Source: Terriglobia bacterium (GTDB taxonomy: Bacteria > Acidobacteriota > Terriglobia > Bryobacterales > Bryobacteraceae). Taken from it: a stretch of DNA of 64,000 nucleotides. A model generated the notes under the pieces. The model searched no databases and had not been told where the DNA came from. It saw only the letters and a list, made by a program, of their open reading frames with translations. Positions 1 to 64,000 of the stretch are shown piece by piece. The translations under genes were made by a program, and so were the position numbers. The number at the start of each line of letters is the position of its first letter. The stretch's first letter is position 1. The stretch lies in contig JAIQFI010000007.1 in the NCBI GenBank assembly GCA_020073345.1, positions 62,001 to 126,000 of the forward strand, in the 5' to 3' direction.

Positions 1-146
1 TAGCCACACTCACGGGTCCGGGCCGGGTGATCGTGCAGAGCCTGACGCTCCAGAAAATGCGCCGCGAGCTCGCGCCCTACCGCACCGGCGGCGACGAGCA
101 CCAGGGTCTGAACATTATCTCGGGTCTCTTCAACAGCGACGATTAA
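1..146 (+). CDS. C-terminal end of an AIM24/TIGR00266-like protein (partial)
   Basis: An open frame enters from the left edge and ends at a TAA at 144-146, giving about 47 residues. The readable part has TGPGRVIVQSLTLQKM followed by an acidic tail. The GPGR-V-x-QSL pattern is characteristic of the last strand region of AIM24/TIGR00266 family proteins, which fold as a double beta-sandwich and whose bacterial role is poorly defined. The start and most of the gene lie outside the window. The call rests on one short motif, so another beta-rich family is possible. The next gene is convergent. Confidence 0.5.
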   Translation, partial: ATLTGPGRVIVQSLTLQKMRRELAPYRTGGDEHQGLNIISGLFNSDD

Positions 147-169
147 CGTGAATCGTAGCCGCTGTCAGG

Positions 170-3100
170 CTACTTCGCCGCGAACGTCGTGATCCGCGCC
201 CCCTGCAGCAGGATGTCGTTGTTGGGATTGTTCGGGTCGTACCCATAGTTGCTCGGCACATCCCGCATCCTGACGATGATCGAAATCGCGTTGCCCGGAG
301 GGGGACCTCCCTGCGAGGAATCCGGAACTTTGACGTTGATCATCCACGACCCTGGATAAGTGGGATCCAAGCCGGAGAATAAAATGTTTTGCGAAACGTC
401 TTTGGCGTTGATGATAACTACCAGATCAGACGCCTTGGTCGGTGTTGGACCGGAGGGTGCGAAGCCGTCCTGCGGCGGGTTATCCACCAGGCCCTGCCCC
501 GTGAGTGCTAGCGTCAGCACTTTCCCCAGACCGACCGGGTTTTGCGGGCCATTCAGCGTCCCATCGTCAAAATTAATGGCGAGAATTTGCCCCGTGCCGG
601 TTCCATTCACCGTCTTGAAGGCAGGATCGGCAGCCGCCATCAGAAAAGTTCCCGCGGCCACGATCTCGCCCGTGGCAGGATTAAACAGCAGGAATTCGGC
701 GGTACCCGAGGTGGGTGCACTCCAGGGGACCACAAAGTTGATATACGCCTTCTGTACGATCGCGTAGATTCCCGAGGGCACTCCGTTCACCAGCATCTGC
801 AGACCTGCAACCGTTTTGGGATACGGCGGATCATGGATCTCGTCGTTGACATTGAGGACCTTGCCAATCGGGGCCGCTTGCACCCACATCCCTGGCGTCA
901 GCGGGTGCGTCGAGGTGAAACTGAATGCGTTCCGGGTCGCAAGCCTGGCAAAGTAAAACGTAATGCGATTCAGCGCTTCGCCTACAATCGGATTTTCAAA
1001 GGCGTCCAAAGCGATCGCCATCGGCAAGTTCGACGCGATCTGCTGGAGAATAGTGCCTGTATTCTGAAATGCGGTGACCTCGGGCAGGTGATAAATCGTA
1101 TTGGCGGCGCCGACCCACATCTCACCGCTGACCGTGCTGACCGCAATCCCCTGAGGCTGGGAGAAATTGGGGAAATTGAGGGCCGCGGCAGGACCCGTTT
1201 GAGCGATGGCCGAAGTATCGGGATAAACCGTGACCCGGTTGTTTCCGGAATCGCAAACATAGAGGCGGCCGGATGTATCCGTGGCGACACCCACGGGGCT
1301 GTTGAGGCCGGCCGGCGTAGCCGAGGCTGCGCTCAACGCATAGTTTGTCTGCCCCACCACGCTGAATGCGCTTTGTCCGTTGCTAAAGGGCTTCTTGAAC
1401 ACCAGCACGCGGTTGAGGGCTGTATCGGAAACCGCCAGATCGCCGTCGGGGAAAAGAGCCAGCCCATGGGGCGTTTTCATGGTCTGCTGTGAGGCGCTCT
1501 GGACCTTTTGCGTGAAGCTGTTTTGCCCCAGCACCACATCGGCGGTCTGGATGGTTCCCGCCGCAACGCTGAAAGGCGCCGGGAACCGCACTGCCCGCCC
1601 GTTGCCTGAATCGGCCACCCACAGGTTGCCACTGTCGTCCACTGCCAGACCCATCGGCCGGAGCAGCCCCGTCGCGGTCGGCAGATCGGGGTCGCCACTG
1701 GGATAGTTCGCCATGGCGCGGAATAAATCCTGCTGCCCGATCACCAGATCCGCCTTTTGTGTGAGAACCGACCGCGCGTTTGTTCCCACCGATCGCGCGT
1801 CTCGAAATCCCAAAACACGGTTATTGTACGTATCGGCAATGTACAGGTGAGGAGGATCAGAACTCTTGTCGACAACGATTCCGCCGCCGGTAGCAATCTG
1901 ATTGTTAACCTTTAAGCCGATCCAGACTTCCTTGCCCTCGATCAGATTGGGAACGCTGAATGGAAAGTCCGTTTGGCCAACTACGATACTTGCCGAATTG
2001 AAGCCGAAGGATGGGTTTGCCGGATAGGAAAGCACGCGGTTGTTCCCTGGGTCCACTACCCAGAGACTGCCGGCGGCGGGGTCGAATGCGCCGGCGATGG
2101 GCGAAGACAGCGTCGTGGCATCCGGTTCAGTCTGTCCGCGATTGCTTTTTCCGCTCACCAGATCGGCCTGCCCAATCACGCCACCAGCATCGATCCGAGG
2201 CGATGGCACCGTGGCAGACGAAAGGAATTGAGCCACGTTGGTATACCGCACCACACGGTTGGCCAGCGGGTCCGCCACGAATACCGTGTTTCCGCTCGCG
2301 AACACCCCCAGTTGAGCGTGCAGAATACTGTTCCCCAGGCTGTATTCGTTCGGAAAGGTCACCGTCTGCCCTTGAGTAGGAGCTGGAACCACACCCAGCA
2401 CTTTGGTCGCGGGCAACCCGGAACTAGGATTTGGATAGTACACCACCCGCGCATAGCCGTCAGCTACGTACAGAGCCCCCAGGGTGTCGAAGGCCAGACT
2501 CTGCGGCTGGAGCAATACGGACATATTGGTCTGGCAGGTATTGCCGCAGCTAGGGGCGGTGTTCGAAACGAAGTCCGCTTGGCCCAGCACCACATCGGCC
2601 GGCGGCTCAGTCGCGACTGTCAGCAGTTTGCTAGACGGATCGGCCGGAAAACGCAATACCCGGTTATTTCCCGCATCAGCCACCCACAGGTTCCCCTGTG
2701 CGTCGAACGCGATCGAGGCTCGCACAAATGTGCCGCCGGGAGTGAATGAGAGCGTCTTGCTGGTAGGCTTGGCCTGTCCCTCGTTAGGTGCATTCCCGCT
2801 GCTCACAGTCTTTTGCCCGATGACCAGGTCGATCGAAAGAGGGTCGCTGGTCTGAGCGAAGGGATTGGGATAACGCACAATGCGGTTATTTCCGGCATCC
2901 AGAACGTAGAGATTCCCGGCTGCGTCCACGGCTACGCTGGCCGGAAGCGACAAACCCGATGGCAAGTCCCGCCCCGGTCCCTGGGTCACGTTGGAAAAGA
3001 AGTCGCGCTGCCCGATCACTTTGTCGGCCTGATTTCCCTTCGTTAGGCCTGTCGGGTTGAGCCATGCCAGGACCCGATGATTGTTCGTGTCGGCTACGTA

Positions 3101-3304
3101 CATGGTGCCGCCCGTTGGAGGGAATGTCACCGCAAACGGCGCGTTCAGTTCCCGTCCCTCCAATAGATTTGGCGCATCTGAGGTAGGCGGATTGGACAGT
3201 TTCGCCTGGCCGAACTCGCGCGATGGGTCCCCGTTAATGGTGGGCGAATTCTGGGCCCATACCGGAACGCTCGCGATCAGTACAAGACGCCATAAGAGCT
3301 TCAT
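170..3304 (-). CDS. Secreted NHL-repeat beta-propeller protein with TIGR03437-type C-terminal domain
   Basis: The 1044-residue product begins with a signal peptide (MKLLWRLVLIASVPVWAQ). The open frame extends 63 codons upstream, but only the Met at 3304 puts the signal peptide at the N-terminus. About ten repeats of the form VADxGNNRVLRF alternate with VIGQxDF, which is the NHL beta-propeller pattern, across roughly residues 60-800. The last about 200 residues (LMVNGVPSGIYAIVQ-like, GTGTGQILAIN, LALTGQGLVDNPP) resemble the TIGR03437 domain seen almost only in Solibacter-type Acidobacteria. It is probably an exported or surface binding protein with no enzyme motif. It is transcribed divergently from mqnA. 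Confidence 0.85.
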   Translation of the reverse strand: MKLLWRLVLIASVPVWAQNSPTINGDPSREFGQAKLSNPPTSDAPNLLEGRELNAPFAVTFPPTGGTMYVADTNNHRVLAWLNPTGLTKGNQADKVIGQRDFFSNVTQGPGRDLPSGLSLPASVAVDAAGNLYVLDAGNNRIVRYPNPFAQTSDPLSIDLVIGQKTVSSGNAPNEGQAKPTSKTLSFTPGGTFVRASIAFDAQGNLWVADAGNNRVLRFPADPSSKLLTVATEPPADVVLGQADFVSNTAPSCGNTCQTNMSVLLQPQSLAFDTLGALYVADGYARVVYYPNPSSGLPATKVLGVVPAPTQGQTVTFPNEYSLGNSILHAQLGVFASGNTVFVADPLANRVVRYTNVAQFLSSATVPSPRIDAGGVIGQADLVSGKSNRGQTEPDATTLSSPIAGAFDPAAGSLWVVDPGNNRVLSYPANPSFGFNSASIVVGQTDFPFSVPNLIEGKEVWIGLKVNNQIATGGGIVVDKSSDPPHLYIADTYNNRVLGFRDARSVGTNARSVLTQKADLVIGQQDLFRAMANYPSGDPDLPTATGLLRPMGLAVDDSGNLWVADSGNGRAVRFPAPFSVAAGTIQTADVVLGQNSFTQKVQSASQQTMKTPHGLALFPDGDLAVSDTALNRVLVFKKPFSNGQSAFSVVGQTNYALSAASATPAGLNSPVGVATDTSGRLYVCDSGNNRVTVYPDTSAIAQTGPAAALNFPNFSQPQGIAVSTVSGEMWVGAANTIYHLPEVTAFQNTGTILQQIASNLPMAIALDAFENPIVGEALNRITFYFARLATRNAFSFTSTHPLTPGMWVQAAPIGKVLNVNDEIHDPPYPKTVAGLQMLVNGVPSGIYAIVQKAYINFVVPWSAPTSGTAEFLLFNPATGEIVAAGTFLMAAADPAFKTVNGTGTGQILAINFDDGTLNGPQNPVGLGKVLTLALTGQGLVDNPPQDGFAPSGPTPTKASDLVVIINAKDVSQNILFSGLDPTYPGSWMINVKVPDSSQGGPPPGNAISIIVRMRDVPSNYGYDPNNPNNDILLQGARITTFAAK

Positions 3305-3465
3305 TATCAGGATTCTCCGATTAGGGGCGGGAACGCGAAGTCGCCCTTCCCCAGAAGATACCACAGCGCTAAAACCGCGGCATGTACCATTCGTACTGGA
3401 CCGAACCAACCCGCCCTTTCTGCGCCCAGGCAGGGCCGGTTTCCGGAGCGGCTTTAGCCCGATGA

Positions 3466-3471
3466 TAGAAT
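3466..3471 (+). promoter_or_regulatory. Candidate -10 element of mqnA (leaderless)
   Basis: TAGAAT (5/6 to TATAAT) ends 6 bp before the TTG start codon at 3478. Transcription would then begin at or next to the start codon. No convincing -35 hexamer was found. See the leaderless-start finding. Confidence 0.35.
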
Positions 3472-3477
3472 GTTTCT

Positions 3478-4296
3478 TTGGATCCCCTCTCACCCACCAA
3501 GCCCCGCGTGTGCGCCGTCAGCTACCTGAATACGGTGCCCCTGGTGTGGGGCCTTCAGCACTCGCCCGACCCCGCACTGCGCGACGCTTTCGAGCTTCGC
3601 TTCGCCCTGCCCTCGGCATGCGCGGACCAGCTGGCCTCCGGCCAGGCCGACATCGGAATTGTTCCCGTGATCGAAATGGCCCGCCAGGGTCTCGACTATT
3701 TCCCTGGCACCGGCATCGCCTGCCACGGCCCAGTTCGCAGCATACTTCTGGTTTCGAAAGTCCCGTTCAAGGAAATCCGCACTCTGGCGACCGACTCGGG
3801 CTCGCGCACCTCTGCGATGCTGGCTCAGGTGATCCTGGCCGAAAAGTTCGGCGTGAGGCCGCAAGTCTTTACGCATCCGGCCGATCTCGCCGAAATGTTG
3901 GGCAAGGCTGACTCCGCCCTGCTCATCGGCGACGCTGCCCTGCGCGTCGATCCCGCCACACTGCCGTTTGAAACATTGGACCTCGGCGCGGAATGGGTCT
4001 CGCTCACCGGCCTCCCCATGGTCTTTGCCGTCTGGGCCGGACGCAAGCAAGTCGTTCGCGAACCCTACGGCCGGATCTTCCTCGAATCCTGCAGCTATGG
4101 CCTGGCGCACATCGACGACATCGTTCGCACGGAAGGGCCCGCCCGCCAGTTCGAGCCCGAACTGGTCCGCCGCTATCTGACCCATCACATCGTATTTGAG
4201 TTGGGCGAACGCGACTACGAAGGCATGCGCCTGTACATCCAGCACGCCCTGAGTATCGACCGCGACCGGGACAAGGTTATGATAGTTTCCAAATGA
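3478..4296 (+). CDS. mqnA: Chorismate dehydratase MqnA (futalosine menaquinone pathway)
   Basis: The 272-residue protein starts with RVCAVSYLNTVPLVWGL, the conserved MqnA N-terminus, and continues with SGQADIGIVPVIEM and a periplasmic-binding-protein-like fold. MqnA dehydrates chorismate to 3-enolpyruvyl-benzoate, the first step of the futalosine route to menaquinone. The TTG at 3478 is the assigned start. A GTG at 3508 would trim 10 residues and bring the conserved motif closer to the N-terminus, so the start is uncertain. The stop overlaps the mqnC start by 4 bp (ATGA), which implies translational coupling. The other mqn genes are not in this window. Confidence 0.9.
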   Translation: MDPLSPTKPRVCAVSYLNTVPLVWGLQHSPDPALRDAFELRFALPSACADQLASGQADIGIVPVIEMARQGLDYFPGTGIACHGPVRSILLVSKVPFKEIRTLATDSGSRTSAMLAQVILAEKFGVRPQVFTHPADLAEMLGKADSALLIGDAALRVDPATLPFETLDLGAEWVSLTGLPMVFAVWAGRKQVVREPYGRIFLESCSYGLAHIDDIVRTEGPARQFEPELVRRYLTHHIVFELGERDYEGMRLYIQHALSIDRDRDKVMIVSK

Positions 4297-5324
4297 TGAC
4301 CCGCGCTGAAGCCATCGACATGTTCCAGAGCGATGACCTGATCGGCATCGGCATGGCCGCCGACCGAGTCCGCCGCAAGCTGCATCCTGAAAACGTGGTC
4401 AGCTACATCATCGACCGCAACATCAACTACACCAATTTCTGCACCGAGTATTGCAGCTTCTGCGCCTTCTACCGGCCGATGGGTCATGCCGAAGGCTACA
4501 TCCTCCCTCACGAAACCATCTTCAGCAAGATTCAGGAAACCATCGACCTCGGGGGCACCGGCATCCTGATGCAGGGCGGCCTGCATCCCGATCTCAAAAT
4601 CGAATGGTATGAAGACCTGCTGCGCTCGATTAAGAAGCGCTTCGACATCTGGTGCCACTGCTTCTCCGCGCCGGAGATTATGAACATCGCGGAAGTAAGT
4701 GGTCTGAGTTTGTATGACACGCTCTCGCGCCTGCGTGATGCCGGTCTCGATTCCCTGCCCGGCGGCGGCGCCGAGATTCTCGACGAGCAAGTCCGTCACC
4801 GCATCAGCCGCCTGAAGTGCGGAACCAAGGATTGGATCGACGTGCACCGGACCTGTCACGCAATTGGATTGCGCTCGACGGCCACCATGATGTTCGGCAC
4901 CGGCGAGACCATCGAACAGCGCATGAATCACCTCGATATCGTCCGCCAGATCCAGGAAGACACTGGCGGATTCACGGCCTTCATCCCTTGGAGCTTCCAG
5001 CGCGAGCTCACTTCGCTCGGACGCTTCGTCAAAGAGGAAGCGACTGCGGTCGAGTATCTGAAGATGCTGGCGTTATCGCGAGTCTATCTCGAGAACATCC
5101 TCAACATTCAGTCCTCCTGGGTGACTCCCGGGCTCAAGACCTGCCAGATCGGCCTGCGCTTCGGCGGCAACGACGTCGGCAGCATCATGATCGAAGAGAA
5201 CGTCGTGAGCGCCGCCGGCACGCATCATCAGGCAACCGAAGAGGAGCTGCGCCGCCTGATTCGCGACGCGGGCTTTATCCCGAAGCAGCGCGATACGTTG
5301 TACCGGACGTACTTCTTGAATTAG
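4293..5324 (+). CDS. mqnC: Cyclic dehypoxanthine futalosine synthase MqnC (radical SAM)
   Basis: The 343-residue protein has the radical-SAM cluster motif CTEYCSFC (Cys50, Cys54, Cys57), then the substrate-domain motifs GGGAEILDE and MMFGTGET. These fit MqnC, which cyclises dehypoxanthine futalosine in menaquinone synthesis. The length is usual for the family. MqnE is the closest alternative, but the pairing with mqnA and the NYTNFCTEYC context favour MqnC. The last 50 bp overlap, tail to tail, the 3' end of the YfhO gene on the other strand. Confidence 0.9.
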   Translation: MMTRAEAIDMFQSDDLIGIGMAADRVRRKLHPENVVSYIIDRNINYTNFCTEYCSFCAFYRPMGHAEGYILPHETIFSKIQETIDLGGTGILMQGGLHPDLKIEWYEDLLRSIKKRFDIWCHCFSAPEIMNIAEVSGLSLYDTLSRLRDAGLDSLPGGGAEILDEQVRHRISRLKCGTKDWIDVHRTCHAIGLRSTATMMFGTGETIEQRMNHLDIVRQIQEDTGGFTAFIPWSFQRELTSLGRFVKEEATAVEYLKMLALSRVYLENILNIQSSWVTPGLKTCQIGLRFGGNDVGSIMIEENVVSAAGTHHQATEEELRRLIRDAGFIPKQRDTLYRTYFLN

Positions 5325-7425
5325 CCCTGATCCAGAACACCAGGCCAATCAGCGCCACCAGGCTGATCGCACCCCCTAGTCCCAGCAGCCGTGACCGGAA
5401 CCGGAACTCGACAGTGTGCTCGCCGGGCGGCACCACGACGGCCTGAAACGCTCCCGTCCATGGTTTCACCGCTTCGCTTCTTCCATCCACGTGGGCCGTC
5501 CAGCCGGGGAAGAATTGCTCGTGCAAGGCCAGCAAGCCGCCGGTCGCAGAGTGAACTTCGAACACACGGCTTTCGGGCTCCCACGCCCGGCGTTCCACTC
5601 GGTCGCCCGCGCTGCCGCCTTCCCAACTGAACGGAGGCCGCGCGTCTAAATACTCATACACCTTGTAAAACGACGGCAGCGATCCCAGCAACCGGTAGTG
5701 AGAGTTGTCCTTCAGCTTGGGATATGCCTTGCTGTACTCCGAGCTGATCACGTACCGCACCCCGAACAGGCGCAGAGCGATGTAGTTTTCGGGATCCACT
5801 GCGAAGAGCCGATCGGTTGTGAAGCGCGCATACGTCTCCACCATCTTGCGGAACGGGGTGGCGAGGAAGGGATCAAACCCTTGCGGCGTGACCAGGCCCA
5901 CGTGCCGCAGACCATTGGGAAGCGGACCGGTATCCGTATCAACCACAATCCGATAGTCTGTGCTGGCGCGGAGCTGTTGGTACGTATCATCCGGCATTCC
6001 GGCATATGACGTTGACGACCATCTCTGCGCGTCGCCGGGCGCGGCGTTGAATCGCTTGCTGGTTCCGAATGCTTTGTAGTCCACACCCACAAACAGAACC
6101 AGAGCGGCTGCCATCCAGATCCGCTGGCGGCCCTCCACGGCGCGCACAGCATACATCCCAGCGCCGAAAATCGCCAGCGTGACCAGCAAGTCGCGCCCGC
6201 TGCGCCACCCCGCGGAGAAGCTCTGAGTCTTCCATCGGAACAGTTCATAGCCGGCCCACATCGCCATGACGGCCACGCTGACCGGCGCCAGCCACCAAGG
6301 CAGGCGGCGACTCTTTCGGGCAAGAAAATGATCCAGACCGTAGGCCGTAAGCGGCGCGAACGCCACCGTCACGCCGGCCAGGAAGTACCAGTCCCGGATG
6401 ATGTCCGCCAACAGGTCGGAATGCCGGATCACGCTCCAGACAACGTTGAATGGGTTTCCAGCCATAACCAGGCTGGCTGCCAGCACCGCCAGGGATGGTG
6501 CTAAGTCTCGAAACCGGCGCCGGAGAATCAGAAACGGCAAAACCATCAGCGCCGGCACTCCCAGGTAGAAGTACTCTTTGAGCGGGTTGGTATCCACAGG
6601 AACGCTCAAGCCGAAGTCGAAGGAATTCGGCAGGACATAGGAGAGAACCAGGTCCCACTTTATGGCCCCCAGGCCGTAGTGCATTTCGGGCTCTCGGAGG
6701 CCCATGGTCTCCCAGGTCGGCAGAATCTGGACGGTGCACAGCAGCAGTGAAAAGACCAGAGCCGCGATGGTCCCTAGCGCCGTCTTCCAGCGCCAGGCGC
6801 CCGCTAACGAATAGACGCCGACGGCAACCGCGAAAACCATCCAAGTGGGCGGATATCCCGCCAGGAAACATAGCGCCGAGGCGGCCGCGACCTTCCACAT
6901 AGGCCGCCAGGATCGCCGCTCCACGGCCTGATCGACGCCCCACAGAGCCAGCGGTATCCAGGTGTATCCCGCCACCAGGCCGAAGTGCTGCAACTGCTCG
7001 CACATGTATCCGCTAAACGCGAACGCGCCCGCTCCCAGGACGCATGGCAGCTCTCCCAACCGTTTCCCGCGCAGCCACAGGTAGCACAGCAGGAATCCCA
7101 GCCAGACGTGCGCGAGCAGCAGGTCCTGCATTGACTGATAGGAGAGGCGCTCCCGTCCGAGATTAAAGAGAAACATCAGCCAGGTCGGCGGATAGAGGAG
7201 CGCCGCCTGGATGTTGCCCACAAAGCTCATGCCGCAGTAAATCGTCGTATCCCACAGTGGAAAATGCCCCTGGCGCAGGCGTTGAAACGCATAGTCGGCC
7301 AGCGGGTAATGAAATCCTTCGAGGTCGTAAGGAATGTGAACCCATCGGACGGGAGGAATGTACTCGAAAAAGAACAGATAGGTGAACAGCAGGGAAACCA
7401 GCACGATGGCTTTCCGGGAGTGCAA
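5275..7425 (-). CDS. YfhO-family polytopic membrane protein (putative lipid-linked glycosyltransferase)
   Basis: The 716-residue protein has about a dozen hydrophobic segments. Early motifs are DLEGFHYPLADYAF, PLWDTTIYCGM and AALLYPPTWLMF, matching the YfhO family of GT-C-like proteins. The C-terminal part (LHEQFFPGWTAHVDGR, VVPPGEHTVEFRF) is the extracytoplasmic domain usual in the family. YfhO proteins are implicated in transferring sugars to cell-wall polymers; the substrate here is unknown. The start is a TTG at 7425 preceded by a Shine-Dalgarno-like AGGATGG. The 3' end overlaps mqnC by 50 bp in convergent orientation. Confidence 0.8.
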   Translation of the reverse strand: MHSRKAIVLVSLLFTYLFFFEYIPPVRWVHIPYDLEGFHYPLADYAFQRLRQGHFPLWDTTIYCGMSFVGNIQAALLYPPTWLMFLFNLGRERLSYQSMQDLLLAHVWLGFLLCYLWLRGKRLGELPCVLGAGAFAFSGYMCEQLQHFGLVAGYTWIPLALWGVDQAVERRSWRPMWKVAAASALCFLAGYPPTWMVFAVAVGVYSLAGAWRWKTALGTIAALVFSLLLCTVQILPTWETMGLREPEMHYGLGAIKWDLVLSYVLPNSFDFGLSVPVDTNPLKEYFYLGVPALMVLPFLILRRRFRDLAPSLAVLAASLVMAGNPFNVVWSVIRHSDLLADIIRDWYFLAGVTVAFAPLTAYGLDHFLARKSRRLPWWLAPVSVAVMAMWAGYELFRWKTQSFSAGWRSGRDLLVTLAIFGAGMYAVRAVEGRQRIWMAAALVLFVGVDYKAFGTSKRFNAAPGDAQRWSSTSYAGMPDDTYQQLRASTDYRIVVDTDTGPLPNGLRHVGLVTPQGFDPFLATPFRKMVETYARFTTDRLFAVDPENYIALRLFGVRYVISSEYSKAYPKLKDNSHYRLLGSLPSFYKVYEYLDARPPFSWEGGSAGDRVERRAWEPESRVFEVHSATGGLLALHEQFFPGWTAHVDGRSEAVKPWTGAFQAVVVPPGEHTVEFRFRSRLLGLGGAISLVALIGLVFWIRANSRSTSGTTYRAASG

Positions 7426-7485
7426 GAATCCATCCTACTTCACTCGGAACTAACCGGAGTGCCGCAATGAATTATCTGTCCAGCC

Positions 7486-8904
7486 CTACAGCGGTGGCGA
7501 CAGAGGCTTCCGAACGATGAAGTGGTCATCCACGAAATCGAAGATGTAGTCCATACCCTCGATTTCCTTCGGCGAGAGATGGACTTGCTTCTGCAATTGG
7601 ATATCGAGGCTGCGGTCTTGCCAGACCAGCGTTGCTACGAAAAACGTGACCCAGTTATTGGGGAATGGATGGTTCAGGAACAGAATCCGGCTTCCGGCGG
7701 CAGGCCGAATGTTGATCCTTTTAAATTCGTCGACTAATTGCCGGGTATCTTGACCGTTTGCCAGTTCGTAGCTCATGGACGGCCGGTCCTTGCGCTGGGT
7801 CTCATGCACGTAGGCGGCGACGCAACCCGCCAGAGCAACCAGCATGGTTGCTTTCCGCGGGATACCTTTGAAGACGATATCCCGAGCGATACGGCGCGCC
7901 AAACCCCTGAGACTGAGCACTGCCAGCATGGCCCAGCCGGCCAAGACGATATACAACATCGCCCCGCCGCGGTCTGGCAAGAACGTGATCGGAAGCGGAG
8001 TCACCACCACCCATACCCATAGAAACAGCCAGCGCGGATCCGGCCGTGAGAGACGCAATTGTCGAACGCCGGCAAACAGCACAACTGCCCATACCAGCAG
8101 GACTCGCTGCATAGTGAACCAGTCGGTGTAGAAGATCGTGTTGAGGTAGCGGGTGTTCGATTCGGCGAATCGCGCCCACGTGAAGACCGGTCGATAGGCC
8201 TCCATATCGGTCAGTGAACCATGGCCGGTTTTACCTAGTATAAAGATCGCCGTCACGGCTGCCGCGATCAGAACCGGGCCGAATCTGGCATTTCGGCCTT
8301 TAAAGAGCAGTTCATAAGCGAGCACGACCACCGGAAACGTGACCGCCATCTCCTTGGAGTTCAGTGCGCAAATGTAAAGGCCGAGAAACACGCAAAAGTG
8401 CGGGATGCGCAGCGGCGTCTCACTCCTGCGCAGCCGCACATAATAGAGTAGTGCCGCGAAATAGAAGCCGCCGCATAGAATGTCGTAGATGAAGGAGCCG
8501 CTATAGGCCAGGTATGCCAAGCCAGCATGGTAGGCAATGGGTACCGCCGCGAGCGTAGCGACCCACCGGGATCGACTTAGGGATCGAGCCAAATAGTAAA
8601 AAATCGCAGTGTTCGCCAGTAGGAGCAGAAGCCGGACGACGTTGTAGGGAATTGGATTGAATCCGGCGACCTTGAACAACGGCAAATAATAGATCGCACT
8701 CATCGGGCGGATGAAATCGCTCCAAAACATCAACTGGGCCAGCCCGACCTTCCACAGCGGAGGATCCCAGACGCGGTAGATATTCATGGGTTCATCCGAA
8801 CTGAAGTAAACGCTCCAGACGTTGAAATGAAATCCAGCGAAGACTGCCAGTAAAAGTAAGACTGACAGCGCTCCCTCAAGTCTGGCGGTTCTCTTCAATC
8901 GCAC
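7486..8904 (-). CDS. Polytopic GT-C-like membrane protein
   Basis: The 472-residue protein has about ten predicted transmembrane segments. An early acidic loop (VYFSSDEPMNIYR) and ALNSKEMAVTFP resemble dolichyl-phosphate-mannose-type GT-C transferases that use polyprenyl-phosphate sugars. A short soluble C-terminus ends in FDFVDDHFIVRKP. The start is a GTG at 8904. It lies 60 bp upstream of the YfhO gene on the same strand, so the two may be co-transcribed and serve one cell-surface glycosylation task. I cannot assign the donor or acceptor. Confidence 0.6.
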   Translation of the reverse strand: MRLKRTARLEGALSVLLLLAVFAGFHFNVWSVYFSSDEPMNIYRVWDPPLWKVGLAQLMFWSDFIRPMSAIYYLPLFKVAGFNPIPYNVVRLLLLLANTAIFYYLARSLSRSRWVATLAAVPIAYHAGLAYLAYSGSFIYDILCGGFYFAALLYYVRLRRSETPLRIPHFCVFLGLYICALNSKEMAVTFPVVVLAYELLFKGRNARFGPVLIAAAVTAIFILGKTGHGSLTDMEAYRPVFTWARFAESNTRYLNTIFYTDWFTMQRVLLVWAVVLFAGVRQLRLSRPDPRWLFLWVWVVVTPLPITFLPDRGGAMLYIVLAGWAMLAVLSLRGLARRIARDIVFKGIPRKATMLVALAGCVAAYVHETQRKDRPSMSYELANGQDTRQLVDEFKRINIRPAAGSRILFLNHPFPNNWVTFFVATLVWQDRSLDIQLQKQVHLSPKEIEGMDYIFDFVDDHFIVRKPLSPPL

Positions 8905-9045
8905 ATTTCCCCCGGACAGGCTAACATAGACGGGCCTTGCACCCTTTCGCGGCTGACGTTAGTTTCTAAGCAAGGGGCGGCCTTCCGGGAAATTAGCACA
9001 ACACTTTCTGGAACTTTTGGTACGCCTCGAACGCTAATAAGTATT

Positions 9046-9864
9046 ATGACTCCACGTGTGTTCGCTACAGTCTTACTCGCCGGCGCTTGCCTGGGAAAAT
9101 TGGTGCACGCGCAGCCGCCTCCCAGCTTCGAGGTCGCCACGATCAAACCGGCCGATCCGGACGCCAGGGGACAGTTCATCCGCATTCCCTCCCCGGGTCG
9201 CATTTCCGTGACCAACATGACGCTCCTGGATCTGATCCGTTTTGCGTACAGCGAAGGATTGGGCGCCAACCTTGAGATCACAGGCGGTCCGAACTGGCTC
9301 AATCGCGACCGCTACGACGTGGAAGCCAAGGCGGAAGGTACTGCGACCCCGCCCGAAATGCGCCTCATGCTGCGGACTCTCCTGGCACAGCGGTTTGCTC
9401 TGAAGCTTCACAGCGATTCGAAGGAGGTGAACGTGTACGCGATGGTGCTGGCGAGGAGCGATGGCAAGCTCGGCCCCAAAGTGCAGCCCTGGGATGGAAA
9501 GTGCAGCGGCCGCGAGCCTCCCCCTGCCCAACCCAAAGGACCGCGTTGCGGAGCGTTCTTCCGGCCGCCCGGCATGGCGCTGGAGGGCGTGTCCATGGAG
9601 GTGGTTGCCGATATGCTGTCAACGCCGATCGTGAATCTCGGCCGTCCGGTGGTGGATCGAACCGGGCTGAAAGGCGAATTCACGATGCAGCTCGAATTTC
9701 AGTTCCGTCCGCCGGGTCCCAACGCGCAGGCCCCGCCTGACGACCCGCTAGCGCCCTCGCTTTTTACCGCCCTGCAGGAACAGTTCGGCCTCAAGCTGCA
9801 ATCGTCGCGAGGAAACGCGGATTTCCTGGTTGTGGATCAAGCCGAGAAGCCTTCGGCGAACTAG
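9046..9864 (+). CDS. TIGR03435-family secreted protein
   Basis: The 272-residue protein has a signal peptide ending near HAQ, then the family hallmarks PSFEVATIKPADP, ISVTNMTLLDLIRFAY, GPNWLNRDRYDVEAKA, LLAQRFALKLH and VVDRTGLKGEFTM, and ends with FLVVDQAEKPS. TIGR03435 proteins are a large paralogous family in Solibacter-type Acidobacteria with no established function. Its presence is a strong lineage marker. It is transcribed in the same direction as the signal peptidase genes but separated by 133 bp. Confidence 0.9.
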   Translation: MTPRVFATVLLAGACLGKLVHAQPPPSFEVATIKPADPDARGQFIRIPSPGRISVTNMTLLDLIRFAYSEGLGANLEITGGPNWLNRDRYDVEAKAEGTATPPEMRLMLRTLLAQRFALKLHSDSKEVNVYAMVLARSDGKLGPKVQPWDGKCSGREPPPAQPKGPRCGAFFRPPGMALEGVSMEVVADMLSTPIVNLGRPVVDRTGLKGEFTMQLEFQFRPPGPNAQAPPDDPLAPSLFTALQEQFGLKLQSSRGNADFLVVDQAEKPSAN

Positions 9865-9984
9865 AACGGCGAACCCCCTATCGCGGCCCCACCCACGCCA
9901 CGTAAGCCGATGCGGGATAAATGCTCGCTCCTTTGGTTTCAAGGACTTCCTGGGTAAGTTTTGTCGCCGCGTTTTTCTATCCGC

Positions 9985-9990
9985 TAAGAT
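9985..9990 (+). promoter_or_regulatory. Candidate -10 element of the first lepB gene
   Basis: TAAGAT lies 7 bp before the GTG start at 9998, with the flanks forming a small CTATC/GATAG dyad. No Shine-Dalgarno sequence is present, which fits a leaderless start. Confidence 0.3.
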
Positions 9991-9997
9991 AGAACTA

Positions 9998-10867
9998 GTG
10001 ACCCCCCAAGATCCGACGGACTCTTCCCTGCCCTTGAGTTCGGGTACGCTCCCCGAGGTCCTTCCTCAAGCCGGACCCGTGACCGAACTGCCTCCGGCCG
10101 CTGGCGCTACAGCGATCCTGCCTCGCGAGGATCCCCATCATGAACGCCCGCGCAGCACCATCGCCGAGTGGACCATCACTATCCTCCTCCTGCTGTTCCT
10201 GACGACTACGTTGGTCCAAGCGTATGTAATTCCGACGGGTTCCATGGAAGACACGCTGCTCATCGGCGACCACCTGCTGGTGGACAAGCTCGCGTTCGCT
10301 CCGTCCGGCCCGGTCAGCAAATACGTCCTGCCCTACACCGATGTGAAACGCGGCGATATCATCGTGTTCCGCTATCCGGTGGATATCAGCCAGACCTTCG
10401 TCAAGCGCTGCATCGGCGTACCGGGCGATCGCATCCGCGTCATCAACAAACAGGTGTACCTGAACGGTGTCCGGCTGGACGAGCCCTACACCTACCACAA
10501 GTCGGATTACATCGATTCTTACCGCGACAATTTCCCCGGCGAGCCGAATGTTTCGGTAGACCGCCGCGCTTCGGACATGCTTCTGAACCACGTCGTGAAC
10601 GGAGAAGTCGTGGTCCCGCCCAACACGTACTTTGCCATGGGAGATAATCGCGATTCCTCGCTCGACAGCCGCTACTGGGGATTCGTGCCGCGAGAAAATA
10701 TCATCGGCAAGCCGCTGGTCATTTACTGGTCATACGATGCGCCCACCGACCAGCTCAACACCTCCTCCATCAGCGTGGAGCACATTATCGACCTGGCGCA
10801 GCACATCTTCACCAAAACCCGGTGGCGCAGAAGCTTCATGCTGATCCACGGCTATCCGATCAAGTAG
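9998..10867 (+). CDS. lepB: Signal peptidase I (first of a tandem pair)
   Basis: The 289-residue protein has a Pro-rich cytosolic N-terminus of about 55 residues, one membrane helix, then IPTGSMEDTL with the catalytic Ser82 and SQTFVKRCIGVPGD with the catalytic Lys136. The box MGDNRDSSLDSRYWG completes the S26 family signature. It cleaves signal peptides of exported proteins at the outer face of the inner membrane. The open frame extends upstream into the TIGR03435 gene, but the GTG at 9998 gives the sensible N-terminus. Seven bp separate it from its paralogue. Confidence 0.88.
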   Translation: MTPQDPTDSSLPLSSGTLPEVLPQAGPVTELPPAAGATAILPREDPHHERPRSTIAEWTITILLLLFLTTTLVQAYVIPTGSMEDTLLIGDHLLVDKLAFAPSGPVSKYVLPYTDVKRGDIIVFRYPVDISQTFVKRCIGVPGDRIRVINKQVYLNGVRLDEPYTYHKSDYIDSYRDNFPGEPNVSVDRRASDMLLNHVVNGEVVVPPNTYFAMGDNRDSSLDSRYWGFVPRENIIGKPLVIYWSYDAPTDQLNTSSISVEHIIDLAQHIFTKTRWRRSFMLIHGYPIK

Positions 10868-10874
10868 AGCGACC

Positions 10875-11636
10875 ATGAACCGATACGCCGACTCCGTCCG
10901 GAATTTCATCCATGAGTGGAGCCTGAACATCCTGATCCTGCTGTTCGGCACCACCACGCTGGTGCAAGCCTTCATCGTGCCGACGCCGTCCATGGACACA
11001 ACCGTGATGGTGGGCGATCATCTGTTGGTCGATAAGCTGTCCTATGCTCCCCCGGGCTCGTTTTCGCGCTTCTTCCTGCCTTACACCGAGCCCCGGCGCG
11101 GCGACATCATCGTTTTCCGCTGGCCTATCGATATCCAACAGAACTACGTCAAACGCGTGATGGGAATTCCCGGCGACCACATCCGCGTCGTGAATAAAGT
11201 CGTCTACGTGAACGGCAAACCCCTCCAGGAGCCGTACGCCCAGCACATCTTTCCAAATCTGGAGCCCTACCGGGATAACTTTCCCGGACAGCTTCCGGAG
11301 ACTCAAATTCTTACCATGCTGAATGGGCAGACCATGGTGGATCGGGCGCGCGTAATGCTGCAGCACGTTTCCGGCACTGAGCTCATCGTGCCCCCGGACA
11401 GCTTTTTCGCCATGGGCGACAATCGCGATAACTCTCTCGATAGCCGCTACTGGGGCTTCGTGCCGCGCGAAAACATTATCGGCAAGCCTCTGCTGATCTT
11501 CTGGTCTTACGACGCTCCCACCTCGGAACTGGTGGGCTACAGTGCGGACCATTTTTACGATCTGGCCAAGAACTTTTTCTTCAAAACACGGTGGGATCGG
11601 GAGTTCAAGCTGGTCCGCGGCGTGCAAATTCAGTAA
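10875..11636 (+). CDS. lepB: Signal peptidase I (second of a tandem pair)
   Basis: The 253-residue S26 peptidase is a clear paralogue of the preceding gene but lacks its long N-terminal extension. The catalytic Ser39 lies in VPTPSMDTTV and Lys93 in QNYVKRVMGIPGD. MGDNRDNSLDSRYWGFVPRENIIGKP is nearly identical in the two copies. Both copies have intact dyads, so both should be active. They are separated by only 7 bp, which points to local duplication with possible division of substrates in a genome rich in secreted proteins. The guanylyltransferase gene follows 6 bp downstream. Confidence 0.88.
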   Translation: MNRYADSVRNFIHEWSLNILILLFGTTTLVQAFIVPTPSMDTTVMVGDHLLVDKLSYAPPGSFSRFFLPYTEPRRGDIIVFRWPIDIQQNYVKRVMGIPGDHIRVVNKVVYVNGKPLQEPYAQHIFPNLEPYRDNFPGQLPETQILTMLNGQTMVDRARVMLQHVSGTELIVPPDSFFAMGDNRDNSLDSRYWGFVPRENIIGKPLLIFWSYDAPTSELVGYSADHFYDLAKNFFFKTRWDREFKLVRGVQIQ

Positions 11637-11642
11637 TCCTTC

Positions 11643-12716
11643 ATGGAACATGTGCACGGTCTGATTTTGGCCGGAGGCCGCGGCACCCGCTTCTGGCCCA
11701 AGAGCCGCCGGCACACCGCCAAACAGGTTCTGCGGTTGTTCGGCGACCGTTCCCTGATCCAGCAGACGGTCGACCGGCTGCGGCCGGTCCTGCCTCCAGA
11801 ACGAATCTGGATCCTCACCAATGGCCATCTGCGCGACGAGATCGTTCGCCAGCTCCCTGAAGTCCCCAAGCGCCAGATCCTGGCTGAGCCCGCCCAGCGC
11901 AACACCGCGCCCGCGATCGGTCTGGCCGCGCAGATCCTCCATGGGCTCGATCCCGAGTCGATCATGGGCGTGTTTCCAGCCGACCACGTCATCGGCAAGC
12001 CGCGCCAGTACGTCCGCCTGCTCAAGGCCGCGTTCAAAGCCGCGCGGACGGGGAAGATCGTGGTCCTGGGGATCCAGCCGCGATGGCCCGAGACTGGATA
12101 CGGTTATATCGAGTTTCCCAAGGGTGTAAAGCCCGGCGCTTCGGAACCGCTTCCCGTCAAACGTTTCCGCGAGAAGCCCGACGCTCGTACCGCGGCGCGT
12201 TTCGTGAAAGCCGGCAACTTCTACTGGAACGCCGGAATGTTCTTCTGGCGGACGTCCGTATTGCTGGACGCCTTGCGCCAGCATCTGCCCAAGACCGCTA
12301 GCCTTCTGGCCAGTCTTCCTCAGTTTGGCTCGCGGAAGTTTGCTAAGAGCGTCGAAGACGCCTTTCCCAAGTGCGAGAACATCTCAATCGATTACGCGGT
12401 GCTGGAACGCGCCGCCAACGTCATGGGCTTGCCGGCCGGCGACATCGCTTGGAACGACGTCGGTAGCTGGAACGCTGTATATGAGCTGCACGCGCGCGAC
12501 CGGGCGGGCAATGCCCTGCGCACGCATACGATGATCGAGAACAGCACCGGTAACTACGTCGACGCCGAGAAGAAGTTAGTCGCGCTGCTGGGGGTGAAGG
12601 ACCTGATCGTGGTCGATACGCCCGACGCCTTGCTCATCGCCGACCGCGGCCGCGCCCAGCAAGTCGGCGAGCTGGTGAAGCTCCTGGAAGCCGCCGGCCA
12701 CCATCATTTGCTGTGA
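11643..12716 (+). CDS. manC: Mannose-1-phosphate guanylyltransferase
   Basis: The 357-residue nucleotidyltransferase has LILAGGRGTRFWPKSR near the N-terminus, which is the NTP-binding signature. EPAQRNTAPAIGLAA and MGVFPADHVI follow, and FREKPDA with NAGMFFWRT lies in the middle. This is the mannose-1-phosphate guanylyltransferase pattern, making GDP-mannose for glycans. There is no C-terminal cupin isomerase domain, so it is the monofunctional form. It sits 6 bp after the second signal peptidase gene and is convergent with argD, the stops being adjacent. Confidence 0.85.
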   Translation: MEHVHGLILAGGRGTRFWPKSRRHTAKQVLRLFGDRSLIQQTVDRLRPVLPPERIWILTNGHLRDEIVRQLPEVPKRQILAEPAQRNTAPAIGLAAQILHGLDPESIMGVFPADHVIGKPRQYVRLLKAAFKAARTGKIVVLGIQPRWPETGYGYIEFPKGVKPGASEPLPVKRFREKPDARTAARFVKAGNFYWNAGMFFWRTSVLLDALRQHLPKTASLLASLPQFGSRKFAKSVEDAFPKCENISIDYAVLERAANVMGLPAGDIAWNDVGSWNAVYELHARDRAGNALRTHTMIENSTGNYVDAEKKLVALLGVKDLIVVDTPDALLIADRGRAQQVGELVKLLEAAGHHHLL

Positions 12717-13937
12717 TCACGCCTCTGGCGGCTTGGCCTTCTTGAAGACCCTCTTCAGCACCGTCACCGCCCGATCCACGTCCTGCTCAGACAGTATATA
12801 GGGCGGCAGAAAACGCAGCACCTTGTCGTGCGTGCAGTTGATCAGCAGGCCTTGCTCCATCGCATCCAGTACGATCTGCTTGCCTCCGAAGTCGAGCTCC
12901 ACTCCGATCATCAAACCGTACCCGCGCACTTCCTGAATGAAGGAGAACCGCTTGGCCAGTTCCATCAGCTGCATCCGGAAATACCCGCCGACATGAATGA
13001 TGTTCGGCAGCAGCTCGTCCAGAATGTCGAAGAACTCGAGGGCAATGCGGCAGGCTAGCGGCCCTCCACCGAACGTGGTACCGTGCTGGCCCTTGCCGAT
13101 CGCGCTCGCCGCACGCTCGGTCGCCGCGACGAATCCCAATGGAACCCCGCACGCTAACGGCTTAGCCGCCGTGGTGATGTCAGGCATCACCACGGGATCA
13201 AGCAATTGATACGAGAAATAGGCTCCGGGACGCCCCACGCCGCACTGGATTTCGTCGAACACCAGCAACGCGTTGTGACGATACGCCAGGTCGCGAGCCG
13301 CGCGGATGTATTCATCCGTCAGCGGATTGATCCCGCCCTCGCCTTGCACAATCTCGAGCACGATACCAGCCGTGTTTGGGCCCACCACTTGTTCCAGCGC
13401 GCCGATATCGTTGCGATGCACGAAACGCGCGCCGGGCAGCATCGGCTCAAAGTCGCTGCGATACTTCTCCTGGCCGGTAATGGAGAGCGCTCCAAAGGTC
13501 CGGCCGTGGAAAGAATCGAACAAGGCCACGGTCTCATACTTCTGAGGGCTGATCTTGCGGCCATGCGCGCGGATGATCTTGAGCGCGCCTTCCATGGCCT
13601 CGGTTCCAGAGTTGCAGAAGAACACCCGGTCCAGACCCGTCGCCTTGGCGATTCGCTCCGCCAGCGGACCCTGGTATTCGTGATAGTAAAGGTTCGACGA
13701 GTGCAGCATCCGCCCGGCCTGCTCCCGGATCACTTTCGTCAGACGCGGATGGGCATGGCCCAGGGCATTCACTCCGATACCGGCGATGAGATCCAGGTAC
13801 CGCTTGCCGGAGGTGTCATAGACGTAGCAACCTTTGCCGCGCGTGAGCACCAGCGGATAGCGCGCATAGTTTTGGAATAAGTAGCGTGCTTCCAGGTCGA
13901 TTACGGACGCGGCAGGCGTGGCGACAGCGGTTTCCAT
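12717..13937 (-). CDS. argD: Acetylornithine aminotransferase-like class III aminotransferase
   Basis: The 406-residue PLP enzyme has CNSGTEAMEGALK, VFDEIQCGVGRPG (Asp228) and ITTAAKPLACGVPLG, where Lys259 should bind PLP. GQHGTTFGGGPLACR closes the active site. These match ArgD, which converts N-acetylglutamate semialdehyde to acetylornithine. The frame runs 58 codons further upstream but the Met at 13937 gives the normal N-terminus. A related omega-aminotransferase specificity cannot be excluded. A TATCAT hexamer at 13947-13952 on this strand is a possible -10. The gene is divergent from deoC with only 40 bp between them. Confidence 0.8.
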   Translation of the reverse strand: METAVATPAASVIDLEARYLFQNYARYPLVLTRGKGCYVYDTSGKRYLDLIAGIGVNALGHAHPRLTKVIREQAGRMLHSSNLYYHEYQGPLAERIAKATGLDRVFFCNSGTEAMEGALKIIRAHGRKISPQKYETVALFDSFHGRTFGALSITGQEKYRSDFEPMLPGARFVHRNDIGALEQVVGPNTAGIVLEIVQGEGGINPLTDEYIRAARDLAYRHNALLVFDEIQCGVGRPGAYFSYQLLDPVVMPDITTAAKPLACGVPLGFVAATERAASAIGKGQHGTTFGGGPLACRIALEFFDILDELLPNIIHVGGYFRMQLMELAKRFSFIQEVRGYGLMIGVELDFGGKQIVLDAMEQGLLINCTHDKVLRFLPPYILSEQDVDRAVTVLKRVFKKAKPPEA

Positions 13938-13966
13938 GATCTTTTCATGATACCGAGCCGACACGA

Positions 13967-13972
13967 TATTAT
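13967..13972 (+). promoter_or_regulatory. Candidate -10 element of deoC (leaderless)
   Basis: TATTAT (5/6) ends 5 bp before the ATG at 13978 in a 40-bp divergent intergenic region. No Shine-Dalgarno sequence precedes deoC. Confidence 0.35.
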
Positions 13973-13977
13973 GAAGA

Positions 13978-14682
13978 ATGCCCCCGAGTACCTCAGGAGG
14001 ATCCGTCCGCGAGGTCGCCGCCTTAATCGACCACACCCTGCTCAAGCCGCAGGCGACCGCGGCTGATATCCGCCGGCTCTGCCAGGAAGCCCGCCAGTTC
14101 GGATTCGCCACCGTGTGCGTAAATCCCTATTGGGTTGCTCTGTCGGCGTCAGAGTTAACCGGATCTCCCGTGCGCGTGGCATCGGTGGCCGGATTTCCGC
14201 TGGGCGCGAACACCACTCCCATAAAGGTGGCGGAGACGGAGGCGGCCATCACCGCGGGAGCGTGGGAAATCGACATGGTCCTGAATATTGGCGAGCTGTG
14301 CGCGGGCAACCTCGACGCGGTTCGGGCCGACATCGCAGCCGTGGTGCTCGCCGCGCATCCCCGTGGGGTCCTGGTCAAAGTGATTCTCGAAACCGCACTC
14401 CTTAACGACGATCAGAAGAGCGCAGCCTGTGTCATCAGCAAACAAATCGGAGCCGACTTCGTTAAAACCTCCACGGGATTCTCGACTCACGGCGCCACCA
14501 CGCACGACGTCGCGCTGATGCGTCGCACAGTCGGCCCGGAGATGGGCGTGAAGGCATCCGGCGGAATCCGCACGCTGGAAGACCTCGAAGCCATGCGGGC
14601 GGCCGGCGCAAATCGCATCGGCACCAGCTCCGGTGTGCAAATCCTCGCGGCCGTGCCACCCCAGCTGAGGCTCGCGCCATGA
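13978..14682 (+). CDS. deoC: Deoxyribose-phosphate aldolase
   Basis: The 234-residue TIM-barrel aldolase has [11 protein letters not shown] at the N-terminus, EIDMVLNIG (Asp99) and FVKTSTGF, in which Lys163 forms the Schiff base. VKASGGIRT supplies the second conserved lysine region. It cleaves 2-deoxyribose-5-phosphate to glyceraldehyde-3-phosphate and acetaldehyde. The stop overlaps the start of the phosphatase gene by 4 bp (ATGA), placing it first in a three-gene overlapping set with lysA. Confidence 0.92.
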
Positions 14683-16427
14683 CTCCTCGCCGTTCCGCTC
14701 TTCGCTTCCGCGAGCGCGCCGAGCTCCTGGACTTTCTGCTCGAAGTGTCCCGTGTTACCTCCGAGACACTCGACCTGGCGGAGCAGCTCTCCGCCATCGC
14801 TTCCATCGTGAAGGAAGTAGTTCCCTACGATGTCTTCGCGATTCTCTTGTATAGCGAGCGTACTCACGCTCTGACGATCCGGCACGCCATCGGGCACCGC
14901 GAAGAAGTTGTGCGCAGCCTGGTGATCCCCTTGGGAGAAGGCATCGTCGGAACGGCGGCCGCGCGCCGCGAGCCGGTGCTGGTCGAAGACGTCACTCAAG
15001 ACTCGCGCTATCTGAATGCGCTGGACGCCGTTCGCAGCGAGCTGGCCGTTCCGATGACGGCCCGAGGCAAGCTGGTGGGCGTGCTCGACGTCCAATCGAC
15101 GCGCGTGAAGTCCTACGGCGAGCAGGATCGGTCCATGCTGAGCCTGATCGCCTCGCGCGTCGCTTCCTCCATCGAGAACGCCAGACTGTACCGGCGCGTG
15201 GACCGGCAAAATCGCACACTGCGGACCCTGGCGCATCTTTCTAGAGAATTCAGCGCGATCCTGGACCTGGATGAGTTGCTGACCAAGATCGCCTCCGCTA
15301 CCCGGGCTCTGATTCCCTACGACGCCTTCAGCGTATTCCTGGTGGACAATGAGCGCAGTATCCTCCGCAACCGCTTCAGCGTTCGTTATGACAAGAGAGT
15401 GAAGATCGACAACATTCCCTTGGGAAAAGGCATTACCGGCGCCGCTGTCGAATCCAGGGAGCCTGTGCGCGTGCTCGATACCGGCGCGGATCCCCGCTAT
15501 ATCGCCTCGCACCCGGGCATTCGTTCGGAGCTGGCGGTTCCTCTGATCGTGCAGGACCGCATCGTGGGTGTCCTGGACATCGAAAGCGAGCGCATCGCGT
15601 TTTTTACCGAAGATCACCAGCGCACGGTCTCCCTGCTGGCCCAGCAGATCGCCAGCTCCGTGGAAAATGCCCGCCTCTACGAGGAAGTCGCGCAGCGCGA
15701 ACAGCGCATGGATCAGGATCTCAAGGCGGCGCGCAAACTCCAGCGGATCCTGCTGCCTCGCGAAGATCCCGAGCTCCAGGGCTTGACCGCGGGCATCCGG
15801 TCCCGCCCGGCGCGCGAAATCTCCGGCGATGTGTATGGATTCTTCGAACAGGCCGACGACTCTGCGATCATCGCGTTCGGGGACGTCAGCGGAAAAGGCG
15901 CGGCGGCCGCCCTTTATGGAGCGCTGATCACCGGCCTGCTCCGGACGCTGGTCCGGCGGCGCAATCCCGCGCAGCTGATTCAGAAGTTGAACGAGATCCT
16001 GCTGGAGCGCAAAGTGGATGCTCAGTACGCCACTTTGTTGGTTGCTTTGTGGCTGCCACCGGTGCGAAAGTTCGTCCTTTCAAACGCTGGGGCTGCGCCT
16101 CCCCTGATTCTTCGCAACGGCGGGATTCTTGAGACCAAGATCGAAGGCGTGCCCATCGGCCTGCTCGACGATCAGCAATACGACGAGGTGGAGCTCGCCG
16201 CCCAGCCTGGCGATGTGCTGGTCTTCTATTCCGACGGCGTGGACGAGCAGCTCAACGAGAAGAGTGAAGAGTACGGCCGCGAGCGTATCATGCGTATTCT
16301 CAAGAAGCACGGGAATGAGACCCCGCAGGAGATCGCGGACTCCATCATCGCGGCCGTGGACGCATTCCGCGGCGCCGTTCCCATCTTCGACGATCAGACC
16401 GTGGTGGTCCTCCGGGTGTTGCCGTGA
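14679..16427 (+). CDS. GAF-GAF-SpoIIE serine phosphatase (RsbU-like)
   Basis: The 582-residue protein has two GAF domains (about residues 25-165 and 195-345). They are internally similar: [11 protein letters not shown] with [22 protein letters not shown], then [11 protein letters not shown] with [23 protein letters not shown] short coiled linker ([16 protein letters not shown]) leads into a PP2C/SpoIIE domain with [27 protein letters not shown] and [10 protein letters not shown], which hold the metal-binding acidic residues. Such proteins usually dephosphorylate an anti-sigma-factor antagonist in response to a small ligand. No partner kinase or STAS gene is in the window. It overlaps both deoC and lysA by 4 bp. 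Confidence 0.88.
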
Positions 16428-17668
16428 CGCCCGTTGGGTATGTAGATCGCACGCTGACCTGCGACGGCGTCGCCCTGGCCGACGTGGCCGCGAAGGCCGG
16501 AACGCCGTGTTACGTCTATTCCGCCGCGACCATCCTGGCGAACTATCGTGCCTATGAGGACGCCTTGCAGCGCACCCCTCACACCATTTGCTATGCGGTG
16601 AAGGCCAATGGCAACCTGGCCATCCTGCGCCTGCTGGCCAAGGCTGGCGCAGGCTTTGACATTGTCTCCGGCGGCGAACTGCATCGCGTTCTGAAGGCCG
16701 GCGGCGATCCCGCCAAGGTGGTGTTTTCGGGTGTAGGCAAAACCGCCGAGGAGATCGATGCCGCACTCGCCGCGGGCATCTTCGCCTTCAACTGCGAGTC
16801 GGAGCCCGAACTGGCGCTGCTGGCTGCCCTGGCGCAACGCCACGGGATTCGGGCACGCGTCGCTCTTCGCGTGAACCCGGACGTCGACGCCGCCACGCAC
16901 GCGTACATCTCCACCGGCAGCCTGGCCCACAAGTTCGGAATCGACATCGGCGAGGCCGAAGGAGTCTACGAGCGCGCCCACGAACACGGGAATCTGCTGC
17001 TCGAAGGCGTGAGCTGCCACATCGGCTCGCAGCAGTTCGATTTCGCCCCGATCATGCAGGCCGTGGACCGCGTGCTCGAATTGATCGCCCGTTTGCGCGC
17101 CAAGGGTTTCTCCATCCGGCACGTCGATCTCGGAGGCGGCCTGGGTATCGCTTACAAGCCGGACGAACCCGCGCCACCAATCGGCCAGTTCGCCGCAGCC
17201 CTGCGCGAGAAGGTGACGGGGAAGGATCTGCACTTGTTGCTGGAGCCTGGCCGGTCGATCGTCGGCGATGCAGGTGTCCTGGTAACCCGCGTACTATATC
17301 GGAAGAAAGGTGGCGACAAGGAATTTGTGGTGATCGACGCCGCCATGAACGACTTGATCCGCCCCGCCCTCTACGACGCGCATCACGAAATCCTTCCGCT
17401 GCGGGCATCCCCGGCAGGTTGCGGATTGCGCGCGGATGTAGTGGGACCGGTCTGCGAATCCGCCGATTTCCTGGCCCAGAACCGCCAGATGGCCGAAGTA
17501 TTTCCCGGCGATCTTCTGGCCGTGTGCACCGCCGGAGCCTACGGCTTCGTGCAGGCCTCCAACTACAATGCCCGTCCTCGCCCCGCCGAGGTGTTGATCG
17601 AAAATGGCTCCTGGCGCGTGATTCGTTCGCGCGAGACCTTGGACGATCTCATCCGCGGCGAGGAGTAA
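16424..17668 (+). CDS. lysA: Diaminopimelate decarboxylase
   Basis: The 414-residue fold-III PLP enzyme has ICYAVKANGN with Lys60 as the PLP lysine. GAGFDIVSGGELHR, SCHIGSQQFD, HVDLGGGLGI and LLEPGRSIVGDAG follow. GAYGFVQASNYNARPRP near the C-terminus fits LysA. It makes L-lysine from meso-diaminopimelate. The start is a GTG at 16424 overlapping the phosphatase stop (GTGA). The operon with a phosphatase of the partner-switching type is unusual. Confidence 0.93.
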   Translation: MTPVGYVDRTLTCDGVALADVAAKAGTPCYVYSAATILANYRAYEDALQRTPHTICYAVKANGNLAILRLLAKAGAGFDIVSGGELHRVLKAGGDPAKVVFSGVGKTAEEIDAALAAGIFAFNCESEPELALLAALAQRHGIRARVALRVNPDVDAATHAYISTGSLAHKFGIDIGEAEGVYERAHEHGNLLLEGVSCHIGSQQFDFAPIMQAVDRVLELIARLRAKGFSIRHVDLGGGLGIAYKPDEPAPPIGQFAAALREKVTGKDLHLLLEPGRSIVGDAGVLVTRVLYRKKGGDKEFVVIDAAMNDLIRPALYDAHHEILPLRASPAGCGLRADVVGPVCESADFLAQNRQMAEVFPGDLLAVCTAGAYGFVQASNYNARPRPAEVLIENGSWRVIRSRETLDDLIRGEE

Positions 17669-17671
17669 GAT
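17666..17671 (+). promoter_or_regulatory. Candidate -10 element of the Uma2 gene
   Basis: TAAGAT overlaps the lysA stop codon and lies 7 bp before the ATG at 17679. It is the same hexamer and spacing as at 9985. Confidence 0.3.
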
Positions 17672-17678
17672 AGTCGGT

Positions 17679-18197
17679 ATGAAGTCCGCAGCGCTGATTT
17701 CCGTCGCCGAGTATCTGCGCACCGCGTATAGCCCGGATCGCGATTACGTGGATGGGGAGGTCCAGGAACGCAATTTGGGCGAACGAGATCACAGCAAACT
17801 TCAGGGCGAGTTCCTATACTACTTCCGGTCGCGGAAGAAGGAATGGAAAGTTTTTGCCTATCTTGAGCAGCGAGTTCAAGTGTCACCCACGCGGTTTCGA
17901 ATTCCGGATGTTTGTGTGTATGCGGGGGAGGACCCAAAAGACCAAATCTTCCGTACGCCTCCCTTTATCTGCATCGAGGTGCTTTCTCCACAAGATCGGA
18001 TGGGCAGAGTTCAGCAGCGTATCGACGACTATCTGGCATTCGGAGTTCCGTACGTTTGGGTGATCGATCCTGCCACGCGCCGCGCGTGGATACACACCAA
18101 GGATGGCGCGCAAGAAGCCAAAGGCGGAGCTCTTAGGACAGAAAACCCGGCCTTGACTGTGCCGCTACCGGAACTTTTCGCTGAACTCGACGAGTAG
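17679..18197 (+). CDS. Uma2-family (DUF820) putative endonuclease
   Basis: The 172-residue protein shows YSPDRDYVDGEVQERNLGE, RIPDVCVYAG, PPFICIEVLSPQDR and DDYLAFGVPYVWVIDP. This is the PD-(D/E)XK-like pattern of Uma2/DUF820 proteins, with a plausible D...EVLS catalytic pair. The family is very abundant in cyanobacteria and some Acidobacteria, and its biological role is unproven. It is convergent with the GH97-like gene, with only 2 bp between the stop codons. Confidence 0.8.
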   Translation: MKSAALISVAEYLRTAYSPDRDYVDGEVQERNLGERDHSKLQGEFLYYFRSRKKEWKVFAYLEQRVQVSPTRFRIPDVCVYAGEDPKDQIFRTPPFICIEVLSPQDRMGRVQQRIDDYLAFGVPYVWVIDPATRRAWIHTKDGAQEAKGGALRTENPALTVPLPELFAELDE

Positions 18198-18199
18198 CC

Positions 18200-19336
18200 C
18201 TAGAAGCCGGCAAACAGCCGCCTGAACGGCGTATCCTCACGGAGGATCACGTTGGGCCACGTTCGCTCGATCCCGTCCAACGTGGGGCCGTTCAAAAACT
18301 CGACCATCAAATGGTGGGCGGCGGCCATCTTCGCTGCGCGGCCACGGAGCTCGATCATTTGCTGGTCGGAGCGATTCTTCAAATCGATCGCCACGCCGGC
18401 AACGCCAGTCCTTTCCAACTTGGCGAACTGCTCATCTAGGTCTGTTGAATCCGCGATCGAGACCAGATCTTTCGGCTGTTTGATCCAGGACGTATCGGCA
18501 ATCTTCGACGCAGGGTTCAAATTCTCGACGATCCCGGAATCGAGCAATTTGCGCGGTTCCGAAGCGACCATCAGCACGCGCCAAGGAGTTTCCGCCGGCG
18601 ACATTCCGTGCATCGCCAGGGCCGCGTCATCGAAGCGCGGCGCGAGCGTGGTGCGCATCGTGGTTCCTTCGGGATGGAACACGTACATCCCCGGATAGTT
18701 GTCGATCTGCGCCTCGGTGATCGCGACCCAACCCACGCCAGGCTGTTCGACGAGAAACGGCAGGGCCAGGAGCGAACTTCGCTTGATCCCGCTCAGTTTT
18801 GTCCGGCTATATTCGCCTTTCTCCGACTGATACCCGCTGAGCACCGACGAATATGCATCGCCATCCTGCGCGAAATGGAAGTCCGTCAACTCTTCCTCGA
18901 TTTGCAGATCTTCCACAGTGCTGGTGCGGGGGATGTAATACCGGAACGCCACACCGTCATCGTAGGCGCGCGCTTCAATGGTCACGCGGCGTCCCAACGA
19001 GCCGTTCTGTAAATATTGGGCGATGAGCGAATGGTAATGGTTGCCCGGCGCGTCAACGGAGTCCTCCTTCGAGCTCACCAGGCCGACGGTCTCTCCCAAA
19101 AGCACATCCACATCGTGAAGCGTGATCCCGAGCAGGGACGTATCCATCAGCAGTTTGCCGTGATACGTGACCGAGTAAGCCAGCCGTACCAGAATGCTGT
19201 CCTTGGGCGACACAATGAACAACCGGAACACGAGCTGACCGTCCGGTGAAGCCACGCTCACGGTGTCGGTTTCGGCGAAAACAGCAGAGGCTGCCGCCAG
19301 GCCCAGCAGCACAAGAGTTAGAATCCGGCGTCTCAT
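18200..19336 (-). CDS. Shortened GH97-like protein, probably catalytically dead
   Basis: The 378-residue product has a signal peptide and then the GH97 N-terminal beta-sandwich (VASPDGQLVFRLF; AYDDGVAFRYYIP) to about residue 270. The start of the (beta/alpha)8 barrel is present as DTSWIK, but the family's following WDWW segment and several barrel strands are absent. The sequence jumps to AAKMAAAHHLMVEF and GIERTWPNVILRED, then ends, so roughly 250 C-terminal residues are also missing. GH97 enzymes normally run to about 650-700 residues. The frame is open, so this looks like stable domain loss. A GTG at 19363 lies inside the terminator; the Met at 19336 is preferred. Confidence 0.65.
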   Translation of the reverse strand: MRRRILTLVLLGLAAASAVFAETDTVSVASPDGQLVFRLFIVSPKDSILVRLAYSVTYHGKLLMDTSLLGITLHDVDVLLGETVGLVSSKEDSVDAPGNHYHSLIAQYLQNGSLGRRVTIEARAYDDGVAFRYYIPRTSTVEDLQIEEELTDFHFAQDGDAYSSVLSGYQSEKGEYSRTKLSGIKRSSLLALPFLVEQPGVGWVAITEAQIDNYPGMYVFHPEGTTMRTTLAPRFDDAALAMHGMSPAETPWRVLMVASEPRKLLDSGIVENLNPASKIADTSWIKQPKDLVSIADSTDLDEQFAKLERTGVAGVAIDLKNRSDQQMIELRGRAAKMAAAHHLMVEFLNGPTLDGIERTWPNVILREDTPFRRLFAGF

Positions 19337-19341
19337 AAATG

Positions 19342-19367
19342 AAAAAAGGGGGCGCTTGCGCACCCCC
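19342..19367 (-). terminator. Intrinsic terminator after the molybdenum hydroxylase operon
   Basis: On the minus strand an 8-bp stem (GGGGGTGC / GCGCCCCC, one G-U pair) closes a GCAA tetraloop and is followed by six T. It lies between the stop at 19393 and the GH97-like start at 19336, so the two genes are probably separate transcription units. Confidence 0.75.
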
Positions 19368-19392
19368 TCTTCATGTTACTGCTCACTAGGAA

Positions 19393-21708
19393 TTACGCCC
19401 AGCTATAGCCCGCCTTCTTGAAAGGCAGCGCTCGGACGCGATCGCCCGTCGCCGAGAAGATCGCATTCGCGATCGCCGGCAGGATCGGAGGCATGGACGG
19501 TTCGCCCATACCGGTAGGAGGATTTTCCGACTTCACGTAGTGCACTTCGATGTCGGACGGAGCCGCGGAAATCCGGAGCAGCGGATGATCGTTGAAGTTC
19601 GACTGCACCACGCGGCCGCGATCGACCGTGATCTCCTGCTCCATCATCGCGCCCATACCGTCGATGATGGCGCCCTGCGCCATGTTCATCGCCTGACCGG
19701 GGTTAATGATGGTGCTGCCGATGTCAGCCGCGACCCACACCTTGTTCACCTTCACCTTCTTGTTGCCACTAACCGTGACTTCGGCGACCTCGGCGAAATA
19801 GCCGCTATGGCTGAAATGGAATCCGACGCCCATCGCAGTGCCCTTGGGGAGGGTCTTCTTGCCCCAGCCCGACTTCTCGGCTACCAGGTCGAGGACGCCC
19901 CGCATACGGGACGCGTTGAACGCGTTTCCGCCGCCGAAACCACCCGGCGCGGGAGGCGGAGCCGGCTTGGTCTGCGACAACAGATCGCGGCGGAACTGCA
20001 CCGGATCCTTGCCCGCAGCATGTGCCAGCTCGTCGATGAAGCTCTGTGTGACGAACGCCATCGCGTTGCTGGTGGGCGCGCGCAGCGATCCAGTACGGAT
20101 CGCCAGCGGCTGGGCCGAAGTGTACAGCGCGAAATTCTCGATGAACGGTTGCGGGAACTCGGTCGCCCCGATGCCGCCCGCGCTAACGGACTGGATCGCG
20201 GGACCCTTGCCCTGACCGTCGTTCTTGGCGCCGTAAGTGACGAAGTGATTCCGCCACGCGACCACTTTGCCTGATGCGTCCAGACCGGCTGACAGGAACT
20301 GGAACCCGCCGGGACGATAGTAGTCGTGCTTCATATCGTCTTCGCGCGTCCAGAGCAGCTTGACCGGGGCGTTCACTTCCTTGGAGATGTACGCCGCTTC
20401 CGCCACGTAATCGTTGGTCAGACGCCGGCCGAAGCCGCCGCCGCCGCGGACCATGTGGAATGTGATCGCGCTCTGATCGACTCCGCAAGCCGTCGCGGCC
20501 AAACCGCGGCCGCTGGCTGGAATCTGGCTGTTCGACCAGATCTCGACCTTCCCGTCCTTGTAATGAGCCGTGCAGTTCTGCGGCTCCAGGGGAGCGTGCG
20601 AAATGAACGGATAGGAGTAGTTCGCTTCCACCTTCTTGGCAGCGGACTTGATCGCGCCCTCGGGGTCCCCGTCCTTACGCGTGGTGCTCATCGGCTCGCC
20701 TGTGCCGATCTGCTGAGCCTTCGCAGCGTACGCGGTGCTGCTGTGATCCGCGGTCGCCCGAGGACCTTCGTCCCAGGTGACTTGCAGCTTCTTGCGCGCC
20801 GAATTCGCCTGGTACCACGACTCGGCCACGATCGCGATCCCACTTTCGAGACCCGGATCCCCCGGCAGCACCGCCGCGGTTACATCCGGCCGGTCGACCA
20901 CGAACGCAGCCTTGATGCCCGGCAGCGTCTTGATCATGTCGAGATTGTGGGTCTTCACCTTGCCGCCGAACACGCCGCACTTCTCGTACACCGCGTACAG
21001 CATGCCTGGAACGGTCTGGTCGATTCCGAACACCGGCTTCCCGGTGACGATCTTGGGAAGATCCGGGCTGACAACCGTCGTCCCGATGATCTTGTAGTCC
21101 TTCGGATCTTTGTACTTGATCGACGCGGGGTCCGGAGGCGTCATCGCGGCGACTTTCGAAGCCAGCTCGCCGTACGTTACGGTCCGGTTGGATGCCTTGT
21201 GCATCACTTTGCCCGATCCAGTGGTCAGTTCCGCCGCCGGAACATTCCAGGTCTGCGCCGCGGCGTTGACGAACATCAACCGCGCCTGCGCGCCGAGCTG
21301 CCGCATGGGGACCCAGTTGGTCGGAGTGGCCGTGCTGCCGCCCGCGATCTGGCCACCGTACTTGGCCTGATCCTGATCGGCTTGGACCACCTTCACATCC
21401 TTCCAATCGACGTCCAGTTCTTCGGCAATCAGCATCGGCAACAGCGAGCGAACGCCCTGGCCTACTTCCGGGTTCTTCGCGATGATGGTCACGCTGTTGT
21501 CCGAATTCACCGTGATGAAGTCGGCAGGCTTCAGCGCAGGGCCTCCGAAACCGGCCGGTCCGCCTCGGCCACCAGCTGGAGGTGCGCCTTTGGCAGCGCC
21601 CGGCTGCTGGGCGTCTGCCTTGAATACCAGTCCGAACAGCACGCCACCGGTTCCGGTGGCGGCCACGGTTAGAAAGGAGCGACGATCAATCGTAGTTTTC
21701 TTTTTCAT
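19393..21708 (-). CDS. Molybdopterin-binding subunit of a xanthine-dehydrogenase-family oxidoreductase (IorB-like), Tat-exported
   Basis: The 771-residue protein starts MKKKTTIDRRSFLTVAATG, a twin-arginine signal. The body shows NPEVGQGVRS, GGGFGRRLTNDYVAEAAY, SLRAPTSNAMAFVTQSFIDELA and a C-terminal GMGEPSMPPILPAIANAI, which are the molybdopterin-cytosine-dinucleotide subunit motifs of isoquinoline 1-oxidoreductase-like and aldehyde-oxidising enzymes. The substrate cannot be read from the sequence. The 2Fe-2S subunit is encoded 11 bp upstream. No FAD subunit or membrane cytochrome follows, so electrons probably leave through another carrier. Confidence 0.88.
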   Translation of the reverse strand: MKKKTTIDRRSFLTVAATGTGGVLFGLVFKADAQQPGAAKGAPPAGGRGGPAGFGGPALKPADFITVNSDNSVTIIAKNPEVGQGVRSLLPMLIAEELDVDWKDVKVVQADQDQAKYGGQIAGGSTATPTNWVPMRQLGAQARLMFVNAAAQTWNVPAAELTTGSGKVMHKASNRTVTYGELASKVAAMTPPDPASIKYKDPKDYKIIGTTVVSPDLPKIVTGKPVFGIDQTVPGMLYAVYEKCGVFGGKVKTHNLDMIKTLPGIKAAFVVDRPDVTAAVLPGDPGLESGIAIVAESWYQANSARKKLQVTWDEGPRATADHSSTAYAAKAQQIGTGEPMSTTRKDGDPEGAIKSAAKKVEANYSYPFISHAPLEPQNCTAHYKDGKVEIWSNSQIPASGRGLAATACGVDQSAITFHMVRGGGGFGRRLTNDYVAEAAYISKEVNAPVKLLWTREDDMKHDYYRPGGFQFLSAGLDASGKVVAWRNHFVTYGAKNDGQGKGPAIQSVSAGGIGATEFPQPFIENFALYTSAQPLAIRTGSLRAPTSNAMAFVTQSFIDELAHAAGKDPVQFRRDLLSQTKPAPPPAPGGFGGGNAFNASRMRGVLDLVAEKSGWGKKTLPKGTAMGVGFHFSHSGYFAEVAEVTVSGNKKVKVNKVWVAADIGSTIINPGQAMNMAQGAIIDGMGAMMEQEITVDRGRVVQSNFNDHPLLRISAAPSDIEVHYVKSENPPTGMGEPSMPPILPAIANAIFSATGDRVRALPFKKAGYSWA

Positions 21709-21719
21709 GACGTTCTCCC

Positions 21720-22220
21720 TTACTCCCTTGCCCTACCGGCGCCGCCGCCGGAGGCGCCCGGACGCGCGGTCGCGAGCTGCGCTGCCCGGTGGATCGCCTG
21801 GCGAATTCTTAGATATGTTCCGCAGCGGCACAGGTTGCCGTACATGGCGGAATCAATGTCTTTGTCGGTCGGCTGGGGCTTGGTCGCGAGCAGCGCCGAC
21901 GCCGTCATCATCTGACCGGCCTGGCAATATCCGCACTGCGGAACGTCCACTTCCATCCAAGCCTTTTGGACCGGATGCGTGCCGTCGGCAGACAACCCTT
22001 CGATGGTGGTCACCGGATCTTTCACGGTGCCCACTTGTGTCTGGCAAGAGCGGACGGCTTTGCCATTCACGTGGACCGTGCAGGCTCCGCAAAGCCCGGC
22101 TCCGCAGCCAAACTTGGTGCCTTTCATGTCAAGAACGTCTCGGAGTACCCACAGGAGGGGCGTATCCGCGGGCACGTCTACAGTCTTGGACTGCCCGTTC
22201 ACTTTGAGCGTATATGCCAT
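21720..22220 (-). CDS. [2Fe-2S] subunit of the molybdenum hydroxylase (IorA-like)
   Basis: The 166-residue protein has the plant-type ferredoxin site [13 protein letters not shown] and the second cluster motif [10 protein letters not shown] followed by GNLCRCGTY. This is the standard small subunit of xanthine-dehydrogenase-family enzymes. It lacks a signal peptide, so it is presumably carried through the Tat pore with the large subunit. A Gly/Ala-rich tail ends the protein. A GGAG lies 8 bp before the ATG. Confidence 0.9.
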
Positions 22221-22270
22221 GTCATTGACTCCAGAATCTGCCAGTGTCTCTATGGACCAAGGTTTCGGCC

Positions 22271-22290
22271 GCGGACCCCACTCGGTCCGC
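22271..22290. repeat. Inverted repeat in the leader of the molybdenum hydroxylase operon
   Basis: GCGGACC and GGTCCGC are perfect 7-bp arms around a 6-bp loop. The repeat sits between the candidate promoter and the ATG at 22220, with no T run. It could be an operator or an mRNA hairpin. Confidence 0.5.
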
Positions 22291-22303
22291 CTATCTCATG
22301 GAG

Positions 22304-22333
22304 AAAGTACCACTTGGATGCACTCGGTGTCAA
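22304..22333 (-). promoter_or_regulatory. Candidate promoter of the molybdenum hydroxylase operon
   Basis: A perfect TTGACA at 22333-22328 is followed after 18 bp by TACTTT at 22309-22304, a weak -10. It overlaps the 3' end of the upstream gene on the same strand. Confidence 0.35.
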
Positions 22334-23328
22334 GGCCCGGCGGCCACCAGCTCGATCGCCACGGTGGCGTCCAAGGAGGGTAATCCTTCCACGATTTGGG
22401 TCGAGCCCGCGGGATGCACGCGGCCCAGAAACTCGGGCGCCAGAGCTGCCGCTTTATCCGCCACTGCCCGGTTCAAGGAATAAACACTCATCACCACGGT
22501 GTCGGCGTACCCTGCTTTCAATGTCTCGAGCGCCCGCCCCAGCCGCCCATAGGCAAGCCGGAAGGCCTGGTCCTGATCCCCAAACGCCATCTGGATTCCC
22601 GTGAAGACCAGCTTGGGTGGGCTGTTTCCCGGCTTCTGGAGGCGTCCGACCCCTTCGCACGAAATCCCGGGCTCGACTGCCAGCCGCGTAAGCTGAACGA
22701 AGTTCGCGGCGGCCCCGGGAAACGCCGATGCTGCGGCCGCCCGCGCACTCTCCACTTGATTGAGGTCCCCCACGAAGCACGTGACCTGCACCATGACCGC
22801 GTCCTGCGCCTTGGCCGCAACCGCTAACTCCGGGGCCCGCTGGGCAGAAAAGAACGCCAGGCCGTTCGGATTCAGAGTCTTCTTGTCATTCTTCTCTTGG
22901 CTGATACTCTCGATCACCACCTGCGCGCCTTCCATCGGTAGCGCGCCCACCTGGATCGTTGTCACTGCGGGCAGCGGCATTTTCTTAACCGAGAAATCCT
23001 CGGCCACGATCGTCGCCACGCGGCGCATGTCGCCGGTACCCGCGACAAACGCTCTCAGCTTCACGAACGTCGCGCCCCCGTTGGCGCGATCCAGGGCCTT
23101 GAGGGCGTCGTGCACCTGCTGAGTCAGCAGACCCTTCCCCGAGAGCGGCGAGACATGAAACGCCAGCTTGCCCGTTTCCGCGATCACCGCCGTCGGAGGC
23201 TCGGGCGGAAGGGGCAGAATCTGAGTCTCGGGCTCCTTTTCCTTTTTGGGAGGTTTGATGCGCGGAGGGTTGGTTTGCGCCGCGGCAATCAGGGAAACGC
23301 CAAGTACTAGTGCCGTGTACCGTAGCAT
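22330..23328 (-). CDS. Secreted protein with two RidA/YjgF-like domains
   Basis: The 332-residue protein has a signal peptide, a Lys/Pro/Glu-rich linker and two regions that resemble RidA (YjgF/YER057c) folds. The first has HDALKALDRANGGATFVKLRAFVAG and TIQVGALPMEGAQVVIE. The second has LGRALETLKAGYADTVVMSVYSL and STQIVEGLPSLDATVAIELVA. RidA proteins are normally single-domain cytosolic trimers that deaminate reactive imines, so an exported tandem form is unusual. The arginine that binds substrate in RidA is not clearly present. The ATG at 23328 is preferred over the GTG at 23334. Domain assignment is by pattern only. Confidence 0.55.
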   Translation of the reverse strand: MLRYTALVLGVSLIAAAQTNPPRIKPPKKEKEPETQILPLPPEPPTAVIAETGKLAFHVSPLSGKGLLTQQVHDALKALDRANGGATFVKLRAFVAGTGDMRRVATIVAEDFSVKKMPLPAVTTIQVGALPMEGAQVVIESISQEKNDKKTLNPNGLAFFSAQRAPELAVAAKAQDAVMVQVTCFVGDLNQVESARAAAASAFPGAAANFVQLTRLAVEPGISCEGVGRLQKPGNSPPKLVFTGIQMAFGDQDQAFRLAYGRLGRALETLKAGYADTVVMSVYSLNRAVADKAAALAPEFLGRVHPAGSTQIVEGLPSLDATVAIELVAAGP

Positions 23329-23349
23329 GATCACGTAGCCGCCGACGCG

Positions 23350-23358
23350 ATTTTAGCA
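23350..23358 (-). promoter_or_regulatory. Candidate extended -10 promoter of the RidA-like gene
   Basis: TGCTAAAAT on the minus strand matches an extended -10 (TGn plus TAAAAT, 5/6), 21 bp before the ATG at 23328. Confidence 0.35.
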
Positions 23359-23418
23359 CCATTAATGACCCGCGCAGTCCATGCCGATCTATCCCCTGTA
23401 GTTCTAAGGATGATGGCC

Positions 23419-23448
23419 TTGACACGGATCTTCCAGGGCCGACATACT
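23419..23448 (+). promoter_or_regulatory. Candidate promoter of the CsgG-like operon
   Basis: TTGACA at 23419-23424, an 18-bp spacer and CATACT (4/6) at 23443-23448 fit a sigma-70 promoter. The transcript would have a leader of about 90 nt. A strong AGGAGG lies 7 bp before the ATG at 23544. Confidence 0.5.
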
Positions 23449-23543
23449 AAAGCACAGCATCCTTAAGCGATTTTAAGAAGATAGCGATCCGCTTGGCAGA
23501 TTGCGAGGCGCAGTTTCCCATTCGTGCAGCAGGAGGACTCTAG

Positions 23544-24926
23544 ATGAAACTCAAAACGTTCACGCTCGGATTTGTAATGTTGGCCGGCTTTGCGATTGGC
23601 ATGGCGCTGGCGCAGGCTCCGGCTCCGGCGGCTCCCAAAGCCGCGCCGAAGACCGCCACGCCGGCGAAAGCGGCCACCAAAGCGACCCCCTCACGAGTAG
23701 ATTCCGTTGTCGAGTCGGTGAAGGCTGGACTCTCGGAGAGCCTGATCATCCGAGGTCTCCAGCGTGAGAACAAGCCGATCGATCTCACCACCGCCGACAT
23801 GGTGAAGCTGAAGAACGCCGGCGTATCGGAGAACATCATCAGCGCGATGCTCGATCCCACCAGTGCTCCTGCCGCAGCCGCAGCTCCGGCGCCCGCGCCG
23901 GCACCTGCAGCCGCCGCGGCTCCTGCTCCGCCGCCCGCTCCGGCTCCTGCGCCTGCTCCCGAACCTGCGGCGACAGCTGCTGCCCCCGCGCCGGCTCCCT
24001 CGGGAGCCACTTCGCAAGCCGAGAAGAAACGGGTCATCGTCGATGAGTTCGACTTTTCGGCTGTGAAGACCCAAGTGCAGGCCGTGTTCAACACGCAGCA
24101 GGACATCGGCAAAGGCATCCGGGCGATGCTGGTCACCCGGCTGGCCCAAGCCAACAAAGTAGTCGTCGTCGAACGAGCCAAACTCGCGACCCTGACCAAA
24201 GAGCAGGACTTCAACACCAGTAATCGGGTCAAGCAGGGTTCCGGAGCGCGCGTGGGTCAGATCTCGGGCGCCGACGCGCTTCTGTCCGGCGACATTGTGG
24301 TCTTCGGCCGCGACGACAAGAAGAAGAGCGTCAAGGGCGGCGGCATCATCGGCGGCGTGATCGGCGGCATTGCCTCCAGCAAGAATGAGGACAAGGCCGT
24401 GGTCACCATCGACTACCGTCTGATCGACGCGGAGACTTCCGAAATCGTCGCCACGGGCGAGGCCAAGGGCGAATCCGTCCGCAAGGGCAACGCTCTGGGC
24501 GCCATCGGCGGAGTGCTCGGCAAGGGTGTCGCGGGCGTTCAGGTCGATATGACCAGCTCCAATTTCGCCCAGACCATCATCGGTGAGGCCACGCAGGATT
24601 GTGTCAATAAGCTCGCGGAAATTCTCCTAACGCAGACTTCCACGATGAAGAAGGCAGTCCGCGAGGTGGAAGGCCGCGTAGCCGATGTTTCCGGAAAGAC
24701 GCTGGTGCTCAACGTCGGCTCGACCGACGGCGTAAACGTTGGTGAAGTTTTCGAGGTGCTTCGCATCGTCCGCGAAGTCAAGGATCCGGTGACCAAGGAA
24801 ACGCTGGATGTGGTCACGGAGAAGACCGGCGAGATGACCATCACCAGCGTACGGGACAAAGTTGCGACGGGAACCTACACGGGATCGGCCGCGCAAGTCG
24901 GTTTCATGGCGCGCAAGAAGATATAA
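23544..24926 (+). CDS. Secreted CsgG-like protein with Ala/Pro-rich linker
   Basis: The 460-residue protein has a signal peptide, then a short helical module (VVESVKAGLSESLIIRGL ... LKNAGVSENIISAML) and a 45-residue Ala/Pro linker. A CsgG/curli-assembly-like domain follows: VVERAKLATLTKEQDF, GARVGQISGADALLSGDIV, TIDYRLIDAETSEIVATGEA. The C-terminal region (LNVGSTDGVNVGEVFEVLR) resembles the beta-rich FlgT/CsgG-associated domain. No lipobox cysteine is present, so it is probably periplasmic rather than a CsgG-type lipoprotein pore. It is the first of three tightly spaced genes and is a paralogue of the next one. Confidence 0.75.
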   Translation: MKLKTFTLGFVMLAGFAIGMALAQAPAPAAPKAAPKTATPAKAATKATPSRVDSVVESVKAGLSESLIIRGLQRENKPIDLTTADMVKLKNAGVSENIISAMLDPTSAPAAAAAPAPAPAPAAAAAPAPPPAPAPAPAPEPAATAAAPAPAPSGATSQAEKKRVIVDEFDFSAVKTQVQAVFNTQQDIGKGIRAMLVTRLAQANKVVVVERAKLATLTKEQDFNTSNRVKQGSGARVGQISGADALLSGDIVVFGRDDKKKSVKGGGIIGGVIGGIASSKNEDKAVVTIDYRLIDAETSEIVATGEAKGESVRKGNALGAIGGVLGKGVAGVQVDMTSSNFAQTIIGEATQDCVNKLAEILLTQTSTMKKAVREVEGRVADVSGKTLVLNVGSTDGVNVGEVFEVLRIVREVKDPVTKETLDVVTEKTGEMTITSVRDKVATGTYTGSAAQVGFMARKKI

Positions 24927-24938
24927 CGAGGCATAATC

Positions 24939-25910
24939 ATGAACAAAAACCTTCTGGTAAGCTTACTGGCCGCATCGGCGACCCTGGCATCTGCGCAGAC
25001 CAAGAAAGCGCTGATTATCGAGCCCTTCGACTATTCCACCGTCATGACCGCCGTACAGGCGGTCTTCGGGACGCAACAGAACATCGGCACAGGCATCGCC
25101 GCCATGCTGACCACTCGCGTCACGCAGGATGGCAAGTTCACCGTGGTCGAACGCCGCAAGGTTGCAAACCTCACCAAGGAGCAGGATTTCGCAGCCAGCA
25201 ATCGCGTGAAGCAAGGCACGGGCGCGCGCGTGGGCCAGATCCGTGGTGCGGATCTCACGCTGATGGGCGATATCGTTGTTTTCGGACGTGACGATCGCAA
25301 GGTAAGCGCCGGCGTCGGTGCCATCGTTCCCGGCGCGGGTGGCGTCATCGGCGGATCCAAAGCGGATGCCAAAGCCGTCGTCGTGATCGATTACCGTCTG
25401 GTGGATGCGGAGACCAGCGAGGTCGTCGGCAGCGGCGAGGCTCGCGGCGAATCCAAGCGCACCAGCAAGGGCTTCGGCGCGGCGATGTTCGCCGGCGGCG
25501 TGCTCGCCGGCGGCGGCATCAACATGACCAGCTCGAACTTCGCCGAAACGATTATCGGCGAGGCTACCATGGACGCCGTGAACAAACTCTCCCAGCAGAT
25601 CGCGGCCGGCCCCACTACCGGCAGCGCGGGCAGCCGCGAAGACGACCTGGATGCCATCGTGGCGGATGTGGATGGAGCCAATCTCACGATCAACGCCGGA
25701 AGCGCCGCTGGCTTGGCCAAGGGTCAAACCTTCACCATCTATCACAAGGGTAAGGAAATTAAGGATCCAAAAACCGGTGAAGTTCTGGACGTCCAGACCA
25801 CGCCGATCGGCAAGCTGACCATCACCAATGTTCGCGATCGCATCTCCACCGGAACCTTCGCCGGATCCGGCGGCGGCAATCCCGTGGTTGGCGACGTCGT
25901 CAGGAAGTAA
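24939..25910 (+). CDS. Secreted CsgG-like protein, paralogue of the preceding gene
   Basis: The 323-residue protein has a signal peptide (MNKNLLVSLLAASATLASAQ) and then the same CsgG-like core as its neighbour: VVERRKVANLTKEQDF, KQGTGARVGQIRGAD, DYRLVDAETSEVVGSGEA, MTSSNFAETIIGEAT. The C-terminus (INAGSAAGLAKGQTFTIY, VRDRISTGTFAGS) is also shared. It lacks the helical module and the Ala/Pro linker. The 12-bp gap implies one transcript. A duplicated pair that kept the core but differs at the N-terminus suggests a hetero-oligomer or a specialised pair. Confidence 0.75.
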   Translation: MNKNLLVSLLAASATLASAQTKKALIIEPFDYSTVMTAVQAVFGTQQNIGTGIAAMLTTRVTQDGKFTVVERRKVANLTKEQDFAASNRVKQGTGARVGQIRGADLTLMGDIVVFGRDDRKVSAGVGAIVPGAGGVIGGSKADAKAVVVIDYRLVDAETSEVVGSGEARGESKRTSKGFGAAMFAGGVLAGGGINMTSSNFAETIIGEATMDAVNKLSQQIAAGPTTGSAGSREDDLDAIVADVDGANLTINAGSAAGLAKGQTFTIYHKGKEIKDPKTGEVLDVQTTPIGKLTITNVRDRISTGTFAGSGGGNPVVGDVVRK

Positions 25911-25923
25911 AGCGGAAGCAACC

Positions 25924-26676
25924 ATGCGTCTCGCGTCTTCTCTGGCTCTATTCGCCTGTCTGAGCGCGCAAGCGCAAGTCGTCCCGCGCGTGGGCGCAGT
26001 GGTTCCGGGCGTGGGTGTCGGCGCAGGATCTCTGTGGCGCGGTAACCTCGGCGGCATCCTCGGCCAGCAGCCTTCGCGGGTAACCATGGACGATCTCGGC
26101 CGCTTCGATCAGTATCTGGCGGGAGCTGGCGCGTACTGCGCGGCACTGACAGCCGCTGACTATGCTGCAAATCGTTTGATGGTTCGCAGTATGGCAGCGT
26201 ACGTCAGGACGATGAACGCCTACTCGATCAATCCAGGAATGCGCTCCTATCTGGGCCGCATCTCGACCCGGATCTCGGCTTTCCCTTGCGCCTGGGCCGG
26301 TGGCCAGGCCGAGCCCCTGGCTTTTGACCCCGTTCCTCCGCCCGTGAACACGGAGCCGCCATTCTCCTTGACGCCGCCGGATGTTCCGAACGTCGCCGCC
26401 GCGGACAAGGAAACCTTCAGCGATCTTCGGGCTCGCTACTCGGTGGATGCCACCAAGGCTGCGTCCGCTTGGAAAAGCGCGGCGCTGATGAACGCCAGGC
26501 TGGCGGCGCAAGGGGCGTCGTTGAACGCAGACACCGCCGCCACCGTTGCCCGCTTCCAGCTTCTCTTCGGCCTGGCTGCGGGCTCCATGCTCGACCACCG
26601 CTGGGACGAAGTCACCGAGCACCTCCAGGCCGTCGAACAAGAGACGGCGAAAGTCACAAAAGTCGTCGGACGCTAG
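25924..26676 (+). CDS. Secreted protein of unknown function, third gene of the CsgG-like operon
   Basis: I do not recognise this 250-residue protein. The ATG at 25924, 13 bp after the preceding stop, gives a clean signal peptide (MRLASSLALFACLSAQAQ). A longer frame starts inside the upstream gene and is rejected. The mature part has a Gly/Val-rich stretch (VVPGVGVGAGSLW), an Ala-rich helical region, a Pro-rich linker near residues 135-155 and a C-terminal helical segment. There is no TonB, OmpA or enzyme motif. Its place after two CsgG-like proteins suggests a shared envelope role. Confidence 0.7.
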   Translation: MRLASSLALFACLSAQAQVVPRVGAVVPGVGVGAGSLWRGNLGGILGQQPSRVTMDDLGRFDQYLAGAGAYCAALTAADYAANRLMVRSMAAYVRTMNAYSINPGMRSYLGRISTRISAFPCAWAGGQAEPLAFDPVPPPVNTEPPFSLTPPDVPNVAAADKETFSDLRARYSVDATKAASAWKSAALMNARLAAQGASLNADTAATVARFQLLFGLAAGSMLDHRWDEVTEHLQAVEQETAKVTKVVGR

Positions 26677-26688
26677 ACTAAATGTGTA

Positions 26689-26706
26689 AGGAGGCTATAG
26701 CCTCCT
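26689..26706. repeat. Perfect 18-bp palindrome upstream of mutS
   Basis: AGGAGGC-TATA-GCCTCCT is perfectly symmetric (7-bp arms, TATA centre). It lies 12 bp after the upstream stop and 18 bp before the mutS ATG. There is no T run, so it is not a classical terminator. The left arm is a perfect Shine-Dalgarno sequence with no start codon near it. Confidence 0.7.
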
Positions 26707-26724
26707 CGTCATAAGACGCTTCTG

Positions 26725-29292
26725 ATGACAGCCGAGCCCTCCACGCCGCTCATGCGGCAATACCACGGCATCAAGCAGCAGGTTCCGAACACGCTGCTGA
26801 TGTTCCGGCTCGGCGATTTCTACGAGCTGTTTTACGAGGATGCCGTCACGGCCGCCCGCGAACTCGAAATCACGCTCACAGCCCGCAATAAAGAAAAAGG
26901 CCAGCCGATTCCGATGTGCGGTGTCCCATATCATTCGGCCGAAGGCTACATCGCGCGCCTGATCCAGAAAGGCTATCGCGTGGCCATCTGCGATCAGATG
27001 GAGGTTCCCAGCGCGGCTACGAAGTTAGTCAAGCGCGAGGTCACACGCATCGTCACGCCCGGTACTGCGATGAACGCACAGGTGCTGCGCTCGCATGAGA
27101 ACAATTACCTCGCAGCCGTAATTGCTTCCAATGGGCGCGCCGGCGTCGCGCATGTCGACATCTCTACCGGCGAGTTTCGCGCCACCGAGATCGATATCAC
27201 CGAGGTCCGTGCCGCACTTGAGACTCTGAACGCACGGGAAGCGCTCGTTCCCGAGGGAGCGACTGACTCCCTTCCCTGCCTCAAGACCAATGTGGACGCC
27301 TGGGTCTTCGCGCCCGATTACGCCGCGCGCAGCCTGTGCGATCACTTCCATTTACTGGCGCTCGACGGCTGCGGTCTCGAGTCCCGACCGCTGGCTACGG
27401 GTGCCGCCGCTGCGATCCTGCACTACCTCCGCGACACGCAGCGCAGCGCACTCGATCATCTGGAGCGGCCGTCTTTCTATAACCGCGCTGATGCTCTCAT
27501 TCTCGACGCGACCACCGTCCGCAACCTGGAACTGGTCGAGCCGCTGTTTGCCGGTGAGTCCAAAGATTCCACGCTCCTTCACGTGCTCGACCGCACCCGC
27601 ACCGGCATGGGCGGCCGTCTGCTTCGCCGCCGTCTGCTGGCGCCCTCGATCGACGTGACTGAGATCGAAGGACGCCTGGACTCCGTCGAAGAGCTGCACC
27701 GCGCGCCCATCCTGCGTGCGGACCTGGGTAAGCATCTCGAATCCATCCTGGATCTTGAGCGGCTGCTCGCGAAGATTTCGCTCTCTTCCGCCGGACCCCG
27801 TGATCTGCTCGCGCTCGCCCGCTCTTTCGCCGCTATCCCGAATCTTTCTGTACAACCGGTCAAGGCGGCGCTGCTGCAAGACATCCAAGGACGACTTGAC
27901 CCCATTCCGGAAGTACGTGACCGCGTCCTCGCCGCGATCGCCGAAGAGCCACCCGTGAATCTTTCCGACGGGGGCACCATCCGCTCCGGTTTCGACGCCG
28001 CCCTTGATGAACTGCGCGATATTTCCCAAAACAGCCGAACATATCTGGTCCAAATTGAACAGCGAGAGCGAGGGCGCACCGGCATCGCCTCACTCAAGGT
28101 TCGCTTCAACAACGTCTTCGGCTACTACATCGAAATCTCCAAATCCAACCTGCATCTGGCCCCGCCGGACTACCAGCGGAAGCAGACTTTGGTGAACGCC
28201 GAGCGCTTCACTACTCCCGAACTCAAGGAACTCGAAGTCAAGATTCTGGAAGCGGAAGAAAGATCGCTTGCCATCGAGCGCGAACTCTTCGAGCAGCTTC
28301 GAGTGCTGGCTTCTTCCCATGCTGCACGCATAAAAGCCACCGCGGCCGCCGTCGCCGAGCTGGATGTCGCCGTGGCGCTGGCGGGAGTCGCCGCGGAAAG
28401 CCGCTACGTGCGCCCGCGATTTTCTGTATCTGGAGAAACCACAGGCGAAATGCGCGTCGTCGCCGGCCGCCATCCCGTCATCGAAAAGCTCGCTGAAAGA
28501 GACGCCCAGCGATTCATCCCCAACGATCTCTACTTCCATCCCGACACCGAATTCATCGCCGTGATCACCGGCCCCAACATGGGCGGCAAGTCGACCTACT
28601 TACGCCAAGCCGCTCTGCTGACAATCCTTGCCCAAATGGGATCGTTCGTGCCCGCCGAGTCTGCGCTGATGCCCGTCGTCGACCGCGTGTTCACCCGCAT
28701 CGGAGCCGCGGACAATTTGGCGCGCGGCCGATCCACGTTCATGGTCGAAATGACCGAGACCGCCGTTATCCTCAACACCGCCACGGCCCGCAGCCTCATC
28801 GTGCTGGACGAAATTGGCCGCGGCACCTCGACCTATGACGGATTGGCTCTGGCCTGGGCCGTAGTCGAGCACATTCACCGCCACATCCGCGCGAAGACGC
28901 TGTTCGCCACGCATTATCACGAGCTGACGGAGCTCGCCGGCCAGCTCGACGGAGTCCGCAACCTGCATGTCTCCGTGAAAGAATCCGGCGACCAGATCCT
29001 GTTTTTGCGCCGCGTCGAGCCCGGTGCAGCCGACCGCAGCTACGGCATCGAGGTCGCGCGCCTGGCAGCCTTGCCGATGAGCGTGATCGAGCGCGCCCGC
29101 CAGATCCTGGCGCATCACGAATCGGCCGTGACCGAAGAGCTTTCGCCGCCTTCCCCACCCATGCAGATCCAGTTGTTCGAGCCCGTCAATCACCAGCTCG
29201 CCGCCCGCATTCGCGACCTGAACCTCGACAATCTCCGACCCATCGAAGCCCTCCAGCTCCTGGCAGAGCTCCAAAAGGAACTCAAGAACTGA
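26725..29292 (+). CDS. mutS: DNA mismatch repair protein MutS
   Basis: The 855-residue protein has the mismatch-reading motif in MFRLGDFYELFYEDA near the N-terminus. It has the Walker A motif GPNMGGKST (residues 617-624), the Walker B region LIVLDEIGRGTSTYDG and the ATPase signature ATHYHEL. The length and domain order are those of MutS, which recognises mismatches and recruits MutL. MutL is not in the window. The stop shares one base with the anmK start (TGATG). Confidence 0.97.
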   Translation: MTAEPSTPLMRQYHGIKQQVPNTLLMFRLGDFYELFYEDAVTAARELEITLTARNKEKGQPIPMCGVPYHSAEGYIARLIQKGYRVAICDQMEVPSAATKLVKREVTRIVTPGTAMNAQVLRSHENNYLAAVIASNGRAGVAHVDISTGEFRATEIDITEVRAALETLNAREALVPEGATDSLPCLKTNVDAWVFAPDYAARSLCDHFHLLALDGCGLESRPLATGAAAAILHYLRDTQRSALDHLERPSFYNRADALILDATTVRNLELVEPLFAGESKDSTLLHVLDRTRTGMGGRLLRRRLLAPSIDVTEIEGRLDSVEELHRAPILRADLGKHLESILDLERLLAKISLSSAGPRDLLALARSFAAIPNLSVQPVKAALLQDIQGRLDPIPEVRDRVLAAIAEEPPVNLSDGGTIRSGFDAALDELRDISQNSRTYLVQIEQRERGRTGIASLKVRFNNVFGYYIEISKSNLHLAPPDYQRKQTLVNAERFTTPELKELEVKILEAEERSLAIERELFEQLRVLASSHAARIKATAAAVAELDVAVALAGVAAESRYVRPRFSVSGETTGEMRVVAGRHPVIEKLAERDAQRFIPNDLYFHPDTEFIAVITGPNMGGKSTYLRQAALLTILAQMGSFVPAESALMPVVDRVFTRIGAADNLARGRSTFMVEMTETAVILNTATARSLIVLDEIGRGTSTYDGLALAWAVVEHIHRHIRAKTLFATHYHELTELAGQLDGVRNLHVSVKESGDQILFLRRVEPGAADRSYGIEVARLAALPMSVIERARQILAHHESAVTEELSPPSPPMQIQLFEPVNHQLAARIRDLNLDNLRPIEALQLLAELQKELKN

Positions 29293-30416
29293 TGCGAGTC
29301 GCGGGGATCATGAGCGGTACCTCGCTCGACGGGATCGATGTCGCCATCGTCGACATTCGCGGCAAGAAGATCGAGCCGGTCGCCTTCCACACGGTTCCCT
29401 ACCCTAAGAACGTGCGCGAGGCGATCCTCGGCGTCTCCAACACGATGACGCACACCGCTGCCATCGCACGCCTGCACTTCCTCCTGGGCGAGCTCTATGC
29501 CGAAGCCGTTCGCGAAACCTGCCGGCGATGCCGCGTTTCCCTGCACTCGATTTCGCTGTGCGGCCTTCACGGCCAGACGATTTTTCACGAAGGCGCGCCC
29601 GTCAACTACCTCGGCCGCCGCGTGGCCAGCACGCTGCAGATCGGAGACGCCGCGATCGTGGCCGAGCGCACCGGCCTGTGGACCATCTCCAATTTCCGCG
29701 AGCGCGATATCGCCGCCGGAGGCCGCGGAGCGCCCTTGGTTCCGCTGGCCGATTTCCTCTTGTTCCGCCACCGCCGCATCGGACGCGTTGCCCTGAATCT
29801 CGGCGGCATCGCCAACATCACGGTGATTCCTGCGGGCGCCACGCGCGACGACGTTCTGGCCTTCGACACGGGACCCGGCAACATGGTGATCGACGCGCTG
29901 GTCTCCCGCATGACCGAAGGCCGCCAGACGTTCGACCGCGATGGCCGCATCGCCCGCCACGCCAAGGTTCACGATCGCATGCTGGCGTCGATGCTGGCCG
30001 ATCCCTACTTCAAGCTTCGCCCGCCCAAGACCGCCGGCCGCGAGCAGTTCGGCCAGGAGTTCTCGAGCGGCCTGGCCGCGACCGGCCTCCCGCTTGAGGT
30101 TCTGATCGCAACCGCCACCGAGTTCTCAGCGCGCTCCGTCGCCTCCGCGATCACGGCCTATGCGGGCGAGGCTCGCGAAGTCATCGCCTCCGGCGGCGGC
30201 GTGCACAATCGTTGGCTCATGCGCCGCCTGCGCGAGCTTCTGCCCGGTTTCGATCTCGGCACCAGCGCCGATCACGGTGTCGATCCGGACGCCAAGGAAG
30301 CTATCGCCTTCGCCATCCTGGCCCACGAGTTCGTAATGAGTCGCCCCGGCAACCTGCCGTCCGCGACCGGAGCCCGCCGAGCGGTGCTCCTGGGACGCGG
30401 TACTCCCATGCTCTAG
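29292..30416 (+). CDS. anmK: Anhydro-N-acetylmuramic acid kinase
   Basis: The 374-residue sugar kinase of the ASKHA fold starts VAGIMSGTSLDGIDVAIVDI, the AnmK signature. It continues with LCGLHGQTIFHE, GDAAIVAERTG and VLAFDTGPGNMVIDAL. It phosphorylates and opens 1,6-anhydro-MurNAc released by peptidoglycan turnover. It overlaps mutS by 1 bp, so the two are co-translated. No other recycling gene is adjacent. Confidence 0.93.
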   Translation: MRVAGIMSGTSLDGIDVAIVDIRGKKIEPVAFHTVPYPKNVREAILGVSNTMTHTAAIARLHFLLGELYAEAVRETCRRCRVSLHSISLCGLHGQTIFHEGAPVNYLGRRVASTLQIGDAAIVAERTGLWTISNFRERDIAAGGRGAPLVPLADFLLFRHRRIGRVALNLGGIANITVIPAGATRDDVLAFDTGPGNMVIDALVSRMTEGRQTFDRDGRIARHAKVHDRMLASMLADPYFKLRPPKTAGREQFGQEFSSGLAATGLPLEVLIATATEFSARSVASAITAYAGEAREVIASGGGVHNRWLMRRLRELLPGFDLGTSADHGVDPDAKEAIAFAILAHEFVMSRPGNLPSATGARRAVLLGRGTPML

Positions 30417-30422
30417 GGTGCC

Positions 30423-30596
30423 TCAGAGAACCTCTCGCTCATTTTCTTTCTGCGCCTGATAGTCCAGTTGCCGGACCTTTTGTTGCGGATCCTTCGATAA
30501 AATCTGGTTCTGCAAATCCTGCGGCACCACTGGATTTTCTTTCTTCTTCGTTTTCGCCTTGAGGTCGTCGAGAACCGCGCGAACGTATTTCTTCAT
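30423..30596 (-). CDS. Small charged hypothetical protein (57 aa)
   Basis: A 57-residue frame runs from the ATG at 30596 to a TGA at 30423 in an otherwise empty gap. It begins MKKYVRAVLDDLKAK, is rich in Lys, Glu and Gln, and ends ENEREVL, with no hydrophobic segment. A GCAGGA lies about 8 bp before the ATG. The lack of upstream extension and the compact fit between anmK and the cytochrome gene support it, but antisense coincidence in GC-rich DNA is possible. No family is recognised. Confidence 0.4.
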   Translation of the reverse strand: MKKYVRAVLDDLKAKTKKKENPVVPQDLQNQILSKDPQQKVRQLDYQAQKENEREVL

Positions 30597-30630
30597 GCCT
30601 CATTCCTGCCATACTCATCTCTATAACGGG

Positions 30631-31866
30631 ATGTTCAAAATGCTATTTCCAAGAGAACTCACTACATCGTGGCGCACACTCCGAGTGATCGGTTTCCTAG
30701 TGATGGTTTTCAGCGGAACCGTCTCAGCCCAATCCGCTCAATACGTGGGATCGACTGCCTGCAAGACCTGCCACGCCCCGACCTACGAGCGCTGGCAGAA
30801 GACCCGTATGGCGAACGTCGTGCGCGATCCCAAGGAACACCCCGACGCGATCATCCCCGATCTCAGCAAAGCCGACCCGGCCGTCGTCACCTTCACCAAG
30901 GACGCCATCGCCTTCGTCTACGGCAGCAAGTGGAAGCAGCGCTACTTCACCAAGGTCGGCGATGACTACTTCCCTCTGCCGGCCCAATGGGACGTCGCCA
31001 ATCAAACCTGGAGCCGCTATTTTGTCCGCGATGGAACCGACTGGTGGGTGCCCCACTATCCAGCCGACAACATGCAGCGGCCTACCGGACCGCTGTGCGA
31101 CGGCTGCCACTCCGTCGACTACAACATCCAGACCAAGACGGTCACCGAATGGAATGTGGGCTGCGAGAAGTGCCACGGACCCGGCAGCCTGCACGTCGCC
31201 CGTCCTTCACGAGCCAACATCGTCAATCCCGCGCGCCTCGGATCTCGCGGCAGCGACGTGTGCATCCAGTGCCACTCGCAAGGCCAGCCGCTGGCGAATC
31301 CGATTCAGGGAAAATACTACGACTGGCCGGTCGGCTTCGACGTGACCAAGAAGTTAAGCGATTACTGGCAGCTCGAAGAGCACAAGTTAGGCGAGACCAC
31401 GTTCACTCATTTCCCCGACGGCACTGGCCACAAGAATCGCATGCAGGGCAACGATTTCGTGCAGAGCCTGATGTACTCGCGCGGCGTCACCTGTTTTACT
31501 TGTCACGACGTGCACGGCACCGAGAACAACGCCGACCTGATCCGCCCAGCCAGCGTCCTCTGCCTGCAATGCCACGGCCCGAATTCTCCTAACGGCCCGC
31601 ACACGGCGACGCTCGAACAGCACACCCATCACGCCGCCGGATCCACCGGCAGCGAATGCGTCGGTTGCCATATGCCGAAAATCGAGCAGGAGATGACCAC
31701 GACCAACGTTCGCAGCCACACGTTTAAATTCATCGCCCCATTGGAAGCCGAGCGCCTGAAGATGCCCAACTCATGCACGTCCTGTCACACGGATAAGAAC
31801 GTGGCGTGGGCCAATGACGCGCTCAAAACGTGGCCCCAGTTTTCGCCCTGGCGCGTGGCGAATTGA
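30631..31866 (+). CDS. Octahaem c-type cytochrome, exported
   Basis: The protein has a signal peptide (VIGFLVMVFSGTVSAQ) and eight CxxCH haem-binding motifs in order: CKTCH, CDGCH, CEKCH, CIQCH, CFTCH, CLQCH, CVGCH and CTSCH. Extra His residues (HHAAG, VRSHTFKF) can serve as distal ligands. It resembles acidobacterial multihaem cytochromes sometimes named nitrite-reductase-like, but the CxxCK motif of NrfA is absent, so electron transfer is the safer role. It is periplasmic. Starts at 30631 or 30640 are both possible, and the longer frame is unlikely. Confidence 0.85.
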   Translation: MFKMLFPRELTTSWRTLRVIGFLVMVFSGTVSAQSAQYVGSTACKTCHAPTYERWQKTRMANVVRDPKEHPDAIIPDLSKADPAVVTFTKDAIAFVYGSKWKQRYFTKVGDDYFPLPAQWDVANQTWSRYFVRDGTDWWVPHYPADNMQRPTGPLCDGCHSVDYNIQTKTVTEWNVGCEKCHGPGSLHVARPSRANIVNPARLGSRGSDVCIQCHSQGQPLANPIQGKYYDWPVGFDVTKKLSDYWQLEEHKLGETTFTHFPDGTGHKNRMQGNDFVQSLMYSRGVTCFTCHDVHGTENNADLIRPASVLCLQCHGPNSPNGPHTATLEQHTHHAAGSTGSECVGCHMPKIEQEMTTTNVRSHTFKFIAPLEAERLKMPNSCTSCHTDKNVAWANDALKTWPQFSPWRVAN

Positions 31867-31878
31867 TCCCGCACATCC

Positions 31879-32667
31879 TCACTTCGCGGGAGGCTTCACA
31901 GGGGCCACGGGAATCAGTCCGGTTCCTGGCTGCGTATCCGCCGATGGCACAATCGCGGGGCCGCGCAGATGCCGCGCCGACTGTTCGCTCTCCTGGCAAA
32001 TATATTCCATGATTTCCCCGTCGGGCATCAGATTCGCGGTGAACGTCACTGTGAACGGTTTGGAATACGCGCCGGGATCCTGGATGGTAATCTCGTTGGT
32101 CAGCTTGCCGAATTCCTTGCGGGTATAGCGCTCCACGGTGTGCAGTTGTTCGGTGTGCGGATGCCCGCGGAAATCGAACCAGAACTTATCATTGAATCCC
32201 ACGGTGTCGATGACCAGGGTGTCGCCTTCCCAGCGGCCGACCGAATGCCCATACCAGGTGGGATTCAAATCCTTCGGATGCGCACGGCCATCCATGAAGA
32301 TCTGACGATAGCTATGGATGTTGCCTTCGAACAGGATGTACAGCCTGCCCGGTGCGGTGGCGAACGTCCAGGGATAGGGAGCCTGCCGAGGCACGCCGGT
32401 AGGCAAGCAGTTCGCTTCCGGATCGTCCTGAGCCAGCCGAGCCTTCATGATCTTCTCGGCAGCCGGCAGAAGAGGAATCGTCTCTCCCTCGCGCAGACCA
32501 GCCGCGAGGTCCGCAACAGGTCCGCCGCCGATCCAGATGCCCGAAAAATCGGGCTTGCCATCGGGCAGCCGCGGCACGGCGGTCGTTTTGGGTGCAGCCG
32601 GCTTTCCCTGCGGCCACACGGGGACTGACAGGAGTGTGAAAACCGAAAGTAAAGCGAGGGTACGCAC
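31879..32667 (-). CDS. Secreted 'PDGKPDFSGIW' family protein of unknown function
   Basis: The 262-residue protein has a signal peptide ([20 protein letters not shown]) and then PRLPDGKPDFSGIW, SVGRWEGDTLVIDTVGFND and HTEQLHTVERYTR. This pattern recurs in many secreted acidobacterial proteins of unknown role, often beside DUF6152 proteins. The GTG start at 32667 shares its first base with the rpoD stop (TAGTG), so it is probably translated by reinitiation after rpoD. A 577-codon frame that extends upstream is a shadow of rpoD and is rejected. Confidence 0.7.
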   Translation of the reverse strand: MRTLALLSVFTLLSVPVWPQGKPAAPKTTAVPRLPDGKPDFSGIWIGGGPVADLAAGLREGETIPLLPAAEKIMKARLAQDDPEANCLPTGVPRQAPYPWTFATAPGRLYILFEGNIHSYRQIFMDGRAHPKDLNPTWYGHSVGRWEGDTLVIDTVGFNDKFWFDFRGHPHTEQLHTVERYTRKEFGKLTNEITIQDPGAYSKPFTVTFTANLMPDGEIMEYICQESEQSARHLRGPAIVPSADTQPGTGLIPVAPVKPPAK

Positions 32668-34217
32668 TACCGCGCGGCCAGCAGCGCCCGCAGGTGCCGA
32701 GCGCGCTCCGGCGACCGCAGTTGCCGCAGCGCCTTGGCTTCGATCTGCCGGATGCGTTCGCGCGTGACGTCGAACTCCTGGCCGATCTCTTCGAGCGTGT
32801 GCTCGCGCTCGCAGCCGATGCCGAAGCGCAGGCGGATCACCTTCTCCTCCTTGGGAGAAAGCGTCTTGAGGATGTTGGCGGTCTCGTCGCGCACGTTGGT
32901 GTCGATCACGGCGTCCACCGGAGACCCCACCCAGCGGTCTTCGATCAGATCGCCCAGGGCGGATTCGCCGTCGCGGCCCACCGGAGTCTCTAACGACACC
33001 GGATCGCGTGAGATGGTCTTCAGCTTCTGGACCTTCTCCACCGGAATGTCCATGCGCCGGCTGATTTCGTCGTTCGAAGGCGCGCGGCCCATTTCTTTTT
33101 CGAGCTCGCGCGTCGCGCGCAGGAACTTGTTCATGCTCTCGTTCATGTGAACGGGAATACGAATGGTGCGCGACTGGTCGGCAATGGCGCGCGTAATAGC
33201 CTGCCGGATCCACCAGGTGGCGTAGGTTGAGAATTTGTAGCCGCGCCGGTACTCGAACTTGTCGGCGGCGCGCATCAGTCCGATATTGCCTTCCTGGATC
33301 AGATCCAGTAAGTGCAGCCCGCGGTTGACGTACTTCTTGGCAACCGAAACCACCAGGCGCAGGTTGGCTTCGACCAGATCCTTCTTGGCCCGCTCGGCTT
33401 CGATTTCGCCGTGGCGGATCACCGAAAGCGTGTGCTTCAAATCGCCCAGGTTCGCCCCGGCCACTTCCTCGCGCTTGCGGACTTCGCGCCGGATCTCGCG
33501 CGCCTTGCTCTGAGCGGTCTGGCTCGAACGCCCCTCGATCTTGCGCAGATCGGCTTCCAGGCGCGAAAGCTCTTCCGCGACTTTCTCGATTTCCTTGGTG
33601 AATTCCTTCCACTGCGACAGGTAGTAAGGCAGGTGCCGGATCGCCTGCGAAACCTGCACACGGGCCCGCTTCATGCGGCCGATCCAGCGCTTTCGCAGCT
33701 TCTTGTTGCTCAGCGGAACCGAGTCCAGCTTGTCCGATACCTGCACCATCTTCTTGTGCAGCGCCACCAGTTCGGCCAGATCCCCGCGGACTTCATTGCG
33801 GCGCTTATTGTAGGCCGGGCTCTCGTCCTCGAGATCGCCCAGATCCACGTAGGTGTCCAGCTCTTCGGGTTCGTGCTTAATCTGCTCGGCGATTTCCACC
33901 GCCCGCAGCTGCACCAGCGCGGAACGGCTGATCGCCTTCTGCATCCGCAGCTTGCCGCGTTCCATGCGGCGGGCAAGGTTCACCTCGCCCTCGCGGGTCA
34001 GAAGCGGTACGGCGCCCATCTCGCGCAAATACACGCGAACCGGGTCGTCGGTATAAATCGATTCCTCGACGGGGTGCGCGTGGGCGAAGTCTTCGCCGTC
34101 ATGCACCTCTTCAGGGTGAAAGAAACCGCCTTCCTCGTCGAAAGGAAGCCCTAGCGGCTCATGACCCTCGCCTAGGAACTGGTCTTCGAAATGATCCACG
34201 TGGTTCACCCGCGCCAA
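32667..34217 (-). CDS. rpoD: Primary sigma factor RpoD (sigma-70)
   Basis: The 516-residue sigma factor has region 1.2 ([22 protein letters not shown]). Its region 2 carries [53 protein letters not shown]. Region 3 is [15 protein letters not shown], and region 4 ([44 protein letters not shown]) is complete. The acidic N-terminus is short. The start is a TTG at 34217 with AGGTG 8 bp upstream. It has its own promoter downstream of nrdR. It is the housekeeping sigma factor. Confidence 0.96.
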
Positions 34218-34298
34218 ACTACAACACCTTTTTTTACAAAGACTTAGCTAGATCCAACAGCAGTGTATGCAATTCCCGCTGGCGTCAAAGCCGCTTCC

Positions 34299-34327
34299 AG
34301 TATATCAGTCTTCCGAAATTATGTTAA
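34299..34327 (-). promoter_or_regulatory. Promoter of rpoD
   Basis: On the minus strand TTAACA (5/6) at 34327-34322 is followed by a 17-bp spacer and TATACT (5/6) at 34304-34299. It lies in the 162-bp gap between nrdR and rpoD. A second possible -35 (TTGACG) lies nearer the gene with only 15 bp to TACACT. Confidence 0.6.
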
Positions 34328-34379
34328 GCCTCTATTTCAAAAGATGCTTGAAATCGCTTCTGGTTACAGTCGGAAAGAC

Positions 34380-34829
34380 CTACTTGAACAAGTCTTTCAG
34401 CTCCACCAGGAAGGACTCCGCGTCCTGGAAGTCCCGGTAGACCGACGCAAACCGCACATAGGCGATCTTATCCAGCTTCTTCAGGCGCTCCAGCACCAGC
34501 TCCCCGATGGCCGTCGTGGAAACTTCCCGTTCCGGGTTTTCCGCCAGCGCGGACTCGACTGCATCCACCACCTCAGCCAGCTTGGCTACGGGTACCGGCC
34601 TTTTTTCACAAGCTCTTAGCAGCCCTTCCAGTACCTTCTGCCGGTCGAAGCGCTCCCGCCGGCTGTCCCGTTTCACCACCATGTACGGAATCTCGTCGCT
34701 GCGCTCGTAGGTGGTGAACCGGCGAAGGCACTTCAGACACTCCCGACGCCTGCGAATGAGGTCGCCTTCCTTGCTCTCGCGCGAGTCGATCACCCGGTCC
34801 TGGCGATGGCGGCAGAACGGACAAGTCAT
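34380..34829 (-). CDS. nrdR: Transcriptional repressor NrdR
   Basis: The 149-residue protein begins MTCPFC and has a second zinc pair CLKC in the ribbon, followed by RRFTTYER. An ATP-cone domain follows (VKRDSRRERFDRQKVLEGLLRAC, SFLVELKDLFK). NrdR senses dATP/ATP and represses ribonucleotide reductase genes. No nrd genes are in the window. The ATG overlaps the preceding gene's stop by 4 bp. Confidence 0.95.
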   Translation of the reverse strand: MTCPFCRHRQDRVIDSRESKEGDLIRRRRECLKCLRRFTTYERSDEIPYMVVKRDSRRERFDRQKVLEGLLRACEKRPVPVAKLAEVVDAVESALAENPEREVSTTAIGELVLERLKKLDKIAYVRFASVYRDFQDAESFLVELKDLFK

Positions 34830-35875
34830 AATCCATAGCCCGAAGAAGAAGAGTCTATATGCCTTAAACTACGCCACTTAATACCCTCGTGGAAGGCCAG
34901 AACCAACCCCAGCGGGACAATGACTACAAATGTGATGATCCAAAGCACCAATGCGATTCCGCTGGCTGCCTCCAGGCTGACCCCGTAGAGCTCGGTCAAC
35001 ACCAGGACCGTCGCGATCTGCATCCCCCCGCCCACACCGGGTATCTGCAGTACGCTCCCGAAAGCCACGAAGCCTAACGCAATGATTACATCCGTGATAC
35101 GCATCCCGGCGGTGGCCGGAAAGGCACGGAAGACGCAGAAGAAGGATCCAGCCACCACCAGCCACTCTATGATGGTGTAAATGACCAGGAGCCAGACGTA
35201 AGACTGGCGCTGCGTGGATTGCATCCCTTCTTCAAACGCGTGCAGGAATCTCGCGACCCTCTCGTGTACGGGCTCCGGCAGGAATGAGAGAGCCTCCATC
35301 AGCCGGGTCCGGACGCTTCCACGGAAGTGCCGGAGCCCCAGTAGCAACGCCAGCGAAAGCGCCCCCGTGATCCCTGCCAGCAAACCCGCGGCCTCCAGCG
35401 CCGATTGGATGTGCGGGCTGGGCTGGATCCCGCTGCGGGATACCTGAGTCAGGGCGATGCCGAAGATCAGCAGGACCATCAGCAGGTCCAGAATGCGCTC
35501 CACCAGCCACGCCGCCACCTGGCTCGAGAACGAAACGCCCTCCTTCCGGGCGATGAGATACGGCCGAACCGGCTCTCCCGCCCGGCCGAACAGCACTACC
35601 GCGGTGAATCCGATGCAGGTGGCGACAAACAGCCTCCACATCTGAACCCGGCTAGTCAAAGGCCGCAGCATGACCTCCCACCGTAGCGCCCTGCCAACAT
35701 AAGTGGCTAGGATCAGCGCCATGGCCAGGGACAGCCAGCTCCAGTTGACGTCGCTGAAAACGTCGACGAACTTCTGCCAGACGAAACCCGAATGGCGCCA
35801 GCGGTAAACCACGAACAGCACGGCCGCGAGGATCGCGAGAACTCCCAGCCCAGCGCCCAGGTGATGCTTTTTCAA
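34826..35875 (-). CDS. UPF0104/LPG-synthase-TM-like flippase-type membrane protein
   Basis: The 349-residue protein has about eight transmembrane helices. Motifs are GRALRWEVMLRPL, GRAGEPVRPYLIARKEGVSF, AAWLVERILDLLMV and QIPGVGGGMQIATV. They match the lysylphosphatidylglycerol synthase transmembrane/UPF0104 family, some members of which move lipids across the membrane. There is no cytosolic synthase domain. The start is a TTG at 35875. It is coupled to nrdR by a 4-bp overlap, although no functional link is obvious. Confidence 0.75.
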   Translation of the reverse strand: MKKHHLGAGLGVLAILAAVLFVVYRWRHSGFVWQKFVDVFSDVNWSWLSLAMALILATYVGRALRWEVMLRPLTSRVQMWRLFVATCIGFTAVVLFGRAGEPVRPYLIARKEGVSFSSQVAAWLVERILDLLMVLLIFGIALTQVSRSGIQPSPHIQSALEAAGLLAGITGALSLALLLGLRHFRGSVRTRLMEALSFLPEPVHERVARFLHAFEEGMQSTQRQSYVWLLVIYTIIEWLVVAGSFFCVFRAFPATAGMRITDVIIALGFVAFGSVLQIPGVGGGMQIATVLVLTELYGVSLEAASGIALVLWIITFVVIVPLGLVLAFHEGIKWRSLRHIDSSSSGYGL

Positions 35876-35990
35876 TCCTTTACAGCTGCTCCCTTCGGAC
35901 GTCCCAGATCAACAGTCCGCCCCGTTATACCCCCGCGTGCGGATAGAATGTAGAGCGAACTTTCCATGCGGGGATTTCGTTCTCATATCA

Positions 35991-36016
35991 GGAACCTCTT
36001 GAACGGGTACGGTATC
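35991..36016 (+). promoter_or_regulatory. Possible ECF-type promoter of the sigma operon
   Basis: GGAACC at 35991-35996 followed after 14 bp by GGTATC at 36011-36016 resembles the GGAAC -35 of ECF-sigma promoters. ECF genes often autoregulate. The -10 is not diagnostic, so this is a weak call. Confidence 0.25.
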
Positions 36017-36050
36017 CGGGAACAAAGGTTCGTCCGCACGACGCAACGCC

Positions 36051-36728
36051 ATGGCGGCTATCGCTACAGTCCGACAGATTACCACGCCCAGCCGCTCGGC
36101 CGCCGGAGAGGGCTCTTTTTGGGGTAGGATCTCAAAGCCTCGTGAGATCCTGGGACGATTCTTGGACGCCGACAATCAACTGGTGGAGCGCTGTCTGGGC
36201 GGGGAAGAGGCCGCCTGGGAGGACCTGGTGAAGGTTCATACCCGGCGTGTGTACGCGATCTGTTACCGCTTCACGGGCTCGGATCATGAGGCTCAGGATC
36301 TCACCCAGGATGTCTTCCTCCGGGTGTTCCGGTCCCTCAGAAGCTTCCGCGCCGGCGAAGGTTCGTTCTCGGTGTGGCTTTCGCGGCTGGCACGGAATCT
36401 GTTGATCGATCATTACCGCCGCACGAAACTCGAGCGCGCCAGCTCTTCGATTGAAGAGCAGCTGCCCATGCTGGAGGAGAAGACCGCTTCCCTGGGCCGC
36501 ACGGAAGGTTTACTGGCCGGACGGGAAGCGAGCGAGGTTCTCCAGGCGGCGCTGCAAAAGCTTTCGCCCGATCTGCGCGAAACGGTGATCCTGCGAGATC
36601 TGGAAGAGCTGGAGTACCGGGAAATTGCGCAAGTGCTGAATGTGCCGGAAGGCACAGTGAAGTCCAGATTGAATCGCGGACGCGCCGAACTGGGGCGCAT
36701 CCTGCACAAGTTCCGAGGATCGTTGTGA
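36051..36728 (+). CDS. ECF-type RNA polymerase sigma factor
   Basis: The 225-residue protein has sigma region 2 (AWEDLVKVHTRRVYAICYRFTG, AQDLTQDVFLRVFRSLRSF, WLSRLARNLLIDHYRR) and region 4 (LSPDLRETVILRDLEELEYREIAQVLNVPEGTVKSRLNRGRAEL) with no region 3, which defines group 4 sigma factors. About 30 residues precede the usual domain start, so translation might begin further in. The stop overlaps the next gene by 4 bp (GTGA). The next gene encodes the likely anti-sigma factor. Confidence 0.9.
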   Translation: MAAIATVRQITTPSRSAAGEGSFWGRISKPREILGRFLDADNQLVERCLGGEEAAWEDLVKVHTRRVYAICYRFTGSDHEAQDLTQDVFLRVFRSLRSFRAGEGSFSVWLSRLARNLLIDHYRRTKLERASSSIEEQLPMLEEKTASLGRTEGLLAGREASEVLQAALQKLSPDLRETVILRDLEELEYREIAQVLNVPEGTVKSRLNRGRAELGRILHKFRGSL

Positions 36729-37297
36729 ATTGCGCGGATGTAGAAATCCTGCTGGCCGACTACGTGGACGGAACGCTCCGCGGTGACGCGGCGTCCGTGC
36801 TCGAAGCCCACCTGGCTGGTTGCGAAGCTTGCGCCGAACTCGCCCGCGATTCCGCCGGAGCGGTCGAGTTCATGCAGCGCGCCGCGGTGGTGGAAGCTCC
36901 GCCCGAACTGGTCACGCGTATTCTGTTCGAGCTGAATGACGGACCCAGCCGCGCCGCCATCAAGCCTTCGCTAACGCGCCGCCTGTTCGGCCGGTGGCTC
37001 GAGCCGGTGTTGCAGCCCCGCTTCGCGATGGGCATGGCGCTGACCGTTTTGTCCTTCGCCATGATCGGCCGCTTTACGCATGTGCGCCAGCTGACGCCCG
37101 CCGATCTGGATCCGGTAAAAGTTTGGACTGCGGCGGAAGATCGGGTAGTCCGTTGGTATAACCGGGGCGTGAAGTATTACGACAGCCTTCGGGTAGTCTA
37201 CGAAATTCAAACTCGGCTCAAGGAATGGGCCGAAGAGCAGCCAGCCCCACAAACAGCCGCGCCCCAAGCCGCGAGCCCGGCAGGAGAGACGAAATGA
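36725..37297 (+). CDS. Zinc-finger anti-sigma factor (zf-HC2), membrane anchored
   Basis: The 190-residue protein starts with CADVEILLADYVDGTL and has HLAGCEAC, the HxxxCxxC zinc motif of ZAS-type anti-sigma factors. One hydrophobic segment near residues 98-113 (FAMGMALTVLSFAMIG) should span the membrane. The C-terminal part is outside and ends in a Pro/Ala-rich tail. The GTG start overlaps the sigma stop, as expected for a cognate pair. The next gene again overlaps by 4 bp. Confidence 0.85.
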   Translation: MNCADVEILLADYVDGTLRGDAASVLEAHLAGCEACAELARDSAGAVEFMQRAAVVEAPPELVTRILFELNDGPSRAAIKPSLTRRLFGRWLEPVLQPRFAMGMALTVLSFAMIGRFTHVRQLTPADLDPVKVWTAAEDRVVRWYNRGVKYYDSLRVVYEIQTRLKEWAEEQPAPQTAAPQAASPAGETK

Positions 37298-37995
37298 ACC
37301 CGGAAGCCCCTCCCTCGATTCCACCGGAGGCCCCAATCGTCGGCTATTGCCGGGCCTGCGGTAAGGCGCTCGATTCTGCCAGCGTCCACACCGCGCACGG
37401 GACCATCTACTGCGCCGAGCACGTGCCTGCTGAACCGCCTCCTCCTTCTGGCACCCCGGATTCGCCCTACGCCAGCCCCTACACGGCAAGCACGCCTCCT
37501 CCCGTTCCCCACCCCGACGTATCTCCCGGTGTTGCCTTTGTTCTCGGACTGATTCCCGGAGTAGGCGCCATCTACAACGGCCAGTACGCCAAGGGCTTGA
37601 TCCACGTTTTTATCTTGGGAATGCTGTTCACGATTGTCGGCGGCAACGACGTCGGTGGATTCGAGCCGCTGTTTGGCGTCCTCATCCCGGGTTTCTGGGC
37701 CTACATGGCATTCGAGGCATACCACACTGCCAAGCTGCGTCAGCAGGGACAGCCGGTAGACGAATTTTCCAGCCTCGTGCCGGGTCATGGCGGAACGCGA
37801 TTCCCGGTGGCTCCCATACTGCTGATCGCTCTGGGCGTGGTGTTCCTGCTGAACAATCTTGAAATCTTCGAGCTGCGGCGTATGCTGCGGTTCTGGCCGG
37901 TGATGCTGATCGCTCTGGGTCTTTACATGCTGTATCTCCGGATGGCCGGAAACTCTTCGGGGGTGAACCCAAAGGTGAACAATGAGCAGCGGTAG
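37294..37995 (+). CDS. B-box-like zinc finger plus LiaI/DUF5668-like membrane protein
   Basis: The 233-residue protein starts at an ATG overlapping the anti-sigma stop (ATGA); a longer frame is rejected. The N-terminus has CRACGKAL and YCAEHVP, a B-box-type zinc-finger pattern, followed by a Pro/Ser linker. A membrane part with several helices contains FVLGLIPGVGAIYNGQYAKG. The last pair (PVAPILLIALGVVFLLNNL and FWPVMLIALGLYML) matches the LiaI-LiaF-like transmembrane unit. Such proteins belong to envelope-stress systems. The neighbours support that role. Confidence 0.7.
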   Translation: MNPEAPPSIPPEAPIVGYCRACGKALDSASVHTAHGTIYCAEHVPAEPPPPSGTPDSPYASPYTASTPPPVPHPDVSPGVAFVLGLIPGVGAIYNGQYAKGLIHVFILGMLFTIVGGNDVGGFEPLFGVLIPGFWAYMAFEAYHTAKLRQQGQPVDEFSSLVPGHGGTRFPVAPILLIALGVVFLLNNLEIFELRRMLRFWPVMLIALGLYMLYLRMAGNSSGVNPKVNNEQR

Positions 37996-38188
37996 CTTTC
38001 TCCTCGCGATTCGAGGCCCGGTGCTGCTGGTCGCATTGGGGCTGCTGATGGCCGCCGATCAACTCGACCGCATGAGTTTCTCGCGCACCTGGCCGGTCCT
38101 GCTGATACTGTTCGGCCTGTTCAAGCTGGCCGAACATCTGGGGCCCAAAGATCTGAACACTAGAGACGAGGGAACCAAGAGCCTATGA
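37982..38188 (+). CDS. Small LiaI-LiaF-like transmembrane protein (68 aa)
   Basis: A 68-residue protein with two hydrophobic helices (RGPVLLVALGLLMAAD and TWPVLLILFGLFKLAE) that match the LiaI-LiaF-type transmembrane unit seen in both neighbours. It overlaps the preceding gene by 14 bp and the next by 4 bp. It is probably a partner of the larger LiaI-like and DUF4097 proteins. Confidence 0.7.
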   Translation: MSSGSFLLAIRGPVLLVALGLLMAADQLDRMSFSRTWPVLLILFGLFKLAEHLGPKDLNTRDEGTKSL

Positions 38189-39606
38189 GACGAGCTTCCC
38201 TGGTTGCGCCCCTGCTGCTGATCGGAATCGGACTTTTGTTCCTGGCCCGCAACGTTTTTCCCGACATGCAGCTGCTGGACTATCTGGCCAAGTACTGGCC
38301 GCTGCTTCTGGTCGTGTGGGGCGGACTGCGCCTGCTCGAGATCCTGTTTTGGGCGGCCACCTCGCGGCCGCTTCCCCGATACGGCATCGCCAGCGGCGAA
38401 TGGGTGCTGGTGATCTTCCTGTGCTTTCTTGGCGTAAGTCTCCACGCCGTCCGCGGATTCTCCGCCTGGCTCCCGGGAAGCCGCATCGAACTGGGCGGCC
38501 TGGATATCTTCGGAGAGAGTTACGACTATCCACTTTCCGCGGAAAGGCCCGCCTCGAAAGCTCCGCGCGTGATCCTTGAAAGTTTTCGGGGCAATGCCCG
38601 CATCACCGGCGCCGATGTCCAGACCGTGAAGGTGACCGGCCATTCCACGATTCGCAGCCTCGACCAGACGTCGGCGGACCGCGCCCATCAGGAAGCGTCG
38701 CTGGAACTGGACGGAGAGCCGGGCGAAATCCGTGTTCGCACCTTGCAAAACCGGGTTTCCGGCAACAACCGGCGCATCTCGGCCGACTTGGACATCGTGG
38801 TTCCCAAAGGAGCCACCATTGAAGCCCACGGCCGCTCTGGAGATTTCGACATCAACGGCGTCAACGGCTCGGTCGACATCAACTCCGACAACGCCAGCGT
38901 GCGCCTGGAAGACATCGGTGGCGACGTAACCGTGGAGGTGCGCGGCAGTGACATCATGCGCGCGGTCAAGATCAAAGGATCGGTCGAGCTGAAGGGCCGG
39001 GGTTCCGATATCGACCTGCAGGACATCGCCGGTCCGGTGACGATCAACGGCTCGTGGACCGGAAATTCCCAGCTTCACAATCTGGCCAAGACTCTGCGTA
39101 TCGTCACTCCTTATACCGAATTTTCGGCCGAGAAAGTGACCGATATGCGAGTCACGCTGGGCAATCTGAATGGGTCGGATCTGACTGGTCCCGTGCGCAT
39201 GTCGTCGTCGCGGTCCTGGGACGTTAGCCTCACCAACTTCACCAATTCTCTCGACATTAACCTCAATGGTGGCGACGTGGACCTGCGGCCTGGCCTGCTC
39301 CCGCTGGCGAAAATGGACGTGCGCAGCCGCACCGGCCATATCGAGCTCGCGCTTCCGCAATCCGCCAAGTTCGATCTCACCGCGACCAGCACGCGCGGTT
39401 CGGTAGATAACGAGTTCGGTGAGCCGCTGAGGCTGGAACCGACCGGCCGCCGGGGCGCTACTCTGCGCGGCTCCAACGGCGGGCCTTCCGTGAATGTTTC
39501 CACCGACAACGGCCAGATCGTGGTGCGTTCGGCGTCGGCTACCGATAGCGCGCCGCCCGCGATCCCGCACGCCCCGGCTAAAACGCCTCAGCCCGTCGAG
39601 CAATAG
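38185..39606 (+). CDS. LiaI-like membrane protein with DUF4097-type beta-helical domain
   Basis: The 473-residue protein has three N-terminal helices (SLVAPLLLIGIGLLFLARNV, YWPLLLVVWGGLRLLE, VLVIFLCFLGVSLHAV). About 350 residues of repeating beta strands follow (SGDFDINGVNGSVDINSDNASV, GSDIDLQDIAGPVTINGSW, RTGHIELALPQSAKFDLTATS). This is the DUF4097 / putative adhesin pattern, likely a right-handed beta-helix on the far side of the membrane. The C-terminus is Pro/Ala-rich. It closes a five-gene overlapping operon with a sigma/anti-sigma pair. Confidence 0.8.
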   Translation: MRRASLVAPLLLIGIGLLFLARNVFPDMQLLDYLAKYWPLLLVVWGGLRLLEILFWAATSRPLPRYGIASGEWVLVIFLCFLGVSLHAVRGFSAWLPGSRIELGGLDIFGESYDYPLSAERPASKAPRVILESFRGNARITGADVQTVKVTGHSTIRSLDQTSADRAHQEASLELDGEPGEIRVRTLQNRVSGNNRRISADLDIVVPKGATIEAHGRSGDFDINGVNGSVDINSDNASVRLEDIGGDVTVEVRGSDIMRAVKIKGSVELKGRGSDIDLQDIAGPVTINGSWTGNSQLHNLAKTLRIVTPYTEFSAEKVTDMRVTLGNLNGSDLTGPVRMSSSRSWDVSLTNFTNSLDINLNGGDVDLRPGLLPLAKMDVRSRTGHIELALPQSAKFDLTATSTRGSVDNEFGEPLRLEPTGRRGATLRGSNGGPSVNVSTDNGQIVVRSASATDSAPPAIPHAPAKTPQPVEQ

Positions 39607-39615
39607 GATCCTGCT

Positions 39616-40869
39616 TCACGCCGGAACCAGCAGAATCCGCACGTCCATCACATTGGTTCCCGTTGGACCGGTTTTGACCAACGCGTCAAGCTTCTCGAAG
39701 AAGTGGTACGAATCGTTGTTGTCGAGGAATTCGGGCGCGTCCCGCATTGGGGTTCTTTCGTCCGCGATGGCTCCGGCCGCATCCGTCGGACCATCCAGGC
39801 CATCGGTGCCTCCGCTGAAGATAGTCACGGGACCCTGTCCCTCCAGCGCGATCGCCGTTGCCAGAACGAATTCCTGATTCCGACCGCCAAGCCCCTTTCC
39901 GCGAACAGTAACGGTCGTTTCCCCGCCTGAGAGCAAGCACGCTGGCCGCCGCACCGGCCGTCCGGCCGTCAGGATTTCCTTTACGATGGCCGCGTGCATC
40001 CGCGCGATTTCGCGCGTTTCCCCGTCCACCGAACTCGAAAGCACCAGCGTGCGATATCCCAGCTCCTTGGCCTTTGAAGCCGCCGCGTCCATCGCCAGCC
40101 GGTTGCTGCCAACGATCAGGTTCTGCACCCGTCCGAGCTGGGGGTCGCCGGGCTTGGGCGTTTCGCGGAGAACTGGACGCGCAACGCCATACTTGTCGAG
40201 CACGGACTCCGCGTGCTTCGCGGTCGAAGAATCCCCGACCGTCGGTCCCGACCCGATGACACCCAGGTCATCGCCGATCACGTCAGACAGGATCAAAGTG
40301 ATCAGCCTGGCCGGATACGCCGCGGCGCCAAGCTGCCCGCCTTTGATCAGGCTCAGATGCTTGCGGACGGTGTTCAGCTCCTGAATCGTAGCGCCCGCGT
40401 TGAGCAACTGGCGTGTGGTCTCCTGCTTGGCGGCCAGTGAGTACCCCGCAATCGGCGCCGGCAGGAGTGCCGAGGCACCGCCCGAGATCACGCAGATGAG
40501 CAGATCCCGAGGCCCGGCCGCGCACGCGATTTCGAGAATCCGCTGCGCTCCCTGCTGGCCCCGTTCATCCGGAATCGGGTGGCCCGCCTGATTTAAATCA
40601 ACGCGCCGCAGCCTCGTCGAAGTTCCGTCAGGTACATTCACCAGTCCCCCCGTAATGCGCCGCCCGAGCACGCGCTCCACCGCTCGAGCCATCGCCGCAC
40701 TGGCTTTCCCCGCCCCGATCACCTGGATGCGATCGAAATCCGCCATCCGGTAACGCCGCCGCCCGGCCGTGAGCGTCTGCCCGTCAAAGTGAAGATGACG
40801 GAGAACCGCGGCGTAGGGATCGGCGCCTTCAAGCGCCGCGCGGAAAATCTGGAAAGCGTGTTTGCGCAC
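39616..40869 (-). CDS. Glycerate kinase (MOFRL / TtuD-GckA type)
   Basis: The 417-residue protein has VIGAGKASAAMARAVE, AGHPIPDERG, CVISGGASALLPAP, LSDVIGDDLGVIGSGPT and the C-terminal MOFRL motif LSGGETTVTVRGKGLGGRNQEFVLA. This is the glycerate 2-kinase family that phosphorylates D-glycerate to 2-phosphoglycerate. The start is a GTG at 40869. It is convergent with the DUF4097 gene (9 bp apart) and lies 28 bp downstream of aroK on the same strand. Confidence 0.88.
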   Translation of the reverse strand: MRKHAFQIFRAALEGADPYAAVLRHLHFDGQTLTAGRRRYRMADFDRIQVIGAGKASAAMARAVERVLGRRITGGLVNVPDGTSTRLRRVDLNQAGHPIPDERGQQGAQRILEIACAAGPRDLLICVISGGASALLPAPIAGYSLAAKQETTRQLLNAGATIQELNTVRKHLSLIKGGQLGAAAYPARLITLILSDVIGDDLGVIGSGPTVGDSSTAKHAESVLDKYGVARPVLRETPKPGDPQLGRVQNLIVGSNRLAMDAAASKAKELGYRTLVLSSSVDGETREIARMHAAIVKEILTAGRPVRRPACLLSGGETTVTVRGKGLGGRNQEFVLATAIALEGQGPVTIFSGGTDGLDGPTDAAGAIADERTPMRDAPEFLDNNDSYHFFEKLDALVKTGPTGTNVMDVRILLVPA

Positions 40870-40897
40870 TTATGATTTAAGGTGACTCTATAGTGAC

Positions 40898-41425
40898 CTA
40901 GAACAGGGGCAGCGCGAGAATTTTCGCCGCAGTCCCGGCTGCATCGTCGTTCTCCACCGGGACGCAGTAGTCGGCGCGTTCATACGCGGCACGGCGCACG
41001 GCGAACAACTCCCTTAGCTTCGCCGGATCGCGCGCCAGCGGGCGATGAGCGTAACCCGCCAGACGCCGCTCGACCGTGGCGAACGGACAATCCAGCCACA
41101 CGCTGATGCCGTTGTTTGAGACCATCTGGAAATTCTCGTCGCTTAAGAAAGCCCCGCCGCCCAGGGCGATGACGCACGGCTGGCCGCGCTCGACCGAGCG
41201 GACCCGTTCTTGCAGCGCCGCTGTCTCCACTTTCCGAAACTCAGCTTCCCCGCGGGTGTCGAAAATCTGGCTGATGGGCATGCCTTCGCGCTTTTCGATG
41301 TCTTCATCCAGATCGGCGAATCCCCAGCCCAGCTCCTCGGCCAGCGCGCGGCCGACGGTGGACTTACCGCTTCCCATGAACCCGACCAGAAAGATCCCGG
41401 GCGTCCGCTTGAGCTTTAAAATCAT
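40898..41425 (-). CDS. aroK: Shikimate kinase
   Basis: The 175-residue P-loop kinase has GFMGSGKSTVGRALAEELGW (Walker A), FADLDEDIEKREG with the shikimate-binding Asp, FRKVETAAL, IALGGGAF and RPLARDP, the lid motif. It phosphorylates shikimate at C3 in aromatic amino acid synthesis. The length is typical. It is divergent from the LON-domain gene with 53 bp between them. Confidence 0.93.
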   Translation of the reverse strand: MILKLKRTPGIFLVGFMGSGKSTVGRALAEELGWGFADLDEDIEKREGMPISQIFDTRGEAEFRKVETAALQERVRSVERGQPCVIALGGGAFLSDENFQMVSNNGISVWLDCPFATVERRLAGYAHRPLARDPAKLRELFAVRRAAYERADYCVPVENDDAAGTAAKILALPLF

Positions 41426-41466
41426 TCTTTGGAATGCGCGTTTGGCGCTGGCCTGCGCGCGAACGC

Positions 41467-41472
41467 CATAAT
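41467..41472 (+). promoter_or_regulatory. Candidate -10 of the LON-domain gene (leaderless)
   Basis: CATAAT (5/6) ends 6 bp before the ATG at 41479. It supports that start over the upstream ATG at 41434. Confidence 0.4.
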
Positions 41473-41478
41473 AGTAGC

Positions 41479-42102
41479 ATGCAGGAGGGCTTACTGCCGC
41501 TGTTTCCGCTCCAGGTCGTGCTTCTTCCGGGATCCCCTCTCCCTCTGCATATTTTCGAGGACCGCTACAAGGAAATGATCGGAGAAGTGCTCCGCGACAA
41601 GCTCGAGTTCGGAGTAGTTCTGGCCAGCGAAAAAGGCATCGTCAACACCGGGTGCACCGCCACGGTGGATCGCGTCCTGCGCGAGTATCCCGATGGCCGC
41701 CTGGATATTCTCACCCGCGGACGCAGGCGCTTCGAGATTCTCCTGCTCAACGACGAACGCACTTTCCTGCGCGGCGCGGTCGAGTTCTTTGATGACGACG
41801 CCGACAAAGCTGAGCCGGCTGGTCCGGATCTGCTGCAGAACGTCATCGCCGGATATAGCCAGCTGCAATCCATCCCCTCGAATGACCCCCTGGACCCGGA
41901 CGATCCCCGCTTGAGCTTTCGGCTGGCGCAGGACGTTCCCGACCTGGGATTCCGGCAGACGCTTCTCACCATGCGCAGCGAGGCGGACAGGATGCGGCGC
42001 ATCGCCGACTTTCTGCCGGGATACCTCGAGCGCCGGCGGCGGACCCAGCACACCAAAGACGTTGCAGGCCGCAACGGCCACGGGCATCACCAACCCGAAT
42101 GA
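41479..42102 (+). CDS. LON substrate-binding domain protein
   Basis: The 207-residue protein starts LPLFPLQVVLLPGSPLPLHIFEDRYKEM and has TRGRRRFEI, the signature of the Lon N-terminal (PUA-like) domain as a stand-alone protein. It has no AAA or protease domain. Stand-alone forms may bind unfolded protein or act as adaptors, but the role is unproven. The ATG at 41479 fits the domain start. Its stop overlaps the HAD gene by 4 bp. Confidence 0.85.
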   Translation: MQEGLLPLFPLQVVLLPGSPLPLHIFEDRYKEMIGEVLRDKLEFGVVLASEKGIVNTGCTATVDRVLREYPDGRLDILTRGRRRFEILLLNDERTFLRGAVEFFDDDADKAEPAGPDLLQNVIAGYSQLQSIPSNDPLDPDDPRLSFRLAQDVPDLGFRQTLLTMRSEADRMRRIADFLPGYLERRRRTQHTKDVAGRNGHGHHQPE

Positions 42103-42782
42103 GTGTCCTGATTTTCGACGCGGACGACACGCTCTGGGAAAACAATATCTATTTCGAGCACGCCTTCGACGATTTCGTGGAGTTTCTGGCGCATTCCGCG
42201 CTGACACCTCCGCAGGTTCGCGACGTGCTCAATGAAATCGAGCTGGTGAACTCCAGGATCCACGGCTACGGATCCCTAAACTTCGGGCGCAACTTGCAGC
42301 AGGCCTACCAGCACCTGGCCGAGCGGGAAATCCGCCCGGAGGACCTGGAACACGTGATGTCACTGGCCGAGCGCATCCTGCGTCAGCCCGTCGAACTGAT
42401 TGAAGGCGTGGAAGAAACGCTCGCGGAACTGAGCCAGCGGCATAGCCTGGCGTTGTTCACCAAGGGTCATCCGGATGAGCAGCGTATGAAGGTCGACCGC
42501 TCCGGTCTGGGCCGTCATTTCTCCCACACCGCGATCGTCAAGGAAAAAGATTCGCCGGCGTATCTGCGTCTGCTCGAGGAGCAGGAGTTCCCTGCGGCAA
42601 ATTCCTGGATGATCGGCAATTCGCCCAAGTCCGATATCAACCCTGCCCTCGCGGCCGGTTTGGGAGCCGTGCTGGTGCCTCACGCACGCACCTGGGTGCT
42701 GGAGCATCAGGAGCTGCGGGCCCCGGCCGGCGCGCGATTTTTCCGCGTCGAGCGTTTCACGGACCTGCGACAGCATTTTTGA
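42099..42782 (+). CDS. HAD-superfamily hydrolase
   Basis: The 227-residue protein has motif I FDADDTLWE with the nucleophile Asp and motif II LFTKGHP. The motif III/IV region is KEKDSPAYLRLL and MIGNSPKSDINPALAAGLGAVLVP. The cap between motifs I and II is helical. It is a phosphatase of the YjjG/GPH type by pattern, substrate unknown. It is coupled to the LON-domain gene and convergent with the FHA-DUF4123 gene. Confidence 0.85.
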   Translation: MSVLIFDADDTLWENNIYFEHAFDDFVEFLAHSALTPPQVRDVLNEIELVNSRIHGYGSLNFGRNLQQAYQHLAEREIRPEDLEHVMSLAERILRQPVELIEGVEETLAELSQRHSLALFTKGHPDEQRMKVDRSGLGRHFSHTAIVKEKDSPAYLRLLEEQEFPAANSWMIGNSPKSDINPALAAGLGAVLVPHARTWVLEHQELRAPAGARFFRVERFTDLRQHF

Positions 42783-42792
42783 GCGAGCGGTT

Positions 42793-43674
42793 TTAACCCA
42801 ACTTGATGGTCTGCTGCCTCGGTCCCCGCGGCGCTCGGGAAAATTCCAGCGCCATAGCCGGTCTTTCAGCTTCCACGATCATTCGCTCGCAGGGCCCGAA
42901 GAAGGCGTCGGCTTCTTCCTGCGGCATCACCGGCACCAGCGCCCGCAACACGCGCGGGTCCCAGAAGCGGAAGGTCATCGCCGCACCCGAGGACGTACGC
43001 AGACTCACGAAACTGGTGAAGTGCGCGTGGACTCTCTCCAGGCCGGCTCTGGACGTTCCGTAAAACCCCCAGCCTCGACCCCATCCGTCCTTGATCAGCA
43101 CGTGCACCAGACGAGCCTCGGCCGGAAGCGAGACCAGGAACGCGGTCTCGCCTATGGTCAAATGTTTCTCCCCGGCGGCGTCCAAAAACGCCGGGATCCG
43201 TGAATCGCGGGAGGCGTCCACCACCGCGAATACCTGCTCGCCGGAAGCGTACAGTGCGTTCAGCAGCACGGTCTCGGCGGGGGAGTATCCGGCCTCGCTG
43301 ATCGTCTGTGTTGATACCGAGAGAGGCGTGGGCGCGGTGCGCAGCCTCGGCAGCCCCACGCCGGTGATCTCCGGCAGCGCGTCGACGTGAATACGAAATG
43401 TGGATCCACCCGCCACCACGGAGTCGCCTTCCTGGACTACTTGCTCGGTGATGCGCGAGCCGTTCACGAAAGTTCCGTTGCTCGAACCGAGGTCGCGGAT
43501 CCGGCACTGCGCTCCGTCACACTCCACCGAAAAGTGCAGGCCGGAAAGGTATCCGTCTTCGGCGATGGCGTAGTCGGATTTTCCCGTGCGGCCGAGGCGC
43601 AAGATGCTCCCGCCGCGGACCTCAATGCGCCTTCCTAAGACCGGTCCGGAAACCGCTTCCAGGATGACCACCAT
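42793..43674 (-). CDS. FHA-DUF4123 fusion protein
   Basis: The 293-residue protein has an N-terminal FHA domain (LRLGRTGKSDYAIAED, SGLHFSVECD, LGSSNGTFVNG), which binds phospho-threonine. About 40 residues of linker follow, then a DUF4123-like domain from about residue 145 (VFAVVDASRDSRIPAFL, LIKDGWGRGWGFYG, VSLRTSSGAAMTFRFWDPRVLRALVP, FFGPCERMIVEAERP). DUF4123 proteins are adaptors that load effectors onto VgrG spikes of type VI or related injection systems. No VgrG, PAAR, Hcp or effector gene is nearby. The fusion would tie an adaptor to Ser/Thr phosphorylation. Confidence 0.75.
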   Translation of the reverse strand: MVVILEAVSGPVLGRRIEVRGGSILRLGRTGKSDYAIAEDGYLSGLHFSVECDGAQCRIRDLGSSNGTFVNGSRITEQVVQEGDSVVAGGSTFRIHVDALPEITGVGLPRLRTAPTPLSVSTQTISEAGYSPAETVLLNALYASGEQVFAVVDASRDSRIPAFLDAAGEKHLTIGETAFLVSLPAEARLVHVLIKDGWGRGWGFYGTSRAGLERVHAHFTSFVSLRTSSGAAMTFRFWDPRVLRALVPVMPQEEADAFFGPCERMIVEAERPAMALEFSRAPRGPRQQTIKLG

Positions 43675-43680
43675 TCAATC

Positions 43681-43686
43681 GTTATA
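43681..43686 (-). promoter_or_regulatory. Candidate -10 of the FHA-DUF4123 gene (leaderless)
   Basis: TATAAC on the minus strand (5/6) lies 6 bp before the ATG at 43674 and overlaps the tsaB stop. It would let the gene be transcribed separately from tsaB. Confidence 0.35.
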
Positions 43687-44293
43687 CCTTATCTCGCCAC
43701 ATCAGTTCCGCATCGGAACGGCGCACGTAGTTTGCGTCGATCTCGGAAGGATCTTGCGCCAGTCCCGCTTTGAATCGCTCCGCGGCGATACGGGCGATGG
43801 CTCCCGCCAGATGTTTCGGAGCGTGGGTGATCACTTCTGTATCTGCGGGCAGCGTCCGCAAGAAGTCCTCGAGTTTCATCACGACCTCAGGGGCCACCAG
43901 CCGCAGGTCGGCGTCGTACACTGCGCCGAAGATGTCCCCGCGCCGCGCATCGATCACCGGGGCTCGTAGCGCGCGCGTCCCGAACGATGCCACCGCTTGC
44001 AAGTTCGAAATCGCGACCACTTTGCGGCCCGTCGCTTCCGCCAGACCTTTGGCGGCCGTCAGACCGACGCGAACGCCGGTAAACGATCCAGGTCCCGCGG
44101 CCGCGGCGAATCCTTCCATGTCCGTGATCTTGAGATGGTGCCGCGCCAGCAGTGCCTCGATCTCGGGGAACATGACGTGGGCAAACCCGTCCGGCGAATC
44201 GAGCGCGACTTCTTCCAGCACACGGCCATCTTCCGCAAGCGCCAGGCTGCCGAATTCGCTGGTGGTATCGATCGCCAACAGGAGTCGGCTCAC
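43682..44293 (-). CDS. tsaB: tRNA t6A synthesis protein TsaB
   Basis: The 203-residue ASKHA-fold protein starts LLLAIDTTSEFGSLAL and has GFAAAAGPGSFTGVRVGLTAAKGLAE, which is the TsaB signature. TsaB is the non-catalytic partner of TsaD in making N6-threonylcarbamoyladenosine at position 37 of ANN-decoding tRNAs. The start is a GTG at 44293 overlapping the upstream gene's stop (GTGA). It is followed after 7 bp by the FHA-DUF4123 gene. Confidence 0.9.
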   Translation of the reverse strand: MSRLLLAIDTTSEFGSLALAEDGRVLEEVALDSPDGFAHVMFPEIEALLARHHLKITDMEGFAAAAGPGSFTGVRVGLTAAKGLAEATGRKVVAISNLQAVASFGTRALRAPVIDARRGDIFGAVYDADLRLVAPEVVMKLEDFLRTLPADTEVITHAPKHLAGAIARIAAERFKAGLAQDPSEIDANYVRRSDAELMWRDKV

Positions 44294-45942
44294 GGTCCCA
44301 GCCGATACACTTTGTCAATCGCGTACGCCTTGCCGTTGGCGTTCAGGATCGACACGCGAACGCTCAACGTCCCGGGCAGTCTGTGGACAATCGACGCAGG
44401 AACGTGGAGCGTCCCTTCGCGGCCCGTTCCCGCCACGCGGAACCCTTCGCCGTCGAGCACCACCTCCCCCGTCCACTCGACCAGCAACTCTCGCGTGGCC
44501 CGCGTCGGCCTCACGATCTTGAGGGAATAACGTGGCGAGATCTTCATCGAAATGTCGCCGTCCGGCTGCTCCACCTCAAACGGCATGTTCTTAGGATTCG
44601 TCTCGATCTCCTGAATCGGCACCCGCCGCGATTCGAATTTCCACGACTTTAGCATCCCTTCCTTGTGCCCTTCGCGGGAAACCTGCAAAACCCAATCGTG
44701 CGATTTGTCGGGAGGCTCGCCGGTGAAATGCTTCCCCTTGTACCCCTTGGCCTTGATCCGCTCACCGGTCGACGGATTAATCCACGCCACGTCGTACCCG
44801 TGATCCTCCACCGTCAGCTCCACCGGCCCCGGCTTCTCGACGTAGACAATATACTCGACGTCCTCCAGCGCCACAGCCCGCCCGCCGTCAACATCGAAAT
44901 ACGGTTCCAGCTCCCAGTAGCGGTTACCCGACATGAAGTCGAACCAAACCGTCATGTACTTGCCCGAGCCCGACGCTGGATACTGGCCGTTCATGGTGGC
45001 GTTCCACAAATCCCGTTCAGACTGGATTCCCGTGTTCACCGCCGGCATCGCGTAAAACTGGTGCTCCACCCCGCCTACGTTCGGATCGGGAGTGCCATAG
45101 CTCAACAAGTTCATCCACTGATCACCTACCAACGCGGCTGAGGTCGTCTCCGCCATGGACGTACGCGGATGGTTATAAGGATCGAGCTTGGCGAGCAGCG
45201 TTCCCGCGTCTTTCACGATCGCTTTGCCGTTAGGGATATTCTCGAAGGCCGGCGCGCCCATCCAGGTAATGTTCAGAGCGGAGAACCGTGCCGCGATGTC
45301 CGTCATATACCGTTCCCGCTCCAACCTATCGGAAGCAAGCCCGGCTGGAATACCCCCCAACACAATGTCGGCGACGATACCCCGCGCATTGATCGCCCGC
45401 ACGCGTTCCGCCGCCTCCCGCAGGTCCGCGTCCTTGGCGATAGTGACGCGTAGATGCGTGAACTTCTCGGCGGACCTCTGTGTAACAGCGTTGTCGAAGT
45501 CACTTCGTGGAATTGTGGTGAAATTCTCGATCGCCGTCGCCATCCATAAATGTTGTTTGTTCGTGCCTTCCCAGGCGAAGTGATGGACGTTAGCCACCTT
45601 GACGAAGCCGGGCGAATCCGAGTCCGTGGCCGTGGCCTTTCCCAACTGGCCATCGAAGCGCTTCAGGCTGCTGGTCAGCCGGTAGGCCCATTCGCCGGGC
45701 TCAGTCGGCGCGAACCGCAGGACATAGCGCCGGTCTCCGTCGCGGAACGCCCGGATCAGAAGAGTACGCTTGGCGGACCGGAACTCGCCATGCAATTCGA
45801 CGCCAACGGGGTTTTCGCCGGCCTCCAGATCGAACGCCAGATCGCAGGCGCTCCAGGTGGGAACAGTGCATGTCGGCAACTGACCCCATACAGGGCCTCC
45901 GATAGGCAAAGCCACCAAAATCGCCCAGTGCCGGACTCCCAT
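44290..45942 (-). CDS. DUF5060-containing glycoside-hydrolase-like secreted protein
   Basis: The 550-residue protein has a signal peptide (MGVRHWAILVALPIGGPVWG). An N-terminal DUF5060-type beta domain follows (VELHGEFRSAKRTLLIRAFRDGDRRYVLRFAPTEPGEWAYRLTSS), then FAWEGTNKQHLWMATAIENF, which resembles the start of an apiosidase-like TIM barrel. A beta-rich C-terminal part carries GKAYAIDKVY. Catalytic acids cannot be assigned with confidence. It probably acts on plant or microbial polysaccharide outside the cytoplasm. The ATG at 45942 is preferred over the GTG at 45954. It overlaps tsaB by 4 bp, an odd operon partner. Confidence 0.65.
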   Translation of the reverse strand: MGVRHWAILVALPIGGPVWGQLPTCTVPTWSACDLAFDLEAGENPVGVELHGEFRSAKRTLLIRAFRDGDRRYVLRFAPTEPGEWAYRLTSSLKRFDGQLGKATATDSDSPGFVKVANVHHFAWEGTNKQHLWMATAIENFTTIPRSDFDNAVTQRSAEKFTHLRVTIAKDADLREAAERVRAINARGIVADIVLGGIPAGLASDRLERERYMTDIAARFSALNITWMGAPAFENIPNGKAIVKDAGTLLAKLDPYNHPRTSMAETTSAALVGDQWMNLLSYGTPDPNVGGVEHQFYAMPAVNTGIQSERDLWNATMNGQYPASGSGKYMTVWFDFMSGNRYWELEPYFDVDGGRAVALEDVEYIVYVEKPGPVELTVEDHGYDVAWINPSTGERIKAKGYKGKHFTGEPPDKSHDWVLQVSREGHKEGMLKSWKFESRRVPIQEIETNPKNMPFEVEQPDGDISMKISPRYSLKIVRPTRATRELLVEWTGEVVLDGEGFRVAGTGREGTLHVPASIVHRLPGTLSVRVSILNANGKAYAIDKVYRLGP

Positions 45943-45964
45943 TCTGTTCCCCACTATATCGCGC

Positions 45965-45970
45965 TACAAT
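45965..45970 (+). promoter_or_regulatory. Candidate -10 of the NHL-propeller gene (leaderless)
   Basis: TACAAT (5/6) ends 7 bp before the ATG at 45978, with no Shine-Dalgarno sequence between. One of the best examples of the pattern in this window. Confidence 0.4.
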
Positions 45971-45977
45971 TTGCTTC

Positions 45978-47066
45978 ATGAAATACGCTGCCACCCTCGC
46001 CCTGTTTTGCCTGCTGGCCGCCTTCGGTCTGGCGCAGGCCGTTCCCGAAATCCCATTCGATTCCAATCCGGATTTCTTCAAACTGCCCGACGATCTGCAC
46101 TTCGGCGAAACTGCCGGCGTCGCGGTCAATTCCCAGGGTCAGGTGTACGTCTACTCGCGCGGCAACACTACCGGCCCCGCCTACGGAGCCACCGCGTCCC
46201 AGATCCTTCTATTCGATCGCAATGGCAAGTTCATGCGCGAAATCGGCAAGAATCTGTACGCGTGGTCCTTCGCGCACACCGTGCGTGTCGACCGCCAGGA
46301 CAATCTTTGGGCCGTCGATAAGGGCTCGGACATGATCGTGAAGTTCAATCCCCAGGGACGCGTCATGATGGTGTTCGGCCGCAAGTCCGAAGCGTCCGAC
46401 GAAAACGCGCATCCCCTGGAGCATCCCAATCCGCCGCGTCCCGCGCAGGACGGCCGGTTCCGCCAGCCCACCGACGTCACTTGGGATCCGGAAGGCAACA
46501 TCTTCATCAGCGACGGCTACATCAACTCCCGCGTGGCCAAGCTCGACAAGAATGGCGACTGGATCAAACAGTGGGGCGGTCCGGTTCCGGCTGCGAATCG
46601 CGCCAATCCGGCTCCCGGCGAGTTCAACACGCCTCACAGCATCGCCGCCGACGCGCAAGGCAACATCTATGTGGCCGACCGCGGCAACCGCCGCATCCAG
46701 GTTTACGACAAGGACGGTAATTTCAAAAAGATCATCACCATCGACGTTCCGGTCGCCCCCAACGCGAAATCCTGGTTCAGCAATGCCGGCACCCCGCAGG
46801 AAGTGGCCACCGCCGGCGCGCCTTGGGCCGTCTGCATCACGCCCGGACCTGGAACGCAATATCTCTATAGCGCCGATGCCTACCCCGGCCGCGTGTACAA
46901 GCTGTCGCTGGATGGCAAGGTGCTTGGATGGCTCGGCAGATCCGGCCGCCAGCCCAAGGAGTTCGGCTGGATCCACGAAATGGCTTGCCCCTCGGAAAAC
47001 GAGCTCTACGTCGCCGAGATCCTGAACTGGCGCGTCCAAAAACTCACGCTGAAGCCGGGTAAGTAG
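45978..47066 (+). CDS. Secreted NHL-type six-bladed propeller protein
   Basis: The 362-residue protein has a signal peptide ending near LAQA. NHL-like blades follow: DRQDNLWAVDKGSDMIVKFNPQGRVMMVFG, DPEGNIFISDGYINSRVAKLDKNG, DAQGNIYVADRGNRRIQVYDKDG and NELYVAEILNWRVQKL. The layout resembles peptidyl-alpha-hydroxyglycine alpha-amidating lyase-like bacterial proteins, but the catalytic residues are not verified. It is exported and probably binds or processes an extracellular ligand. It is divergent from the DUF5060 gene. Confidence 0.8.
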   Translation: MKYAATLALFCLLAAFGLAQAVPEIPFDSNPDFFKLPDDLHFGETAGVAVNSQGQVYVYSRGNTTGPAYGATASQILLFDRNGKFMREIGKNLYAWSFAHTVRVDRQDNLWAVDKGSDMIVKFNPQGRVMMVFGRKSEASDENAHPLEHPNPPRPAQDGRFRQPTDVTWDPEGNIFISDGYINSRVAKLDKNGDWIKQWGGPVPAANRANPAPGEFNTPHSIAADAQGNIYVADRGNRRIQVYDKDGNFKKIITIDVPVAPNAKSWFSNAGTPQEVATAGAPWAVCITPGPGTQYLYSADAYPGRVYKLSLDGKVLGWLGRSGRQPKEFGWIHEMACPSENELYVAEILNWRVQKLTLKPGK

Positions 47067-47084
47067 AGCCGCAAGCTGTCGGCC

Positions 47085-47113
47085 TTGACTGCCGAAACCC
47101 GCTTCGGTATAGG
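47085..47113 (+). promoter_or_regulatory. Promoter of the DUF6152 gene
   Basis: TTGACT (5/6) at 47085-47090, a 17-bp spacer and TATAGG (4/6) at 47108-47113. A GGGAGG lies 6 bp before the ATG at 47140, so this gene has a normal leader, unlike several others here. Confidence 0.55.
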
Positions 47114-47139
47114 TAGGTACAGTCATCGGGAGGTACACG

Positions 47140-47496
47140 ATGAGAACCAAGCTTCTGCTGATCGCGGGGATCAGTTTACTTCTGGCCGCAGCGCCGGTTC
47201 TAGCGCATCATTCCATGGCGGCGAAATACGATACCCAGCAATCGATTCTGCTGAAGGGTACCGTCACGAGGATCAGTTGGGAGAATCCTCATGTCCATTT
47301 GTATCTGCAAGCCGAGGACAAGGGTGGACCAAATGCAGGCTGGGAATTCGAACTGGGTAGCCCCAACCTGCAGCTTCAGAACGGCTGGAGACTCGACACA
47401 TTCCGGCGGGGCGATCACGTCCTGGTCACCGCCTATCCCGCCCGCGACGGCTCCCGGTTTGGGTACGCCAGCAAGGTCTCTCTCAGCTCTCACTGA
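47140..47496 (+). CDS. DUF6152 secreted protein
   Basis: The 118-residue protein has a signal peptide ending in VLAHHSM. KYDTQQSILLKGTVTRISWENPHVHLYLQ and WEFELGSPNLQLQNGW follow, the DUF6152 family pattern. These small OB-like secreted proteins are abundant in Solibacter-type Acidobacteria, often near 'PDGKPDFSGIW' proteins, with no known function. The HHSM right after the cleavage region is conserved in the family and could bind metal. It has its own promoter and a good ribosome binding site. Confidence 0.85.
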   Translation: MRTKLLLIAGISLLLAAAPVLAHHSMAAKYDTQQSILLKGTVTRISWENPHVHLYLQAEDKGGPNAGWEFELGSPNLQLQNGWRLDTFRRGDHVLVTAYPARDGSRFGYASKVSLSSH

Positions 47497-47512
47497 GCGC
47501 CTGCAGGGGGAC

Positions 47513-48538
47513 CTACGCTAAGTCGCCGAATTCTTCGTACGGGAAATCCGAGCCCAGGCGCTTAAGCTCGGTCATAAAGTAGCGGTCCATTTCCCGCTGT
47601 TGTTCGCGGCTCAGCAGTTCGGACGACCCTCCCTGCGTGCCTTTCCGCATCATCGCTCCCTCCTTGCGCCAGGGGATCACCTTTCCGACCCGGAACTTGT
47701 GATCGATCCCTTTCATGTACTCGAATGACGATTTCTCGCAGACCGTATCAATGAGCGATTCCGGCGCCTCGATCTCCAGGAACTTTGCCACCTTCCGGAC
47801 CGTTCCTTTCAGATCGCGCTTCATCGACTTAAAGGAAACAATCAGCACGTTCGGACGATGGCGCTGCGCCCAGTAACCGGCAGTGTTGGCTGCCCACGGG
47901 CCGCCGATCATCACTCCGCCCGACGTGAACAGCTTGTACCAGGTGTCAACCGAGGGCATCGCCGGGCCCAATATGCCGTCCTTCAAGAAAAAGTAACTCG
48001 ATACGAAAATGTCTTTGGGATCGCGAATGACCATGATGTAGCGGGCATCCGGCGAGTACGGCAGCAGTTCCCAATCGAAGTGCGTCTTGATCACGCGCTT
48101 CCGCTCCGGCGACGTCTCCCAATCCCGGGCGTCTCGTAAAGGAATCGCGTAGTGTCGCATCATCCCAGGCCCCATCACCTGGGTATCCGGCCAGGGAACC
48201 ACAGAGTGGATGTGCTCGAATTCGCCCATCCCGTGCCAGATGAGCTGGTGCGCGATTTGCATCATCCAGTTGGTTCCGCTCTTGGCATACGTTGCCACAA
48301 ACACGTCCTGCTTGCCCGGAACGTAATCGCGAAACGGATTCTTCTCCTCGAATGTTTTCCTCTGTCGGGCGGTCCTGCGGGCGAATAAACGTTCGGCGCG
48401 GCCGGTCTTTTCAAGGGCCCACATCAGGGGTGCGCCAATACCGTAAACCATCGCCCCCATGACCAAGCGGAGAGGCAGGGGCGGCTGCTTACGCACAAAC
48501 TTCTGAACCGGCGGGCGAACGGCGGTAGCAGTACTCAT
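47513..48538 (-). CDS. Sulfotransferase-domain protein
   Basis: The 341-residue protein has VFVATYAKSGTNWMMQIAHQL, the 5'-phosphosulfate-binding loop for PAPS, with the usual Lys and Ser. A later RYIMVIRDPKDIFVSSYFF matches the 3'-phosphate motif, and RKEGAMMRKGT matches the RKG-type C-terminal signature. This is the eukaryotic-like Sulfotransfer_1 family, which moves sulfate from PAPS to a hydroxyl or amine. The acceptor is unknown. A short N-terminal segment is basic. It is divergent from the metallo-hydrolase gene. Confidence 0.88.
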   Translation of the reverse strand: MSTATAVRPPVQKFVRKQPPLPLRLVMGAMVYGIGAPLMWALEKTGRAERLFARRTARQRKTFEEKNPFRDYVPGKQDVFVATYAKSGTNWMMQIAHQLIWHGMGEFEHIHSVVPWPDTQVMGPGMMRHYAIPLRDARDWETSPERKRVIKTHFDWELLPYSPDARYIMVIRDPKDIFVSSYFFLKDGILGPAMPSVDTWYKLFTSGGVMIGGPWAANTAGYWAQRHRPNVLIVSFKSMKRDLKGTVRKVAKFLEIEAPESLIDTVCEKSSFEYMKGIDHKFRVGKVIPWRKEGAMMRKGTQGGSSELLSREQQREMDRYFMTELKRLGSDFPYEEFGDLA

Positions 48539-48606
48539 AGCGGCTCCATATAGCTTACTGAATTGGCGCGGAGTTCGCGCGGGCCTTCAGGTACACTAAG
48601 AACGCC

Positions 48607-49455
48607 ATGAAGACTGGACTTTTGCTCGCGTATTTGGCGACCGCATCCGCGCTATCGGCGCAATCCAAACTGCATCTTCGGGTCTTCACGTCCGGCCCCA
48701 ACGGATTCTCGGTCAATTCCACGCTGATCTATGGCGATAAGGACGCCGTCCTGGTCGATACACAATTCGTGATGAGCGAAGCGTACCGCGTGGCGGCCAT
48801 GATTCTGGAAAGCAAGAAAAACCTCACCACCGTCTACATTACCCACGGCCATCCCGATCACTATTTCGGCATCGTGGCTCTGAAACAGGCTTTTCCCAAG
48901 GCCAAGTTCGTGGCGCTTCCCGCGACCGTCGCCGCCATCGGCAACGGCTGGGAAGGGCGCCTCAAGAACTGGACGCCTGAATTTGGCTTCAATCTTCCCG
49001 CTACCGGTCCGATCCTGCCGGACGAGCTCCAGGGAAACACCCTCACGCTCGAAGGCGAGACGCTCGAAGTCGTCGGCGGTGTCACCGGCGACGGACCGAA
49101 TAACTCCTATCTATGGATCCCGTCCTTGCGCGCTGTGATCGCCGGCGACATCGTGTTCAGCGGATCCTATTTCACGCCGCCTAAGATGCCCCAGGACTGG
49201 CTTAAGACGCTCGATCAGATCGCCGACCTCAAACCCCTGACTGTGATTCCGGGTCACCAGTCGGCCAATGCAAGGCACGACGCCGCCACCATCAGTTTGA
49301 TGAAGACCTACATCCACGACTACAACGAGGCGCTCGATTCTTCCAAGACCGCCGCCGAGTTTCGGTCCAAAATCACCAAGAAGTATCCCAACTATGCGCT
49401 GGAGCGCCTGATCGCATCGGCCGCGGACGCCGCGTTTCCAGCCGCCAAAAAGTAA
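48607..49455 (+). CDS. Exported MBL-fold metallo-hydrolase
   Basis: The 282-residue protein has a signal peptide (MKTGLLLAYLATASALSAQ) and the metal site THGHPDHYFG (HxHxDH). VIAGDIVFSGSYF and VIPGHQSANARHD supply later metal ligands. The zinc set is complete. Substrate is unknown and it is not a close match to a beta-lactamase. It ends 15 bp before the PMT-like transferase gene. Confidence 0.85.
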   Translation: MKTGLLLAYLATASALSAQSKLHLRVFTSGPNGFSVNSTLIYGDKDAVLVDTQFVMSEAYRVAAMILESKKNLTTVYITHGHPDHYFGIVALKQAFPKAKFVALPATVAAIGNGWEGRLKNWTPEFGFNLPATGPILPDELQGNTLTLEGETLEVVGGVTGDGPNNSYLWIPSLRAVIAGDIVFSGSYFTPPKMPQDWLKTLDQIADLKPLTVIPGHQSANARHDAATISLMKTYIHDYNEALDSSKTAAEFRSKITKKYPNYALERLIASAADAAFPAAKK

Positions 49456-49470
49456 TCCGCTCCCGCTCGC

Positions 49471-50934
49471 GTGCCACGGAAACACACTCTGCCGCTGCTG
49501 TTCCCGCTGGTGTTCGCCCTATTGCTGGCGATCCATTTGCCGTTCCTGCGGCTGCCCTATTTCTGGGACGAACAGTGGCAATACGCGCTCGCCGCACTGG
49601 ACTTGTATCGCGACGGCTCCTGGGTGAGCCATACTGTTTCACCCAGTGTGCATCCGCCGGGCGTCATGGCTCTGGTGGCACTGGTGTGGCACGTTTTCGG
49701 GTACTCGATTGTCGCGGCGCGGGTGACCATGCTCGCGGTTGCCTCGCTGGGCGCTCTACTTTCCTTCCTCCTGGCCACTCGATTGGCGCGCGGGACTGCC
49801 GGAGCATCCGCCCTTGCGGCTGTTCTGTTCCTGATCGCCGCGCCGATCTTCTACACCCAGTCGATGCTGGTGATTCTGGATATGCCGGCCATGACGTTCA
49901 CGGTTCTCGCCCTGCTGCTCTTCCTGGACGGCCGCTATCTTTGGTGCGCGTTGGCCTGCACCATTCTGGTCCTGACCAAGGAGACTGCCGTCACCACTCC
50001 CGCGGTGCTCGCGGCGTGGCTGTGGTTTCGCGAAACGCGCCGGCGGCAGGCACTCTATTTCGTTTTGCCCGCGATCGCGCTAGGGACGTGGCTGCTGATT
50101 ATTCGGCGCGCCACGGGACATTGGCTCGGAAACGAGCATTTCGCCAGTTACAACCTCGCCGGCGCGCTCGATCCCATTCACATTGTGCTGGACGTCGCGG
50201 AGCGCGCCCGCGCTCTGTTCTGGAGCGATGGACATTTTCTGGGGACCATCGCACTAGTGATCGGATGGCGCCTGTTGCGTGGGAAAGCGTGGACCGTCTG
50301 CGGACTGGTCGCCGTGGCGCAAGTGATCGTTGTGACTGTGTTCGGCGGCCCGCTGGTCCGGTACCTGTTGCCCGTCCTGCCGATCTTATACGCGGCTGTG
50401 GCGACATCAGCGTCGGTCTATCCTCCCAAGTGGCGTTGGACTTCACACGCGGCCATGATCGTTCTGCTGATCGCAGGATGGTTCTGGAATCCGCCGTATC
50501 CGTTTGCGTACGAAAACAACCTGGCGATGGTGGATTTCATCCGGCTCCAGCAGGATGCGGCGAGCTACCTGGAAGCCAACGCGCCTGGCCAACGCATCGC
50601 GACTGCGTGGCCGCTCACGGACGAAATCACAAATCCGGACCTGGGATATGTCACGCGCCCCTTACAGACCGTCGATGCCGGCGGACTACGTAGGGACTAC
50701 CTGGCGCGTCTGAATCGCCAGAGCTTCGATCTTCTCGTCGTGTACAAACGGCTACGGCCCGCCGCGGGCACCATCCTGGACATCGCGCCCTTGCGCAATG
50801 TGCTCGAGCATTATTACGAGTACCATCCGCAGGCCACCGCGGAGGAAATCCGTGCTGAGCTGGGCTTCGTTCCGCTGATGCGCTGGGAGCGGAGGGATCA
50901 GTGGATCGAGATCTATCGGCCCGGCACCCGCTGA
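49471..50934 (+). CDS. PMT/ArnT-like membrane glycosyltransferase
   Basis: The 487-residue protein has about ten transmembrane helices. The first external loop has PYFWDEQWQYALAALDL, with the acidic pair that is catalytic in GT-C (PMT_2/ArnT) enzymes, and VHPPGVMAL and LDMPAMTFTVL follow. These enzymes transfer a sugar from a polyprenyl phosphate on the outer side of the membrane. The soluble C-terminus is about 120 residues. The start is a GTG at 49471. Acceptor unknown. Confidence 0.8.
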   Translation: MPRKHTLPLLFPLVFALLLAIHLPFLRLPYFWDEQWQYALAALDLYRDGSWVSHTVSPSVHPPGVMALVALVWHVFGYSIVAARVTMLAVASLGALLSFLLATRLARGTAGASALAAVLFLIAAPIFYTQSMLVILDMPAMTFTVLALLLFLDGRYLWCALACTILVLTKETAVTTPAVLAAWLWFRETRRRQALYFVLPAIALGTWLLIIRRATGHWLGNEHFASYNLAGALDPIHIVLDVAERARALFWSDGHFLGTIALVIGWRLLRGKAWTVCGLVAVAQVIVVTVFGGPLVRYLLPVLPILYAAVATSASVYPPKWRWTSHAAMIVLLIAGWFWNPPYPFAYENNLAMVDFIRLQQDAASYLEANAPGQRIATAWPLTDEITNPDLGYVTRPLQTVDAGGLRRDYLARLNRQSFDLLVVYKRLRPAAGTILDIAPLRNVLEHYYEYHPQATAEEIRAELGFVPLMRWERRDQWIEIYRPGTR

Positions 50935-50957
50935 ACCCAAGTGGAATTCCCCGGGTG

Positions 50958-50963
50958 TATACT
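50958..50963 (+). promoter_or_regulatory. Candidate -10 for the mono-haem propeller gene
   Basis: TATACT (5/6) ends 7 bp before an in-frame ATG at 50971, 33 bp upstream of the preferred ATG at 51004. The latter has its own GAGGAG. Either a leaderless start at 50971 or a short leader is possible. Confidence 0.35.
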
Positions 50964-51003
50964 GGCCCCGATGCGAGGTGTCACAGGAGTCACGAGGAGC
51001 CCT

Positions 51004-53196
51004 ATGAAAACTCTGAAGCTCACGATCTTTGGCGCGGCCGCCGTCGGCTTAGTCGTTGTTGCTGCGATGTTCCTGGTTTCGTCGCCGGTCCTAATCCAGG
51101 CACAGCAACCTAAAGCTGCAGCCGTCCAGGTCGACCCCGATGATATCGGCGGCGCAGTCACCGGTCCCAAGGGTCCGGAAGCCGGGGTGTGGGTGATCGC
51201 CGAAACCACCGATCTGCCCACCCGCTTCAGCAAGACCGTCGTCACCGACGACCGCGGGCGCTACCTGATCCCCGATCTTCCCAAGGCCAATTACACCGTA
51301 TGGACGCGCGGCTACGGCCTGGTCGATTCCGCCAAGACGCAGTCCGCTCCCGGCAAGGTTGTGAACCTGACGGCCGTCGTCGCGCCCAACGCCGCCGCCG
51401 CGGCCGAGTTTTATCCCGCCAACTATTGGTATTCCCTGCTCCAGCTTCCCGCCAAGAACGAATTCCCCGGCACTGGACCGAATGGCAACGGGATCAGCCC
51501 CAACATGCACAGCCAGGCGGAGTGGCTCCACGTAATCAAGACCGATAGCTGCGAATCCTGCCACCAGCTCGGCACCAAAGCCACCCGCACGCTCCCGACC
51601 AATATCGGAACATTCGACTCTCCCGCGCAGGCCTGGGCTCGCCGCGTCCAATCCGGGCAAGCCGGTTCCATGATGAGCGGCGGCCTGAACCAGCTCGGCG
51701 CCCCACGCGCCACCGCGATGTTCGGCGATTGGACCAGCCGCATCGCCAAAGGCGAATTGCCCAAGGAAGCTCCGCCGCGTCCGCAAGGCGTCGAGCGCAA
51801 CGTCGTGATCACACAATGGGACTGGGCCGATCCCAAAGCGTATCTCCATGACGAGATCGCCACCGATAAACGCAACCCTACCGTGAACGCCAACGGCCCC
51901 CTCTACGGATCAGCGGAAGAGAGCCGCGACTATCTCCCCGTCCTCGATCCGGTTCACAACACCGCCAGCACCGTCAAGGTGCCGTACCGCGATCCCAACA
52001 CCCCTGGTCAGCCCAAACCTCTGCAGGCTTCCCAGTTCTGGGGCGACGAATCCATTTGGGACAGTCACGTGACGGTCCACAATCCTATGTTTGACGAGAA
52101 GGGCCGCGTATGGTTCACCTCTCGCGTGGGCGTCTCCGACGATCCGGCTTTCTGTAAGGAAGGTTCCAGCCATCCGTCGGCGAAGGTTCTCCCGCTGAAC
52201 AATTCTGGACGCCACCTCGCCGTGTACGATCCTAAAACCAAAAAAGTCGACCTCATCCGGACCTGTTTCAGCACCCACCACCTGCAGTTCGCTGAAGACG
52301 CCAACAACACTCTGTGGACCAGCAGCGGCGGCGGCGGCGGAGCGGTCGGCTGGCTGAACACCAAGCTGTGGGATCAGACTCACGACGAAGAAAAATCGCA
52401 AGGCTGGGCTCCGTTCATTCTCGATACCAACGGTAATGGTAAGCGCGACGCCTACGTCGAGCCGAACCAGCCGGTCGATCCCGCCAAGGACAAGCGCCTC
52501 AATATCGGACTCTACGGCGTAACCGTCAGCCCCAAGGACGGGTCCATCTGGGGAACGGTTCTCGGTTTCCCCGGCGCGGTTGTTCGCGTGCTGCCGGGGA
52601 CAGACCCCACCCATACGGCTCTGTCTGAATACTACGAAGTTCCGTGGAACACTCCTGCCGCGAAGGTGCAAGGCTTCTCGCCGCGAGGCCTCGACATCGA
52701 TCGCAATGGCGTGGTGTGGACCGTGCTCGCCAGCGGACATCTGGCCAGCTTCGATCGCAGCAAGTGCAAAGGTCCGCTGAACGGTCCCAACGCCACCGGA
52801 CCACATTGCGTGGAAGGCTGGGCGCTGTATCAATCCCCCGGTCCGAAATTCAAGGGCGGCGAAGAGTACGGCAGCGCCGACTCGCATTACTACGACTGGG
52901 TCGATCAGTTCGATACGTTCGGCCTGGGCAAGAACGTGCCCGTGGCCACCGGGAACGACTCCGACTCACTCCTCGCGCTCGTGAACGGAAAGTGGGTGAT
53001 CCTGCGCGTTCCCTACCCCATCGGTTTCTTCGCCAAAGGGCTCGATGGCCGCATCGACGATCCGAACACCGGCTGGAAGGGCAAGGGCCTGTGGTCCACC
53101 TGGTCCACCCGCACGCCGTTCCACAGCGAAACCGGCAAGGGAACCACCAGCAAAGTCGTGAAATTCCAGCTCCGTCCCGATCCGCTCGCCCGGTAA
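51004..53196 (+). CDS. Secreted protein with carboxypeptidase-regulatory-like domain, one haem c site and propeller-like region
   Basis: The 730-residue protein has a signal/anchor (LTIFGAAAVGLVVVAAMFLV). A carboxypeptidase-regulatory-like beta domain follows (VTDDRGRYLIPDLPKANYTVWTRGYG), then one CESCH motif (Cys183, Cys186, His187) for covalent haem. The rest contains Vgb-lyase-like blades (NTLWTSSGGGG, GVTVSPKDGSIWGTVLGFPG, DIDRNGVVWTVLASGHLA). No catalytic site is assigned. It may be a periplasmic redox protein. The ATG at 51004 follows GAGGAG and is preferred over in-frame starts at 50941 and 50971. The frameshifted gene downstream starts 2 bp after its stop. Confidence 0.75.
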   Translation: MKTLKLTIFGAAAVGLVVVAAMFLVSSPVLIQAQQPKAAAVQVDPDDIGGAVTGPKGPEAGVWVIAETTDLPTRFSKTVVTDDRGRYLIPDLPKANYTVWTRGYGLVDSAKTQSAPGKVVNLTAVVAPNAAAAAEFYPANYWYSLLQLPAKNEFPGTGPNGNGISPNMHSQAEWLHVIKTDSCESCHQLGTKATRTLPTNIGTFDSPAQAWARRVQSGQAGSMMSGGLNQLGAPRATAMFGDWTSRIAKGELPKEAPPRPQGVERNVVITQWDWADPKAYLHDEIATDKRNPTVNANGPLYGSAEESRDYLPVLDPVHNTASTVKVPYRDPNTPGQPKPLQASQFWGDESIWDSHVTVHNPMFDEKGRVWFTSRVGVSDDPAFCKEGSSHPSAKVLPLNNSGRHLAVYDPKTKKVDLIRTCFSTHHLQFAEDANNTLWTSSGGGGGAVGWLNTKLWDQTHDEEKSQGWAPFILDTNGNGKRDAYVEPNQPVDPAKDKRLNIGLYGVTVSPKDGSIWGTVLGFPGAVVRVLPGTDPTHTALSEYYEVPWNTPAAKVQGFSPRGLDIDRNGVVWTVLASGHLASFDRSKCKGPLNGPNATGPHCVEGWALYQSPGPKFKGGEEYGSADSHYYDWVDQFDTFGLGKNVPVATGNDSDSLLALVNGKWVILRVPYPIGFFAKGLDGRIDDPNTGWKGKGLWSTWSTRTPFHSETGKGTTSKVVKFQLRPDPLAR

Positions 53197-53198
53197 CG

Positions 53199-54133
53199 AT
53201 GTACAGAAGACTGTTTGCGATTCCGCTTTCACCGCTTTCGCACAGGCCCAAAACGGGGCCTGCGATCGTGCATGCCTCGAAGGTTTCGTGAACCAGTACC
53301 TCGCCGCACTCGAAGCCCGCGATCCTTCCAAGCTCCCGCTGGCCAAGAGTGCCAAGTACACCGAAAACGGCGTGCAGCTCAAGTTGGGCGACGGTATGTG
53401 GGGACCGGTCGTAAAGATGACCGAATACAAGCTCTATTTCGCCGATCCCAAGGCCGGCCAGGTGGGATTCTACGGATCGCTTGAAGAGCACGGGCATCCC
53501 GCCATTCTCGGCCTGCGCCTCAAGATCGAAGACCGCAAGATCAGCGAAATGGAAGCCATCGTCCTGCGCTCCACCGCGCGTGGAACGTTTTCCGACGTGA
53601 AGGCGCTCAAGGTCGATCCCATCATGACCCAGCCGCTCGCTCCCTCCGAGCGGCGCACGCGCGATGAGCTGATCACCGCATCCGACGCCTATTTCGAAGG
53701 CATGGAGAAAGGCACCGACAAAGTCACTCCCTTCGACCCGGATTGCAAGCGAATCGAAAACGGAGTGGTAACCGCGAACGATCCCGGCAATGCCAAACAG
53801 ATCAGCCGGATTCCCTGCGGCCAGCAGTTCGCCACCGGTTTCACCAAGGTCATCACCAAAGTGCACGAGCGGCGCTACCCTGTGGTCGACGAAGAACGCG
53901 GCTTGGTGTGGGGATTCATCCGCTTCGACCACGCCGGCAAGGATAAGACCATCACATACAATGACGGCTCCATCCACCCCGTGAACACGCCCTTCGACGA
54001 GCCATTTTCCTTCCAGATCTGCGAGCTCTTCAAGGTCCGCAACGGTAAGCTTCTGCGCATCGAAGCCCTGGTCGCACCGGTCCCCTACGGCATGCCCACC
54101 GGCTGGGGCGGAAAGCCCAGTCATAAAGAATGA
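53199..54133 (+). CDS. Secreted DUF8021-like protein with an apparent -1 frameshift
   Basis: The intact downstream frame (from the GTG at 53288) encodes 281 residues with KLPLAKSAKYTENGVQLKLGDG, EALVAPVPYGMPTGWG and two similar NTF2-like halves. Read upstream without a start, this frame continues as AQAQNGACDRACLEGF, a conserved N-terminus of the family, but it has no signal peptide. In another frame an ATG at 53199 gives MYRRLFAIPL. Joining the two at the T run 53227-53229 restores MYRRLFAIPL-FTAFAQAQNGACDRACLEGF. One T seems to be missing. It may be a pseudogene, a sequencing error or genuine frameshifting. The ATG is 2 bp after the preceding stop. Confidence 0.65.
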
Positions 54134-54153
54134 CCGGCAAGCCCAGCCACTAG

Positions 54154-54174
54154 GAATAACCGCCGCGGTTATTC
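54154..54174. terminator. Strong hairpin between convergent genes
   Basis: GAATAACCG and CGGTTATTC are perfect 9-bp arms around a CCG loop. It is followed by three imperfect decamers ending in TTCGCG or TTTGCG. It lies between two convergent stop codons (54133 and 54199), so it could terminate both transcripts, although neither side has a long T run. Confidence 0.5.
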
Positions 54175-54198
54175 GCGTTTATTTGCGTTCATTCGCGG

Positions 54199-55887
54199 CT
54201 ACCAAAGTTGCCACTGGCCGAACGCCAGAACGTATACGGCCAGCAAGGCATTGGTAGTCGCATGGGCGGCGACGGCCTCCCCGATTCTCCCCCGCCGGAT
54301 GACCGCGAAAGCGTACAGCAGCCCTGCCAGGATTCCCGCGAGCCAATGGCCGCCGTGCAGAGCGCCGAATAGCACGGACGAGATCACCAGCGCGAACCAG
54401 GTGAACCGCGTGAAGGCTACCGACTCGAAGTCTTGCGAGATCAGACGGCGCAGAAGAAACCCGCGAAAGGCAAGTTCCTCGGCGATCGGAACCGTAACGG
54501 TGGCCGCCAGGACTCGAAAAGAAATCCAAGTGATCCGCGCCGCGGCCGAGGATGCGCTCAGCACACCCGGCATAGCCGTCACCACCGGAGCGCTCCAAAG
54601 ACGGTCCAGGCCGACCCAGACGATAAACACACCCGCCCCGATCGCTGGTCCCAGCCACCCCACTCTCCAGTTCAGAGTCGAATACCTGGTTCGAAACGCC
54701 CATAGCGCTCCCGCCGCCGCAAAGAACCGCAGCGGATACAACCATTCGAACCCCCCGCTCAGCGCGCCCGAGACCATTCCTGCACCCAAAATCACCAGGA
54801 ACGGGACTAGATAGGCGGCCGTGGGATTATCCTCGGTTCGAGTTGACGATCCCGCCTGGGTCGGGTTCAAGGTGAAATACGGCGTCCGCCGCGCAGCCAC
54901 CGAGAAACCCAGCGCGACTAAGTTAAACGCGATCCAGCCCGCTTGCGAGTGAAACCCTCCTACGGCGATCTCGCGCGCGCCCGCGCTGCCGATCAGGATC
55001 AACGCTGCAATGCGCACCGCGTTGAGCAGATACATCACCACCACTCCGGCTGGAATCAGAAGCAGCGCCTGCGGGAAACGGCACTCCTTCCGGAACAGGC
55101 ACAACCAGACCACGCCGAATGCCAGCATCAGACCGGCGCCCTCGAAGCCCGAGCACTGTTCCGCAATTTCTACCCTGAAGTTGCCGGTCCCGATAATCAT
55201 CTTGGCCGGGTCGGCTGTTACGCTGGAGGCAAAAAACTCCAGCAATACCTCCACCAGACGGAACGTGACGCGGCCCATCGGCCGCCACAACGTCCTGCCC
55301 GAATTTCCCACCACACAGGCCGCGACCACCGCCGCCGACGTGAATAGCCACAGGTATCCAGTGCCGCGCACCATTTGGATCCACTGCGCGAGAGGAATAG
55401 CCGCAAGTCCCGCGAAGGAAATCGCGGCAACGCCCGCTGCCAGCCAGCTTCCGGCGATCAGATCCGCCTGGACGCCCGAAACGCCGGTTTTGTACAGAGC
55501 GATGGTGAGGGCGCCGGTCAGAACCATCGCGGCAACGTGTGCTGCTAGAAAACCCCTCCCAACCGGGATGGCAGCCAGCCGTTGAGAGATCTCATCAAAG
55601 GTGGGTTTGCTCCTCAGATACCCGAAGGTTACGAAGAGTGCGGCGAAACCCACGATGCACCGCACGATCCACGGTCCCCAGGCGGCCAGAAATCGCAGCA
55701 AGCTGCCCCGGTTCGCAAGCTCGGCCCCGTCGGCTGCCACCGAGAGGACCAGCAATTCCACGGCAAAGATACCCGCCAGCGTGAGCAGGCGAAAGAATAC
55801 TCCAAATCGCTGGATGTTGATCGAAAGGGGGGATGCCGTGTCGGGCGCCCCAACGGACACCGCATGTGCTGGGGAGAGTTCAGGCAC
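54199..55887 (-). CDS. xrtE: Exosortase/CPBP-protease fusion (XrtE, VPEID-CTERM type)
   Basis: The 562-residue polytopic protein has an exosortase core: Cys245 in EQCSGFEG, Arg292 in LLNAVRIAALI and His313 in GFHSQAGWIAF form the catalytic triad. A linker leads into a CPBP (CAAX-type) intramembrane protease domain with AEELAFRGFLL (Glu470, Glu471, Arg475), ALHGGHW (His511) and AHATTNALL (His542). This domain order is that of exosortase E of the VPEID-CTERM system. Such enzymes cleave C-terminal sorting tags of exported proteins. The start is a GTG. No substrate gene is seen nearby. Confidence 0.85.
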   Translation of the reverse strand: MPELSPAHAVSVGAPDTASPLSINIQRFGVFFRLLTLAGIFAVELLVLSVAADGAELANRGSLLRFLAAWGPWIVRCIVGFAALFVTFGYLRSKPTFDEISQRLAAIPVGRGFLAAHVAAMVLTGALTIALYKTGVSGVQADLIAGSWLAAGVAAISFAGLAAIPLAQWIQMVRGTGYLWLFTSAAVVAACVVGNSGRTLWRPMGRVTFRLVEVLLEFFASSVTADPAKMIIGTGNFRVEIAEQCSGFEGAGLMLAFGVVWLCLFRKECRFPQALLLIPAGVVVMYLLNAVRIAALILIGSAGAREIAVGGFHSQAGWIAFNLVALGFSVAARRTPYFTLNPTQAGSSTRTEDNPTAAYLVPFLVILGAGMVSGALSGGFEWLYPLRFFAAAGALWAFRTRYSTLNWRVGWLGPAIGAGVFIVWVGLDRLWSAPVVTAMPGVLSASSAAARITWISFRVLAATVTVPIAEELAFRGFLLRRLISQDFESVAFTRFTWFALVISSVLFGALHGGHWLAGILAGLLYAFAVIRRGRIGEAVAAHATTNALLAVYVLAFGQWQLW

Positions 55888-55916
55888 GATGGTTCAGGGA
55901 AAATTCTTCAGGAGAA

Positions 55917-55946
55917 TCACGGACACAGCCAGTGCCGAGTCCGTGA
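55917..55946. repeat. Inverted repeat upstream of the exosortase gene
   Basis: TCACGGAC and GTCCGTGA are perfect 8-bp arms separated by 14 bp. The near arm is 30 bp before the GTG at 55887. It could be an operator or a leader hairpin. Confidence 0.5.
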
Positions 55947-56173
55947 ATAATGTCGAAGGGACTAGCTACTTCTTGTGCCGTCCGCGCATCACCAGCAACG
56001 CACCCTCCTTTTGGCTACCGTGATTCAAAGAGTATACATCAGGATGCCGGGGGTTTAGCGTCCCCAACGGCGGCCGGAAGTCCTGGTACTTGTTGTCGAA
56101 GACTGATCATGGATGCAGCCGGCGCTCCGTTTGAATTGTAAACGCCCCCGAGCGAACCTTTCCCGGGCAATTT

Positions 56174-56190
56174 CCGCACTTTTGGTGCCA
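56174..56190 (-). promoter_or_regulatory. Possible sigma-54-type promoter of the exosortase gene
   Basis: The minus strand reads TGGCACCAAAAGTGCGG. It has GG and GC separated by 10 bp as in -24/-12 promoters, and TGGCAC is a perfect -24 core. The -12 box (GTGCG) deviates from TTGCA. The site is also a near dyad (GCAC/GTGC), so an operator is an alternative. Confidence 0.25.
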
Positions 56191-56262
56191 AAACAGGGGA
56201 TTTCCGGGCCGTAACCCTAACGAAAGGCAGCTTTACGACCGATAGCCGAATGCTGACCCTAA

Positions 56263-58758
56263 ATGCCCACTCAAGCTAAGGCGGACCGACCTTCGTCGCC
56301 GGGACAGAAGCTTCCCGTCAGGCGCGGCCCGAGTGTCACCGCCGGGGAAGCGCCGCCAGTCGCCCTTAAAGAGCCAAATCAGGAGGAATTCTCCGATCGC
56401 CACAACGACCGGGAGTTCCGCCACTTTGCCGAGAGCATCGTCCAACATATTGATGAGGTCTTCTTCTGGCGCGATCCGGACAACCTGAAACCGTACTTCG
56501 TTAGTCATGCCTACGAACGGATCTGGGGACAGTCTTGTCACAGCGTCTACGCGGAACCCTCCTCGTGGACCGAGTCCATCCACCCGAACGATCGGGAGCG
56601 AGTGACCCAGGAGTCTCAGCGCGCCGCGACCGCCCCTCAAACACAGGTGGAGTACCGCATCGTCCGGCCTGATGGCGACGTGCGCTGGGTCTGGGCGCGA
56701 ACGTTTCTGGTCGAATCCCAGGATGGAACCGCGAAGCGGCTGATCGGGATCGCACAGGACGTTACGGAACGCAAGCAGGCCGAAAAGATGAGGGCGTTCC
56801 TGGCGTCCATCGTGGAATCCTCGGACGATAGCATCATCGGAACCGACCTGGACGGCAGAATCCTGAGCTGGAACCAGGGCGCCGAGAAGCTTTTTGGCTA
56901 CACCCCCGACGAAGCCATCGGGAAGCACATTACCCTCCTGTTCCGGGTGGACCGTCAGGCGGATCATTTGAATACGTTACACAAGATCCGGCGGCAGGAA
57001 CAGATCGAGCGTCTGGAAGGCGTGCGTGTGAGAAAAGACGGGACATCCATCGATGTGTCGATCATCCTGTCACCCATCAAAGATGCCCTGGGGCGTCTTC
57101 AGGGCGTCTCTGCGATTTACCGCGATATCACCGCCAGCAAACGAGCCGATGCCGAGCTCTTGAAGGCCAAGGAGGCCGCCGAAGCGGCCAGCCGGGCCAA
57201 GAGTACGTTCCTGGCGACCATGAGTCACGAGATTCGCACGCCCATGAACGGCATCCTGGGCATGACCGAGTTGGTATTGGACAGCGATCTTACGCCGGAC
57301 CAGCGCGACAGTCTGGATCTGGTCCACCTTTCGGCCGAGTCCCTTCTCTCCGTGATTAACGACATCCTGGACTTTTCCAAGATTGAAGCCGGCAAGATGG
57401 AGTTTGAGTCTATTCCTTTTGATCTCCGCGAGACGCTGGGCGAAACCATGGAGACGCTGGGTTTCCGTGCTCACCAGAAGGGCCTCGAACTCGTCTACGA
57501 TCTCGAGCCGGATGTGCCGGCGGCCTTGTTGGGCGATCCGGGACGCCTCCGCCAGGTTTTAGTGAACCTGGTCGGTAATGCCATCAAGTTCACGGAACAA
57601 GGCGAGATTCTGGTCAACGTTGGGCGGGAATCGGAATCACCTGACGCTGTTTGTCTGCATTTTTCAGTCAAGGATACCGGAGTAGGAATCCCCGCGGAAA
57701 AGCAGGAAAAGATTTTCGAGGCGTTTTCCCAAGCCGATGGATCCATGACCCGCAAGTACGGCGGAACTGGTTTGGGGCTGACCATCTGCGGGAGACTTGT
57801 GGAGATCATGAACGGACGCATCTGGGTGGAAAGCCAGATCGGACAAGGCAGTACCTTCCACTTCACCACGCGTCTGGGTGTTCAGCGCGTAGTTTCCGAA
57901 CCGGCGGCTCACCTTCATCCCGCGCAGTTACGTGATTTACCCGTGCTGATCGTGGATGACAATTCTACCAACCGGCGAGTCCTGACCGAGATGCTCACCC
58001 GCTGGGGAATGAAGCCCACAGCGGTCGACGGCGGCCGTGCCGCGCTGATGGCGCTGGAGATCGCTAAGAGTATCGGCCGCCCGTTCGCCCTCATTCTCTT
58101 GGATGGACACATGCCGGAAATGGATGGATTCACTCTCGCCGGGGAGATTCAGAACCATCCGGAACTCGTGCGGACAACCATCATGATGTTAACTTCCGCG
58201 GATCACTTGGGCGCCGCCACACTCTGTCGGGAGCGTGGCATCTCCGCTTATCTGGTGAAGCCCATTCGCCAGTCTGAACTCTTGGCCATGATCTGCAGAG
58301 GCATGCAAGTTCCTCAAGAACCCACCGAGGGTCCCAGGATTTCTATTGCCCCGGCCAACACCAACACTCAATCCCGGGTGCTCGTGGCTGAAGACAATGT
58401 CGTGAATCAAGCCCTGGCGCGGCGCCTGCTGGAGAAACGAGGCTACGCGGTATCGGTTGTAAAAGATGGCCGGGCAGCCGTAGAGGCCGTGAAGCACGAG
58501 CGTTTTGACATCGTGCTCATGGACATTCAGATGCCTAACATGGATGGATTCGAGGCTACCGCCGCCATCCGGCGACATGAACAACTGACTGGCATCCGCG
58601 TCCCCATCGTGGCCCTGACTGCACACGCACTCAAGGGTGACGACGAGCGCTGCCTCGCCGCGGGGATGGATGCCTATATTTCCAAACCGATCCGGCAAGA
58701 GGACCTGTACGTCACCATTGAAAACATGCTCGGCCGGATTCCGGCGCAATTGAACTAG
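56263..58758 (+). CDS. Hybrid sensor histidine kinase, PAS-PAS-HisKA-HATPase-REC-REC
   Basis: The 831-residue protein has no transmembrane helix. A first PAS/PAC (about residues 45-170, ending IGIAQDVTERKQAE) and a second (IVESSDDSIIGTDLDGRILSWN ... YRDITASKRA) precede HisKA with MSHEIRTPMNG, where His322 is the phosphoacceptor. The ATPase has DTGVGIP and GGTGLGLTI. Two receiver domains follow, with Asp614 in LLDGHMPEMDG and Asp754 in LMDIQMPNMDG. It is a cytosolic phosphorelay kinase. The output partner is not in the window. It is divergent from the exosortase gene. Confidence 0.93.
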   Translation: MPTQAKADRPSSPGQKLPVRRGPSVTAGEAPPVALKEPNQEEFSDRHNDREFRHFAESIVQHIDEVFFWRDPDNLKPYFVSHAYERIWGQSCHSVYAEPSSWTESIHPNDRERVTQESQRAATAPQTQVEYRIVRPDGDVRWVWARTFLVESQDGTAKRLIGIAQDVTERKQAEKMRAFLASIVESSDDSIIGTDLDGRILSWNQGAEKLFGYTPDEAIGKHITLLFRVDRQADHLNTLHKIRRQEQIERLEGVRVRKDGTSIDVSIILSPIKDALGRLQGVSAIYRDITASKRADAELLKAKEAAEAASRAKSTFLATMSHEIRTPMNGILGMTELVLDSDLTPDQRDSLDLVHLSAESLLSVINDILDFSKIEAGKMEFESIPFDLRETLGETMETLGFRAHQKGLELVYDLEPDVPAALLGDPGRLRQVLVNLVGNAIKFTEQGEILVNVGRESESPDAVCLHFSVKDTGVGIPAEKQEKIFEAFSQADGSMTRKYGGTGLGLTICGRLVEIMNGRIWVESQIGQGSTFHFTTRLGVQRVVSEPAAHLHPAQLRDLPVLIVDDNSTNRRVLTEMLTRWGMKPTAVDGGRAALMALEIAKSIGRPFALILLDGHMPEMDGFTLAGEIQNHPELVRTTIMMLTSADHLGAATLCRERGISAYLVKPIRQSELLAMICRGMQVPQEPTEGPRISIAPANTNTQSRVLVAEDNVVNQALARRLLEKRGYAVSVVKDGRAAVEAVKHERFDIVLMDIQMPNMDGFEATAAIRRHEQLTGIRVPIVALTAHALKGDDERCLAAGMDAYISKPIRQEDLYVTIENMLGRIPAQLN

Positions 58759-58764
58759 CTTCGA

Positions 58765-59667
58765 TTACTTCGCCGCCGCGGCTTTTCTTTGCTCCTCCAG
58801 AACCGCGTTGAACGCCGTCTCCTGAATGTCCAGTTCGGTCTTATATCCCTGCGGGTCGATAAACGGATTCGGCCCCTTGCCCAGCTTCGGATACTTTTCC
58901 GCCAGGTTGTACATCGCCGGATGCGACCCCAACGGCACATCGCACTTCAGCCCTCTCAGAATCCGAAAACTGCGCTGATATTCCTCGGCGATCTGCGGCA
59001 CTTGCGGATTGTTCACCAGCCACGTTCCCTGGTTGACACCCACGCTCCCGATGATCACCACCTCATACGCCCGGCCGCCTTCCTGAATGGTCGCGGTCCA
59101 CGTGGTGCATCCGCGAGTGTGCCCCGGCGTCAGATGCGCCACCAGCGTCGTGCCGCCCAGCGTCACTTTCTCCCCGTCATGAATAACCTTGTAGTCCGGG
59201 CGACGTGCCCCGCTCGGCGTCCGCATGGTCTGCAGCGCCGGAATGTCTTCGGCCATCGCCATGGCTTGCGCGCCGCTCAGCTCCAGCGCCAGCGGATCGC
59301 CTTCCATATGATCCCCATGCGCGTGGCTCCCCAGCAGGATCTTGATATCGGTGAACTTGAACCCCAGCTTCTCCACCGACGCCTTGATCACCGGCACCGT
59401 GCGTTCATAATCGCTGTTGATGAGGATGTTCCCCTGCGGCGTCACGATCAAAAACGTCCCCAGGCTCCGCGTGCCGACGTAGTACAGGTTCCCGATGATC
59501 TTGTGCGGCGGAAACGCCGTGTCCTGATCTTCCTTGGTTCCGACGTTGCGCGTGAACAGCTCCGCCGCCGTCCACACCTTGCCGGCCTGGGCCATCAACG
59601 CCGCCGCGCCGCAGCCAGCGAGAATCAGCCCTGGCAGAATAAATCGAGAAAGTCTTTCGGTCCGCAT
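58765..59667 (-). CDS. Exported subclass-B3-like metallo-beta-lactamase-fold hydrolase
   Basis: The 300-residue protein has a signal peptide, then PHKIIGNLYYVGTRSLGTFLIVTPQGNILIN, LLGSHAHGDHMEGD (metal site HxHxDH), LTPGHTRGCTTW and a further His in PLGSHPAMYN. This arrangement matches subclass B3 metallo-beta-lactamases and their environmental relatives. Whether it hydrolyses beta-lactams is unknown, since many B3-like soil enzymes do not. The Met at 59667 is preferred over the 16-residue extension. Convergent with the histidine kinase, 6 bp apart. Confidence 0.85.
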   Translation of the reverse strand: MRTERLSRFILPGLILAGCGAAALMAQAGKVWTAAELFTRNVGTKEDQDTAFPPHKIIGNLYYVGTRSLGTFLIVTPQGNILINSDYERTVPVIKASVEKLGFKFTDIKILLGSHAHGDHMEGDPLALELSGAQAMAMAEDIPALQTMRTPSGARRPDYKVIHDGEKVTLGGTTLVAHLTPGHTRGCTTWTATIQEGGRAYEVVIIGSVGVNQGTWLVNNPQVPQIAEEYQRSFRILRGLKCDVPLGSHPAMYNLAEKYPKLGKGPNPFIDPQGYKTELDIQETAFNAVLEEQRKAAAAK

Positions 59668-59780
59668 AAGTGACAACAGAATATCAGATCCCTTCTGGGG
59701 TGTTATCCTTCTCAAACATAGGTCTGACGGCAGCCGCGGTTTATTGGAAGTCTTAGGAGCCTTTCATCGTCTAAATACAA

Positions 59781-62186
59781 ATGAGTCTGCTCGGCGACAT
59801 CCGCTTGAGTCTTCGGACCCTGGTCAAGAATCCAGGTTTCACGGCGGTGGCCGTGACGATGCTCGCCGTCGGTATCGGCATCAATGCCACCGTCTTCACA
59901 GTGACGAACGCCGTACTGTTCAAGGGATTCGCGCTGGTGGAGAGGAACGATCGCCTCCGCTACATTGGCTACAAAAACTCCAATTGTTGCGTCTCCTACC
60001 CCGATTTCCTGGATTGGAGGGCTCAGTCGAAGTCGTTCGAGGGCATGGCGATCGTCCACGGCGTGAGCATCATGCTCAGCGATGACCACGGCTTTCCGGA
60101 TAATCTCTCCGCGAACGAAAACAGCGCCGATACTTTCAAGGTTGTTGGCCAGAGACCGATGCTTGGGCGAGATTTTACGGCGTCCGATGAAACCGACGGC
60201 GCTCCTCCCGTCGCGATCCTGAACTACGGCTTCTGGGAACGCCGCTACGGAAAGGATCACAACATCATCGGCCGGACGTTGCGGATGAACGGCGCTCCGA
60301 CGACCGTAATCGGTGTCATGCCGGAAGGCTTTTCCTTCCCCCAGAGGGTCGATGTCTGGGTGCCGCTGGTGCGGACGCGGAATGTCCTAAAGCGAGAGAA
60401 CCGCGCCACCTGGGTCGTACTCGCCCGCCTGGCGGACGGCGTAACCATGGAGAACGCCCGCGCGGAAATGGAGATCATCGGAAGGAGGCTCGCCGGCGCC
60501 TACCCGCTTACCAATCGGGACCTGCTTCCCGAAATACAGACTTTCGACCAGTTCTTCATAGGTCCGAACGCGGTCCTGATTTACGGGTCTATGTGGGGCG
60601 CGGTTGGTTTTGTGCTGTTGATTGCCTGCGCCAATCTGGCGAACCTTCTGCTTGCTCGCGCGATCGGCAGGTCCCGCGAGATTTCGGTCCGCATCGCGCT
60701 CGGCGCAGGGCGATGGCGGATCGTTCGGCAACTCCTCATCGAAAGCCTGATGCTATCCGGGTTGGGCGGATTCCTCGGCTGGTGGATTGCAAAATGGGGT
60801 GTGCGCACCTACGAAATCGCCATGGCTGCCAAATCCTCATGGCTGATTCTCGATTACTCCATGGACCAACGCGTCCTTGAATATCTCATCGTGATTTCCA
60901 TTGGGACCGGATTGCTGTTCGGGCTTGCGCCCGCCCTGCGGCTCTCCAGACTCGACGTCAATGCCACGTTGAAAGACGGGGGCCGGGGTGCCACCGCCGG
61001 AGGGCACGGAAAATATCTCTCCGCTCTTCTTGTGACCGGAGAAATGGCGCTGGCCATAGTGCTTCTCGCGGGAGCGGGCGTGATGATCCGCAGCTTCCTG
61101 AAGATCCACAACGCGGATATGGGCGTCAATACAGCCAACGTGCTCGGTGGAACCCTGAATCTCCCTTCCGAAAAGTATCCGCACCCGGAGGACAAGATTT
61201 CGTTTTTCGACCGCCTTATAACGCGCCTGGAGGCGATCCCCGGCGTGGAATCGGTGGCAACAGCCGACACCCTCCCTAGCTGGGGTTCTACCAGGCTTCC
61301 CTACGAGCTTGCGGGCGCCCCTCCACCGGACGGGCCCCGCCCAAGGCTTTCCACACTGAAGATCAGCCCGGCGTACTTCCAGATCCTGGGAGCGAAGCTG
61401 CTCTCTGGCCGTGAATTCAACGATGGCGATGTGGCTTCGGCAGTTCCCGTAGTGATCGTGAACCAGCTGTTGGCGAGCAAGTTTTGGCCGAGTGACGATC
61501 CTCTCGGCAAACGGCTCCGCTTGTTTGATAAGGACACGCCAGAAACGTGGCTGACCGTCGTCGGAGTCGTGTCGAATATCATCCAGAATGACCAAACCCG
61601 GCAGATGGTCGATCCTGTGGCTTACTTGCCCTATCGCCAAAAACCGGGAGGAGGCGCGTGGATTCTCGCGCGAACTCGCGTCCCTCCGGGCAATCTGGCC
61701 AATGCCTTTCGCAGTGAGGTGCACGCACTGGATCCCGACCTGCCCTTGTATGGCCCCATGCCCATTGCCGACCGGCTGGAGGGGTATTGGGACAGCCGAT
61801 TCTATGGCGGACTATTCGTGATTTTCGCTGCGATTGCGCTCTTGCTTGCTTCGATCGGCTTGTATACCGTGATCGCGCATGCCGTGAGCCAGCGCACTCA
61901 GGAAATTGGAATCCGGATGGCGATCGGCGGAACGCCCCGCGATATTCTCGCACTCGTGTTCCGGCAGGGAATGATTCCCTTGGCCATCGGTCTGGCCATC
62001 GGACTGCCCGCATCCTTTGCCGTCAACCGCCTGTTGAAATCCATGCTCGTCCAGGTTTCACCGGCGGACCCGGTCACACTCGCCGTCGCCTCCGCCGTGC
62101 TGATTCTGTCCGCAACGCTCGGTTGTCTGATTCCGGCACGCCGCGCCATGCGCGTCGATCCGGTTGTCGCTTTGAGAAACGAATAG
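59781..62186 (+). CDS. ADOP-type ABC transporter permease (MacB/FtsX-like)
   Basis: The 801-residue protein starts LLGDIRLSLRTLVKNPGFTAVAVTMLAVGIGINATVF, the typical start of acidobacterial duplicated orphan permeases. It has two MacB periplasmic core regions (PVAILNYGFWERRYGKD; VPVVIVNQLLASKFWPSDDPLGKRLR) and two FtsX blocks (CANLANLLLARAIGRSREISVRIALGAG; TQEIGIRMAIGGTPRDI). The CCVSYPDFLDWR motif is usual. No ATPase gene is adjacent, as the family name implies. It probably uses a shared ATPase elsewhere to export a lipid or peptide. Confidence 0.9.
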   Translation: MSLLGDIRLSLRTLVKNPGFTAVAVTMLAVGIGINATVFTVTNAVLFKGFALVERNDRLRYIGYKNSNCCVSYPDFLDWRAQSKSFEGMAIVHGVSIMLSDDHGFPDNLSANENSADTFKVVGQRPMLGRDFTASDETDGAPPVAILNYGFWERRYGKDHNIIGRTLRMNGAPTTVIGVMPEGFSFPQRVDVWVPLVRTRNVLKRENRATWVVLARLADGVTMENARAEMEIIGRRLAGAYPLTNRDLLPEIQTFDQFFIGPNAVLIYGSMWGAVGFVLLIACANLANLLLARAIGRSREISVRIALGAGRWRIVRQLLIESLMLSGLGGFLGWWIAKWGVRTYEIAMAAKSSWLILDYSMDQRVLEYLIVISIGTGLLFGLAPALRLSRLDVNATLKDGGRGATAGGHGKYLSALLVTGEMALAIVLLAGAGVMIRSFLKIHNADMGVNTANVLGGTLNLPSEKYPHPEDKISFFDRLITRLEAIPGVESVATADTLPSWGSTRLPYELAGAPPPDGPRPRLSTLKISPAYFQILGAKLLSGREFNDGDVASAVPVVIVNQLLASKFWPSDDPLGKRLRLFDKDTPETWLTVVGVVSNIIQNDQTRQMVDPVAYLPYRQKPGGGAWILARTRVPPGNLANAFRSEVHALDPDLPLYGPMPIADRLEGYWDSRFYGGLFVIFAAIALLLASIGLYTVIAHAVSQRTQEIGIRMAIGGTPRDILALVFRQGMIPLAIGLAIGLPASFAVNRLLKSMLVQVSPADPVTLAVASAVLILSATLGCLIPARRAMRVDPVVALRNE

Positions 62187-62198
62187 CGCCGGCCTGTG

Positions 62199-63260
62199 CT
62201 AGGCCGCCGCGCGCTTCTCCCGCGACACCCCCTGCGTCGATTTCCGCCGCACACGCCGGATCGCCGCACTCATCCCGACCATCGCCAGCACCAGCATCGC
62301 CGATGCCGTTACGCATTCCCAGACTCCCAGGCGTGCTTTATAGAACGAAAACCACCGCCCGTACACCAGCTCCACGTGGACCCAGTACACCGCCAGCGAT
62401 GTCGTCCCTAACAGCCGCACCCAGCTCCATCCCGCGCTGAAATATTCGGTCCATAGAAATGCGCCCGAACCCAGCAGTAGTGTGATCCCTAATTTGCACG
62501 CCACCAGCGCCGGACTATTTAACCAGAAATCCGTCTTGGAATAAATGGAAAACGGGAGATTTGAGAAATATTGCCCCGCCAGCAGCAGTCCGAACCCGCA
62601 CAGTGCTGCCCACTGCATCACGCGGCTCCATTCCCCGCGCCTCACGAACGGGACCGCGCTCCCCGCCGCCAATCCGAACGCCAGATACGATCCCCACGGG
62701 AACATGCTGAACGCCTCCGCGCTGGGCACGAAATAGTCGCGCACCGCGCCCGGGATTCCACTGGTGTCTAAGCCCGCCATCACCGGAGCCAGACCCGCCA
62801 GCGCGATTCCAGCCGACACCGCCCATCGCACCCGCTGCATCCCGTGAGCCAGCGCGGCCACCGATAGCAGCGCCGCCGTCGCACCCATCAGGTTCAGTAC
62901 ATCCACGCGCAGCAAATCGGTCCACGGCTGATTCGGCAGCGCGAAAATCCACATCTGCAGCCGGAATGCGATCCCCAGCAGGAACAAGTACCGCGCTCGC
63001 CGCAGCGCGCCTGTGATTCTTTGCCACGCCGGAAGGTCATCCCGCCGGTTCATCCCCAACCCGAACGTGATCCCCGTCAGGAACAGGAAAATCGCCGCCG
63101 CCTGCCCGCCGAAAAATTGCGAAAAAATGTACGCCGGCTGCTCCCGCAGCTCCGGCCGAAGGAAGGAATCAAAGATATGCCCCTGGAGCATGACGATCGC
63201 CGCCAACCCCCGCAACCAATCCAGGAACACAATGCGACTGCGAACCGGCACCAAACTCAC
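62199..63260 (-). CDS. DUF1624/HGSNAT-like membrane acyltransferase
   Basis: The 353-residue protein has about ten helices and starts RIVFLDWLRGLAAIVMLQGHIFDSF, which has the DxxRG and downstream His of this family (heparan-alpha-glucosaminide acetyltransferase-like, DUF1624). FLFLTGITFGLGM and FPWGSYLAFGLAAG follow. The family transfers acyl groups across the membrane. The substrate is unknown. The start is a GTG at 63260. The cut hydrolase gene lies 5 bp upstream on the same strand. Confidence 0.78.
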   Translation of the reverse strand: MSLVPVRSRIVFLDWLRGLAAIVMLQGHIFDSFLRPELREQPAYIFSQFFGGQAAAIFLFLTGITFGLGMNRRDDLPAWQRITGALRRARYLFLLGIAFRLQMWIFALPNQPWTDLLRVDVLNLMGATAALLSVAALAHGMQRVRWAVSAGIALAGLAPVMAGLDTSGIPGAVRDYFVPSAEAFSMFPWGSYLAFGLAAGSAVPFVRRGEWSRVMQWAALCGFGLLLAGQYFSNLPFSIYSKTDFWLNSPALVACKLGITLLLGSGAFLWTEYFSAGWSWVRLLGTTSLAVYWVHVELVYGRWFSFYKARLGVWECVTASAMLVLAMVGMSAAIRRVRRKSTQGVSREKRAAA

Positions 63261-63265
63261 TGCTT

Positions 63266-64000
63266 CTAGTACTTAACCTTTCCCAAAAATGCCAACAGCA
63301 GCCGGTTGAACTCTTCCGGACGCTCCATCATCACGAAGTGCCCGGTTCCCGCCATCTGCACGTACTCCGAATTCGGAAACACGCTCTTCAGAGTGTCCCG
63401 ATTCGCCATCGGCGTACCAGCGTAAATCCCCAGGACCGGTACCGTCGTCACGAAGTCGTTCAGACTCGCTGTTCCGTTAGAAGAATCGAATGTCGCGATC
63501 ATCGCCCCCGACGCCGTCGCTTCCGGCGGCGCCAGCATCATCTTCAACACGTGCTGTTGGATCGCGGCCGGTGTCGCCGGAGTAAACATTCCCCGGATCA
63601 TCGCCTCGCGAGCCTTCATGCCGTCCGGACCCGTCATCGCCGCCGGATTCGGAGGTCCCCCGCGTCCTTTCCCTTGCGGAGGCGCGGCGGAAATCACCAG
63701 TAGCCCATCCACCGGCACCAGTCCAACCACGCGTTGCGGATACAGCCGAGCGTACTCCCGGATCACCGGCGTCCCCATGCTATGCCCCACCAGCACCGCC
63801 TTATCGATCTTCGCCTCCGCCCGCACCGCCTCCACCGCGCGCGCGAATACGGTCATCGAAAATTTCCCGTCCTTGGGCGGATCGCTCTTGCCATGACCCG
63901 GCAGATCCAGCGTGATCACGCGATATTTCTGGCTCAGCACCGGCACCTGCGCGTCCCACGACGTTTCGTCGCAGGTCCACCCGTGCACCAGAATCACCGC
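63266..64000 (-). CDS. Alpha/beta hydrolase (N-terminus outside the window)
   Basis: The visible 244 residues open with VILVHGWTCDETSWD, the oxyanion-loop HGW motif. The nucleophile elbow is GHSMG with the catalytic Ser, and the acid/base region ends in GTGHFVMMERPEEFNRLL with the catalytic His. It is a hydrolase of the haloperoxidase/esterase type by pattern, substrate unknown. The frame is still open at the right edge, so the start and any signal peptide are missing. Confidence 0.8.
   Translation of the reverse strand, partial: AVILVHGWTCDETSWDAQVPVLSQKYRVITLDLPGHGKSDPPKDGKFSMTVFARAVEAVRAEAKIDKAVLVGHSMGTPVIREYARLYPQRVVGLVPVDGLLVISAAPPQGKGRGGPPNPAAMTGPDGMKAREAMIRGMFTPATPAAIQQHVLKMMLAPPEATASGAMIATFDSSNGTASLNDFVTTVPVLGIYAGTPMANRDTLKSVFPNSEYVQMAGTGHFVMMERPEEFNRLLLAFLGKVKY

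Follow-up and report, generated by a model that had tools for sequence, protein, structure and literature searches.

The window, i.e., the whole 64,000-nucleotide stretch of DNA analyzed here, carries on its minus strand a gene encoding a fusion of exosortase E with a CPBP (Rce1-like) intramembrane protease (xrtE, 54199..55887). Starting from a GTG codon, the gene constitutes an open frame of 562 amino acids, the product of which scores 219 bits against the exosortase E/protease model TIGR04162 (curated cut-off 150) and harbors, on one chain, matches over cut-off to two Pfam domains. The exosortase domain (PF09721, 45 bits; protein residues 112-330, 54898..55554, minus strand) contains C245, R292, and H313, and the CPBP or Rce1-like glutamic protease domain (PF02517, 57.6 bits; residues 454-548, 54244..54528, minus strand) contains E470, E471, R475, H511, and H542. 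As judged by these matches, the window gene is a member of the known exosortase E family. An earlier note on this DNA had described an intact fusion with these eight catalytic residues, and both descriptions hold: all eight are invariant among 29 aligned fusions of the order, the window's included, and in an alignment of 63 fusions that spans several phyla and again includes the window's (translated without the start codon, so that residue numbers are alignment positions plus one) C245, R292, H313, E470, E471, R475, and H542, together with N546, are invariant and H511 is conserved in at least 90%. AlphaFold2, run on the 63 sequences, yielded a single confident model of XrtE (mean pLDDT 91.2, pTM 0.84). 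Relatives of XrtE with a solved structure were found neither by sequence profile (0 matches at E 0.01) nor by Foldseek (0 at E 0.001; best E 2.7). The protein SpdC, which we take to adopt a CPBP-type fold, ranked second in the Foldseek search, but its E value of 4.5 proves nothing.

The xrtE frame is intact and without sign of decay or relaxed selection. The nearest XrtE among those aligned, 75% identical to the window's, is encoded in a genome of the same genus (G072, contig C4, locus L078). Comparison of the two orthologues gave a dN/dS of 0.195, a value that spans both branches since the split from G072 and in which the effect of a recent loss of the partner would be invisible. With respect to the outgroups L102, L079, L066, L062, and L075, pN was 0.331, 0.322, 0.346, 0.358, and 0.324 for window XrtE versus 0.341, 0.346, 0.367, 0.357, and 0.336 for the L078 orthologue, the tags of which are intact. 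The window copy shows the lower value for four of the five outgroups and is therefore not the faster one.

A partner gene cut to its last 12 codons

A relic of a PEI(D/S)P-CTERM substrate gene, 39 bases in size and consisting of the last 12 codons and the stop (GALLVMRGRHKK*), is located at 55966..56004 on the minus strand, 78 bases upstream of the xrtE start codon. It was detected with our own tag profile, built from 30 tails taken from tags beside XrtE or from the genome of the window, as the best match among 1485 stop-to-stop frames of at least 20 codons: the shortened tag in frame 55966-56106 (minus strand, i-E 0.0005) is the sole notable match in the window, the next having a value of 1.0, and none of the frames contains a complete tag. 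The claim that no product of the window ends in a sorting tag thus stands for intact products, and that of a missing substrate gene requires a correction, since the 3′ end of the partner is still present.

Comparison of window positions 50001-62000 with L078 by blastn returned only two blocks, 58765-59690 (86.5% DNA identity to L078 2480-3401) and 53199-56004 (L078 7797-10554). At L078, two tag genes lie upstream of xrtE, and the block of homology that includes xrtE starts inside the second one. The relic matches the 3′ end of this second tag gene at 43 of 45 bases (E 4e-17) and keeps its syntenic place, its strand, the same stop, and six bases beyond the stop, whereas the part of the former gene encoding the signal peptide and the PEI motif is absent from the window. 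Mere chance resemblance of the relic to a tag gene is a very remote alternative: the match is 12 codons long, and at the protein level its whole-genome E value is 0.157, but a coincidence would have to account at once for the identity of the bases, the place and strand, the stop, and the sequence beyond it. A rearrangement has cut the partner gene to its last 12 codons, which is why the window xrtE stands alone.

The segment that starts at the break inside the tag gene (56005..58764) has no match to L078, and nothing in G072 corresponds to it at the syntenic place. Past the break now lies the gene of a hybrid sensor histidine kinase/response regulator of 831 amino acids (56263..58758, plus strand; Pfam PAS, HisKA, HATPase_c, and Response_reg), the present upstream neighbor of xrtE, which probably arrived together with the break. 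The far side of the syntenic block is marked by a minus-strand gene (58765..59715) recognized by translation and blastn, with a HAHGDH motif and a product that is metallo-beta-lactamase-like by eye. On the other side of xrtE, and convergent with it, an uncharacterized plus-strand gene for at least 281 amino acids (53288..54133) lies inside the block shared with L078 according to blastn; it matched neither Pfam (E 0.1) nor NCBIfam (E 1) models and, as far as seen, is not part of the enzyme system.

Tag proteins and further exosortases in the same genome

The genome of the window (G000) comprises 6.23 Mb in 98 contigs and is 97.5% complete, so that further tags may be missing from the following account. 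With the own tag profile, exactly three strong matches (E 3e-16 to 7e-15; next 0.025) were obtained: two genes in tandem on contig C35 (C35:122015 and C35:122195) and one on contig C63 (C63:19518) beside a second XrtE fusion (C63:17787-19022, 214 bits to TIGR04162). The encoded proteins of 52, 53, and 69 amino acids are composed of a signal peptide, 5-13 residues, PEI(D/S)P, a hydrophobic helix, and a basic tail; according to a simple signal-peptide rule, not a trained predictor, all three start with a signal peptide and have the tripartite tail close to the C-terminus. Their tags read APEISPASGVGALALLSGALLVIRGRRKK (or ...KR) or SPEIDPGSGVIALTLLSGALLAIRGRRRT followed by 8 more residues, and the C63 protein has 9 extra residues beyond its RGRRR run. 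A tag-bearing partner is thus encoded in the genome in the form of three PEI(D/S)P-CTERM proteins, none of them intact within the window. The earlier note had supposed that the substrates lie elsewhere or bear a different tag. The first supposition was borne out (two genes on C35, one on C63), and the second was not, the tags being of the expected kind with PEI[DS]P, hydrophobic helix, and Arg/Lys tail. It had also remarked that a clear VPEID-CTERM set elsewhere in the genome would render the lone enzyme routine, and three intact tag genes, one of them next to a second XrtE, largely amount to such a set. Against the VPEID-CTERM model TIGR04161, however, the tags reach 19-24.5 bits (about 24.4 and 19 for C35 and 21-22 for C63; E 2.7e-4, 0.0016, and 0.012 for the three) and remain below the cut-off of 33; they are therefore called VPEID-CTERM-like, not members. 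As a control, 14 well-known genomes were searched at E 10, where the VPEID-CTERM model matched nine and the PEP-CTERM model 13, none over cut-off, so that only the best matches count.

The tandem genes on C35 (L063 9372-9788) have tags that are identical at all 28 residues compared and at 93% of bases, and their leaders are far more diverged; the pair looks as though tags had been homogenized or swapped as modules.

A PEP-CTERM/EpsH-type system is present separately in this genome, with 21 listed PEP-CTERM places, 18 of which exceed the Pfam cut-off, and a classic exosortase on contig C40 that scores 243.8 bits against PF09721 and is, from what we know of the family, presumably the partner of these PEP-CTERM proteins. 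Their tails read PEP, not PEI, and the cargo proteins are larger. A different tag class for the window enzyme was rejected, since searches of the genome gave the three PEI(D/S)P tags, noise, and the presumed C40 PEP-CTERM tags. A stand-alone CPBP protease is also encoded (G000:C48:16372-17004, a 227-aa frame), with 143.8 bits to the PEP-CTERM-related model TIGR03008.

With its intact frame and no relaxed selection, the window XrtE most likely acts in trans on the C35 pair and the C63 tag protein, in which case it would still be a working enzyme. It is unlikely, in our estimate, that the window copy is instead a redundant duplicate on its way out, which would have lost its substrate and all function and left the work to the C63 copy. 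Such a course would be consistent with the relic state of the partner gene, with the second fusion and its intact adjoining tag, and with the lack of a sigma-70-like promoter match in 55800-56400, a weak test with 0.2 matches expected by chance; it is hard to reconcile with an open frame of 562 codons that retains every catalytic residue, with the dN/dS given above, and with pN values to five outgroups by which the window copy is not faster than the L078 orthologue. We therefore hold with good confidence that XrtE is one of two fusions of this genome, that its tiny upstream partner was broken by a rearrangement, and that it likely serves the remaining tags in trans. The lone XrtE is thereby mostly explained: it belongs to a known family, its partner is broken locally, and ordinary if tiny partners are encoded elsewhere in the genome.

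Distribution of XrtE and its tags

TIGR04162 detects XrtE in 47 of 200 genomes of the order at E 1e-20 and, over its cut-off, in 37 (40 loci); tags occur at E 1e-5 in 41 of the 200. Counted by genus, XrtE (E 1e-20) is found in 24 of 75 and tags in 20 of 75. Tags are present in 36 of the 37 genomes with XrtE over cut-off versus five of the 163 others (Fisher p 4e-33, without correction for kinship), an association that assumes both searches to have drawn the same 200 genomes, with which the listed handles agree. In G159, the one XrtE genome without a tag at E 1e-5, a weaker one (20.8 bits) lies next to xrtE. Among the tag genomes without XrtE over cut-off (G003, G034, G190, G192, and G084), G192 holds an XrtE fragment and G084 a split form. 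In the latter (L106 7280-8888), the exosortase and CPBP halves reside in two overlapping stop-to-stop frames, adjoined by a tag and a hydroxylase gene.

At 34 of the 40 loci of the order, a tag of at least 20 bits lies within 1 kb of the XrtE frame, a figure that is partly in-sample because the profile was built from XrtE-adjacent or own-genome tags; for the same reason, the absence of tags from 158 of the 163 other genomes is the independent part of the association, i.e., its specificity. By script, 26 of these 34 tags were classed as upstream on the same strand, seven as downstream only, and one as on the opposite strand, although the tag at L085, classed as downstream, reaches into the start of the stop-to-stop frame and in fact counts as upstream. 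The six loci without an adjacent tag are the window, L067, L090, L091, L092, and L103, at least three of them cut by contig ends or frame breaks. These six loci, together with the 18 PEP-CTERM places in the genome, could be taken to indicate that XrtE is an orphan serving another tag class such as the genome's PEP-CTERM proteins. This is, however, highly improbable in view of the separate classic exosortase on C40, of PEP-CTERM tails that read PEP rather than PEI, and of the co-occurrence of XrtE with PEI(D/S)P tags over 200 genomes.

Similar pairs extend beyond the order. Among 80 named XrtE loci, many of which also figure in the survey of the order, 64 have a tag-ending frame of at least 14 bits in the fetched flanks and 16 do not. 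The tags of named loci come from Acidobacteriota, Planctomycetota, Pseudomonadota, and one record titled Thermodesulfobacteriota, and the fetched flanks of four myxobacterial XrtE loci (L193, L196, L217, and L231) yielded no tag frame. Across the phylum, XrtE was detected at E 1e-25 in three of 347 genomes (G000, G338, and G502), and in both genomes besides the window's a tag-like frame (14.4 and 42.6 bits) lies beside XrtE. Four loci on Rhodobacterales plasmids were read. In Rhodobacteraceae SC52, the 57-aa protein QIE43591.1, annotated as VPEID-CTERM and scoring 35.1 bits to TIGR04161, is encoded directly upstream of xrtE; at one plasmid locus a gene of 65 codons, hypothetical by annotation, encodes a product with this kind of tail at its end; L236 has a tag frame of 18.9 bits upstream of xrtE; and at L237 no tag was found by the own profile.

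The acidobacterial pairs thus resemble the exosortase E/VPEID-CTERM system (TIGR04162, TIGR04161) in having a fusion over cut-off, tags with a PEI(D) motif, a helix, and a basic end, and a tag gene adjoining xrtE as in SC52. They differ in that six of seven acidobacterial tags tested score 15.5-28.8 bits against TIGR04161 (cut-off 33) and one gives nothing, in that some tags read PEISP, and in that the window copy has lost its adjoining tag gene. Tags accompanying XrtE read PEI(D/S/N) or variants and lack the PEP motif of the PEP-CTERM/EpsH (XrtA) system.

On two of the Rhodobacterales plasmids, genes for large proteins of 965 and 989 amino acids (L235 6242-9139 and L238 6118-9087) lie two genes upstream of xrtE, preceding the gene of a small protein; both large proteins end in DCLC and neither bears a tag. 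At L107-L109 and L111-L113, only the CPBP part of TIGR04162 was matched, and these loci share a nearby gene for a protein that is TPR-like by eye.

Nearly cargo-free substrates and a linked lipid enzyme

The tag proteins of the order (67 distinct proteins of at least 25 bits, those refetched under named records left out) are small. In the 63 with an assigned start, the distance from the start to the PE motif is 19-33 residues, and between signal cleavage and tag an estimated 0-13 residues remain (median 5; at most 10 in 54 of 61 measured, by a simple rule, not a trained predictor). For the 63 proteins of the named records, some of the same family, the estimate is 0-78 residues with a median of 5.5 (60 measured). 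The tag has a dN/dS of 0.12 (34 pairs, selected for similar tags and including two repeat fetches) versus 0.83 for the leader, which was aligned without gaps so that its value is likely overestimated. Strong constraint on the tags but not on the leaders indicates that the small frames are real genes and that the tag itself is their conserved part. Substrates in this acidobacterial family are nearly cargo-free. The feature is already represented in databases, where at least one annotated VPEID-CTERM protein, from another phylum, is just as small. In the literature searched, no papers naming VPEID-CTERM or exosortase E were found, and none joining exosortase with sterol desaturase; a search for exosortase and acidobacteri gave none on topic by title. 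An earlier description of small XrtE substrates is possible. Such substrates are easily missed because their genes have only about 50 codons and score under the curated model.

What is known of the two enzyme families suggests how such a substrate might be processed. Like most of its relatives, the window enzyme once had as its partner a tiny tag protein encoded immediately upstream, and a small precursor of this kind would be anchored to the membrane through its signal peptide and its C-terminal helix. Outside the membrane, the Cys-Arg-His exosortase half would cleave the precursor at its Pro-Glu-Ile-(Asp/Ser) motif, and an amine or lipid acceptor may receive the short N-terminal product. The glutamic CPBP half would then cut inside the membrane, releasing or clearing the leftover helix.

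A gene encoding a fatty acid hydroxylase (PF04116), whose nearest NCBIfam model is the ornithine lipid hydroxylase OlsE at a score far under cut-off, adjoins the C35 tags. Another 14 acidobacterial loci have a hydroxylase gene next to tags or xrtE. Counting C35, 11 of 15 are arranged tail to tail with tag genes and two head to head (L250 and L255), one is on the same strand (L259), and one lies beside xrtE (L101). In the gammaproteobacterial loci L212, L213, L229, and L232, the hydroxylase gene directly follows xrtE on the same strand. In a tree, the tag-linked hydroxylases of Acidobacteriota fall together in a loosely supported group (15 linked among 17 rows), and the four from Gammaproteobacteria form a separate group. 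These two separate linkages suggest a working connection in some lineages, not a universal part of the system. In a hydroxylase search of the order, a tag lies within about 1.5 kb in 11 of the first 15 loci (L267-L281) and in none of the next 15 (L282-L296). Hydroxylases of at least 150 bits occur in 16 of the 200 genomes, and 13 of these also have tags (Fisher p 7e-8, uncorrected for kinship); 28 of the 41 tag genomes are without a hydroxylase at this score. Across the phylum, 26 of 347 genomes contain a hydroxylase at E 1e-32 or better and three contain XrtE, and none of the 24 fetched phylum hydroxylase loci (L297-L320) has a tag within about 1.5 kb. Only part of the hydroxylase family is tag-linked. 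As a strict XrtE marker the hydroxylase was rejected, its relatives in the phylum being mostly without XrtE or tags.

For the archaeosortase ArtA with PssA/PssD, lipid enzyme genes were found linked to the gene of the sorting enzyme, and this in turn led to evidence for a partner in lipid anchoring (PMC7157517). The hydroxylase link is of a like kind, and by analogy with artA/pssA a lipid acceptor for the XrtE system is a fair guess; the ArtA system differs, however, in being archaeal, in its PGF tags, and in employing another lipid enzyme (PMC7157517). The attachment target of exosortase substrates is not established in the accessible parts of PMC11980579 and PMC1569441. With the PEP-CTERM/EpsH (XrtA-type) system, the XrtE system shares the combination of a tripartite C-terminal tag and an exosortase, and four EpsH-CAAX protease fusions are already recorded in its description (Haft 2006, PMC1569441). 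The PEP motif, the larger cargo in the window's genome, and the sigma-54 consensus set PEP-CTERM/EpsH apart: no sigma-54 motif of the PEP-CTERM type was found in the 81 stretches upstream of tag genes here. In the myxosortase MrtX and the two-gene MrtJ/JDVT-CTERM system, a C-terminal sorting tag is likewise cut by a glutamic protease of the CPBP type, which in the latter system forms a gene pair with its single target; MrtX differs in lacking the exosortase half and in acting on a Cys-containing MYXO-CTERM tag predicted to be lipidated first (PMC11980579).

The small size of the substrates raises the question of whether they are cargo at all. The tag proteins might be precursors from which XrtE and its protease half make a short peptide or lipopeptide, or release the 25-residue helix as the active molecule, with the hydroxylase supplying or altering the lipid. 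Such a role is suggested by the short start-to-PE distance and the few residues left after cleavage (median 5, at most 13, in 61 proteins), by the conservation of the tag but not of the leader, and by hydroxylase genes adjoining tags or xrtE in two lineages. It is nevertheless improbable, since tag-ending frames of 250-391 codons lie near XrtE in other lineages (L215, L223, L226, and L234; L223 and L226 are weak at 17.9 and 14.8 bits), as would be the case for ordinary cargo, and since hydroxylases of this family elsewhere in the phylum mostly have no link to XrtE. Slightly more doubtful still is the broader proposal that XrtE of Bryobacteraceae no longer sorts proteins and instead processes cargo-free 50-residue precursors, often encoded in tandem, into a freed membrane helix or into very short peptides that are perhaps linked to lipid, a dedicated fatty acid hydroxylase being a third component in some genomes; the window copy would then illustrate that enzyme and precursor genes are separable and can work in trans. 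What remains of interest is why a sorting system should have substrates with almost nothing to sort, and whether the hydroxylase has a part in the answer. With a 50-residue substrate, a single enzyme, and, in certain genomes, an enzyme that modifies lipids, this is about the smallest testable exosortase system, and on its one small product both cleavage and any C-terminal adduct would be readable by mass spectrometry.

The DNA upstream of the tag genes (n=81) is enriched in the words CGGAGGA (14, of the ribosome-binding type), CTTGACG (12), TCGGAGG (12), TCGCGCT (11), and GTACTAG (10), the maximum being 8 in shuffles that kept only 2-base blocks. GTACTAG precedes tag genes at, e.g., L062, L066, L084, L101, and L242, in several cases 38-88 bases ahead of the start, and may be a promoter or operator; neither TTGAC nor GTACTAG is present upstream of the two C35 tag genes, and the words are a weak lead. 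Beside a hydroxylase relative in genome G103, which is absent from the XrtE and PEI-tag lists of the order survey, an 88-codon frame (L278 2299-2565, minus strand) ends like a cargo-free PEP-CTERM protein (VPEPATIALVGGGLAAAILYSRRKRGQK), suggesting that the PEP-CTERM system, too, may include tags without cargo.
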